DNA from: Bacteroidota bacterium | GTDB taxonomy: Bacteria; Bacteroidota; Ignavibacteria; UBA10030; UBA8401 | Direction of reading: 5' to 3' | Assembly: GCA_028873075.1 (NCBI GenBank) | Contig: JAGWND010000003.1 | Span: 1 to 44,049 of the forward strand | DNA: 44,049 nt | Shown here: in pieces, positions 1-44,049 of the stretch | How the letters are laid out: each line of letters opens with the position of its first letter | How positions within the stretch are numbered: position 1 is the stretch's first letter | Translations under genes and position numbers: made by a program | Notes under the pieces: generated by a model | Told to the model about the DNA's origin: nothing | Databases searched by the model: none | What the model saw: the letters and a program-made list of their open reading frames with translations, nothing else

Positions 1-9
1 ATTAAAGAG

Positions 10-531
10 GTTAGGTTACACAAAACAATATCAAACATAAATAGAATAGTGAACGTGCATATTGAATTTCATGTTGATACTATGAATTTTGTACGATTGA
101 AGAAATAAAAGTATTCCGTGAACTTGCCGAAACGTTAGAAAATGGTACATTGGGTAATCACGCATATGAATTTTGCGTGCGACCAAATGGAACTCGTATT
201 GTTTTTAATGGAGTAGAGTGGAACGGTTAACATAATCAGCACTAACATCAGTACCTTTTACACGGATGTCGAGTATTTCACCTTTGGGCGCATTCTTTGC
301 TAAATCAGAAAAACGAGCTTGGTATTGCGATTTATGCATTTCTGGATACTTTTCAACCTTTATTGAAATAACAAATTCAATACATACTGGACACTTAAAA
401 TGTTTTCTAAAATCATGGTCTATTAAAACAAATCGTGCAGGGTTGCTACATAAAGGACATTGTTGGTCTTGTATTGATTGCATATGAACTCCTAAGAAAA
501 ATTATTGAATGCTAATTCTGTGTAACCTAAC
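10..531. repeat. Region bracketed by a perfect 13-bp inverted repeat (gttaggttacaca 10-22 / tgtgtaacctaac 519-531)
   Basis: Read directly from the sequence; encloses a small Zn-ribbon ORF and an ATG-less ORF remnant. Confidence 0.6.
205..483 (-). CDS. Small zinc-ribbon-like hypothetical protein (CPLC...CPVC)
   Basis: 92-aa ORF with two CxxC knuckles (QQCPLCSNPA, FKCPVCIEF); no family recognised. Confidence 0.5.
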   Translation of the reverse strand: MQSIQDQQCPLCSNPARFVLIDHDFRKHFKCPVCIEFVISIKVEKYPEMHKSQYQARFSDLAKNAPKGEILDIRVKGTDVSADYVNRSTLLH

Positions 532-657
532 TAATATTATACTGCGCTCTGTTGAATAATGTGAGCTATCGAATGTTATTCAACTTCTCTGTTAATTGAA
601 AAAAATTACAATTCATTTTCACCTCGTTTCCAATGTCCTCGCTGAAACGTTAGCGCA

Positions 658-748
658 AGTCCCGAAGGGACTCCTTCGGAGCGGGCACAATGGGGAAAAA
701 ATCTAAGAGAATCGTGGGGCTATTCTCTTCCTGCCTGTCGCAGGCAGG
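658..748. repeat. Three consecutive hairpins in noncoding DNA
   Basis: AGTCCC-gaa-GGGACT (658-672) overlapping alternative CCGAAGG-gact-CCTTCGG (662-679); AAGAGAAT-N9-ATTCTCTT (705-729); CCTGCCTG-tcg-CAGGCAGG (730-748). Confidence 0.75.
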
Positions 749-965
749 GTTTACCTAAAACAATGGGTTCATCTTACCTTTTCTTTACCACAAAATCAAG
801 TCCCCTTTCTTAAAGAAAATCCCTCAAGCCTTTCCCCAAACCTTGAAACCCGTTCAATAAGTGCGCAGCCTAAATTTAATTGCACGATGCACACAACGCC
901 GGTCGGCACGCCGGAATGGCTGGAATTTAGCCTTTTTAATAAAACCCTCGTTTTTAAAATTGAAA

Positions 966-1130
966 ATCGTATTAAAAGTTTCTTTTATTGCGTTTTGAGA
1001 AACTTTTATTGTACTAAAAGTTTCTTTTTTCGCATTCCGAAAACTCTTATCGCGATTTCAATTTCTTCTATTGCGTGCAAAGAAACCCTTGCCGCGTTCC
1101 GAAATTTCTTTATTGCATAGAAAGGTTCTT
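966..1130. repeat. Degenerate ~21-bp tandem repeat, about 8 units, approximate consensus ATTGCGTTCCGAAAGTTTCTT
   Basis: Units at about 966, 987, 1008, 1030, 1049, 1070, 1091 and 1112 align by eye. Confidence 0.65.
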
Positions 1131-1184
1131 GAATTGGGGGGGTGATGTTACTGGAATGGTTTGTCTCATTGCTTACATTTGCCG

Positions 1185-2300
1185 TCACCATTCGAGCGTT
1201 TCGCCGATCATCATCAGCCAATAATTTTCGGGCGAAAGATTTTTTCTTTTCATCTCGTCGCGGAAACGTTTCGGCGGTTCGTCAATCGGCTCGTCGGTCA
1301 GCTTGAATGTTCCCCAATGCACTGCTAACATAATTTTTCCTTTCAAATCGCTGTTTGCCTTTATCGCTTCTTCAGGCGTCATGTAAATCTGGTGCATCAG
1401 CTCTGCCGGTTCGTATCCGCCGATGGGAAGAATTGTCAGGTCGAAAGGACCGAATCTGCTGCCAATTTCTTCGAAGCCGGTAAAGTAGCCGGAGTCGCCG
1501 CAGAAGTAGAGCCGCTTTTCTTTTCCCCAGAGAACGAACGATGCCCATAATGTTTCGTCGCGGTCGGTCAGCCATCGCCCGGAAGAATGCTGCGCCGGCG
1601 TGCAGATGATTTTTATTCCTTTGTAGGTCGTTCCTTCCCACCAGTCAAGCTCCTGCACATTGGAAATTCCGATGTCTTCCAGTTTGTCGCGCAGGCGCAG
1701 CGGCACAATAAAACGTGTAGCCTTGTTTTGCGCTAACTTCATCAGCGTTTCTTTGTCGAAGTGATCGTAATGGTTATGCGAGATAATGACAAGGTCAATG
1801 GGTGGAAGTTTGTCGAATGCAATGCCGGGGTCAACTGCACGCGGAGCGCCTGCCCAGCTTACCGGGCCGAGCCTGCCGCTCCACACCGGATCGGTGAGGA
1901 TATTTTTTCCTTCACATTGAATGAGCACTGTTGATTGCCCCACCCACGTAACGGTGTATGGTTTGTTTTGCGCGATGAGCGATCCATCGTTGGATACGTG
2001 CGGCGTTTCAGCGGTTGCCGTGGAAAACGGCGCCGTGAATTTTTCGATGAACCACGGAACATACCGCGTGAACGGAATTTCTTTGAATGCCGGATCGGGA
2101 TTTTTAAATCCCCCTTCGATTGTGTGGGAGGGCGTGTTATTCGTTTGCGCGGAAAGAGGGATGACGAATAGAACCAGTGATGCCGAGAGGAATTGGATGA
2201 ATGGATAAATGGATTGATGAATTGACGACCTTAAATTTTCCAGTAATCCAATAATCCAACAATGCAGCGATGCATTCGCTTTTTGTTGTCTCGGCATCAT
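1185..2300 (-). CDS. MBL-fold metallo-hydrolase (NAPE-PLD/UlaG-like), probably exported
   Basis: HNHYDHFD metal-binding motif, TWVGQSTVLIQ, CGDSGYF, AVHWGTF; start codon uncertain. Confidence 0.85.
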   Translation of the reverse strand: MMPRQQKANASLHCWIIGLLENLRSSIHQSIYPFIQFLSASLVLFVIPLSAQTNNTPSHTIEGGFKNPDPAFKEIPFTRYVPWFIEKFTAPFSTATAETPHVSNDGSLIAQNKPYTVTWVGQSTVLIQCEGKNILTDPVWSGRLGPVSWAGAPRAVDPGIAFDKLPPIDLVIISHNHYDHFDKETLMKLAQNKATRFIVPLRLRDKLEDIGISNVQELDWWEGTTYKGIKIICTPAQHSSGRWLTDRDETLWASFVLWGKEKRLYFCGDSGYFTGFEEIGSRFGPFDLTILPIGGYEPAELMHQIYMTPEEAIKANSDLKGKIMLAVHWGTFKLTDEPIDEPPKRFRDEMKRKNLSPENYWLMMIGETLEW

Positions 2301-2393
2301 CGTGGTTAAAAAATACGAAAAATAAATCGTAGAAGTTGCGCCTGCACGTTGACAAACCGCTCTAAATTTCTTACACTAACGCAAGCTCTATTT

Positions 2394-2420
2394 GTAGGGC
2401 AAAGCGCCGCTTCGCCCTAC
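2394..2420. repeat. Hairpin GTAGGGC...GCCCTAC
   Basis: 7-bp perfect outer stem plus AAGC/GCTT inner pairing, upstream of the HerA-like gene. Confidence 0.7.
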
Positions 2421-2458
2421 TGTTCCAATGAGAACTCTTCAACAGTACCGGTACATAC

Positions 2459-4066
2459 ATGACAACTTCTGAAAAACATATCGGCATCATTCAAGATGTC
2501 TCCAGTTCTTCTGCTATCGTTGCGCTTGACGACACGCTCGATTCATTCGAGCGTGCAATAAACGGCAAGACGTATCGCATTGCGCAATTGGGTTCGTTCG
2601 TGTCGCTGCCGATAGCGGACGTCACCGTTATCGGCATGGTAACAAATGCGAAAATTAACTCATCGCAGGACGACGGGAAAAAGAAGTCAATTGTTGTTCA
2701 ACTCATCGGTTCCGTTGCCGATGGAAAGTTCGAAAAAGGTCTTGCCATGTTTCCGCTCATCGGCGGCGATGTGTACATGACTGACGACGACGACCTTACA
2801 CAATTCCTTTCTGCCTTTGCCCAGTTCGGGTTTGCGGTCGGCGATCTTTCCGGGTACGCGGGAGAGAGATTGTACATTGACCCGAACAAATTTTTCGGGA
2901 AACATATTGCGCTTCTCGGTTCAACCGGATCGGGAAAGTCAACCGCAGTCGCATCCATTCTCCAAAAGGTGCAGATGTTTTCCAACACGCACGTCATTGT
3001 CCTCGATATTCACAATGAATACGCTGCTGCGTTCCGCAGTTACGGAAATCTTATCAACCTTACAGAGCTGGAGCTGCCGTACTGGTTCATGAACTTTGAA
3101 GAGATGCGTGAGATGTTCGTTGACGAGAGCGAGCCTTCGGCGCAGAGCCAGATTATGATGTTGAAAGATCTCGTGCTGAATTCGAAGAAAGCAAAAAACC
3201 CCACGATCCAGCAATTTATCACCGTTGATTCTCCCGTCTATTACGACCTGAACGAAGTCCGCGCAAAATTTCAGTTCTACGATACCGAGCGCGTAAGCGG
3301 CTATGCCGGCGGACAGGCGCGCGAAGGCCCGTTCTACGGACAGTTCACGCGCTTTCTTGTTCGCCTCGACAGCCGCATGACGGACAAGCGCTACGAATTT
3401 ATGTTCCGTCCGCGGAAGTATAAAGACTCCGGTGCGCTGAAAGAGATTCTCACGCGAATGTTCGGTTTCGAATCGAAGAAGCAGATCACGGTGGTGGACC
3501 TCAGCGGCGTCCCGTTCGACATTGTCAACACGATCGTCTCGCTGCTGGGCAGAACGGTGTTTGATTTCAATTTCTGGAATAAGAGCAAATCGGATTTTCC
3601 CGTGCTGCTTGTCTTCGAAGAATCGCACAACTATCTCCCGCAAATTCCAACGCCGACAAACCGCGCCGCGCGGCGCACCGTGGAGCGTATTGCAAAAGAA
3701 GGAAGAAAGTACGGGGTTGCCTGCATGATTGTCAGCCAGCGGCCGTCGGAGCTATCGGAGACGATTCTTTCGCAGTGCAATAATTTCATTACTCTGCGCC
3801 TGACGAACCCGAACGATCAGGCGTACGTGAAAAAGCTTGTGCCGGATTCATTCGGCGGTTTGCTCGATGTGCTGCCGTCGCTCCGCCAGGGCGAAGCGAT
3901 GATCGTCGGCGATGCCACGGCGCTGCCGATGCGTGTCATGCTCGATTTCCCGTCGCCTCCGCCGGACAGTTCGGATATTAAATTCTACGACAAGTGGGTT
4001 GCGTCTGAACAGCCGACCGTCGTTTCCGATGTTGTCGAGCGGTGGTGGAGGCAGGAAAGGACGTAG
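2459..4066 (+). CDS. HerA-type ATP-binding protein (DUF87/helicase HerA family)
   Basis: Walker A GSTGSGKST, Walker B LLVFEESHNY, SQRPSELSETILSQCNNFITLRL motif. Confidence 0.9.
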   Translation: MTTSEKHIGIIQDVSSSSAIVALDDTLDSFERAINGKTYRIAQLGSFVSLPIADVTVIGMVTNAKINSSQDDGKKKSIVVQLIGSVADGKFEKGLAMFPLIGGDVYMTDDDDLTQFLSAFAQFGFAVGDLSGYAGERLYIDPNKFFGKHIALLGSTGSGKSTAVASILQKVQMFSNTHVIVLDIHNEYAAAFRSYGNLINLTELELPYWFMNFEEMREMFVDESEPSAQSQIMMLKDLVLNSKKAKNPTIQQFITVDSPVYYDLNEVRAKFQFYDTERVSGYAGGQAREGPFYGQFTRFLVRLDSRMTDKRYEFMFRPRKYKDSGALKEILTRMFGFESKKQITVVDLSGVPFDIVNTIVSLLGRTVFDFNFWNKSKSDFPVLLVFEESHNYLPQIPTPTNRAARRTVERIAKEGRKYGVACMIVSQRPSELSETILSQCNNFITLRLTNPNDQAYVKKLVPDSFGGLLDVLPSLRQGEAMIVGDATALPMRVMLDFPSPPPDSSDIKFYDKWVASEQPTVVSDVVERWWRQERT

Positions 4067-4124
4067 AGCGAATATCTGAAAGCGTTTTTTGCTGTCTGAC
4101 ATTTCACCATAACCTAAATTTTCA

Positions 4125-4817
4125 ATGCTGTTTAATAATCAATTACCGACAGCCGATTTCCGATTACAAACGATTCATTATCTTATCGCGATAATCGCTG
4201 CGCTGTTTTTTTCTTCATGCTCAAAAAAGCATCTGGATACTTCGCCTTCTGTTCCTTCAGATTTTATATCGAAGCTCGAGACCCACCGCGCGGAAGTGGA
4301 TTCCGTTATGCATTTCGCGCCGGATTCACCGTTCAACCGGGATACAACCGTTGCTTATCATGGTCTGAATTATTTTCCTCCGAATGCGGAGCTCCGTTTC
4401 GGATGCGTTTTACACCGCTATCCGATTCCAACACCGACTGCGGTAGTGGGAACGAAAGGTGAGATACGAAGCGAAATGAAGTACGGCTATTTTGCATTTA
4501 CGTACAGGGAGAAAAATTACCGCCTCACTGTTTACAAAATGTCTGACCAAGAATTGCGCAAGCATGGCAGCGGGCTGGAGGATTATTTGATGGTTTGGTT
4601 CACCGACAGCACAACGGGAAGAGAAACATATCCTGTCGGGCGGTATGTGGATGTCGAGCGCGAATCTCCCGATCCGAATTTTCTTTACACGCTCGATTTC
4701 AATTACGCATACAACCCGTACTGCGCGTACAGCGCCAACTATTCATGTGCTGTCCCGACGAAAGAGAATGCGCTGCCTTTCCCGGTTTACGCCGGCGAGA
4801 AAAAATACCATAATTGA
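4125..4817 (+). CDS. DUF1684-like lipoprotein
   Basis: FFSSCSKK lipobox; RETYPVGRYVDVE and LDFNYAYNPYCAYSANYSCAVPTKENALPFPVYAGEK typical of DUF1684. Confidence 0.8.
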   Translation: MLFNNQLPTADFRLQTIHYLIAIIAALFFSSCSKKHLDTSPSVPSDFISKLETHRAEVDSVMHFAPDSPFNRDTTVAYHGLNYFPPNAELRFGCVLHRYPIPTPTAVVGTKGEIRSEMKYGYFAFTYREKNYRLTVYKMSDQELRKHGSGLEDYLMVWFTDSTTGRETYPVGRYVDVERESPDPNFLYTLDFNYAYNPYCAYSANYSCAVPTKENALPFPVYAGEKKYHN

Positions 4818-6604
4818 AAATGCTTCAAAGAATTTCTTCTGCAACGAAAATCAGAGGACATCATTTTCTCCGCTGCATTTTTCTTTCTTTCATTGTACTC
4901 TCTCTTGCCGCTGCTCAGTCTTCCCTTTTTCCCAAGCGGGAAGTCCGCGCAGTGTGGCTGACGACTGCGGGGGGTGCAGATTGGCCTGCGTCATTCAATG
5001 CCGAGGAGCAGAAACGCTCTTTGATCCAAATTTTCAATACGCTTCAGAAAGAAAATTTCAATACCGTTTTTTTTCAGGTGCGCCCGCGCGGGAATGCGTT
5101 TTACCGTTCAAGCTACGAGCCGTGGGCGGCAGAACTGACCGGGACGCTCGGGAAAGATCCGGGATGGGACCCGCTTGCGTTTGCAATTGACGAAGCGCAC
5201 AGGCGCGGAATGGAACTGCATGCGTGGTTCAATGTGGCGAAAGTGTACGGCGAAGGAATGCCGCCGGTGAGTTCTCCGCGTCACATTGTGCGCGCTCATC
5301 CGGAATGGGTGCAGCAATACAACGGCGAGTGGTGGGTCGATATGGGGATTCCGAATGTGAGAACGTACACAGAGAACATAGTAATGGAGTTGGTCCGGAA
5401 GTACAATCTCGACGGAATTCATTTCGATTACATTCGGTACCCGGGGGAGAAATTCAACGACTGGAGTTCGTTCCGCGCATTCGGAGGCGGGATGAACCGC
5501 GACGATTGGCGGCGGAATAATATTACGACGTTTGTCCGCGACATGTACCGCGAGATTACCGCAGAAAAGCCGATGATGAAAGTCGGCTCGGCGCCGCTCG
5601 GAGTTTACACGCAAATTCCCGGCGCGTCGTCGGGGTTCGCCGGTTATTCTGTTTTGTACCAGGATTCGCGGTTATGGCTGCGCGAAGGAATTCACGATTA
5701 CCTTGCACCGCAAATTTATTGGAGTTTCGGCGAACAATCTTCTCCTAACGATCCTGATTTCCGCGCACTGTGCATTGATTGGGCGCGGAATAATTTCGGC
5801 AGGCACATTTATATCGGTATCGGCGCGTACCGCGAAAACGTGCGCAGCGAGATACTGGAGCAGATATTCATGGCACGAAGCACGGAAGCGAATGGCGAAG
5901 CGTTTTTCCGTTATGAAAATATCGCCGACATGCCGTCTCTTGTTGCGGCATACAAATATCCCGCCCTTATTCCGCCGATGCCGTGGAAAGATTGCATCCC
6001 TCCGCTGCCGCCTGAAAATATCCGTGTGAGCGAGCCGCAGCCCGATCTCTCTCTGATTCAGTGGACAGCGCCGCCTGCTGCTGCGGATGGCGATACAGCA
6101 TGGCGATACGTCATCTACCGTTCTACTTCCGAAAATATAGATACCGACAATCCGCGCGCGATTGCCGCTGTCGTTCCGGCAACGGAAACGAGGTACATTG
6201 ACCGAACGTCGAACACGTTCGGAATGAAATTGTATTATACAGTAACCGCGCTTGATCGCGGCAATAATGAAAGTGTTGCACCGACATTAGCCGGTACTGC
6301 ATTTTCCGTTTCCGAGAAAGCCTCGAATAAGGCGGAGCCGGCATCATTGTGGCTCGCTCAAAATTACCCGAATCCTTTTTTCACACGCACGTACATTTCC
6401 TACAAACTGAATAGGCGGATGCCTGTTGAGCTGGTAGTCAGCGATACGGCAGGAAGAACGGCAATGACGCTCGTGCGCGAAACGCAAAATCCGGGAACGT
6501 ATATCGTTTCGGTTGACGCCGCGGATTTGTCCGAAGGGAAATATATTTATCGTCTGAAGGCGGGATCGTTTATCAAGACGAAGTATATGGTGAGAGGAGA
6601 ATGA
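4814..6604 (+). CDS. Family 10-like glycosyl hydrolase (GHL10/YngK-like) with C-terminal T9SS type A sorting domain
   Basis: REVRAVWLTT, GIHFDYIRYPG, APQIYW motifs; Fn3-like region; C-terminal QNYPNPF...GKYIYRLKAG. ATG at 4820 may be the true start. Confidence 0.88.
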   Translation: MKMLQRISSATKIRGHHFLRCIFLSFIVLSLAAAQSSLFPKREVRAVWLTTAGGADWPASFNAEEQKRSLIQIFNTLQKENFNTVFFQVRPRGNAFYRSSYEPWAAELTGTLGKDPGWDPLAFAIDEAHRRGMELHAWFNVAKVYGEGMPPVSSPRHIVRAHPEWVQQYNGEWWVDMGIPNVRTYTENIVMELVRKYNLDGIHFDYIRYPGEKFNDWSSFRAFGGGMNRDDWRRNNITTFVRDMYREITAEKPMMKVGSAPLGVYTQIPGASSGFAGYSVLYQDSRLWLREGIHDYLAPQIYWSFGEQSSPNDPDFRALCIDWARNNFGRHIYIGIGAYRENVRSEILEQIFMARSTEANGEAFFRYENIADMPSLVAAYKYPALIPPMPWKDCIPPLPPENIRVSEPQPDLSLIQWTAPPAAADGDTAWRYVIYRSTSENIDTDNPRAIAAVVPATETRYIDRTSNTFGMKLYYTVTALDRGNNESVAPTLAGTAFSVSEKASNKAEPASLWLAQNYPNPFFTRTYISYKLNRRMPVELVVSDTAGRTAMTLVRETQNPGTYIVSVDAADLSEGKYIYRLKAGSFIKTKYMVRGE

Positions 6605-6610
6605 GAAACC

Positions 6611-6657
6611 GGGATATTGGATTACCCGACCGCTCGTTTGCATAAATCCAATAACCC
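6611..6657. repeat. Imperfect inverted repeat (GGATATTGGATTA / TAAATCCAATAACC)
   Basis: About 12 of 13 positions pair; immediately downstream of the GHL10 stop. Confidence 0.65.
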
Positions 6658-6740
6658 AAGCATCTCGACTTTTACCTCTCGGTCAAATTGCCAAAAACAC
6701 TGCTGATCTTTTTCTCCATCGTCAAGTGAGTTAAGCCGGC

Positions 6741-7685
6741 TCACCAATTTCCCATCGGACCGCCGTAGGCTCCCTGATCGTTTCTGCTGCCGTCAAGGTT
6801 GTTGAAAGCGGGAGAAGGATTTCCTGCGCGGCGGCAGGGCGAGGATGAGAGAAGGTGAAAATCAGACGTTGAAGCGAAGAGCGGATCGTTTGTATCCGAT
6901 CCGAAGAAGTTGTATTTCACAAGATACCGGCTCGAGTCGCTGGCGAGTATTTGCAAGTTGGGGTCCAGCGTGCGGCTCGCATTTTCGTAGAAAATATTAT
7001 TTTCTATCGTGTCGTCTTGCGCGCTTGAGACGGCAAGCCCGCCCCCCGCGTTCCAGCTTGTGTTGCCGAAAAAAGTATTATTCACAATTGTTGCTGTCGA
7101 ACTGTCTGCTACCACAGCGCCGCCGTAGACGGAAGCCTTATTCACAGAAAAAACCGAATTGGTGATTGTTCCTTTTGAAGCAGACAGGGAAATGCCGCCT
7201 CCGCTTGGAGCGTTGTTTTGGGCCAACAAACAATTATGAACCGTGATTGATGAATTGACGACGTCAATGGAGCCGTTTCTTGTTCGGTCGTTTACCGCGT
7301 TGATTTTTTCGAACACGGCAAACTGAAATGCGGAGATTCCCGTAGAGTTCAGAATTTTTATTCCGTCCCACTGTGTGTGCAGCGCTGTGAAAAGAATCGT
7401 CTTATCAGCTGTGCCTTGTGCAAGCAAAGCCCCGCGGACAATAATTACTGTGCTGTCGTCGCAGAACACCTGCACCCCCGGTTCAATTGTGACCGATTGT
7501 GAAGAATCAATGACAATTGTTCCTGAAAGATAAAACGGGGAATTAGCGAATTTCAATGTGCCGCTGATGTGCCCCGAAAGAGGAGTGTGCGCGGGCGTCG
7601 GCAGAGCCTGATCCGGGCCGAGTTGCTCGCGGCAGCCGGACGAGACCATGAGCAGTACAAGGATATATGGAACAGTCCGATTCAT
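6741..7685 (-). CDS. Right-handed parallel beta-helix (pectate-lyase-like) lipoprotein
   Basis: Lipobox VSSGC; repeated ITNSVFSVNKA / IVNNTFFGNTS / IENNIFYENAS rungs. Confidence 0.8.
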   Translation of the reverse strand: MNRTVPYILVLLMVSSGCREQLGPDQALPTPAHTPLSGHISGTLKFANSPFYLSGTIVIDSSQSVTIEPGVQVFCDDSTVIIVRGALLAQGTADKTILFTALHTQWDGIKILNSTGISAFQFAVFEKINAVNDRTRNGSIDVVNSSITVHNCLLAQNNAPSGGGISLSASKGTITNSVFSVNKASVYGGAVVADSSTATIVNNTFFGNTSWNAGGGLAVSSAQDDTIENNIFYENASRTLDPNLQILASDSSRYLVKYNFFGSDTNDPLFASTSDFHLLSSSPCRRAGNPSPAFNNLDGSRNDQGAYGGPMGNW

Positions 7686-7731
7686 TCCATTTTCCGCCTT
7701 CCGTCATTCCGACAATCCGTTCTTCCAAGCA

Positions 7732-8949
7732 TCAATATTCTTTCCTGTTCGCGTACACGTTCATTAACAACCCTGCCAGGATCATAAATGAACAGAGCGA
7801 AGAGCCGCCGTACGAAAGAAAAGGGAGCGGAATACCGATGACCGGCATCAGTCCAACCGACATGCCGATATTCACAAACATGTGGAAAGCAAACAACGCT
7901 GTAATGCCGAGCGCCGTAATGCTGCCGAATTTATTTTTGGCAACATGTGCGAGCTTGACGCCGTGCAGGAATAAAATTGCGAAGAGCGTGAGGATCACAA
8001 TAGCACCGATAAATCCGAATTCCTCTCCCGGAACACAGAAAATGAAATCAGTCCACTGTTTTGGTATGAAATTCAACTGTGTTTGCGTTCCGTGCAAATA
8101 TCCTTTTCCGAACAGGCCGCCTGAACCGATCGCCACTTTCGCTTGAATGACATTATAGCCGGCGCCGAGCGGGTCGTTGTTGGGATTCAGAAATGTAGAA
8201 ATTCTTTTTTGTTGATACAGGGCAAGTTTTTCGTACACAACTTGCACAAAAATGCCGACGACAGCATTTACACCGAACATCAACGAAGAAGAAAACATAT
8301 CTTCGCGCAGAAGGTACAGCGCGACCCCGACGAGAGCGAGTACAACGACAAATGTCGTTGTGCCGATCAATGCCGCGACAGCGATAATCGGCGGCGTGAG
8401 AAGCGCAACGATGAGAAACTGCGATGCACCTGCCCAGTACAAAACAGGCAGAAGCATTGCAATAAATGTAAGGGAAGTGCCGAGATCCGGTTGGAGCATA
8501 ATCAGCGCCACAGGAAGAAGCACAAAACCGCACGCTTTAAGAATGTCCGTCGTTTTGCCGATGCTGACGTCGCTTCGGCTGAGGTAGGAAGCGAGTGCGA
8601 GCAGTGTCGTTACCTTGACGAACTCGGAAGGCTGAATGCCGAACCCGCCGATGCCGAACCAGCTTGTCGAGCCGTATACTTTTTTGCCGATAGCGAGCAC
8701 AATGATGAGCAGCGCCAGTGAAAGAGCATACACGATATACGCCGAGCGCTGAATGAGGCGCAGCGGTGTCGCAAGCGCTACTATCATCAGCACCAAACCG
8801 ATTGCCGTCCACACCAACTGGTGATCAAAACTGCGTCCTGCCTGCATGTCGAATGTCGCGCTGTAAATAGAGAGCAGCCCGATAACAATCAACGCTAACG
8901 TTGTCCACAGTGTTGTATGATCAAAATGTTCTTTGAAAAAAGAATTCAA
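7732..8949 (-). CDS. rodA: Rod-shape determining SEDS protein RodA
   Basis: SEDS multi-TM protein (GIGGFGIQPSEFVKV, PLPFLSYGGSS); likely TTG start overlapping the mrdA stop. Confidence 0.93.
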   Translation of the reverse strand: MNSFFKEHFDHTTLWTTLALIVIGLLSIYSATFDMQAGRSFDHQLVWTAIGLVLMIVALATPLRLIQRSAYIVYALSLALLIIVLAIGKKVYGSTSWFGIGGFGIQPSEFVKVTTLLALASYLSRSDVSIGKTTDILKACGFVLLPVALIMLQPDLGTSLTFIAMLLPVLYWAGASQFLIVALLTPPIIAVAALIGTTTFVVVLALVGVALYLLREDMFSSSLMFGVNAVVGIFVQVVYEKLALYQQKRISTFLNPNNDPLGAGYNVIQAKVAIGSGGLFGKGYLHGTQTQLNFIPKQWTDFIFCVPGEEFGFIGAIVILTLFAILFLHGVKLAHVAKNKFGSITALGITALFAFHMFVNIGMSVGLMPVIGIPLPFLSYGGSSLCSFMILAGLLMNVYANRKEY

Positions 8950-10856
8950 TGCCGTAAGCTTTCCGGGGAAGTTTTTACAATTTTTTGAGTTTGAATGCTG
9001 CTGCCGGGCTGAACGGCTTTCTGCACAAGTGTAACTCTTGGAGTTATCGCCGTGTCCTTCAAAGAAACAGGAGTGTTCCGTGCTGGCTGCGGCTGGATGA
9101 TTTCTCCGTACAAGTATTTTTCCATGCACAATCCGGCAATCGGTGCTGCAAAGGAGCCGCCGTAGCCCGCGTTTTCTACGAGCACACAAATTGCAATTTT
9201 CGGATGATCGAACGGCGCAAACCCGATAAACCACGCGTGCGCTTTACCGTGCGGGTTTTGTGCAGTCCCGGTTTTTCCGGCAACTTCGATGCCGGGAATC
9301 CGCGCCTCCCATCCGGTTCCGCCGGGCGACATAACACAGCGGCGCATCCCTTCACGAACAATATCCCACGTGCGTTCTGAAACGTGAATAGAATCTTTTT
9401 TGTACGCAACCGTTTCCGTCTTATGCGTCCGGTTGTTGTAAATGTAATCCACGATATGCGGCTGGTAGTGGTGCCCTTTGTTTGCCAGCATGGCACAGTA
9501 GTCCGCCATTTGCAGCGGCGTTACGCCGATTTCTCCCTGACCGATGCCGAGACTGACGAGATAGCCTTGCGTCCATTTGCCTTTTCCGTATACGCGGTTG
9601 AAATAATCGGTTGTCGGAAGCAATCCCGGGTTCTCTTCAAGAATATCAATGTCCGAAAGCTCGCCGAAACCGAATTCTTTTCCGACTGCAGCCCACGGAT
9701 CGAGTCCGACTTTGAGCATCAGTTGATAGAAGAAAACGTTGCATGATTTCTGAATTGCCTCGATGATATTCACGGAGCCGTGAACGTGTTCGTCTCTGAA
9801 AACCTTGTTTCCGAATTTGAACGAGCCGCGGCACACGATGCGGTAGTTTTCATTGACCACATGATTTTCTAATGCTGCAATTGCGAGTACCATTTTGAAT
9901 GTCGAACCGGGAGGATACCGCGTCAGCGTTGCGCGGTTGAAGAGCGGCTTGCTATCATCGTCGTTCAGCGCTTTCCATAGTTCCGGCGGCGTTACGCCGC
10001 TGAAATCGGAGAGATTGTATTCCGGCGCGCTGACCATTGCGATCACGCCGCCGTTGTTGGGGTCAACGGCGACGACAGCGCCGCAGCGATCGGTCATGAG
10101 CGATTCCGCAAGCGCCTGCACGCCGGCGTCAACGGCAAGATGAAGATCGAGTCCGTCATGGGGAGGAATATCATCTTTGCCGTTGTTGAATGTACCGATC
10201 ATTTGTCCCCTGGCGTTCTGCGAAATAAATTCATATCCTTTTTGTCCGCGTAGATATTTTTCGTACTTCGCTTCGATACCGACCGAACCGACGACATCGC
10301 CTTGCTGGTAATAATCTCCCAGCCTTTCCAATTGATAGTCGGAAATTTCCTTCACGTAACCGAGCAGGTGCGATGCGGACGCCGGTGATGCGTAATAGCG
10401 TTTCGATTCCGTTTGAATTTTTACGCCCGGCAGTTGCTCTTTATACTCCTCAAGAATCGAAAGTGTTCGGAAATCAATATCACGCTTGATGCGCGCAGGC
10501 ATGAACGGATTGTACTGCCGCGCGCGTTTGATTTTTTCGAGGATCGCCTCTTCAGGGAGGCCGAGAATCTGCGAGAGGAACGGAAGGTTCTTCTTGTTGA
10601 AATCAATCGGCGTGAGCATGACGGAATATGAGGGGCGGTTGTCAACGATGAGCTTGTCGTTGCGGTCGTAGACATAACCGCGAACCGGCTCTTCCACAAT
10701 TTTCCGGATGCTGTTCTCTTCGGATTTCTTTCCGTATTCCGCGCTGTAAATATATTGAAGCTGGTACAGCCGTCCGACAACAACAATGAACCCTAACCAC
10801 ACGACAAGGGTGATAATTGTTCTGCGCTTGCTTGAACCGAACTCTTCAGTGACCAT
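8946..10856 (-). CDS. mrdA: Penicillin-binding protein 2
   Basis: PBP dimerisation and transpeptidase domains; STFK, SCN, KTGTAQ motifs. Confidence 0.95.
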   Translation of the reverse strand: MVTEEFGSSKRRTIITLVVWLGFIVVVGRLYQLQYIYSAEYGKKSEENSIRKIVEEPVRGYVYDRNDKLIVDNRPSYSVMLTPIDFNKKNLPFLSQILGLPEEAILEKIKRARQYNPFMPARIKRDIDFRTLSILEEYKEQLPGVKIQTESKRYYASPASASHLLGYVKEISDYQLERLGDYYQQGDVVGSVGIEAKYEKYLRGQKGYEFISQNARGQMIGTFNNGKDDIPPHDGLDLHLAVDAGVQALAESLMTDRCGAVVAVDPNNGGVIAMVSAPEYNLSDFSGVTPPELWKALNDDDSKPLFNRATLTRYPPGSTFKMVLAIAALENHVVNENYRIVCRGSFKFGNKVFRDEHVHGSVNIIEAIQKSCNVFFYQLMLKVGLDPWAAVGKEFGFGELSDIDILEENPGLLPTTDYFNRVYGKGKWTQGYLVSLGIGQGEIGVTPLQMADYCAMLANKGHHYQPHIVDYIYNNRTHKTETVAYKKDSIHVSERTWDIVREGMRRCVMSPGGTGWEARIPGIEVAGKTGTAQNPHGKAHAWFIGFAPFDHPKIAICVLVENAGYGGSFAAPIAGLCMEKYLYGEIIQPQPARNTPVSLKDTAITPRVTLVQKAVQPGSSIQTQKIVKTSPESLRH

Positions 10857-10862
10857 ATCCTG

Positions 10863-11345
10863 TTATGCAAGCTTCCGGTGAAACGAAAAAACAGGGAACA
10901 ACGCCGTTGCTGTTGTATAAATTGTGGAAAAAATTCCGAACTGAAACACTGCTGTCCAAAAACTTATGCTTGTGCCCTGCACGAAGATTGTAAAGTACAC
11001 AATATTGTGGATAAATGATGCCAGCGCCACAACGAGAAGAAATCTGTGGCTTCCGAGCGTCTGCTCGATTTTGTTATCGCTGTAAAAATATCCCGCAAGA
11101 AACCCGGCGATAGTTTTGGAAAACGCCGATAATCCGATGAACTGACCGCCGATCAGATCAACAACGATGCCTGCTGTAAATCCGGCGATGGTAGCTGGAA
11201 TTTGTCCCGCCTGAATGGCAATATAGACGATCCACACTAACAAAACATCCGGGACAGTGTTCGCAATCGAGACGAATGGTATGATTGTCGCCTGGAGGAT
11301 AACAAGCGCCAGAGTAATCAGCGCGTACTGCACATATCGTTGCAT
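10863..11345 (-). CDS. mreD: Rod-shape determining protein MreD
   Basis: Small polytopic protein directly upstream of mrdA-rodA; MreD-like composition. Confidence 0.85.
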   Translation of the reverse strand: MQRYVQYALITLALVILQATIIPFVSIANTVPDVLLVWIVYIAIQAGQIPATIAGFTAGIVVDLIGGQFIGLSAFSKTIAGFLAGYFYSDNKIEQTLGSHRFLLVVALASFIHNIVYFTIFVQGTSISFWTAVFQFGIFSTIYTTATALFPVFSFHRKLA

Positions 11346-11548
11346 GAACTGCGGAACGCCAAGGGATTAAAAATAAGTTTCCCAAAGTTAGCAGAAATTC
11401 GTGTAAGAAGCAATGAATTCCATCTCATTCAGGATGTTTCTATTCGGCAAACCTTTAACGCGGTGTGTTGTCCAACGAGTTGAAAAACCCCTTTGGCAGA
11501 CAAGCCAGCCTTCATTTCAAGAAAAAATTTGGAGTAAAGGAGGTTCGT

Positions 11549-11875
11549 ATGAAAAAGCTCATTGGTTTTGTTTTTGCCGCAGTTCTGGTAAGCGGTTGTT
11601 ACACGGAGCTTCAAACATTGAATGAAGAAAGCTCATCTACCCCTCAACCAATAATTGAATATGTGCCCGTACCCATACTCATACCCGTGCCCGTTCCTGC
11701 GCCGCCTCCGCCGCATCCTTATCCTCCTCGACCGACTCCTATTTCGCCGCCAATTATTGTAGCGCCTACTTCACCAGCCCCTCCGCCGCAACCGCCGCGA
11801 GTGCGCACGGGGGGTGCAACGCGAGGCGGGAACAGCCAAACCAGCGCGAGGGAAAGAACGCGTTCTTCGCGGTAA
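11549..11875 (+). CDS. Proline-rich lipoprotein
   Basis: AAAGGAGG Shine-Dalgarno upstream of ATG 11549; VLVSGC lipobox; Pro-rich linker. Confidence 0.65.
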   Translation: MKKLIGFVFAAVLVSGCYTELQTLNEESSSTPQPIIEYVPVPILIPVPVPAPPPPHPYPPRPTPISPPIIVAPTSPAPPPQPPRVRTGGATRGGNSQTSARERTRSSR

Positions 11876-11936
11876 GTGCACGTTGTATCCGTTCAGGAAT
11901 TTTCTTAGCTTCCCATTGTACGAAAGAAAGTGAAGT

Positions 11937-12494
11937 ATGAATAAAATTCTCACGTGCTGCATTCTTTCTTTTCTTCTCATGGATTGCAGTCAGCGTCCTG
12001 TTCAAAGTCGATCTGTAGCGAAAGGAGTTGACCCGATGAGCATCACTGTGATCAGCGCCGCCTTCAACGACGGAGAGCTGATCCCGAAGAAGTTTACGTG
12101 CGACGGGGCGAACATCTCACCCGCATTGACATGGTCATCGTTTCCTGCACGAACAAAGACGTTTGCGATTATTGCAGATGATCCCGATGCGCCGGCGGGG
12201 ACATGGGTGCATTGGGTCGTGTTCAACATCCCGCAATCCGTTGCAACGCTTTCGGAAAATATTCCGCACGACGAAATTCTTTCCAACGGAGCAAAACAGG
12301 GGAAAAATGATTTTGGCGATATCGGCTACGGCGGTCCGTGCCCTCCGCGCGGAACGCACAGGTATTTTTTCAAAATGTACGCTCTCGATACAGCGTTAAA
12401 CCTCGAAGCCGGATGCACAAAAGAGGACTTGCTCGATGCAATGCACGGGCATATTTTGGCGCAAGGTCAGTTGATGGGACGGTATCATCACTAA
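11937..12494 (+). CDS. YbhB/YbcL family (PEBP/Raf-kinase-inhibitor-like) lipoprotein
   Basis: DDPDAPAGTWVHWVVFNIP, GPCPPRGTHRYFFKMYALD. Confidence 0.93.
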   Translation: MNKILTCCILSFLLMDCSQRPVQSRSVAKGVDPMSITVISAAFNDGELIPKKFTCDGANISPALTWSSFPARTKTFAIIADDPDAPAGTWVHWVVFNIPQSVATLSENIPHDEILSNGAKQGKNDFGDIGYGGPCPPRGTHRYFFKMYALDTALNLEAGCTKEDLLDAMHGHILAQGQLMGRYHH

Positions 12495-13075
12495 TGCCTC
12501 CCGGTGCTTCGGAATCGTATCCGTACCTTGTTGAATTTGCCCGCGAGCTTGTTCCGCAGCCGCGCCGCGTTCTCGATGTCGGCGTTGGATTCGGGACAAT
12601 CGGATTTCTCGTTCGAAATTATTTTGAAGCGAAAGAACATTTGCGTTTTTCAAAGCGCGAGTGGAAAGTCACGCTTATCGGCATAGAAATTTACAAAGAT
12701 TCCATTCATTCTCTGCAAAAAGAAATCTACAACTCAATTGTTATCGGCGATGTGTTTGAAGAAGCGGAAAAGTTGGGAGCATTCGATCTTATTTTTCTCG
12801 GCGATATTATTGAGCATTTTGCAAAAAGAGACGGGCACCGTTTGCTTTCACTGCTGCTTCAGCGCACAAAGTATGTGGTTATTGCGACACCGCTCGGATT
12901 TAAAAAGCAAGGTGCAGTCGGAAGGAATGTTCACGAAGCGCACAAATCGGGATGGGTGCCGAAGGATTTCAAAAAATATTCTGTTGCGAAAAGTGCAGTT
13001 GTGCCGAGAATTCGGAAGAAAGAAAAAGTGTTGGTAGCAGCGTTACGGGGACATGGTAATGGAAAGCTCTCATAA
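12494..13075 (+). CDS. Class I SAM-dependent methyltransferase
   Basis: VLDVGVGFGTIGF motif, FDLIFLGDIIEHF; TAATG overlap with the upstream stop. Confidence 0.8.
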   Translation: MPPGASESYPYLVEFARELVPQPRRVLDVGVGFGTIGFLVRNYFEAKEHLRFSKREWKVTLIGIEIYKDSIHSLQKEIYNSIVIGDVFEEAEKLGAFDLIFLGDIIEHFAKRDGHRLLSLLLQRTKYVVIATPLGFKKQGAVGRNVHEAHKSGWVPKDFKKYSVAKSAVVPRIRKKEKVLVAALRGHGNGKLS

Positions 13076-13148
13076 ATCTCTCGCGAAGCCCCAAAGAAAC
13101 CAAGAATTATTTTTCAGGTTTTGCTTTGCGCCGGGCGTCTTTGCGTAA

Positions 13149-15818
13149 TCAGAGATTCTCTTTCAGTTTTGCCAGAACCTTCAGTGCTTCGAGCGGCGTC
13201 AGTGAATTGATATCAAGAGTGCGGATCGCGTCGCGCAGTTCGTCATCTTTCATTTCGAACATGGTGATTTGCGTAGTTGAAGGGATGTCTGCAATTTTTT
13301 GCTTGATGTTCCGGGCCTCTTTTTTGTCCGAAGGGCTTTCGCCGTGTGCAGAGAGCTGCGATGATTCCAAATTTGCAAGGATGGTTTTCGCTCGTTCCGT
13401 TACTGTTTCCGGTACGCCTGCCATTTTTGCGACTTGGATTCCGTACGAATGATCAGCGGTTCCTTGCGTAACCGTGTGGAGAAAAACGACCTTGTCCCCG
13501 TACTCGCGCACATCAACTTTGTAATTTTTGATTCTCGGAAGCAACTCGGCAAGCTCGTTCAGTTCATGATAATGCGTTGCGAACAGCGTTCGCGCCCCGA
13601 TATGCTCGTGAAGAAATTCCGTGAGCGCCCACGCGATACTGATGCCGTCGAATGTGCTCGTGCCGCGTCCGACTTCATCGAGTAAAATCAAACTGTGCGA
13701 CGTTGCACGGTTGACAATATTCGCCGCTTCGTGCATTTCCACGAGGAACGTGCTTTCGCCCGATGCAATATTGTCGCTCGCACCGACGCGCGTGAAAATA
13801 TTGTCTACCAGACCGATGACAGCTTTTTTTGCCGGAACGAACGAGCCAATCTGGGCAAGCAGCACGATCAATCCGACTTGGCGAAGGAACGACGATTTCC
13901 CGCTCATGTTTGGCCCGGTGATAATCAAAATTTGGTTCGATGTTGTATCGAGCGAAACAGAATTCGGCACGTACTGTTCGCCGGGCGGGAGGAGAATTTC
14001 GATAACAGGATGGCGCCCATCTTCAATAATAAGCGAAGTTGATGCATTCACTTCGGGTTGTGTATAGCGATTTTCGTGCGCAACTTGTGCGAGCGAGACC
14101 AGACAATCAAGGGTGGCAATGGTCTGTGCATTTCCCTGAATTGCTGCTGCGTGTTCGGCAATTCTCATTCGGAGCGCCGAAAACAATTCTGTTTCCAGTG
14201 CAAGAATTTTTTCCTCCGCATGAAGAATTTTCTCCTCATATTCTTTCAACTCGGGCGTGACGTACCGTTCCGCGTTCGTCATCGTTTGTTTGCGGATGTA
14301 ATCCTGCGGAGCTTTGTTTTTATTAGCATTCGTGATTTCGATGTAGTAGCCGAAGACATTGTTGAAACCGATTTTCAGTGACGCAATGCCCGTGCGCTCG
14401 CGCTCTTTCTTTTGAAGATTCGCGATCCATTCTTTCGCCGAATGTGCAAGCGTTGTCAGCTCGTCAAGCTCGGCATTGTAGCCGCGGCGGATAACGCCCC
14501 CTTCAACAAGTGTTGCTGGCGGGTTATCGGCAATCGCTTTTTCGATTTCATCGGCAAGAAAATCCAACGGCTGCAACGCTGTATCGATGTCGGCAAGCGC
14601 CGAAATGGACTCTGCCTTCCTTGCTTCGTTCCCAAACCCTGTCTGGGAACGACCTTCGCTCAAAATATTTTTGAGCGAGGGAATTCTTCTGAGTATGAAT
14701 TTCATCGCCGTAACGTCGCGCGGCATTGCTCTGCCGGTAGCAATTTTCGCAATGAGCCGCTCAATGTCCCCGATTTCCGCAAGCTCATCCTGCAATTTTT
14801 TTCGGACCGAAGAATGCTGAACCAGAAACGCGACGCCGTTCGAGCGCCAGCGAATTTCTTCCAATTTCTTTAGCGGATGTGCGACCCATTTTTTCAGCAG
14901 ACGTCCGCCCATTGGCGTGCCTGTTTTATCGAGCACGGAAAAAAGCGTTCCCTCCGATGCGCCGCCGAACGACGAGGTGATTTCTAAATTTCGTTTTGTT
15001 GAAGGATCGAGGACGATGGTTTCCGAGATTTCGTGCGGAACAATTTTCGAGATGTGCGCGAGGTTCGCTTTCTGTGTTTCGTTCAGGTAATGCATCGCTG
15101 CGCCTGCGGCAACAACGCCGATACGCATTTCATCGATGCCGAAGCCTTTCAGGGACTGTGTTTTGAAATGGCGCGCGAGCGTTTCAAAACCGTATTCAAA
15201 ATTGAACAGCCAATCGTCGAGCGTTGAAAAAATTCCTTTATAGCTTGTGCGAAGAATGTTTTGCAGCGTTTCTTTGTCCCGTTTCTGAACGACAATTTCC
15301 GACGGTGTAATGGAATGAATTTGCTGCTCGAGTATTTTGAGCGGAATCTCCGAGCATGCAAATTCGCCGGTCGAAATATCCACGAATGAAAATCCGGCGA
15401 CGTCATCTGCAGCGGTAAGCGCATTCGGGAGTGCAATGGCGGCAAGGTAATTATTCTGTTTTTGGTCGAGCACCTTGTCGGAAAACGCGACACCCGGCGT
15501 CACGACTTCAATGACGTCCCGCTTCACAATTCCTTTGGCGAATTTCGGGTCTTCAAGTTGTTCGCACACGGCGACGCGAAGCCCCGCTTTCAATAATTTC
15601 GGCAGGTACGCATCGAGAGCGTGATGCGGAAAGCCCGCGAGCGGCACTTCGCCCGCTGCGCCGTTGCCGCGGCGTGTCAGCGTGATGCCGAGAACGCGCG
15701 AAGTGATTTTTGCGTCGTCATCGAATGTCTCGAAAAAATCTCCCATGCGAAAAAGAAGTATTGTGCCGGGATACTTCGCTTTCACCTGAGCGTACTGTTT
15801 CATCAGCGGCGTTGACAT
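13149..15818 (-). CDS. mutS: DNA mismatch repair protein MutS
   Basis: FRMGDFFETF, TGPNMSGKSSFLRQ, LDEVGRGTSTFDGISIAWA; likely start MSTPLMKQY. Confidence 0.97.
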   Translation of the reverse strand: MSTPLMKQYAQVKAKYPGTILLFRMGDFFETFDDDAKITSRVLGITLTRRGNGAAGEVPLAGFPHHALDAYLPKLLKAGLRVAVCEQLEDPKFAKGIVKRDVIEVVTPGVAFSDKVLDQKQNNYLAAIALPNALTAADDVAGFSFVDISTGEFACSEIPLKILEQQIHSITPSEIVVQKRDKETLQNILRTSYKGIFSTLDDWLFNFEYGFETLARHFKTQSLKGFGIDEMRIGVVAAGAAMHYLNETQKANLAHISKIVPHEISETIVLDPSTKRNLEITSSFGGASEGTLFSVLDKTGTPMGGRLLKKWVAHPLKKLEEIRWRSNGVAFLVQHSSVRKKLQDELAEIGDIERLIAKIATGRAMPRDVTAMKFILRRIPSLKNILSEGRSQTGFGNEARKAESISALADIDTALQPLDFLADEIEKAIADNPPATLVEGGVIRRGYNAELDELTTLAHSAKEWIANLQKKERERTGIASLKIGFNNVFGYYIEITNANKNKAPQDYIRKQTMTNAERYVTPELKEYEEKILHAEEKILALETELFSALRMRIAEHAAAIQGNAQTIATLDCLVSLAQVAHENRYTQPEVNASTSLIIEDGRHPVIEILLPPGEQYVPNSVSLDTTSNQILIITGPNMSGKSSFLRQVGLIVLLAQIGSFVPAKKAVIGLVDNIFTRVGASDNIASGESTFLVEMHEAANIVNRATSHSLILLDEVGRGTSTFDGISIAWALTEFLHEHIGARTLFATHYHELNELAELLPRIKNYKVDVREYGDKVVFLHTVTQGTADHSYGIQVAKMAGVPETVTERAKTILANLESSQLSAHGESPSDKKEARNIKQKIADIPSTTQITMFEMKDDELRDAIRTLDINSLTPLEALKVLAKLKENL

Positions 15819-15930
15819 GGAAAGAAGGTAGCCAAAAAATGAGCGCCAATCAAGAATTGAAATTCGAGAGAAGTTTTGGTAGCTTATTTTATCCCGAAAT
15901 GCAGGCATACGACCTCAAAACAATTTAGGT

Positions 15931-16662
15931 GTGACGATGAAACGGATTCTATCAACATTGATTGCCTTTCTTGGATTCTCGGCGGTGTTTTTCCCGCTAT
16001 TGAATAATGCCGCGCTTGCCCAGTTCACAAAAGATTTACACCCGAAACTTGTTGTGGGCAGTCTCGAAGTTCACTGGGGATTGATCCGCGCCGGCACGCT
16101 GAAGATCACCCGCATAGCGTTGAAAAATGCCGGCACCGACACGCTGAAAATTCTTCACGTCCAAACATCGTGCGGATGCACAACGGTGAAGCCTTCGAAA
16201 CCGGTATTGCTTCCGGGAGAATCGGACACGTTGGTTGTGCAATTCAATTCCACCGGCTATCAAGGCGACGTGAAAAAGTATGTAGACATTGAAACAAACG
16301 ACCCGTCATCTCCGTTTGTTACAGTAAAATTTTTCGGAACCGTTCATGCAATTTTGGAGTCGACGACATTTACGTCATATCTCTGGTTAGGAGGCGTTCC
16401 CGTCGGCAAAGGGTTGAAAAAAAGTTTTACTCTTCGCAATACAACGGATCATCCTGTAACTGTGAAAACGGCGGAGATGCATTCCGGTGAATTATCGTTC
16501 ACAACAAAACAGCGGACAATTATGCCCGCAGATTCTGCGACATTCACATTTACCCTCACGCCTCTGCGGACAGGCTTAGAAAGCAAGAGGATTGTTCTGA
16601 AAACGGATGACGCAAATCAGACAGAAGTCCCGATTCTCATCACTTTTACCGGCGTGCAATGA
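15931..16662 (+). CDS. DUF1573 domain-containing secreted protein
   Basis: Signal peptide; HVQTSCGCTTVKPSKPVLLPGESDTLVVQFNSTG. Confidence 0.88.
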   Translation: MTMKRILSTLIAFLGFSAVFFPLLNNAALAQFTKDLHPKLVVGSLEVHWGLIRAGTLKITRIALKNAGTDTLKILHVQTSCGCTTVKPSKPVLLPGESDTLVVQFNSTGYQGDVKKYVDIETNDPSSPFVTVKFFGTVHAILESTTFTSYLWLGGVPVGKGLKKSFTLRNTTDHPVTVKTAEMHSGELSFTTKQRTIMPADSATFTFTLTPLRTGLESKRIVLKTDDANQTEVPILITFTGVQ

Positions 16663-17888
16663 ACCAACGCAAACTCTATAAAACGATCGAGAGCTTCGAT
16701 TCGCGGAAGTTCGATTCGACACAGGATCTGTTGGCGCATGTTGTGCGCCAGCTTGTTGACAATGACAGCATCGAAATTCGCGGCGGACGCGTGTGGAAGC
16801 TCAATCAACAAAAAGAGACGTACGAACTGGTTGCGCAAATCGGTATGGTGGAAACAATCAAAGCGCATTTCTCGGTCCGTGTAGACGATTACCGGATGTT
16901 CAAGCTTCTTCCGAAACACCGGACGATGGTAGCGAACGAAACGAATGCGTATTTGCGCAGCAAAGGAATTTTTAAATATTCTGCAACCGGCCTCGGCGAG
17001 CTTGTGAAAGTGAACGGAGCGGAATTGTATCCGTACGTACTTTCGTTCAACACCGATTTGAGCCACGAACAAGTGGCGCCGATGCTGAACATTATCGGTC
17101 TCGCTGTTACCGCTATGCTGCGCAGCCGCAGCATCGAAAAAAAGCGGGCGCAGTTGGAGAAGGATCTCGATAAAGCGCGTCTCATTCAGCAAAGCATACT
17201 TCCTGAACACGAGCTGCGTTTTCATAATTACGAAGTGTTCGGCATTTCGGTGGCGGATAGAATCGTCGGCGGGGATTTTTTCGATTACATTCTCAGCGAT
17301 GACGGAGACCGTCTCGGCATCGCTATCGGCGATGCCGCGAGCAAAGGAATGTCCGCGGCGGTACAGGCGCTGTATGTTTCAGGCGCGCTGCGGATGGGCG
17401 CCGGCTTTGAGACGAAAATCAGCACGCTCATCCGTAAAATCAATTCGCTCGTTCGTCGCACGTTTACCGACGACCGGTTCCTGACGCTTTTTTATGCTGA
17501 ATTGATTGACGACAAGCAGGGGTTGTGCGTCTATGTCAACGCCGGACACAGCAGTCCGATTGTGTACCGCGCAAAGAGCGACGCGGCGGAGTTTTTGGAA
17601 GCAACAGGGAATATCATCGGTCCGTTTGAAGATCAAATCTACCGCAGCGAGGGGATCATGATTGAAAAAGGGGATATCATGTTGTTGTACACCGACGGCG
17701 TTTCCGAAGCGATGGACGAGAAAGGAAATCAATACACGGAAAAGCGATTGCTTGAAAATCTTTCTTCGATGAAAAAGAAGAGTGCTCAGGAAATTGCCCG
17801 CCTGTTGTTGGAAGACGTGCAGAAGTTCAATGCCAAAAGCAAATATTCCGATGATAAAACCATTGTCGTTATAAAGCGTGTGAAATAA
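16659..17888 (+). CDS. SpoIIE/RsbU-type PP2C serine phosphatase with N-terminal sensor-like region
   Basis: QQSILPE, GGDFFDY, GDAASKGMSAAV, LLYTDGVSEA; ATGA overlap with the DUF1573 gene. Confidence 0.92.
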   Translation: MNQRKLYKTIESFDSRKFDSTQDLLAHVVRQLVDNDSIEIRGGRVWKLNQQKETYELVAQIGMVETIKAHFSVRVDDYRMFKLLPKHRTMVANETNAYLRSKGIFKYSATGLGELVKVNGAELYPYVLSFNTDLSHEQVAPMLNIIGLAVTAMLRSRSIEKKRAQLEKDLDKARLIQQSILPEHELRFHNYEVFGISVADRIVGGDFFDYILSDDGDRLGIAIGDAASKGMSAAVQALYVSGALRMGAGFETKISTLIRKINSLVRRTFTDDRFLTLFYAELIDDKQGLCVYVNAGHSSPIVYRAKSDAAEFLEATGNIIGPFEDQIYRSEGIMIEKGDIMLLYTDGVSEAMDEKGNQYTEKRLLENLSSMKKKSAQEIARLLLEDVQKFNAKSKYSDDKTIVVIKRVK

Positions 17889-17990
17889 CTGAATCTCCAG
17901 AGTATCGGATCGTTGGATGACTGGAAGATAGTTACAAAGTCTGCGGTTCGATGATCCAATAATCCATTAACGCAACAATCCATTTAGACT

Positions 17991-19148
17991 ATGCCGAAAA
18001 TTTCTTTCGTTATTTTCTTTTCTATTGCAATTTTCATTTATCTTCTCATCAACTTTTATATTGTTCTCCGCGGGTGGCAGGCGCTTTCCTCATTGCCGCA
18101 GTACCGAACGGCATATCTTGCTGTGAGCTCGGTCGTTTCGCTCTCATTTATCGCGGGAAGATTTCTTGAGCGTGGATCGCTTACGTGGTTCAGCAGTGCG
18201 CTTGTGTGGATCGGCTCGTTCTGGCTTGGTGCAATGGTTTATTTTCTTTTGATTCTTTTTTGTGTGGACATTCTGCGGGGAATCTCGCATTTTGTTTCCT
18301 TTCTCCCGCCCTCGGGATCAGCGGAATATAACCGTTTGAATATTCTCTCGTTCATCGGCATCGTTTCTGTTGTAGCAGTGATTGTGATTGCCGGATTTTT
18401 CAATGCAGTTTCGCCCCGAGTAAAAACTCTCGATTTGGCTATTCACAAAAATTCTCACCCGTTAAAATCACTCGACCTCGTTGCAGTTTCGGATATTCAT
18501 CTCGGCACAATTATCGGAAGGCACCGGCTCGAGCGCCTTGTGGAAAAAATCAATTCGCTGAACGCGGATATCGTACTGTTGCCGGGCGACGTTGTGGATG
18601 AAGATATCGGTCCCGTTATCAAACAAAATCTCGGTGAAACGCTTCGAACGATTAAAAGCAAGTTCGGCGTCTACGCCGTTACCGGCAATCATGAATACAT
18701 CGGCGGCGTGGAGGCGGCATGCCGTTATCTCACCGAGCACGGAATTGTGATGCTTCGCGACAGCGTTGCGACGATTGCGGATGCAATCACTCTTGTGGGA
18801 AGGGAAGACATCAGCATCAAAAGCTTTGCGCAACAACAGCGGGCTTCGCTTGGCGAGCTGATGAAGAATGTTGACCGAACGAAACCGGTTATTCTGATGG
18901 ATCATCAGCCGTTTCATCTGAACGAAGCGGCAGAAGCCGGCGTTGACCTTCAGCTTTCGGGGCACACGCACCACGGACAGTTGTGGCCCTTCAACTTCAT
19001 CACGGAAAAAGTATACGAGGTAAGCTGGGGATATTTGAAGAAAGGCACAACTCATTATTATGTTTCCTGCGGTGCCGGAACGTGGGGGCCGCCGATGCGA
19101 ACAGGAAACACACCGGAGATTATGAACATCCACTTGAAACTTGATTGA
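17991..19148 (+). CDS. Membrane-anchored metallophosphoesterase
   Basis: VSDIHLGTI, LPGDVVDE, VTGNHEY, LSGHTHHGQLWPF. Confidence 0.93.
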   Translation: MPKISFVIFFSIAIFIYLLINFYIVLRGWQALSSLPQYRTAYLAVSSVVSLSFIAGRFLERGSLTWFSSALVWIGSFWLGAMVYFLLILFCVDILRGISHFVSFLPPSGSAEYNRLNILSFIGIVSVVAVIVIAGFFNAVSPRVKTLDLAIHKNSHPLKSLDLVAVSDIHLGTIIGRHRLERLVEKINSLNADIVLLPGDVVDEDIGPVIKQNLGETLRTIKSKFGVYAVTGNHEYIGGVEAACRYLTEHGIVMLRDSVATIADAITLVGREDISIKSFAQQQRASLGELMKNVDRTKPVILMDHQPFHLNEAAEAGVDLQLSGHTHHGQLWPFNFITEKVYEVSWGYLKKGTTHYYVSCGAGTWGPPMRTGNTPEIMNIHLKLD

Positions 19149-19227
19149 TTCTCTAAATGAATCTGTCTATATTTTTGACAAAAATCATCCACGAAGCACA
19201 CGAAACCCCATAAAGAAAAAAATCCCC

Positions 19228-20145
19228 ATGTCCGCTGAAGTCGTTCTCCGTACCATCGCCCTCGGCAAGCAGTACAAATCAAAACGCTGGGCGGTACAGG
19301 ATGTGAATTTGGAAATTCATCGCGGGGATATTTTCGGCTTTCTCGGTCCGAACGGCGCGGGAAAAAGCACGACGATCCGGATGATTCTTTCGTTGATTGC
19401 TCCGACTGCCGGCTCTGTCGAGCTTTTCGGTCATCAGCTTTCCACAGAGCGCGAAGCCGCGCTCGCGAAGGTCGCCGGCATCGTTGAGAAACCCGATTTC
19501 TATCTTTATCTCAGCGCCTTTCGGAATATGCAGATTACCGGCGCAATGACGTTAGGAAAAACTCCGTTGCGCACGATGATTATGGACAGTCTGCAGCTTG
19601 TCGGACTTGCCGGACGCGCGTTCGACCGCGTGAAAACTTTTTCGCACGGGATGAAACAGCGTCTCGGCATTGCGCAGGCGCTCCTGTGCAAGCCCGAAGT
19701 GATCGTGCTTGATGAACCTACGAGCGGGCTCGATCCGCAGGGAATGAAAGAAGTGCGAGAGCTGATCGCGCGCTTGTCGCGCGAACATAAAATGACGGTT
19801 TTTCTTTCTTCGCACTTGCTCAACGAAGTCGAACAAGTTGCAACGCGCATGGCAATTATCAGCAAGGGAAAACTTGTCGCTCAGGGAAGTGTGGAGGAGC
19901 TGCTTCGTTCAAAGATAAGCAGCGTCAAAATTTTAAGCGAGCCTGTGAAACGATCAACTGCAATTCTGAAGAAAATGAAAAGCGTTAGCAATGTTGTGCT
20001 CAATGGAGACGGTATTTCCGCAACAATTGAAAAAAGCGATATTCCCAAAGTTGTCAAGACGCTGACGGCAGCAGAGTGTAAAATTTATTCAATTGTACCG
20101 CAGCAATCTTTAGAAGAATATTTTCTTTCGGTGACGGAAGAATGA
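19228..20145 (+). CDS. ABC transporter ATP-binding protein
   Basis: GPNGAGKST, LDEPTSGLDP; ATG at 19228 preferred to the longer ORF. Confidence 0.95.
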   Translation: MSAEVVLRTIALGKQYKSKRWAVQDVNLEIHRGDIFGFLGPNGAGKSTTIRMILSLIAPTAGSVELFGHQLSTEREAALAKVAGIVEKPDFYLYLSAFRNMQITGAMTLGKTPLRTMIMDSLQLVGLAGRAFDRVKTFSHGMKQRLGIAQALLCKPEVIVLDEPTSGLDPQGMKEVRELIARLSREHKMTVFLSSHLLNEVEQVATRMAIISKGKLVAQGSVEELLRSKISSVKILSEPVKRSTAILKKMKSVSNVVLNGDGISATIEKSDIPKVVKTLTAAECKIYSIVPQQSLEEYFLSVTEE

Positions 20146-20172
20146 TCGAAAACGGATGATGGAAGATGAACT

Positions 20173-20187
20173 CCACCTTGAAGGTGG
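20173..20187. repeat. Short palindrome CCACCTTgAAGGTGG
   Basis: Perfect 7-bp arms between ABC ATPase and permease genes. Confidence 0.65.
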
Positions 20188-20211
20188 GTGACCGTCTTTT
20201 AACAACACACT

Positions 20212-21054
20212 ATGTTCAACTTAATCTATTACGAGTTGTTCAAAACGTACGCGAAGTGGCGAACCTACATTGGTTTCATCGCTGTGGGTCTCATTATCCC
20301 GTTGATTATGTGGGGAATGCATCTTCAAGCCGGGCATAATTTCGTGCAGTATCAGTTGCGCTCGCTGCAAAGCGATTTTCTCATCACGGGAAATTTGTTC
20401 AACGGCTGGAGCATCTCTCAAATTATTATGAACAGCTTGTGGGTGCATGTGCCGTTTCTCATCAGTCTTGTTGCAGGAGATCAGCTTGCCGGCGAAGCGA
20501 CGGCAGGAACATTCCGGCTGATATTGATTCGTCCCGTGTCGCGCACGCGTGTTCTCGTTTCAAAATATAGTGCCACGCTGCTCTATACAGCCTCGCTCTT
20601 GATGACGATTGCCGTCCTCAGTCTCGGTCTCGGTTTGATGATCTTTGGCAGCGGCGATTTGCTTGCAGTTGACCGCGACATGCTCACGGTCCTTCCCGAA
20701 GTGCATCTGTGGAGCAGATTTCTTCTTGCGTACTCGCTTGCAATCTGGTCCATGTGGGTCATCGCTTCGCTTGCGTTTCTTTTTTCTTCGTTTGTGGAAA
20801 ATGCCATCGGACCGATCATTTCGACAATGACTGTTGTCATCGGGTTGTTGATCATTTCAAACCTTCCGGTTGAATCGTTCGAGCCGGTGAAGCCGTATCT
20901 TTTCACGACGTATCAGGATGTGTGGCAGCAGGCATTCAAGGAACCGGTGAATTGGAGCCGCATTGCGGAATCGTGCGGCGTGCTCGGGGCGTACAGTGCA
21001 GTGTTTTTTTCAATGACGTGGTACATTTTTAAGAGGAAGGACATACTCTCATAA
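20212..21054 (+). CDS. ABC-2 family transporter permease
   Basis: Polytopic; GDQLAGEATAGTFRLILIRPVSRTRVLVSK. Confidence 0.9.
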   Translation: MFNLIYYELFKTYAKWRTYIGFIAVGLIIPLIMWGMHLQAGHNFVQYQLRSLQSDFLITGNLFNGWSISQIIMNSLWVHVPFLISLVAGDQLAGEATAGTFRLILIRPVSRTRVLVSKYSATLLYTASLLMTIAVLSLGLGLMIFGSGDLLAVDRDMLTVLPEVHLWSRFLLAYSLAIWSMWVIASLAFLFSSFVENAIGPIISTMTVVIGLLIISNLPVESFEPVKPYLFTTYQDVWQQAFKEPVNWSRIAESCGVLGAYSAVFFSMTWYIFKRKDILS

Positions 21055-21092
21055 ATAATTATGAATGATGAACGACGACGAAGATGTCCATA

Positions 21093-21251
21093 GCGTATGA
21101 AAAAGCTCGGGAAACACATTATTGGTTGAGACTTTTGAAAGAAAGTTAGTTGAGAGGAAACAAATTGGCTGAATCCATGCCAAGAGATGTTGATGAACTC
21201 CTGAAAATGATCGGTTCCATTCAACGGACAACACGAAATAAAAATTCATAA
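21093..21251 (+). pseudogene. Decayed four-helix-bundle (S23/IVP-type) protein, C-terminal fragment
   Basis: Frame reads YEKARETHYWLRLLKES*LRGNKLAESMPRDVDELLKMIGSIQRTTRNKNS*, with in-frame TAG at 21147-21149; resembles the ARETxYWLRLL signature of the family. Confidence 0.75.
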
Positions 21252-21271
21252 TTGATAATTCGTCATTAGCT

Positions 21272-22549
21272 ATGGACATAAAGCAGACTTTTCTTGAACT
21301 CAAACGCGGCTTTCACCGTTCATTCTGGGTCGCAAACGGGATGGAGCTATTCGAGCGGCTTGCGTACTACGGACAGCAGATCGTCTTCATGATTTATCTG
21401 AGGAACAAGTTGGGTTTCACCGAAGCCGAAGCGGGTCAGCTCTCCGGCGTTTTCGGCGGAATCATTTTCCTGCTTCCCATCCTCGGCGGCACGCTTGCCG
21501 ACAAATGGGGATTTCGGAGAGCGTTCAACGTTGCGTTCAGCATCCTTGCTCTCGGTTATTTTCTCATCGGCTCCGTCGGGATGAGTGCGTTCGCCGGTGT
21601 GTATGGAAATTTTTCGCTCTACTGGCTGATGATGATTTTTTTGATCTTCACCGCGTTCGGCGGTTCATTCATCAAACCTTCCGTGCTCGGGACGGTGGCG
21701 GTAACATCAACGGAAAAATCGAAATCGTTCGGATTTGCGATCTATTATTGGCTGGTAAATGTCGGTGCGGCTATTGGTCCGACGATTGCTTATTTCGTGC
21801 GCGACGGTTTGGGCACCCAATACGTCTACATGGTCTCAGCCTTGAGTTGTTTGGCGATGCTGATCGTGAACGTGACGCTTTACAGAGATGTGCAAGGCAG
21901 GGGAACGGGAGTAGCGGAGTCGGTTGGGAAAAAAATAGTCAACCTTTTTGTCGTGTTGGGAAATTTCAAGTTCATGATTTTTCTTCTGATCTATTCACTC
22001 TACTGGATTATTTTCTGGCAGGAATTCATCATTATTCCTTATTACGTTACAGATTATATCAGCGCTTCGTATCCGTACGAAATTCTCCAGTCATGGGCGG
22101 CGGCAGGTGCGATTATCCTGTTTCAAATCCCCGTCAATCGTCTCACGAAGAATATTCCGACTCGCACAGCCATTGCATTAGGCTTTGCAATATCCAGTCT
22201 TATTTGGGTCATTATCGGAATCTATCCAAGTATTCCGACGATCGCTGCGGGTGTTATAGCATTTGCAATCGGCGAGATGACGCAAGCGCCGCGCTATTAT
22301 GAATATATTTCGGAAATTGCTCCGCCGGGCCAACAGGGACTTTATCAGGGATACGCATTTCTTCCCATTGCGATTGCCCGCTTCGTCGGCGATCCGTTCG
22401 GAGGCTGGATTTATGAAGTTGCGAAGGCAGCAGGCAAACCGGCGTACATCTGGTGGTCGCTGATCGGCGTCGGCGTTTTGGGCGCAGCGGCGATGCTTAC
22501 GTACAATTATTTTATTTCCCGTCAGGAACTTCAGCGCGCTCCGGAGTGA
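21272..22549 (+). CDS. MFS/POT-like transporter
   Basis: FWVANGMELFERLAYYG, GTLADKWGFRRAF; 12-TM pattern. Confidence 0.85.
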   Translation: MDIKQTFLELKRGFHRSFWVANGMELFERLAYYGQQIVFMIYLRNKLGFTEAEAGQLSGVFGGIIFLLPILGGTLADKWGFRRAFNVAFSILALGYFLIGSVGMSAFAGVYGNFSLYWLMMIFLIFTAFGGSFIKPSVLGTVAVTSTEKSKSFGFAIYYWLVNVGAAIGPTIAYFVRDGLGTQYVYMVSALSCLAMLIVNVTLYRDVQGRGTGVAESVGKKIVNLFVVLGNFKFMIFLLIYSLYWIIFWQEFIIIPYYVTDYISASYPYEILQSWAAAGAIILFQIPVNRLTKNIPTRTAIALGFAISSLIWVIIGIYPSIPTIAAGVIAFAIGEMTQAPRYYEYISEIAPPGQQGLYQGYAFLPIAIARFVGDPFGGWIYEVAKAAGKPAYIWWSLIGVGVLGAAAMLTYNYFISRQELQRAPE

Positions 22550-22576
22550 ACGCCGGCCATTATTCTCGAGGACAGT

Positions 22577-23266
22577 ATGAAGAAAAAAATTGTCATCGCA
22601 TGTTTACTCTGCATCCTTCCGGCTTTTGGAAGAGCGCAGCAATTGACCGCGTCTCAGATTCTTGCCAACGTTCAGAAGCAATTCGAGCAGGTGAACGATT
22701 ATACCGTGACGCTTCACGCGACGGTGAATATCGAGCATTTGAACATTCCCGATATGACGGTAAAATTATATTTCAAGCAGCCCGACAAGATTCACATCGA
22801 ATCGAAGAACTTTGCCATGCTGCCGAAAGAAGGCATCGCGCTGACGCCGGCGCTGTTGTTAGCGAAGTTCGACGCGACGCTTGCCGCCACCGAACAAACC
22901 GGAAAAGAAAAAATTTATAAGCTCCGTCTCATCTCGAAGCCGGAGCCGGGGAAGCTCACGATTGAAAGTTATGTGTGGGTGGATGCCGCACGATGGATCA
23001 TTACCCGCTTGGAATCGGAGCCGATGGGAAACAGGCGTATCAGCATAGTGTTCGAAGATACGCTTATCGAAGGGAAATATTTTTTGCCTGCGAAGATTAC
23101 CGCTTCATTCGGCTCGTCGGCAGTTGATACGGTGGGCGTTCCTTTTCCCGAAAGCAAGTTCTCTCAGCGAATGCCCCGCAAAGGGAGCGTGACCATTTTC
23201 TATTCCGGCTACAAGATCAACAGCGGCTTGCCGGACGAGATGTTCGAGAAAAAAGCGGACGAGTAA
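22577..23266 (+). CDS. LolA-like outer membrane lipoprotein-sorting/carrier protein
   Basis: Signal peptide; YTVTLHATVNIEHLNIPDMTVKLYFKQPDKIHIES, LolA-fold-like pattern. Confidence 0.65.
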   Translation: MKKKIVIACLLCILPAFGRAQQLTASQILANVQKQFEQVNDYTVTLHATVNIEHLNIPDMTVKLYFKQPDKIHIESKNFAMLPKEGIALTPALLLAKFDATLAATEQTGKEKIYKLRLISKPEPGKLTIESYVWVDAARWIITRLESEPMGNRRISIVFEDTLIEGKYFLPAKITASFGSSAVDTVGVPFPESKFSQRMPRKGSVTIFYSGYKINSGLPDEMFEKKADE

Positions 23267-23375
23267 CGGGGTTCGAGTTTCCAGGTTCGGGGCAGTTGGA
23301 ACTCTGAAACTGGGAACGCAAGCCTCGAACCTCGAAATACCTTCCACGCTTGACAAAGCCATATCTAATTATTAT

Positions 23376-23391
23376 TTTAGTCTTACCTAAA
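23376..23391. promoter_or_regulatory. Candidate DtxR/MntR-like operator TTTAGTCTTACCTAAA
   Basis: Palindromic TTTAG-N6-CTAAA just upstream of the DtxR-family gene, near a TTGACA (23350-23355). Confidence 0.35.
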
Positions 23392-23407
23392 TTTTTTAGC
23401 AATCATT

Positions 23408-24061
23408 ATGCCAAGCATCAGCGTCGAAGATTATCTTAAGCACATCTATTACCTCGGAGAAAAAGGCGGTGCTGTAACGACGTCGTTGTTAGCCGCGGAG
23501 CTGAAGATTGCCGCCGCTTCCGTAACGGATATGGTGAAGAAGCTTTCCGGGCAGAAATATCTCCGCCATTCGCCGTACCGCGGCGTTCAGCTTACGGAAA
23601 AAGGGCGCCGCTCTGCGCTGAAAATTATCCGCAAGCACCGGCTGTGGGAAATGTTTCTTTCGGAGGTGCTCCATTTCCGCTGGGATGAAATTCACGAAGA
23701 AGCGGAAAAGTTCGAACACATTATGTCGGAAAAAATGGAGGATAAGATTGATGAAGTGCTCGGCTTTCCGCGCGTTGATCCTCACGGCGATCCGATTCCC
23801 GCAAAAGACGGCACCGTGAAAACCATCGTGGCGTTTCCGCTTTCCAACGCTGAGGAGGGAACAACGGTGCGCGTTCTCCGCGTGAATGACGCGAATCCGG
23901 AACTGCTTCAGTATGTTTCGAGCATCGGGCTTTCGCTGAATAAAAAACTGGGCATCAAACAGCGGATCAAGTTTGATAATTCGCTGGTCATCAAAATCGG
24001 CTCGAAGGAAATGACGATCAGCTCGCTTGCCGCAGAGAATATTTTTGTCGAATCGGTGTAA
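23408..24061 (+). CDS. DtxR/MntR-family metal-dependent transcriptional regulator
   Basis: VEDYLKHIYYLGE, HTH, HRLWEMFLSEVLHFRWDEIHEEAEKFEH; FeoA-like C-terminus. Confidence 0.95.
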   Translation: MPSISVEDYLKHIYYLGEKGGAVTTSLLAAELKIAAASVTDMVKKLSGQKYLRHSPYRGVQLTEKGRRSALKIIRKHRLWEMFLSEVLHFRWDEIHEEAEKFEHIMSEKMEDKIDEVLGFPRVDPHGDPIPAKDGTVKTIVAFPLSNAEEGTTVRVLRVNDANPELLQYVSSIGLSLNKKLGIKQRIKFDNSLVIKIGSKEMTISSLAAENIFVESV

Positions 24062-24066
24062 GAAGT

Positions 24067-25452
24067 ATGACTTTTGAGCAGAAAAAAACTCCGGACCATC
24101 TCTCACTTGAAGGAATACACGGCACAATCGAAGTGCCGCATCATCAATCCGGTTTCTGGCAGCAATGGAAAGCATTTGTCGGTCCCGCACTTCTCGTCAG
24201 CGTCGGTTATATGGATCCGGGAAACTGGGGAACCGATCTGATGGGAGGCGCTCAGTTCAAATACAGCCTGCTCTGGGTTGTCGGTTTGGCAAGCTTGATG
24301 GCGATTTTCATGCAGGTGATTTCCGCTCGCTTAGGTGTGGTAACAGGAAAAGATCTTGCGCAAGCATGCCGCGATTGGTATCCGCGCTGGACTCGCTGGC
24401 CTAACTGGCTTCTGAGCGAACTGGCAATCGGCGCGTGCGATTTGGCGGAAGTGTTGGGAAGCGCAGTCGCGCTGAATCTGCTGTTTCATATTCCGCTCCT
24501 CTGGGCTGTCATCATTACCGGTTTCGATGTGTTGATGTTGTTGGCTCTGCAGCGTTTCGGCATGCGCACGATTGAAGCGATAGTGCTTGTGCTGATATCA
24601 ACGATCGCCGTTTGTTATTTTATAGAAATTTTTGTTTTGCCGGAAACTCAACCCAGCTTTTTGGAAATGGGAAAAGCGTTGGTAAGTCCGACCTTCCGCC
24701 AAATCGGAATGATCTACATTGCGATCGGCATTATCGGTGCGACCGTAATGCCTCATAATCTGTATCTTCATTCAGCACTCGTGCAGAGCCGCAAATTGCA
24801 GAAGGACGACACCTCAATCAAACAAGGGATTCGTTTCAATACTATTGATTCTGTCGTTGCGCTGACGATCGCCTTTTTTGTGAACGCAGCAATTCTGGTG
24901 CTTGCCGCGTTGGTTTTCTACGGGAAAACGAGCGTTACAACGGCAGGTGGAGAAGTGGTGAAATTTGTTGCCGACAGCGATTGGATCCGCGTTGCGTATC
25001 TCACGCTTGCCCCCTTGCTTGGGACGGCGGCGGCGAGTACATTATTTGCAATAGCGCTGTTGGCAAGCGGTCAAAGCAGCACCATTACCGGAACGCTTGC
25101 CGGTCAGGTTGTGATGGAAGGCTTCATGCATTGGAGATTGAAGCCGTGGGTGCGTCGTCTTATCACACGCACGCTGGCAATTCTTCCGGCAATTTTTATT
25201 ATCGGCATACGCGGCGAGAGCAGTGTAACGGATCTGTTGACGCTAAGCCAATTCGTGCTGGCGCTCCAGCTTCCGTTTGCGATGTTTCCGCTGCTTCACT
25301 TTACAAGCTCGAGAAAACGAATGGGAAAATGGAAGAACGGCTGGCTGTTGATGATGCTCGGGTGGGGAAGCGCGCTGTTGATTACGGCAATGGACGTGTA
25401 CGGTTTGCCTGAGTCGCTTGCGGCAGCATGGCATGTTATCATCGGCGGATAA
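24067..25452 (+). CDS. mntH: Nramp family divalent metal transporter
   Basis: MDPGNWGTDL, AIGIIGATVMPHNLYLHSALV signatures. Confidence 0.95.
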   Translation: MTFEQKKTPDHLSLEGIHGTIEVPHHQSGFWQQWKAFVGPALLVSVGYMDPGNWGTDLMGGAQFKYSLLWVVGLASLMAIFMQVISARLGVVTGKDLAQACRDWYPRWTRWPNWLLSELAIGACDLAEVLGSAVALNLLFHIPLLWAVIITGFDVLMLLALQRFGMRTIEAIVLVLISTIAVCYFIEIFVLPETQPSFLEMGKALVSPTFRQIGMIYIAIGIIGATVMPHNLYLHSALVQSRKLQKDDTSIKQGIRFNTIDSVVALTIAFFVNAAILVLAALVFYGKTSVTTAGGEVVKFVADSDWIRVAYLTLAPLLGTAAASTLFAIALLASGQSSTITGTLAGQVVMEGFMHWRLKPWVRRLITRTLAILPAIFIIGIRGESSVTDLLTLSQFVLALQLPFAMFPLLHFTSSRKRMGKWKNGWLLMMLGWGSALLITAMDVYGLPESLAAAWHVIIGG

Positions 25453-25621
25453 TATTTTCTTTTACCGCGAAAACATCCCGCTTGAGCGCGATCAACTTCG
25501 GCACAAAGAAATTGAAAATTGAGAGTTGAATATTGAACATTGAGAATTTCTTTCTGCCTAAGTTACATTTTTCAAAATGTTCAATAAACAATGCTCAATA
25601 AGACACGAAAAAAGGAATAGC

Positions 25622-26038
25622 GTGTACAAAACAATCCTTGTAACGTTAGACGGCACGCCGACCGACAGGGCAATCATCGAACATGTGAAGCAGCTCGCAG
25701 CGCTGGCGAAGAGCCGCGTTGTGCTGTTACATGTTGCCGATGGCTGGGCAGCCCGCACATTTGGCTCGGATGCTGTTGGTCCGGAAGTTGCGGAGGACAT
25801 TGCTTATCTTGAAAAAGTGAAGTCGGAATTGACCGCAAATGGCATTCCAGCCGAAGCGGAACTTGCATACGGCGAACCGGCCGCAGAAATTGTGAAGTGG
25901 GTGAAAAAAGGGAATTGCGATCTTGTCGCGATGAGCACGCACGGCCACCGCTTTGTCGCCGATTTGTTTCTCGGTGCAACGGCAACGCGCGTGCGGCACG
26001 GGGTGGATGTTCCAGTGTTGCTTCTTAAAGCGAAGTAA
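25622..26038 (+). CDS. Universal stress protein
   Basis: YKTILVTLDGTPTDRAII, VAMSTHGHRFVADLFLGATATRVRHGVDVPVLLLK; GTG start likely. Confidence 0.93.
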   Translation: MYKTILVTLDGTPTDRAIIEHVKQLAALAKSRVVLLHVADGWAARTFGSDAVGPEVAEDIAYLEKVKSELTANGIPAEAELAYGEPAAEIVKWVKKGNCDLVAMSTHGHRFVADLFLGATATRVRHGVDVPVLLLKAK

Positions 26039-26057
26039 TATCGGAGGTGGAAGAAAT

Positions 26058-26945
26058 TTGTCCCCCGCGCGTCAATCGTTGAATTACAATAGGCTCTTTG
26101 GCTATGGAGTTGTCTTCAATGTTTCGTACATCATTGTCGAGATTGTGTACGGCCTTCGCATTGATTCCATGGCGCTTCTTGCCGACGCCGGACATAACTT
26201 TGGCGACGTGTTGAGCTTAATGCTGGCATGGGGCGCGACTTCTCTGGCAAAAACAGCAGCGACAAAAAACCGGACGTACGGATTAAGAAAATCTACAATT
26301 TTAGCTTCCTTGTTTAATGCGATTATTCTCTTGATTGTTGTTGGTGCAATTGCAATTGAATCATTAAGAAAAATTTTTGAACCGCAGTCCGTGGGTGGAA
26401 TGACGATGACGATTATCGCAGGCGTGGGAGTGGTTGTCAATACGCTGACGGCGTTGTTGTTTGTGAAGGGAAGGAAATCCGATTTGAATATGAAAGCGGC
26501 GTTTCTTCACATGGCGGCAGATGCGGGAATTTCATTAGGCATTGTTGTAGCAGGATTGTTTATCATCATGACAGGTTACGTTCTTCTCGATCCGATTGTC
26601 GGTCTTGCGATTATCATTGTCATCACCGCGGGGACGTGGAACCTGCTCAAAGATTCAGTTCACCTTTCTATGGATGCCGTTCCGAGAGATATTGATGTAG
26701 AGAACGTCAAAAAATTTCTCACGTTGCTCGATGGTGTAGAAGAAGTTCACGATCTTCATGTTTGGGCGATGAGCACGACTGAAACTGCTCTCACCGCTCA
26801 TCTTGTTATGCCGCGCGAACACCACGACGATAAATTTTTGGGTAACGTGTGCGGTCAATTGTACGAAAAGTTCGGCATCGAACATTCCACAATCCAAGTC
26901 GAAAGGAACGCGCAAAGCGCAAGCTGCGCAAAGGATAAGGTGTAG
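26058..26945 (+). CDS. Cation diffusion facilitator transporter
   Basis: DSMALLADAGHNFGDVLSL, HMAADAGIS; TTG start with preceding GGAGG. Confidence 0.93.
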   Translation: MSPARQSLNYNRLFGYGVVFNVSYIIVEIVYGLRIDSMALLADAGHNFGDVLSLMLAWGATSLAKTAATKNRTYGLRKSTILASLFNAIILLIVVGAIAIESLRKIFEPQSVGGMTMTIIAGVGVVVNTLTALLFVKGRKSDLNMKAAFLHMAADAGISLGIVVAGLFIIMTGYVLLDPIVGLAIIIVITAGTWNLLKDSVHLSMDAVPRDIDVENVKKFLTLLDGVEEVHDLHVWAMSTTETALTAHLVMPREHHDDKFLGNVCGQLYEKFGIEHSTIQVERNAQSASCAKDKV

Positions 26946-26949
26946 TGTA

Positions 26950-28623
26950 TCAATACACGTTGTAACGAATACTGAATACCACATCGTACTTTCCTGCATA
27001 CGCTGGTTCAGCAAGATAATCAAATGGATTGTTGATGAAATCGGGCGTTGTGGGTTTTATGTCTGTTGAAAAACGTGTTCGCAGCACATGAAAATCTACA
27101 AATAAATCACGCAGCGGCTGATAACTCCCGACAATTCCAAACGATTGCTGTTTAGTGACCGGTCCGTAAAATAACGGAGGTTCGTTTCTTGAATATTGAT
27201 ATTTCGTTGAATCTTTCCCTCCTTTGCGAAGCGATTCAAATTGCAGACCGACTTCAAGATTGTACATCGGACGATAGGAAATCGCAGCGGAAAATAAATC
27301 CGCATTTTGACCGATCCAATTTCCTAAATTCACGCCATGATTTTGATATGTGTCTTCAGGAAAATTATGATTATAGACCCACGGATTAATGCGGGTGTAT
27401 TCGACGTTTATTCTCGTATCGTGATATACTACATCGTAGGCATTTCCGCCGAACGTAAAGCCGACCTGATTATGGTTTTCGGTCGGGCTGAATATCTTTT
27501 CGGGTCGTAATTCATCAACATACCATGCGAGATACCAACTGTAATTCTTGATGACAGAAACTTTAAAGCTGCCAAAAAATGCCGAGTTGTCGTCATCATC
27601 CATATAATGCTCTGCGGCTTTGAAAAACATCACGGGAATGAGATACAGCAATTCAGGATTTCTGTTCCCGTAAATTTCCGATTCGCCGAGCGCAATGTTC
27701 ACGCCGTTCCAGGGCGTGAACTCGAGCATTTGCGCCGCAATGTATTTGGGCACATAAATGCTCCTTATACTTTTTGTTCCTAGAGCAGAAGCATTGTACG
27801 AGCGCGACGAGTCTAATATTCCTGAAAAAAGCCAGCCGTGAATATAGGTGAACTCTATATCTTTGCTCAGCCTGGCACGTAATTTAATTTGTGGGAATGC
27901 CGGTGCTTTGGTGGAAAGAATAAGATTGCCGTTTTCACCTGCACCCCAGACGTCGTTCATTTGTTCGAGAGAGAGCGTAACGAATCCCAAATCAATATTC
28001 AATTGCGCGTTGAAGGTATCGTAATCGTACGACGTTGCGGATGTTGAGTTTGAAATTACCGCCGCTTGTAGAGGAGAAAGAGGGCGCAACACCGCCTGAT
28101 TTTGCCCCAGAGAAGCGACATATGAACCGCCGTCGTGGTTATCGTGATAGTAAAAATATACGCCAAGAGATTTTCCGAAATATCCGTACGAAAAGAATCC
28201 ATTCTGCCAATTGTGAAGAACGTTTCCGTCCGCCATGTGATCGTTTGATGCGCCGCCGATAAGATCAACAACAAAATTTGATGGCTCGCTTTGGTAATGG
28301 TACAGATGCCAGCGCTCTTCGGGTAGCTTATCGTATTTCAGGTTTTTCAATTCTTCAAAAAATTCTTCTTTATAAAACCTCAATTCGTCACGCTCAATAC
28401 TAGTCATTTGTGCATCAGTGCTGTCGAGCGTTATAAGAAATTTTGCAATCGCTTCGCGGCTCAGTGGTTTCACGGCGTCGCGGTAGTCGGTGATGAATTG
28501 TTTTGCCGCCATTTTGTCAAGAAAATTATAGACAGGATGGGTTGCGGGTAAATAAACGGATTGAGCGGTGAGCGATGAAAAGACGAACAAACACGCTGTG
28601 GAGAAAAATACGATTTTGTTCAT
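26950..28623 (-). CDS. Outer-membrane protein, capsule assembly Wzi-like
   Basis: Signal peptide from MNKIVFFS; VYNFLDKMAAKQFITDYRDAVKPLSREAIAKFL plus Wzi-like barrel pattern. Confidence 0.65.
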   Translation of the reverse strand: MNKIVFFSTACLFVFSSLTAQSVYLPATHPVYNFLDKMAAKQFITDYRDAVKPLSREAIAKFLITLDSTDAQMTSIERDELRFYKEEFFEELKNLKYDKLPEERWHLYHYQSEPSNFVVDLIGGASNDHMADGNVLHNWQNGFFSYGYFGKSLGVYFYYHDNHDGGSYVASLGQNQAVLRPLSPLQAAVISNSTSATSYDYDTFNAQLNIDLGFVTLSLEQMNDVWGAGENGNLILSTKAPAFPQIKLRARLSKDIEFTYIHGWLFSGILDSSRSYNASALGTKSIRSIYVPKYIAAQMLEFTPWNGVNIALGESEIYGNRNPELLYLIPVMFFKAAEHYMDDDDNSAFFGSFKVSVIKNYSWYLAWYVDELRPEKIFSPTENHNQVGFTFGGNAYDVVYHDTRINVEYTRINPWVYNHNFPEDTYQNHGVNLGNWIGQNADLFSAAISYRPMYNLEVGLQFESLRKGGKDSTKYQYSRNEPPLFYGPVTKQQSFGIVGSYQPLRDLFVDFHVLRTRFSTDIKPTTPDFINNPFDYLAEPAYAGKYDVVFSIRYNVY

Positions 28624-28677
28624 CAAGGGTTTCCTTTTTTGAAGATGTGAATATGTACACAACAAAGCATACATACG

Positions 28678-28875
28678 TTACTTTTTCTCAGATTTATTGT
28701 CAAGTTGTTTTGCTTCTTTTTCGACTTCTTCTTGGATGTCCCGCGCTGCTTTACGAAATTCCCGAATTCCCTGCCCAAGCCCTTTTGCTATCTCAGGAAT
28801 TTTCTTCGCGCCGAAGAAGATAATGATGACAAATAATATCAGCAGAAGTTCCGGGAGACCGATATTTTCAAACAT
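28678..28875 (-). CDS. tatA: Twin-arginine translocase TatA/TatE family subunit
   Basis: ELLLILFVIIIFFGAKKIPEIAKGLGQGIREFRKA. Confidence 0.95.
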   Translation of the reverse strand: MFENIGLPELLLILFVIIIFFGAKKIPEIAKGLGQGIREFRKAARDIQEEVEKEAKQLDNKSEKK

Positions 28876-28917
28876 GACAGTTTTCCTTTCTCGTATTTGT
28901 GAAATGCGTTCGTTAAT

Positions 28918-30414
28918 TCAATTTTTTGGGACATCTTCTCTGTTCCACCAGCCGCCGCCAAGCGCAAAGAATAACGCCGCTGTGTCGGCATACCGGTTCG
29001 CTCGCGCCTGCACAAGGCTGATCACCGCGTCTTGATATGTTTGTTCAGCGTTCAACAATGCGAGATAGTTTGTGTATCCCGCTTGCCATTGTTTCCTTGC
29101 TAAGTCGAGGGTCATTTCGGCAGCATTGTTAGCGTCAGCCGACGCCTTCAGCGTCGCGGCATCTTGCTCGAGAGCTTGAAGTACATCGGCAACATTTCGG
29201 AACGCATTGAGAACAGTGCTGCGGTATTGTTCTGCAGCTTGTGTGTATGCCGCTTTCGCCGCACGCTCTTGGTGCAGTAACTTTCCTCCTTCAAAAATCG
29301 GTTGCGTTGCGTTCGCAGCCATGTCCCAGATCCCCGTGCCACCTTTAAATAGAGTGGCAGGATTGAGCGCCATGCTTCCGATATCAGCAGTCAGAGTAAT
29401 AAGCGGCAGCCGGTTGGCTTCAGCAATTCCGATTTGTGCGCTTGCCGCGTGTAAATTTTCTTCCGCTTGCAAAATGTCGGGACGCCGTTCCACTAACTTT
29501 GAGGGAATGCTCTCAGGAAGTTCTTGCGGAAGCTGTAAGCTTGAAAGTGAAAACGTTTCAGACAAATCCTGGTTCGGAAAATTTCCGGACAGCATTGCGA
29601 GAAGATTGCGCTGCTGAGCGAGCTGTTTTTCCAGCGGTGGAAGCGTGGCGGTAATCTGAGCGAGCTGGGATTCCTGCTCGGCAACTTCGAGCCGGCCGAC
29701 ATACCCTTTCTCGAATTGCTTGTGCAGGATTTCAACCATGTCGCTATTGATGGTGATGAGTTGCCGCGTCGCATCAATCTGCGCGCGCAGCGATGCTTCC
29801 TGAATCGCCGCCGCAGCGACATTTGCGCTTACTGTAATGTGTGCTGCGATAAGAGCGAATCGGATTTGTTCTGCCTGCGCTTTGAATAGTTCAGCGGTTC
29901 GACGATATAGACCAAATACATCCGGTACGTACGAGACGCTCACTTGCGGTGTGAAAAGACTGAAATACACATCGCCTGAATTAGGCGTGGGTGAAATTTC
30001 TGACGCTGTTTTCGATCTGCTTGCTGAAAAATTTCCTGCCGCACTTGGATACAATGCACTGCGTTGCGCGAGAAAATTTTCCTGCGCAGCGGTTAAAGCG
30101 GCTTGAGCAGCTTTAAGATCGGGATTGTTTTTCAGCGAAAGCTCTATTAAAGCATTAAGCGGTTTCGATTGGAACAGTGCCCACCATTCTCCGGAAATAT
30201 CACTGTCTTCTATAAAACGTTGAGCACTCCCGCCGGAGAGATTCGCTGTGGAGTCGGTGGTCGAAAGAGGTTTTGTTGTATAGCCAGCAGTGCTGTCCGG
30301 AGGCGAAGGTTTTACAAAATCGGGACCGACAGTGCAGCCGGCGGTAAACAGCAAGAGTGTTGTAATAACCGAAACCCAATCTGATTTTTTCTGAGATAAA
30401 ATCATACAAATCAT
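28918..30414 (-). CDS. Efflux RND outer membrane factor (NodT/TolC-type lipoprotein)
   Basis: LLFTAGCTVGPDF, WWALFQSKPLNALIELSLKNNPDLKAA, paired OEP repeats. Confidence 0.95.
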   Translation of the reverse strand: MICMILSQKKSDWVSVITTLLLFTAGCTVGPDFVKPSPPDSTAGYTTKPLSTTDSTANLSGGSAQRFIEDSDISGEWWALFQSKPLNALIELSLKNNPDLKAAQAALTAAQENFLAQRSALYPSAAGNFSASRSKTASEISPTPNSGDVYFSLFTPQVSVSYVPDVFGLYRRTAELFKAQAEQIRFALIAAHITVSANVAAAAIQEASLRAQIDATRQLITINSDMVEILHKQFEKGYVGRLEVAEQESQLAQITATLPPLEKQLAQQRNLLAMLSGNFPNQDLSETFSLSSLQLPQELPESIPSKLVERRPDILQAEENLHAASAQIGIAEANRLPLITLTADIGSMALNPATLFKGGTGIWDMAANATQPIFEGGKLLHQERAAKAAYTQAAEQYRSTVLNAFRNVADVLQALEQDAATLKASADANNAAEMTLDLARKQWQAGYTNYLALLNAEQTYQDAVISLVQARANRYADTAALFFALGGGWWNREDVPKN

Positions 30415-30417
30415 TCC

Positions 30418-33400
30418 TTATACACTTTGTTTTATTTCCGCTTTAGTTACTTGATTTTTCTTGCGATCCAGAACAATCATTTTCAATGCGGGCACGACGA
30501 TGAGCAGCATAAGCGGACCAACTAACATACCGCCAACGATGACCGTTGCCAGAGGACGCTGCACTTGACTTCCAATTCCTGTGGAAATTGCCGAAGGCAG
30601 CAAACCAAGGCAAGCAGAGAGGCTTATCATAAGTATCGAGCGCATGCGAGTAGACGCGGCGTAAAACATCGCATTCATCGGTGCATCGCCGCGGAGCCGT
30701 GCGTGGTTGAAATACGTCATCAGTAGAATTCCATTCATAACGGAAACGCCGAAGAGCGAAATAAAGCCGATCGCCGCGGAAATACTGAAATTAAGTCCAG
30801 CAATATAAAGCGCTAATACGCCGCCGGCAATCGCAAACGGAATTCCTGAAAGAACCAACAAACACTCGCGCAATGAATTGAACATCGCGTAGAGAATGCC
30901 GAGAATAATGACAAGCGTAATCGGTACGATAATCGCCAGACGTTTTTGTGCAGCCTGAAGCTGTCCGAATTCTCCAGCCCACACAAGACGATAGCCGCTC
31001 GGGAGCTTCACGTTTTTTGCAATGCGCTCCTGCGCTTCTGCAACAGTGCTTCCAAGATCGCGTCCGCGCACGCTGAACTTTATCGGAATGAAACGCTCGG
31101 TGCTTTCATGATAGATCCATGAGGCTCCGTTATCAAAAGTGATCGTTGCCAATTCGCTCAACGGTATGTAGGCGCTTGCACCGCTTCGTGTTTGGTAGGC
31201 AACTTTGATGTTCGATATTTTCTCAACGTTGTCCCGGTATTCCTGCGGATAGCGGACAGCGACGTCAAACTGGCGGTCGTTCTCGAAAATTGTTGTTGCC
31301 GTCACTCCGCCCACTGCTGCCTGGATGATGGAATTCACGTCTCCGACGTTCAATCCGTAGCGTGCAGCTTTTGCTCTGTCCACCTTGATGTTAAGATTCG
31401 GCTGACCAAGGATCGGAAAAATCCCGAGATCGGCAACTCCCGGCACCTGTGCCATCTCATTGCGAACTTGTTCAGCCAATACTGTCAGCGTTTTTAGATT
31501 TGGTCCGATAATCTTGACAGAATTCGCGCCTTTGACGCCGGAAATCCCTTCCTGAATGTTGTCCTGAATGTATTGCGAAAAAGTAAAATTGACTCCCGGC
31601 AATTCCCGTTGGAAGTCTGCGTTAATTTGCTCAGTCAATTTTTCTTTTGTCATGCCTTTAGGCCACTGACTCAGCGGTTTGAGCGGCGCGAACAATTCAA
31701 CATTTGAAAACGGCGAAGCATCGCTGCCGTCATCGGGTCGTCCGTGCTGAGATGATACGGTGATGACTTCGGGGTATTTCATGAGTATCAGCCGCATTTT
31801 TCTTGCTGCTGCTTCACCATCCTGAAGTGAAAGCGTCATCGGCATGGACGCACGAATCCAAAAATTACCTTCTTCAAGGGCAGGAAGAAATTCACTTCCG
31901 AGGCGAGCTGCTAAAAATCCTGCGAGAGCGATGAAGAGAATTCCGGCGATGAGCATCGCTCTTCGTTTTGCAAGCGCAAACCGCAGTACCGGATTATAGA
32001 GACGGTGCAAAAACCGGACAACGATTGTCTCTGTTTCTTTCACATTCTCTGGAAGAAGAAAGGAAGAAAGAACGGGTGTAGCGGTGAATGTTGCAATCAA
32101 CGCGCCGGCAAGCGCGTACGCATACGTTCGCGCCATCGGTCCGAAGATGGCTCCTTCGACTCCTTGCATCGTGAAGAGCGGAACAAAGGCGGCAACGGTG
32201 ATGAGTGCCGAGAAGAGAACAGGATTGCCGACTTGTATAGCGCTGATCAGGATTTCTTTTAACCGCGTTGTCCAAGTTTGGTGCACTGAAGAGTGCAGCG
32301 CGTTTGTCGGATCGGGTCCCCAAAATCCGTCGGCGAGTTGACGAAGCAAACTTTCCCGTTCCTCCGGCGTTTTCTGAAAATTTCTGAAAATATTTTCGAT
32401 GAGAATAACCGATGCGTCCACAATAATACCGAGGTCAACAGCGCCTACCGAAAGGAGATTGGCGCTTTCGCCTCGTATCACAAGAATGATAACGGCGAAA
32501 AAAAGTGCAAACGGAATAGTCAAGCCGACAATAATTGCGCTTCGGAGATCGCCGAGAAAAATCCATTGAATGAAAAAAATCAGCAGCGTTCCGAAAATCA
32601 GGTTATGCAGAACAGTGCTTGTCGTAACCGATATTAACCAGCCACGATCATAAAACGGAACGAGCTTTACTCCGGGCGGCAGGCTGCCATCATGGTTCAT
32701 TTTGTTAATTTCGGCTTCAACCTTCGGCAGCAAGTCATGTGCACGCTCATCGCGGCTCATCACCACAATTCCCGCGACTCCGTCGTCTTCCTTATCGTGT
32801 CCCCAAATGCCGAGTCTCGGTACATATCCTACAGATACTGCAGCAACATCCTTTACCAGAATCGGAACTCCGTTCGATTGAGTGAGAACAACATTTTCAA
32901 TGTCATCGGTGTGGTAGCCCTGAGTCAAATCATCGTTTCCTCCGTCGTCCATTAATCCGACGCCGCGAATGTTGATGGACTGCTGACCGATTCGAATTTC
33001 CCGTCCACCGACGTTGATGTTCGCGTTATTCAACGCCGTGAGCACTTGAGGCACAGAAAGATTGTAGGCTTGAAGCTTGTGCGGATCAACATCAACCTCG
33101 AATTGTTTTGTCGGACCGCCCCACGAGTTGACTTGAACAATACCGGGAATAGTCAACAGGCGCCGCTTCACGATCCATTCCTGCACCGTCCGAAGATTTT
33201 CCAATCCAAAATGTTTCGGACCGATAACTTCGTAGCGAAGAATTTCTCCGGTTGTGCTGTTCTGTTGGATTGTTGGAACCAAACCTCCCGGCAGATTAAT
33301 ATTTTGCTGTATTGCGACTGCTGTTTGACTGTAAGCAAAATGAAAATCTACGCCGTACTTGAAAACAACCCGAACAAACGACAAACCGTAGAACGATGTT

Positions 33401-33651
33401 GAGCGAATGACATCAATTCCGGGAACAGTGTACAGCCCGATTTCAATCGGTCGCGTGTAGTAACGCTCCATTTCTTCAGCGGAAAGCCCCGGCGCTTGAG
33501 CGGTGACTTCAAGAATAACCGGCGTCGGATTAGGATATGCCTCGATGTTGAGCTGCTGGTATGCGGCGAATCCGGCGCCGAGGAACAGCAGCAAACAGAC
33601 GAGAACGATGGCGCGATGACTTAAACAAAACGCGATGATGGAATTCAGCAT
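30418..33651 (-). CDS. CzcA/CusA-family heavy-metal efflux RND permease
   Basis: 1077 aa; HME-RND TM4 motif VDLGIIVDASVILIEN. Confidence 0.95.
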   Translation of the reverse strand: MLNSIIAFCLSHRAIVLVCLLLFLGAGFAAYQQLNIEAYPNPTPVILEVTAQAPGLSAEEMERYYTRPIEIGLYTVPGIDVIRSTSFYGLSFVRVVFKYGVDFHFAYSQTAVAIQQNINLPGGLVPTIQQNSTTGEILRYEVIGPKHFGLENLRTVQEWIVKRRLLTIPGIVQVNSWGGPTKQFEVDVDPHKLQAYNLSVPQVLTALNNANINVGGREIRIGQQSINIRGVGLMDDGGNDDLTQGYHTDDIENVVLTQSNGVPILVKDVAAVSVGYVPRLGIWGHDKEDDGVAGIVVMSRDERAHDLLPKVEAEINKMNHDGSLPPGVKLVPFYDRGWLISVTTSTVLHNLIFGTLLIFFIQWIFLGDLRSAIIVGLTIPFALFFAVIILVIRGESANLLSVGAVDLGIIVDASVILIENIFRNFQKTPEERESLLRQLADGFWGPDPTNALHSSVHQTWTTRLKEILISAIQVGNPVLFSALITVAAFVPLFTMQGVEGAIFGPMARTYAYALAGALIATFTATPVLSSFLLPENVKETETIVVRFLHRLYNPVLRFALAKRRAMLIAGILFIALAGFLAARLGSEFLPALEEGNFWIRASMPMTLSLQDGEAAARKMRLILMKYPEVITVSSQHGRPDDGSDASPFSNVELFAPLKPLSQWPKGMTKEKLTEQINADFQRELPGVNFTFSQYIQDNIQEGISGVKGANSVKIIGPNLKTLTVLAEQVRNEMAQVPGVADLGIFPILGQPNLNIKVDRAKAARYGLNVGDVNSIIQAAVGGVTATTIFENDRQFDVAVRYPQEYRDNVEKISNIKVAYQTRSGASAYIPLSELATITFDNGASWIYHESTERFIPIKFSVRGRDLGSTVAEAQERIAKNVKLPSGYRLVWAGEFGQLQAAQKRLAIIVPITLVIILGILYAMFNSLRECLLVLSGIPFAIAGGVLALYIAGLNFSISAAIGFISLFGVSVMNGILLMTYFNHARLRGDAPMNAMFYAASTRMRSILMISLSACLGLLPSAISTGIGSQVQRPLATVIVGGMLVGPLMLLIVVPALKMIVLDRKKNQVTKAEIKQSV

Positions 33652-33665
33652 AATAATTCTCCTCC

Positions 33666-34658
33666 TTAATCTTCCGGCGGAGCTTGCAGCATGTTGCTGA
33701 GAAATACGCCCCCTCTGCTCACCATCTGTTCTCCGGGTCTAAGTCCATCGAGGATTTGGTATTCGTCGTCTCGCTGCAATCCTACTGTCACCTTTCTCTG
33801 GACGAAGCGGCAGCGGTCTGTCGTTACCCAGACGGTTAACGTACCGTCGCCTTCACGCACGATACCCGTAACAGGAATTGTTACAGCTTTTTTCTTGTCG
33901 CCGAAAAAATGTGCTGTTCCGAACATTCCGGCGCGGAGTTTGTTCTCAAGATTCGAAAGAATGATTCGGACTTTCGCGGTTCTCGTTGTTGGATCAATGA
34001 CATCGCCGATGGAGGAGACCTTTCCAATGAAGCGTTCTGCGGGATATGCGTTACACTCAATTTCAACTTTTGAGTTCGTTTTGATATTGGTGAGCTGTCC
34101 TTCTGGGACTTCGGCGGCAACGATCACCGTTCCTGCAGCCGTTTGCTCGAGCACCTTCGGATCAATTCCAGCAGCACGCAACTGGCTTTCTTTCTGTGCC
34201 ATATCTGCCTGCGATTGGTTGTAGTCTGTTTGTGCGTCGAGCAATTCTTTTTCTGCGATGGCTTTGTCTTTTGTCAAATCTTCCAAACGGCGGTAATTTT
34301 TTGACGAGCGCTCGACGGCAGAAACGCTTTTTACAAAATCGGCATACAATTGCGTTAAGTCCGGCGTTTCAAAAAGGTATACGTTGCCGTTTCCGAATTC
34401 GGAGCGCGCGATGCTCACAGCAAAATGCGCCGGAGCCGTAAACTCGGTTTGAATAGTTTCTTCGTGTACCGTATCAATGGTGAATTGTTGAAGCTGAAGC
34501 GAATTCGGTGAGAAAACAATTTCGTTTTCATCGTTCAGCACCTGCGGCGCTGAGATGTTTCGTCCCGAAGCCGCCCGGGCTTCATCTGAGCGATTGCATG
34601 ACTGTAATGCTAATCCATCCAAAATTATCAGCATGGGAATTAAAATTCTCGTGATCAT
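33666..34658 (-). CDS. Efflux RND periplasmic adaptor (CzcB-like)
   Basis: VIVAAEVPEGQLTNIKTNSKVEIECNAYP, VGLQRDDEYQILDGLRPGEQMVSRGGVFLSN. Confidence 0.93.
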   Translation of the reverse strand: MITRILIPMLIILDGLALQSCNRSDEARAASGRNISAPQVLNDENEIVFSPNSLQLQQFTIDTVHEETIQTEFTAPAHFAVSIARSEFGNGNVYLFETPDLTQLYADFVKSVSAVERSSKNYRRLEDLTKDKAIAEKELLDAQTDYNQSQADMAQKESQLRAAGIDPKVLEQTAAGTVIVAAEVPEGQLTNIKTNSKVEIECNAYPAERFIGKVSSIGDVIDPTTRTAKVRIILSNLENKLRAGMFGTAHFFGDKKKAVTIPVTGIVREGDGTLTVWVTTDRCRFVQRKVTVGLQRDDEYQILDGLRPGEQMVSRGGVFLSNMLQAPPED

Positions 34659-34720
34659 ATCTTTTCCTCGATAAAGCCTAATACATTCTTTTTAATACAA
34701 CTGAAGAATCAAACTTGTAT

Positions 34721-34746
34721 GTGAAACCGTTTCAGCGGTTTTTCAC
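34721..34746. repeat. Hairpin GTGAAACCG...CGGTTTTTCAC (2-nt bulge)
   Basis: Read directly; between the 135-aa ORF and the adaptor gene. Confidence 0.55.
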
Positions 34747-34876
34747 TATGCAAGCGTTAATGCGGCATTTTTATTCATTCGAACGGAGAATGGATAAAAA
34801 TAACGAGCGCTTGTACCGGCACAAAACAACCGGCGCAACCAAGTCTAAAAAAGGAAATGGAAACTGGAGAAAAAGA

Positions 34877-35284
34877 TTAGATGAGAAATTCGCAGTGGAG
34901 CAGGTACAGCGGTAACGCGGAAATATGAGAAATACAATGAACGTTCTGCTCAACAGGGAGGATGCTTATACTCTGATCTACTAGTGCCGGATCTGCTGCA
35001 AGGGAGGGGCTGTCCAAATCTACAATTTGTATTGTGTGCCGGCGTGCAGCGTGCAGCGGAGTGAGAGATAGCTTCAGCTGAATAAGTGATTTTGCATTTT
35101 GAAGCTCCTCGCTGTTTATCGCCGCGTTGCCCGATTCCTCTGAAATGCCGACTTCCTCGGGGTGGCTTACACTGGTTCCCGGCAAAACATCGTCGAGATT
35201 TGCGAAATCAGCGAAGAACGTGGCGATAAAGAACCACGTTACCAGTGTCAACAAATTCGATTTTTTAAAGCAGAGGGTCATCAT
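34877..35284 (-). CDS. Small hypothetical exported protein upstream of the RND efflux genes
   Basis: 135-aa ORF, hydrophobic N-terminus, co-directional with the czcBAC-like genes; no family recognised. Confidence 0.5.
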   Translation of the reverse strand: MMTLCFKKSNLLTLVTWFFIATFFADFANLDDVLPGTSVSHPEEVGISEESGNAAINSEELQNAKSLIQLKLSLTPLHAARRHTIQIVDLDSPSLAADPALVDQSISILPVEQNVHCISHISALPLYLLHCEFLI

Positions 35285-35402
35285 ATTTGAGCATCAAACG
35301 TACAAATATACGCTGCCGCTGCGTGGTTGTCAAGGTTTGTTTGCTGAAGAAAAAGCGCTGATCACTTCACAGCATATACATGCATTGCAAATTAGTCGAA
35401 TG

Positions 35403-36902
35403 CTATTGCACAACAAACATTTTCTTTTCCCTGTCCCACAGTAAACGCGCACGATTTTTTCCCCACCACGTTTGGACTTTTGCAACATCCTTCACAGAAA
35501 ATGAAATTGGAATATGGCTTTGCAGATGATCGTGTGCGTCATCGGCGAAAATTCCGCCGTCCTGAATAAGGCGAATCATCGCCGGAATTGCGTCGGCATC
35601 TCCCAGCTCAAGTGCGGTTTCCAAAAACTGGATTTGCATCTCGGGGTCGTCCTCCGACTTCGACGCCTCGACAAGTTTTTTCGCGGAAACACCGTCGCCG
35701 AATGTCTTCACTGCAACAAGCACGCTTTGTTGAACGTCGTCTGATTTGTCGTTGAGAAGCGGAACGATCTGAGCTTCCGCTGAAGCGACGCGCGATTTCG
35801 TTAACAGGTCCACTGCGGCTTTACGCACTTCGGAATCTTCATCGTGAAGAGCTTTTGTAACAAGCGGAATCCATTCTTGTTGCTGTGCGGGAAACGAAGC
35901 AAGCATGTGAATACCCGATTGTCTTTCTGTGCTCGCTTGACTCTGAAGCAAATGCAATGCGTGTTCGAGAGGATCTTCTGCAGGTTTGCGGAAGAAAAAA
36001 ACACCCGCAATAAAAATTGCAACGACAGCAGCAGCCGACGCGAGATTTCTAACTGCAATAGAAACACGCTCCGCCGTTTTGATGTAGCGGTACATTCCGC
36101 TTATCAGTAAACCGGCTGCGAGCAAAACAACAACCAAGGGGCTTGTCGGAAGTCCGGTGTTCCACGAAAGCTTCACGCCGATGAAGCTGATGATCGCACT
36201 TCCGATCCAGCCGATTGCGAGCCGCGTGCTGAGTTTATCGGAAAGCATCATTGCTCCGACGGACGGAATGACGAGGTAGCTGAAGACGAGAAACACCCCC
36301 GCAATTGCCACTGAACTTGTGATGACGAATCCGAACGACATATAAAAGAGAAAATCCCATAAGCGGACATTGATGCCGCCCGCTTCCGCTCTTGCAGGAT
36401 CGAACGAGATTGCCATGAACTTTTTCCGGAAGATGAAATGGAACAACCCGACAATCGAATAAATGATTGCTGTTTTGATAACGACGTGGCCCTGTACCCA
36501 GAGCAGATCGCCTTTAATGATGTGATCGAGTTCCTGCGGACCGAGCGCGCTTTTTGAAAGGATCAGAATTGTTGCCGCGAACGTTACGGCATAGACAATG
36601 CCAATGATCGCTTCGTGCGGTACTTTTTCGCTCTTCATGCGTGTGGCGGAAAAGATGAACGCGCCGAAAATCGTGAATGCAAGCGAGTAAAGATACAATG
36701 CTGTAATATCCGTGCCAACTTCGTAACCGAGCAGCACGCCGATGACTGTTCCTAATGCGGCAATTTGCGCCAACGCAAGATCAACGAAAATGACTTTTCG
36801 TGCGACAACGTGAACACCTAAATAGACATGAATGCCGGTGAGCACGAGGCACGCCAGCAGCGGCCAGATCATTGTTGAGGGCAAATAGAAAAGTTGTTCC
36901 AT
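35403..36902 (-). CDS. Zn/Mn-type ABC transporter permease (ABC-3/ZnuB-like) with C-terminal HEAT-repeat domain
   Basis: ABC-3 TM domain (VARKVIFVDLALAQIAALG, VFSYLVIPSVGAMML) followed by HEAT-like repeats (LVTKALHDEDSEVRKAAVDLL, IVPLLNDKSDDVQQSVLVAVKTFG). Confidence 0.9.
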   Translation of the reverse strand: MEQLFYLPSTMIWPLLACLVLTGIHVYLGVHVVARKVIFVDLALAQIAALGTVIGVLLGYEVGTDITALYLYSLAFTIFGAFIFSATRMKSEKVPHEAIIGIVYAVTFAATILILSKSALGPQELDHIIKGDLLWVQGHVVIKTAIIYSIVGLFHFIFRKKFMAISFDPARAEAGGINVRLWDFLFYMSFGFVITSSVAIAGVFLVFSYLVIPSVGAMMLSDKLSTRLAIGWIGSAIISFIGVKLSWNTGLPTSPLVVVLLAAGLLISGMYRYIKTAERVSIAVRNLASAAAVVAIFIAGVFFFRKPAEDPLEHALHLLQSQASTERQSGIHMLASFPAQQQEWIPLVTKALHDEDSEVRKAAVDLLTKSRVASAEAQIVPLLNDKSDDVQQSVLVAVKTFGDGVSAKKLVEASKSEDDPEMQIQFLETALELGDADAIPAMIRLIQDGGIFADDAHDHLQSHIPISFSVKDVAKVQTWWGKNRARLLWDREKKMFVVQ

Positions 36903-36922
36903 AAAGTTTCCTTCGAGTGATC

Positions 36923-37294
36923 GTCATTTTGAGGTACTTATCCACGCCTTTGGCGTGGAAACTTCTTCTGCAATGACATTCGTTGTCATTCGTAGTCGTG
37001 GTTCGACTTCGCTCACCACGACAGCCGCCCTGAGCGAAGTCGAAGGGCGGAAAAAACCTCTTTCTTCTCGATGTCATTAGTAGGAGCGAAGCGACGAAGA
37101 ATCCAGCTTTTTGCCTCAAGGTAAAGTATGGATTCTTCGCTCCGCTGCTTATGACATTGGAGTCGTTCTGGGTCCCGCTGTTTTTTCGCTGATGCTCAGC
37201 ATGACAAACTCGGCCTAATTCGAAAGGCTGATCGGATGTCAATGCATGCGAAGATTCTTGACAAAGTCGAGATACATACCTCAGAATGACAAAT
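36923..37294. repeat. Cluster of palindromic repeats with GTCAT.../...ATGAC-type ends and GAAGAATC / GATTCTTCGCTCCGC cores
   Basis: CCACGCC-ttt-GGCGTGG (36942-36958); GTCGTGGT/ACCACGAC (36995-37022); CCGCCCT/AGGGCGG (37025-37050); ATGTCAT..GAAGAATCC/GGATTCTTC..ATGACAT (~37070-37157). Confidence 0.85.
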
Positions 37295-37314
37295 CAGAAG
37301 ATTCTTGTTTTCTG

Positions 37315-38346
37315 TTACGATGCTGCTTTCAATATTTTTTCAAGCAAATAGGTGATGAGGTTTTCGTACGTGTTCGCCTCCGGACTGGAATACACATCAA
37401 TGTACGTCACGATTACTTTTGCTCCGGTTTTACTCGCAACATAGTCCGCCGCATCGGTGGAATAAAAATTATCGTTTAAAATGACTTTCACGCCGTCTCG
37501 TTTTACAAGGTCAACAACTTCGTCACGATGCTTCGCTGGCGGCGGAATGCCCGGCTTTTCTTCAAGCTCCCCGGCAATTTTTACTCCGAAGCGGTCGGCG
37601 AAATAGATGTACGTTTTGTGATAGGAAATGATTTCCTTCCCTTGCAGCGGCTCTGCCATTTTCATCCATCCGCCTAACTTTGCATCGAGATGCCGCGAAG
37701 CAAGCCACGAATACAGCTCGCCGTCTTTTGTTTTGCGGGTGAGAATATCGCCCCCTTTTTTGCCGAGCAGGTCGAGCAATTCGCTGCCGTACATTTTTTC
37801 GTCGAGACGGTGCTTGAAGGCATCGAGTCGTTGCTGGTAATAGCCCGAATTTGTCGGGTCAATTTGTTGAAGCCGTGCAGCAATATTTTCTGCTACGATT
37901 CTCACGTTCAGCGGATCGAGCCAGATGTGTGGATTGCCCTGCGGATGGATATCGCCCCACGCGCGCGAAACTTCTGTCGGCAATTCTCTTACCGGCACAT
38001 TGATCGTCGCGATGAGATGTCCGGGATTTCCGACTCCGATATTCGGATTACCCGATGCGTCAATAACATTTTTTGCCCAGAGGTCGAGCGACAATCCGTT
38101 TTCGATGAACAAATCGGCGTTTGTTGTTACTTCATTCATGCGCGGCGTCGGCGTAACATAGTGCGGGTCCTGTTTTGGATTGGCAAGAGCCGTGACCGTT
38201 ACTTTATCCCCGCCGACCTGTTCCGTCACGTATTTGAGATAATTCAGCGTGACAACAACGTTTAATTTTTTTTGTGCCGCCGCTGAAACATGCGCTATTG
38301 AAAACGCCAGAAATACGGCAAGTAGTGCTGCGAAAAGTTTTTTCAT
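37315..38346 (-). CDS. Metal ABC transporter substrate-binding protein (ZnuA/TroA family)
   Basis: DPHYVTPTPRMNEVTTNADLFIENG, GNPHIWLDPLNV, ISYHKTYIYFADRFGVKIAG. Confidence 0.93.
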   Translation of the reverse strand: MKKLFAALLAVFLAFSIAHVSAAAQKKLNVVVTLNYLKYVTEQVGGDKVTVTALANPKQDPHYVTPTPRMNEVTTNADLFIENGLSLDLWAKNVIDASGNPNIGVGNPGHLIATINVPVRELPTEVSRAWGDIHPQGNPHIWLDPLNVRIVAENIAARLQQIDPTNSGYYQQRLDAFKHRLDEKMYGSELLDLLGKKGGDILTRKTKDGELYSWLASRHLDAKLGGWMKMAEPLQGKEIISYHKTYIYFADRFGVKIAGELEEKPGIPPPAKHRDEVVDLVKRDGVKVILNDNFYSTDAADYVASKTGAKVIVTYIDVYSSPEANTYENLITYLLEKILKAAS

Positions 38347-38400
38347 GATATTCTCCAAATTCTCAAGTTTTCCATTGACCATTTTTCGTCTTTCATGTTT

Positions 38401-39756
38401 TTATTTGTTCACCCAATATGGCTCTACCGGATGAGAGCCGAAGACGAAGTTTGCTCCAAAAAGTATTGAATTGGTGTTGTTCAGATTCGGCGCCAACGCA
38501 TCGCTCGTTCTGTGCTCGAAGCCGAGCCGGAAGCGGAGAAATTCCGTTGTGTAATAACTGACGAAAACAGAAATTTCCCGCGTCACTAATTGAGCATTTG
38601 ACGGTTCTTGTACCCAATCGTAACGAAGCCCCGCATACGTCCAGTATGAAAATTGATACTGAGCAAAGGTGTACCAACCGTACGGCTTGCGTGTTACCGT
38701 TCCTCCGGCAGGATTTGGTGTTGTATGATCGCCGAAGAAAATTTCTCCGCCGCCGACAAACGAATGATTTTCTCTTTGCTCGCTTGGCGCCCACTTATAC
38801 ATGAGGTTGCCTCCGACGAGATTCGTTGTTGTGATGCCGCTTTCGGTATAGCCGCTGACGCCGAGAACGAGCAGGTGCTCGTTGTTCCAATCCTGCGACA
38901 AGGTTAAATGCCCGAGATACGCGGTCTGTCCTCCCGGGTCGCCTGCGGATATTCCAAGCTCACTGCCGCGAAGAACGTCGGCGTTCATCTCGAATGTCGC
39001 AGAAGGAACCGGCGACGGGAGGAAGAATTGAAAATCGGCACCGACCGGATTGAAACCGGAATCAAAAAAGTTGCCGTGTTCTCCCCCTAGGTATTTTGAA
39101 ATCACAAGCGGGTATGTTGTCCACGGCAAATCGTGCAGGTGCGTGATGTTGCTGATGCCGATGGGAGCGAGATAGCGCCCGATTTTCACTTTCAACCCGA
39201 GCGGCGCGGTTTCGAGAATCGGCAGGCGTTTGATGAGGCCGTACGCTTCTTCCGCTTCAACACTGAACCCTTGCTGTGCATCGCTGTTGAGTGAAATGAT
39301 CGCGACGGCTTCAGCGTAGGGATCGACCGCAGAGCCTAATTCCATTTCTACCGCGCGGAGAAACGGGCGGTTGGAAATAACACTGCCGCCCGGCGCATCG
39401 TACACTGTGTCGTTGTCATGCCGCGCGGCAAAATTGATGAATGCCGTCATGCGCGGATTCAGAACGATCGGTGCCGATGCGCGAGACACGGCATCAACCT
39501 TGTTTTCCAGCCTCTGCATTCGTTGATCAATATTGTCTTCAAGCGCATCAAGGTCGTCTTCCGTTACCTGAGTCAACGATGTAGTTGTGCTGTCTGTTTT
39601 CAGGCTTTGAATCTCTTTGCGCAGTTCGTTAACCTCGTTTCGCAGCCGTTGAATGCTTGTCTCGCTGGTATCAGCCTGAGAATCCTTTGCGGATTGTTGT
39701 GCCATTATTGTGCCTGCGCATACAAACATTCCAACGGCAATCAAAAAATATTTCAT
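38401..39756 (-). CDS. Porin-like outer-membrane beta-barrel protein with N-terminal coiled coil
   Basis: Signal peptide, RLRNEVNELRKEIQSLK coiled coil, alternating barrel-like strands; adjacent to the ZnuA-like gene. Confidence 0.6.
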   Translation of the reverse strand: MKYFLIAVGMFVCAGTIMAQQSAKDSQADTSETSIQRLRNEVNELRKEIQSLKTDSTTTSLTQVTEDDLDALEDNIDQRMQRLENKVDAVSRASAPIVLNPRMTAFINFAARHDNDTVYDAPGGSVISNRPFLRAVEMELGSAVDPYAEAVAIISLNSDAQQGFSVEAEEAYGLIKRLPILETAPLGLKVKIGRYLAPIGISNITHLHDLPWTTYPLVISKYLGGEHGNFFDSGFNPVGADFQFFLPSPVPSATFEMNADVLRGSELGISAGDPGGQTAYLGHLTLSQDWNNEHLLVLGVSGYTESGITTTNLVGGNLMYKWAPSEQRENHSFVGGGEIFFGDHTTPNPAGGTVTRKPYGWYTFAQYQFSYWTYAGLRYDWVQEPSNAQLVTREISVFVSYYTTEFLRFRLGFEHRTSDALAPNLNNTNSILFGANFVFGSHPVEPYWVNK

Positions 39757-39828
39757 GATTGCCCTCTGAGTAGTTGAACGATTTGTCGGTGATCCCGCTA
39801 TTAACAGGACACCGTTGAGGAAAATAGA

Positions 39829-40251
39829 TTAGGCAGTCACGAAAGGAGGGCCGCGATGGAAATACGGCGATAAAACTTCAAAGGAAACTGCAGGAACAAA
39901 AGTGATATAGGGAAGGTAAAATGCTTTCTCTTCAGGCTGAACTGTGAACACGGCCGTCGGCATGAATGCTCTGCCGAAAATCCCTGAGCATACGGCACAT
40001 GTTTCGGTATGCGAGAGGTCAATATGGTGACAATGAGCAGCATCCGCGTGTGTTGAGACAGTCTCATATCCCGTGCCTATAACAAATATTGCTTCATAGT
40101 CGCGGTGAATGGGCACAAGAATAACCATACCCACGACGTAAAACGCGAGCACCCACGACGAAAGCTTTTTATTGATACGGGAAATCATTGATGCATAAAA
40201 GATACAACATTCTAAACCAAATACAAGGAAAAAGGTTCCGCTTTGCGACAT
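39829..40251 (-). CDS. Small His/Cys-containing membrane protein (DUF2946-like)
   Basis: TM segment, HADAAHCHHIDLSHTETCAVC, ends HRGPPFVTA. Confidence 0.5.
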   Translation of the reverse strand: MSQSGTFFLVFGLECCIFYASMISRINKKLSSWVLAFYVVGMVILVPIHRDYEAIFVIGTGYETVSTHADAAHCHHIDLSHTETCAVCSGIFGRAFMPTAVFTVQPEEKAFYLPYITFVPAVSFEVLSPYFHRGPPFVTA

Positions 40252-40271
40252 GATTTTTTATTGCACGAAGA

Positions 40272-40295
40272 AACCTTCAAAGTAAAAAGAAGGTT
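40272..40295. promoter_or_regulatory. Inverted repeat AACCTTC-N10-GAAGGTT in a divergent intergenic region
   Basis: Perfect 7-bp arms in the ~56-bp gap between two divergent Cys/His-rich ORFs. Confidence 0.4.
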
Positions 40296-40307
40296 ATATC
40301 ATCAGGC

Positions 40308-40730
40308 ATGAATGTTATTGCTAAATACTTCGGTGTCGGGCTGGCGGTTGTGCTGTTATCAGCAAACGGATTTTTTACAGCCTTCGCTCCGGACTTGCGC
40401 CATCACAACAGTGTAAAGAAGGCTTCAATGCAGATGTGCAGTTGCTATTCCGGCGATGAGGCAATGACGTGTTCATGCTGTTGCGCGAAGCATCGCTCAC
40501 ATACTGCAGCGTGCACTTCGTGTGAATTTTCTTCTGCGCCATGCGCAAATCCTATTGCCGCCGTTTCACCGAATGTTCTTGATCCTGCAGTTCAAACGCA
40601 ATCGAAAGAGCAAGACATTCTGCTTGGTACGAGATCGGAAAAATTTCCGGTGCTCGCTATATTGCTTCTTTCACGGACACAAGACCCGCTTTTCCATCCC
40701 CCGCAATCCTTTTCACACATCTTTTCATAA
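40308..40730 (+). CDS. Small cysteine-rich exported hypothetical protein
   Basis: N-terminal hydrophobic segment then MQMCSCYSGDEAMTCSCCCAKHRSHTAACTSC; candidate metal ligand cluster. Confidence 0.55.
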   Translation: MNVIAKYFGVGLAVVLLSANGFFTAFAPDLRHHNSVKKASMQMCSCYSGDEAMTCSCCCAKHRSHTAACTSCEFSSAPCANPIAAVSPNVLDPAVQTQSKEQDILLGTRSEKFPVLAILLLSRTQDPLFHPPQSFSHIFS

Positions 40731-40759
40731 TACAACTGCTCAACAAAAAATCTGAAGGC

Positions 40760-40792
40760 AATGTCTGACAGCGGTTGTTACTGTCTGACATT
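40760..40792. promoter_or_regulatory. Inverted repeat AATGTCTGACAG-N9-CTGTCTGACATT
   Basis: 12-bp arms with one unpaired position, ~107 bp upstream of the TonB receptor ATG. Confidence 0.45.
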
Positions 40793-40898
40793 CAGCGAAA
40801 ATGAAATAAAGATATCAGCGGCTCGAAAACGCCGTCAGGTATCATTACGTTGAGCAATGATAAATTTTTCTTTGCGGTACTTAACGAAAGAAATCTCT

Positions 40899-42869
40899 AT
40901 GCGTTGGTATGTTATCAGTGCGCTGGTGTGTTTCCTTTTTTCAACGGCGTGGTCGGAAGATTCGCCGCCGGATACATCAGCCAAAGTTGTTCAGCTCCCA
41001 GAGGTAACGATTACTTCCGCTCCTGTCGCTCGCGAATTGCCGGTGAGTTCGGTAGTCGTTTCTCCGGTGGCGATTCAAAGAACCGTTGCGACAGATTCGT
41101 GGGATCTTCTTCGTCAAACTACGGGAATTGAAGTTCATGAACAGGGACAAGGACCCGGCTTCGCATCGGATGCATCCATCCGCGGCTTCAGCTCTGATCA
41201 CTCGACCGACCTCGCGCTTTGGATTGACGGAGTGCCGGTGAACGAGCCGATTAACGGACACGCGGAAGGATACAATGATTTCAGCCTTCTGATGCCGGAA
41301 GCGATCCACTCGCTCAATCTCATCAAAGGACCGACCAGCGCGCTGTACGGCAATTTTTCTATGGCAGGCGTGGTAAATGTTCGGACGCTTGAACGCATGG
41401 ACGGAACGGACATTCGTGTTTCCGGCGGCACGTTCGGCAAGCTGGAAGGATCTGCATTGAGCGGTTTTGATAACGGTAGCAGCAGCGGAGTATTCGGCAT
41501 TCGCGGCATTCAGAATCAGGGTTGGCGGCCGAACAGCCAGTACGATCTTGAACAAGCACATGCTCGGTATTTGCAGAATGTATTTTCCGATGCAACGATT
41601 GATGCCGGGGTGGAATTGTACTCTGCCAATTGGCATTCTCCCGGCTCGCTTACTGCGGCACAGTTCGCTCAACGCCAGTATAATGTTGTCGCGAACTCAA
41701 CTGACGGCGGATACAAACGCCGCGCACAGGAACGAGTGAGTTTGAGATTTTCTCCCGACTCCATCATGTTCTGGCGGACGACTATTTTTGCTACACAGGG
41801 GCGCTGGCAGCTTTTTCTCACAACGCCGCCGGAAGGTGGATTGACAGAAGGCTCCGGAAATCAAACGGAAGAAGAGGACAAGCGTTACGGTCTTGGCGGA
41901 ACAAGCGCGTTGACATGGCAGTTTCCGCAGAGTGAAATTACTGTCGGTGTAGAAGGAAAGCTCGATCATTCGAATTACGAGAACTGGTTTACAACCAATC
42001 GGGAAAGAGATTCAGCGCAGATACTCGTTTCGGCACGGCAGAGTGCCGGAGCGTTCTTTTTTCAATCGGAAGAAAATGTCGGCGATGCAAAGTTCACTCT
42101 CGGCGGACGTTATGATATTCTCAGTGTAGAATCTGTACCGGAAGGTGGCGGAACGTTGAATAATGCCAAGGGAATTTTTTCTCCGAAGCTCGGCGTAATG
42201 TATTCCTTTCCCGAAAACTTTTCCGTCTATGCAAACATCTCGCGCGGATTTCGCTCAACAGATGGTACAATAGAAGATCCATCGCTGCCGTTCATCACCG
42301 CATGGGCATACGAGACAGGAACAAAATTCGATGCAGATGTTGCCAGCGGCAGTGTTGCGCTCTTTCGGATGAATGTGAGCAACGAACAGACATTCGACCC
42401 TGTTACGCTCACTTCAACAAACGGGGGAAAAAGCCGCAGGCAAGGAGTGGAAGTGTCGGCGATGATTCGCTTTACAAATCAGGTTCGTTTCATCACTGAT
42501 GTAACGTTCAACGATGCACGTTATGAAAATTTAATTACGGAAGGTGGGGACACGCTTTCCGGTGCACGCGTGTACAACACGGCAAAATGTGTCGGCGATG
42601 CCGCGCTCGACGTTGTTCCGAACGCTCAGTGGCAGTTCCGTCTCAATTCGGATATTGTCGGTCCCTATAGTCCGTTTGATGAACCGGGAGTAGTGTTGCC
42701 GCCGTACGTTATTTTTTCGATGACAATCGGTACACATATCGGCGATGCATTTCTTCAGTTGGGAATCAAGAATCTTGCGGACAAAGCGTACCCCGAATTG
42801 CGTGCAGGCGGATTTGTCAATCCCGGTCAACCGCGCACGTTGTACGGAACAGCGTCGTATTCGTTTTAG
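40899..42869 (+). CDS. TonB-dependent outer-membrane receptor
   Basis: Plug domain LPEVTITSAP, SIRGFSSDHSTDLALWIDGVPVNEP, INLIKGPTSALYGNFSMAGVVNV-like region; C-terminal barrel ending SYSF. Confidence 0.92.
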   Translation: MRWYVISALVCFLFSTAWSEDSPPDTSAKVVQLPEVTITSAPVARELPVSSVVVSPVAIQRTVATDSWDLLRQTTGIEVHEQGQGPGFASDASIRGFSSDHSTDLALWIDGVPVNEPINGHAEGYNDFSLLMPEAIHSLNLIKGPTSALYGNFSMAGVVNVRTLERMDGTDIRVSGGTFGKLEGSALSGFDNGSSSGVFGIRGIQNQGWRPNSQYDLEQAHARYLQNVFSDATIDAGVELYSANWHSPGSLTAAQFAQRQYNVVANSTDGGYKRRAQERVSLRFSPDSIMFWRTTIFATQGRWQLFLTTPPEGGLTEGSGNQTEEEDKRYGLGGTSALTWQFPQSEITVGVEGKLDHSNYENWFTTNRERDSAQILVSARQSAGAFFFQSEENVGDAKFTLGGRYDILSVESVPEGGGTLNNAKGIFSPKLGVMYSFPENFSVYANISRGFRSTDGTIEDPSLPFITAWAYETGTKFDADVASGSVALFRMNVSNEQTFDPVTLTSTNGGKSRRQGVEVSAMIRFTNQVRFITDVTFNDARYENLITEGGDTLSGARVYNTAKCVGDAALDVVPNAQWQFRLNSDIVGPYSPFDEPGVVLPPYVIFSMTIGTHIGDAFLQLGIKNLADKAYPELRAGGFVNPGQPRTLYGTASYSF

Positions 42870-42987
42870 ATTTGAAGATTGATTGTTGGATGGCTGGATT
42901 GTTGAAATGACGGAATCGTGTTGAAAAATTCCATTTACCGTTTTCCATATTCCATTTTCCTAAAGATTGTGTAGCATCGTTTAGAAA

Positions 42988-44049
42988 TCACAGCTCATGA
43001 ATCAGGTGTTCGTTCTTCACTAAATCGTCGAACGTTTCCCGTTCCCGCGCAATGAAAAACTTAGCGCCGTCAACAATCACTTCTGCTGCGCGTCGGCGGG
43101 AATTGTAATTCGAGCTCATCACAAATCCGTACGCGCCGGCGGACATCACCGCAAGCAATTCGCCTCGCCCGCTTGTTTGAATCTCGCGGCTCTTCGCAAG
43201 AAAATCTCCCGATTCACATACCGGCCCGACAATATCCGCGGTGATTGTTTCGTTCTTCGTTTTTTTCACCGGCTTGATTTCGTGGAACGCGTTATACAAA
43301 CTCGGTCGCAGAAGATCGTTCATCGCCGCATCAACGATGATGAAATTTTTTTTCTTGTTTTGCTTCGTGTAAAGGACTTTTGTCAGCAAAATGCCGGCAT
43401 TTGCAGTAAGAAATCGTCCCGGCTCGAAAAGGATTTTACGGCCGATATTTTTCAAAACGGGAATCAACGCCTCAGCATAATGCCGCGGTGTCGGCGAATC
43501 ATTGTCGTTATACGAAACACCGAGCCCACCGCCGATGTCGAAATGCTGAAGCGTAATGCCGCGGCGTTCCAGTTCTGTGGCAAGCTCTGCCATTTTTCTG
43601 CATGCTTCGACGAACGGCTCGACTTGCGTAATCTGTGAGCCGATGTGCATGTCAATGCCGACGACGCGGAGATTGGGAAACGAAGCGGCGCGCTCGTACG
43701 CTTTCAGCGCCTGCGATGCTTCGATGCCGAATTTGTTCTCCGACAATCCGGTCGAGATGTACGGATGCGTTTTCGCATCAACATCCGGATTGATGCGGAT
43801 TCCGATCGGCGCAATTTTTTTCAGCGAAGCGGCAACGTTATTGAGTACGTTCAGCTCTTCGAACGACTCGACTTTGATCATCATAATATCGTGTTGAAGC
43901 ACCATCAGCATTTCTTCTTCCGTCTTCCCGACACCGGTAAAGATGATTTTGCGCGGATCAACGCCGGCTTTCAGCGCGCGGAAAAATTCTCCGCCGGAGT
44001 TGCAGTCAACGCCGCTTCCTGCAGTGTACAATATTCTGCAGACGTTGAG
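42988..44049 (-). CDS. lysA: Diaminopimelate decarboxylase, N-terminus beyond window
   Basis: Frame open to the window end (LNVCRILYTAGSGVDCNSGGEF); GIDMHIGSQITQ, FDIGGGLGVSY, EPGRFLTANAGILLTKV, CESGDFLA. Confidence 0.95.
   Translation of the reverse strand, partial: LNVCRILYTAGSGVDCNSGGEFFRALKAGVDPRKIIFTGVGKTEEEMLMVLQHDIMMIKVESFEELNVLNNVAASLKKIAPIGIRINPDVDAKTHPYISTGLSENKFGIEASQALKAYERAASFPNLRVVGIDMHIGSQITQVEPFVEACRKMAELATELERRGITLQHFDIGGGLGVSYNDNDSPTPRHYAEALIPVLKNIGRKILFEPGRFLTANAGILLTKVLYTKQNKKKNFIIVDAAMNDLLRPSLYNAFHEIKPVKKTKNETITADIVGPVCESGDFLAKSREIQTSGRGELLAVMSAGAYGFVMSSNYNSRRRAAEVIVDGAKFFIARERETFDDLVKNEHLIHEL

Follow-up and report, generated by a model that had tools for sequence, protein, structure and literature searches.

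An ATPase is the defining part of ABC importers. The described systems closest to the one examined here are the ABC-3 (cluster IX) metal importers PsaBC/PsaA, ZnuABC, MntABC and AztABC. The FecCD type II importers BtuCD-F, FhuCDB and HmuUV have a permease of the same overall fold but belong to another subfamily, take larger substrates and have an ATPase in all cases. Binding proteins also feed the ATP-free TRAP and TTT transporters, whose membrane proteins are unrelated and whose substrates are organic acids. A part of an ABC-type importer can also do without its motor: transport by solitary ECF S-components such as BioY is possible without the ECF module (PMC4820897), although no periplasmic binding protein serves these components and their fold is unrelated.

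We analysed a 44,049-nucleotide stretch of DNA (the window) from a Bacteroidota bacterium of the class Ignavibacteria. It encodes a permease and a ZnuA-type binding protein with conserved histidine ligands, both homologous to those of the ABC-3 importers. The clade to which this permease belongs differs from those importers in lacking an ATPase gene, in having a porin-like gene in the operon, in fixing D41, Q46 and E97 instead of the canonical DxxxH motif, in having lost the coupling segment in part of its members and in often carrying an extra transmembrane helix and a predicted periplasmic domain. Unlike TRAP and TTT systems, which it would resemble if its transport is ATP-free, it has an ABC importer permease as its membrane part; and while the ATPase module of ECF systems is optional, here the ATPase was lost from the whole clade. 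A sequence-only reading of the window had singled out HEAT repeats fused to the permease. The main anomaly is the missing ATPase, ahead of the HEAT domain.

A permease fused to HEAT repeats

The ABC-3-type permease, its extra transmembrane helix and its C-terminal HEAT repeats are encoded by a single uninterrupted open reading frame of 499 codons on the minus strand (35403..36902). Pfam places ABC-3 (PF00950) at residues 10-270 (E = 2.6e-34; 119.4 bits against a cut-off of 20.1) and the best HEAT_2 stretch at residues 346-423 (E = 8.7e-18); ABC-3, FecCD and HEAT were the only families matched, with no TRAP- or TTT-type membrane subunit among them. The best NCBIfam match of the permease part, TIGR03770 (anchored repeat-type ABC permease), reaches 76 bits, far under its cut-off of 296.8 bits. 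An AlphaFold2 model built from a 27-sequence alignment (A1) has a mean pLDDT of 88, and the HEAT part lies mostly at 92-97. In this model the permease core (residues 10-275; 36078..36875, minus strand) consists of nine helices (2-35, 39-57, 66-86, 96-116, 138-157, 179-201, 203-220, 224-249 and 253-276), one more than the "eight or so" of the sequence-only reading, along with a short helix at 121-130 and two more within 159-174. An extra helix follows at 280-303 (listed as residues 281-303; 35994..36062, minus strand) and encloses the segment VAIFIAGVFFF, which had been recognized as transmembrane-like; beyond it a helical solenoid spans residues 311-486, the HEAT-repeat domain (35445..35972, minus strand). 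With this model as query, Foldseek returned PsaC at the top (TM-score by target about 0.80), followed by BtuC-type permeases and designed HEAT-like alphaRep proteins. Pfam, AlphaFold2, Foldseek and full-length homologues all bear out the original proposal of an ABC-3 permease fused to HEAT repeats.

The predicted fold also suggests on which side of the membrane the HEAT domain lies. Residues 159-174 match a coupling segment that is cytoplasmic in the homologous fold, and the four modelled helices up to residue 276 would bring the chain back into the cytoplasm, from where the extra helix would lead it outward. Across 90 family members, predicted cytoplasmic loops carry a mean of 1.2-4.3 lysines and arginines, against 0-1.9 in loops predicted to be periplasmic, which are richer in aspartate and glutamate; the stretch behind the extra helix carries 0.57 lysines and arginines and 1.12 aspartates and glutamates. 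Because the helix count and the positive-inside charges agree, the periplasm is the most likely location of the HEAT domain, which would then lie on the same side of the membrane as the docking site of the binding protein.

A scan of 84,980 species genomes for relatives of the permease yielded 33 loci. Ten of these hold full- or near-full-length matches to the fusion (54-69% identical, one of them, L013, frameshifted), from Ignavibacteria and Bacteroidetes MAGs. Since these homologues were found independently and share the architecture, a frameshift or assembly chimera, which the sequence-only reading had named as a possible origin, is ruled out. Nor is the architecture widespread, the other concern: 12 of the 294 genomes sampled from the class have the full HEAT version, and ABC-3 plus HEAT occurs in about 20 Ignavibacteria in all. 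The fusion is thus genuine, conserved and confined to a lineage. Directly after the membrane, its HEAT-type members have a DPxxHxxH helix (residues 310-320; 35943..35975, minus strand) in which H314 is kept in 12/12 and H317 in 11/12.

Across the clade, 38 of 90 members have an extra transmembrane helix and a C-terminal extension, and the other 52 have no long extension. The position of the HEAT domain is often taken in Deltaproteobacteria, Myxococcota and Calditrichota by a linker rich in histidine and a small helical domain that weakly resembles HEAT repeats (E about 0.01; 3.7e-9 in L023). The model of one such protein, L026, has an extra helix at 279-307, a disordered His-rich linker at 313-339 and a helical domain at 343-458. 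The HEAT domain is a late, optional addition. As the His-rich and helical domains vary by lineage, a common role for the additions past the extra helix is only suggested. Three permeases outside the HEAT-type subgroup (L016, L026 and L207) have 8-12 histidines per 55 residues right behind the extra helix.

An operon of a probable porin, a binding protein and a permease

In the window, the permease gene shares its operon with the gene for a ZnuA-like metal-binding protein (37315..38382, minus strand; PF01297, E = 5e-51), which matches only itself in this genome. H74, H146, H152, H255 and E274 are invariant in 81/81 such binding proteins, so a divalent metal is still the likely substrate of the clade. 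Directly upstream, and conserved in the clade, stands a gene whose product, with an N-terminal coiled coil, is probably an outer-membrane porin, matched by homology between loci and without a confident Pfam match (38401..39756, minus strand). Genome comparison shows the identical order of porin, binding protein and permease, with no ATPase gene, at related loci with readable flanks in Ignavibacteria, Acidobacteria, Elusimicrobia, Deltaproteobacteria, Verrucomicrobiota, Neomarinimicrobia, Myxococcota, Calditrichota, Gemmatimonadales and others. All 90 non-redundant clade members, which come from about ten phyla, share this ATPase-free operon. The binding-protein gene lies directly upstream of the permease gene in 87 of 90 clade members, with a median gap of 7 bp.

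In the window, the gap between the ZnuA and permease genes (36903-37314) measures 412 bp and holds a repeat-like element, CCTGAGCGAAGTCGAAGGGCG, present in one copy within the window. A gene for a small DUF2946-like protein with Cys/His motifs (39829..40251, minus strand; Pfam match weak, E = 5.7e-4) lies upstream of the porin gene, as it does at L007, L012 and L160, and may belong to the operon. The flanks (28918-34658 and 40857-42869) encode a metal-type RND efflux system, comprising an outer-membrane factor, a pump and a CzcB-like adaptor, and a TonB-dependent receptor. Tandem clade permease genes behind the binding protein at L204 and L234/L236 suggest heterodimers. Fur and Zur boxes in the window were matched at chance level only, none of them close to the operon, and a search of a plasmid collection gave no match.

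The ATPase is missing from operon and genome

No ABC importer ATPase stands beside the permease at any of the 33 loci, and scans for Walker A and signature motifs on both strands around the permease loci revealed no overlooked importer ATPase. Apparent candidates were rejected as partners: the reading frames near L147 and L148 encode ATPases of the ABC-2 type (LSKGYRQR), and that of L034 sits in an apparent Pst cluster. A linked ATPase is absent from 90/90 non-redundant clade members and present in 17/17 sister or canonical ABC-3 operons. Three genomes encode both kinds of permease (G299, G305 and G306), and in these the canonical one adjoins an ATPase gene and the clade permease does not. Distant relatives (L152-L155) have the order ZnuA, ATPase, permease, with a porin upstream where readable; their ATPase gene lies exactly between those for binding protein and permease, the site of the short gap in the clade.

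Because E. coli ZnuC was too insensitive a query, missing the ATPase of L114 at 1e-25, we built a profile (A3) from sister-clade ATPases. It gives 218-351 bits for ATPases adjoining ABC-3 permeases (eight genomes) and at most 210 bits in each of the 32 genomes whose only ABC-3 permeases are of the ATPase-less type; 19 of these have nothing above 170 bits, and 13 have an ATPase of a FepC-like tier (182-210 bits). The best score in the window's genome, which is 100% complete and has a single ABC-3 permease, is 147 bits. This genome lacks ATPases of the ZnuC and FepC types as well as any type II importer besides this one; its ABC ATPases, as called from motifs and neighbours, are of the ABC-2, MacB/LolD/FtsE, MalK/PotA, RbsA, MsbA, UvrA and ECF types. 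The sequence-only reading had assumed candidate ATPases, but neither operon nor genome has one of the ZnuC or another type II importer type. Of 18 genomes tested among those with only the ATPase-less type of permease, 15, the window's included, have no FecCD permease. The genomes are mostly MAGs, and the absence of the ATPase recurs across many of them, several of which have an estimated completeness of 99-100%. ZIP transporters occur in 17 of the 18, so the clade system need not be the sole route for metal.

In the ATPase of L114 (L114:761-1456), whose gene adjoins that of the closest ATPase-linked sister permease, the expected H-loop site carries a deletion (LIQYSNL). This ATPase may already be inactive and a possible intermediate, as judged from this single sequence.

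The ATPase-less permeases form one clade

We compared 107 non-redundant permeases, 90 without and 17 with a linked ATPase. The 90 are monophyletic (support 0.975), so a single loss fits, and the ATPase gene was probably lost once. In a 60-tip tree the clade has a support of 1.0, and the ATPase flags inside it, at L147 and L148, are the unrelated ABC-2 genes. Comparison of the same set shows residues fixed within the clade: R35, D41, Q46 and E97 are found in 90/90, and position 31 is histidine in 85 and glutamate in five. ATPase-linked permeases have G, S, A, T or P at position 41, and 16 of 17 have aspartate at 97. The pair D41 and Q46 occurs in 90/90 ATPase-less and 0/17 ATPase-linked permeases with no mixed case (Fisher 4e-20, uncorrected for relatedness and inflated by shared ancestry). 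Q46 aligns with H50 of PsaC, and D41 is offset from D46 of PsaC; D46 and H50 bind metal in PsaC. The canonical D-x3-H motif of the second transmembrane helix is absent, GDAISHAVLPG having become FVDLALAQIAALG.

Of the 90 clade members, 12 have a shortened or deleted segment at the site of the ATPase-docking coupling helices, and five of these have lost 14-15 residues there; no such shortening occurs among the 17 ATPase-linked permeases. The window's protein retains the segment (residues 159-179; 36366..36428, minus strand), and the HEAT subgroup keeps a coupling-like form, FDPARAEAGGINVR. The transmembrane core, including polar residues within its helices, is strongly conserved across phyla.

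Discussion

We think it reasonably probable that these proteins form a three-part metal importer fed by a binding protein, which derives from the ABC-3 family, has lost its ATPase, takes up metal without ATP and in some lineages uses a periplasmic HEAT domain for docking or relay. Metal would enter the periplasm through the outer-membrane porin, and the ZnuA-like protein would bind it and hand it over to the permease from the periplasmic side. Movement inward through the permease would then proceed without ATP, driven perhaps by the membrane potential that acts on divalent ions, by protons or by the two together, and the clade-fixed H31, D41, Q46 and E97 may serve this movement. By way of the extra transmembrane helix, the HEAT domain would come to lie next to the docking face on the periplasmic side, where its most likely role would be to hold the binding protein and relay metal through the conserved DPxxHxxH helix at its base. 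The sequence-only reading had proposed that the HEAT domain docks a partner or handles metal; such a role is plausible and gains from the predicted periplasmic site, though the missing ATPase contradicts the ordinary zinc permease in which it had been placed.

Other readings account for part of these data. ABC importer permeases normally depend on an ATPase, and some sugar importers have one in common; a conventional importer that shares the ATPase of another transporter, encoded at a different locus, would explain the coupling-like segment of the HEAT subgroup and could draw on the FepC-tier candidates of 13 genomes. We consider this unlikely, as none of the 32 genomes has an ATPase of the ZnuC tier, 19 lack even the lower one, the window's genome offers only ATPases of other types, in 15 of 18 genomes such an ATPase would have no second type II importer permease to belong to, and part of the clade has deleted the docking segment. 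The motor loss and the varied His-rich and HEAT additions in the periplasm would also suit a system that has given up transport, with permease and binding protein acting as a periplasmic metal sensor, a store or a metallochaperone platform. That is improbable given the strongly conserved core with its polar helix residues, the probable outer-membrane pore retained in the operon and the lack of an attached cytoplasmic signalling domain.

An ordinary ABC-3 zinc permease whose HEAT domain senses metal or docks a partner would agree with the Pfam matches and the PsaC-like fold, but is very hard to reconcile with an ATPase missing from operon and genome and with the altered GDAISHAVLPG motif. The HEAT domain might finally be cytoplasmic and replace the ATPase, being joined to a permease that has none. 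We give this almost no credence: the predicted topology places it in the periplasm, and most ATPase-less members (52/90, without a long C-terminal extension) have no HEAT domain, so it cannot be a substitute. The same HEAT-free relatives speak against the earlier suggestion that it stands in for an accessory subunit.

Returning to the ATP-free importer that we favour, we regard the chances as evenly balanced that one loss of the ATPase and the fixation of acidic, histidine and glutamine residues in the pathway converted a whole lineage of ABC importers into secondary, binding-protein-fed metal transporters. A literature search on HEAT-fused or ATPase-less ABC-3 permeases, which covered subscription journals in part, found nothing relevant, and this widespread ATPase-less branch of bacterial metal importers is apparently undescribed. 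If the proposal is true, the permease fold would be capable of transport without ATP, with the residues to test already named; a further kind of binding-protein-dependent uptake would stand alongside ABC, TRAP and TTT systems; and the clade would provide a natural example of the change from primary pump to gradient-driven transporter. Because family searches label the clade's proteins as ordinary ABC-3 metal permeases, both the energy cost and the mechanism of metal uptake may be misjudged in reconstructions for Ignavibacteria, Myxococcota, Verrucomicrobiota and other groups.
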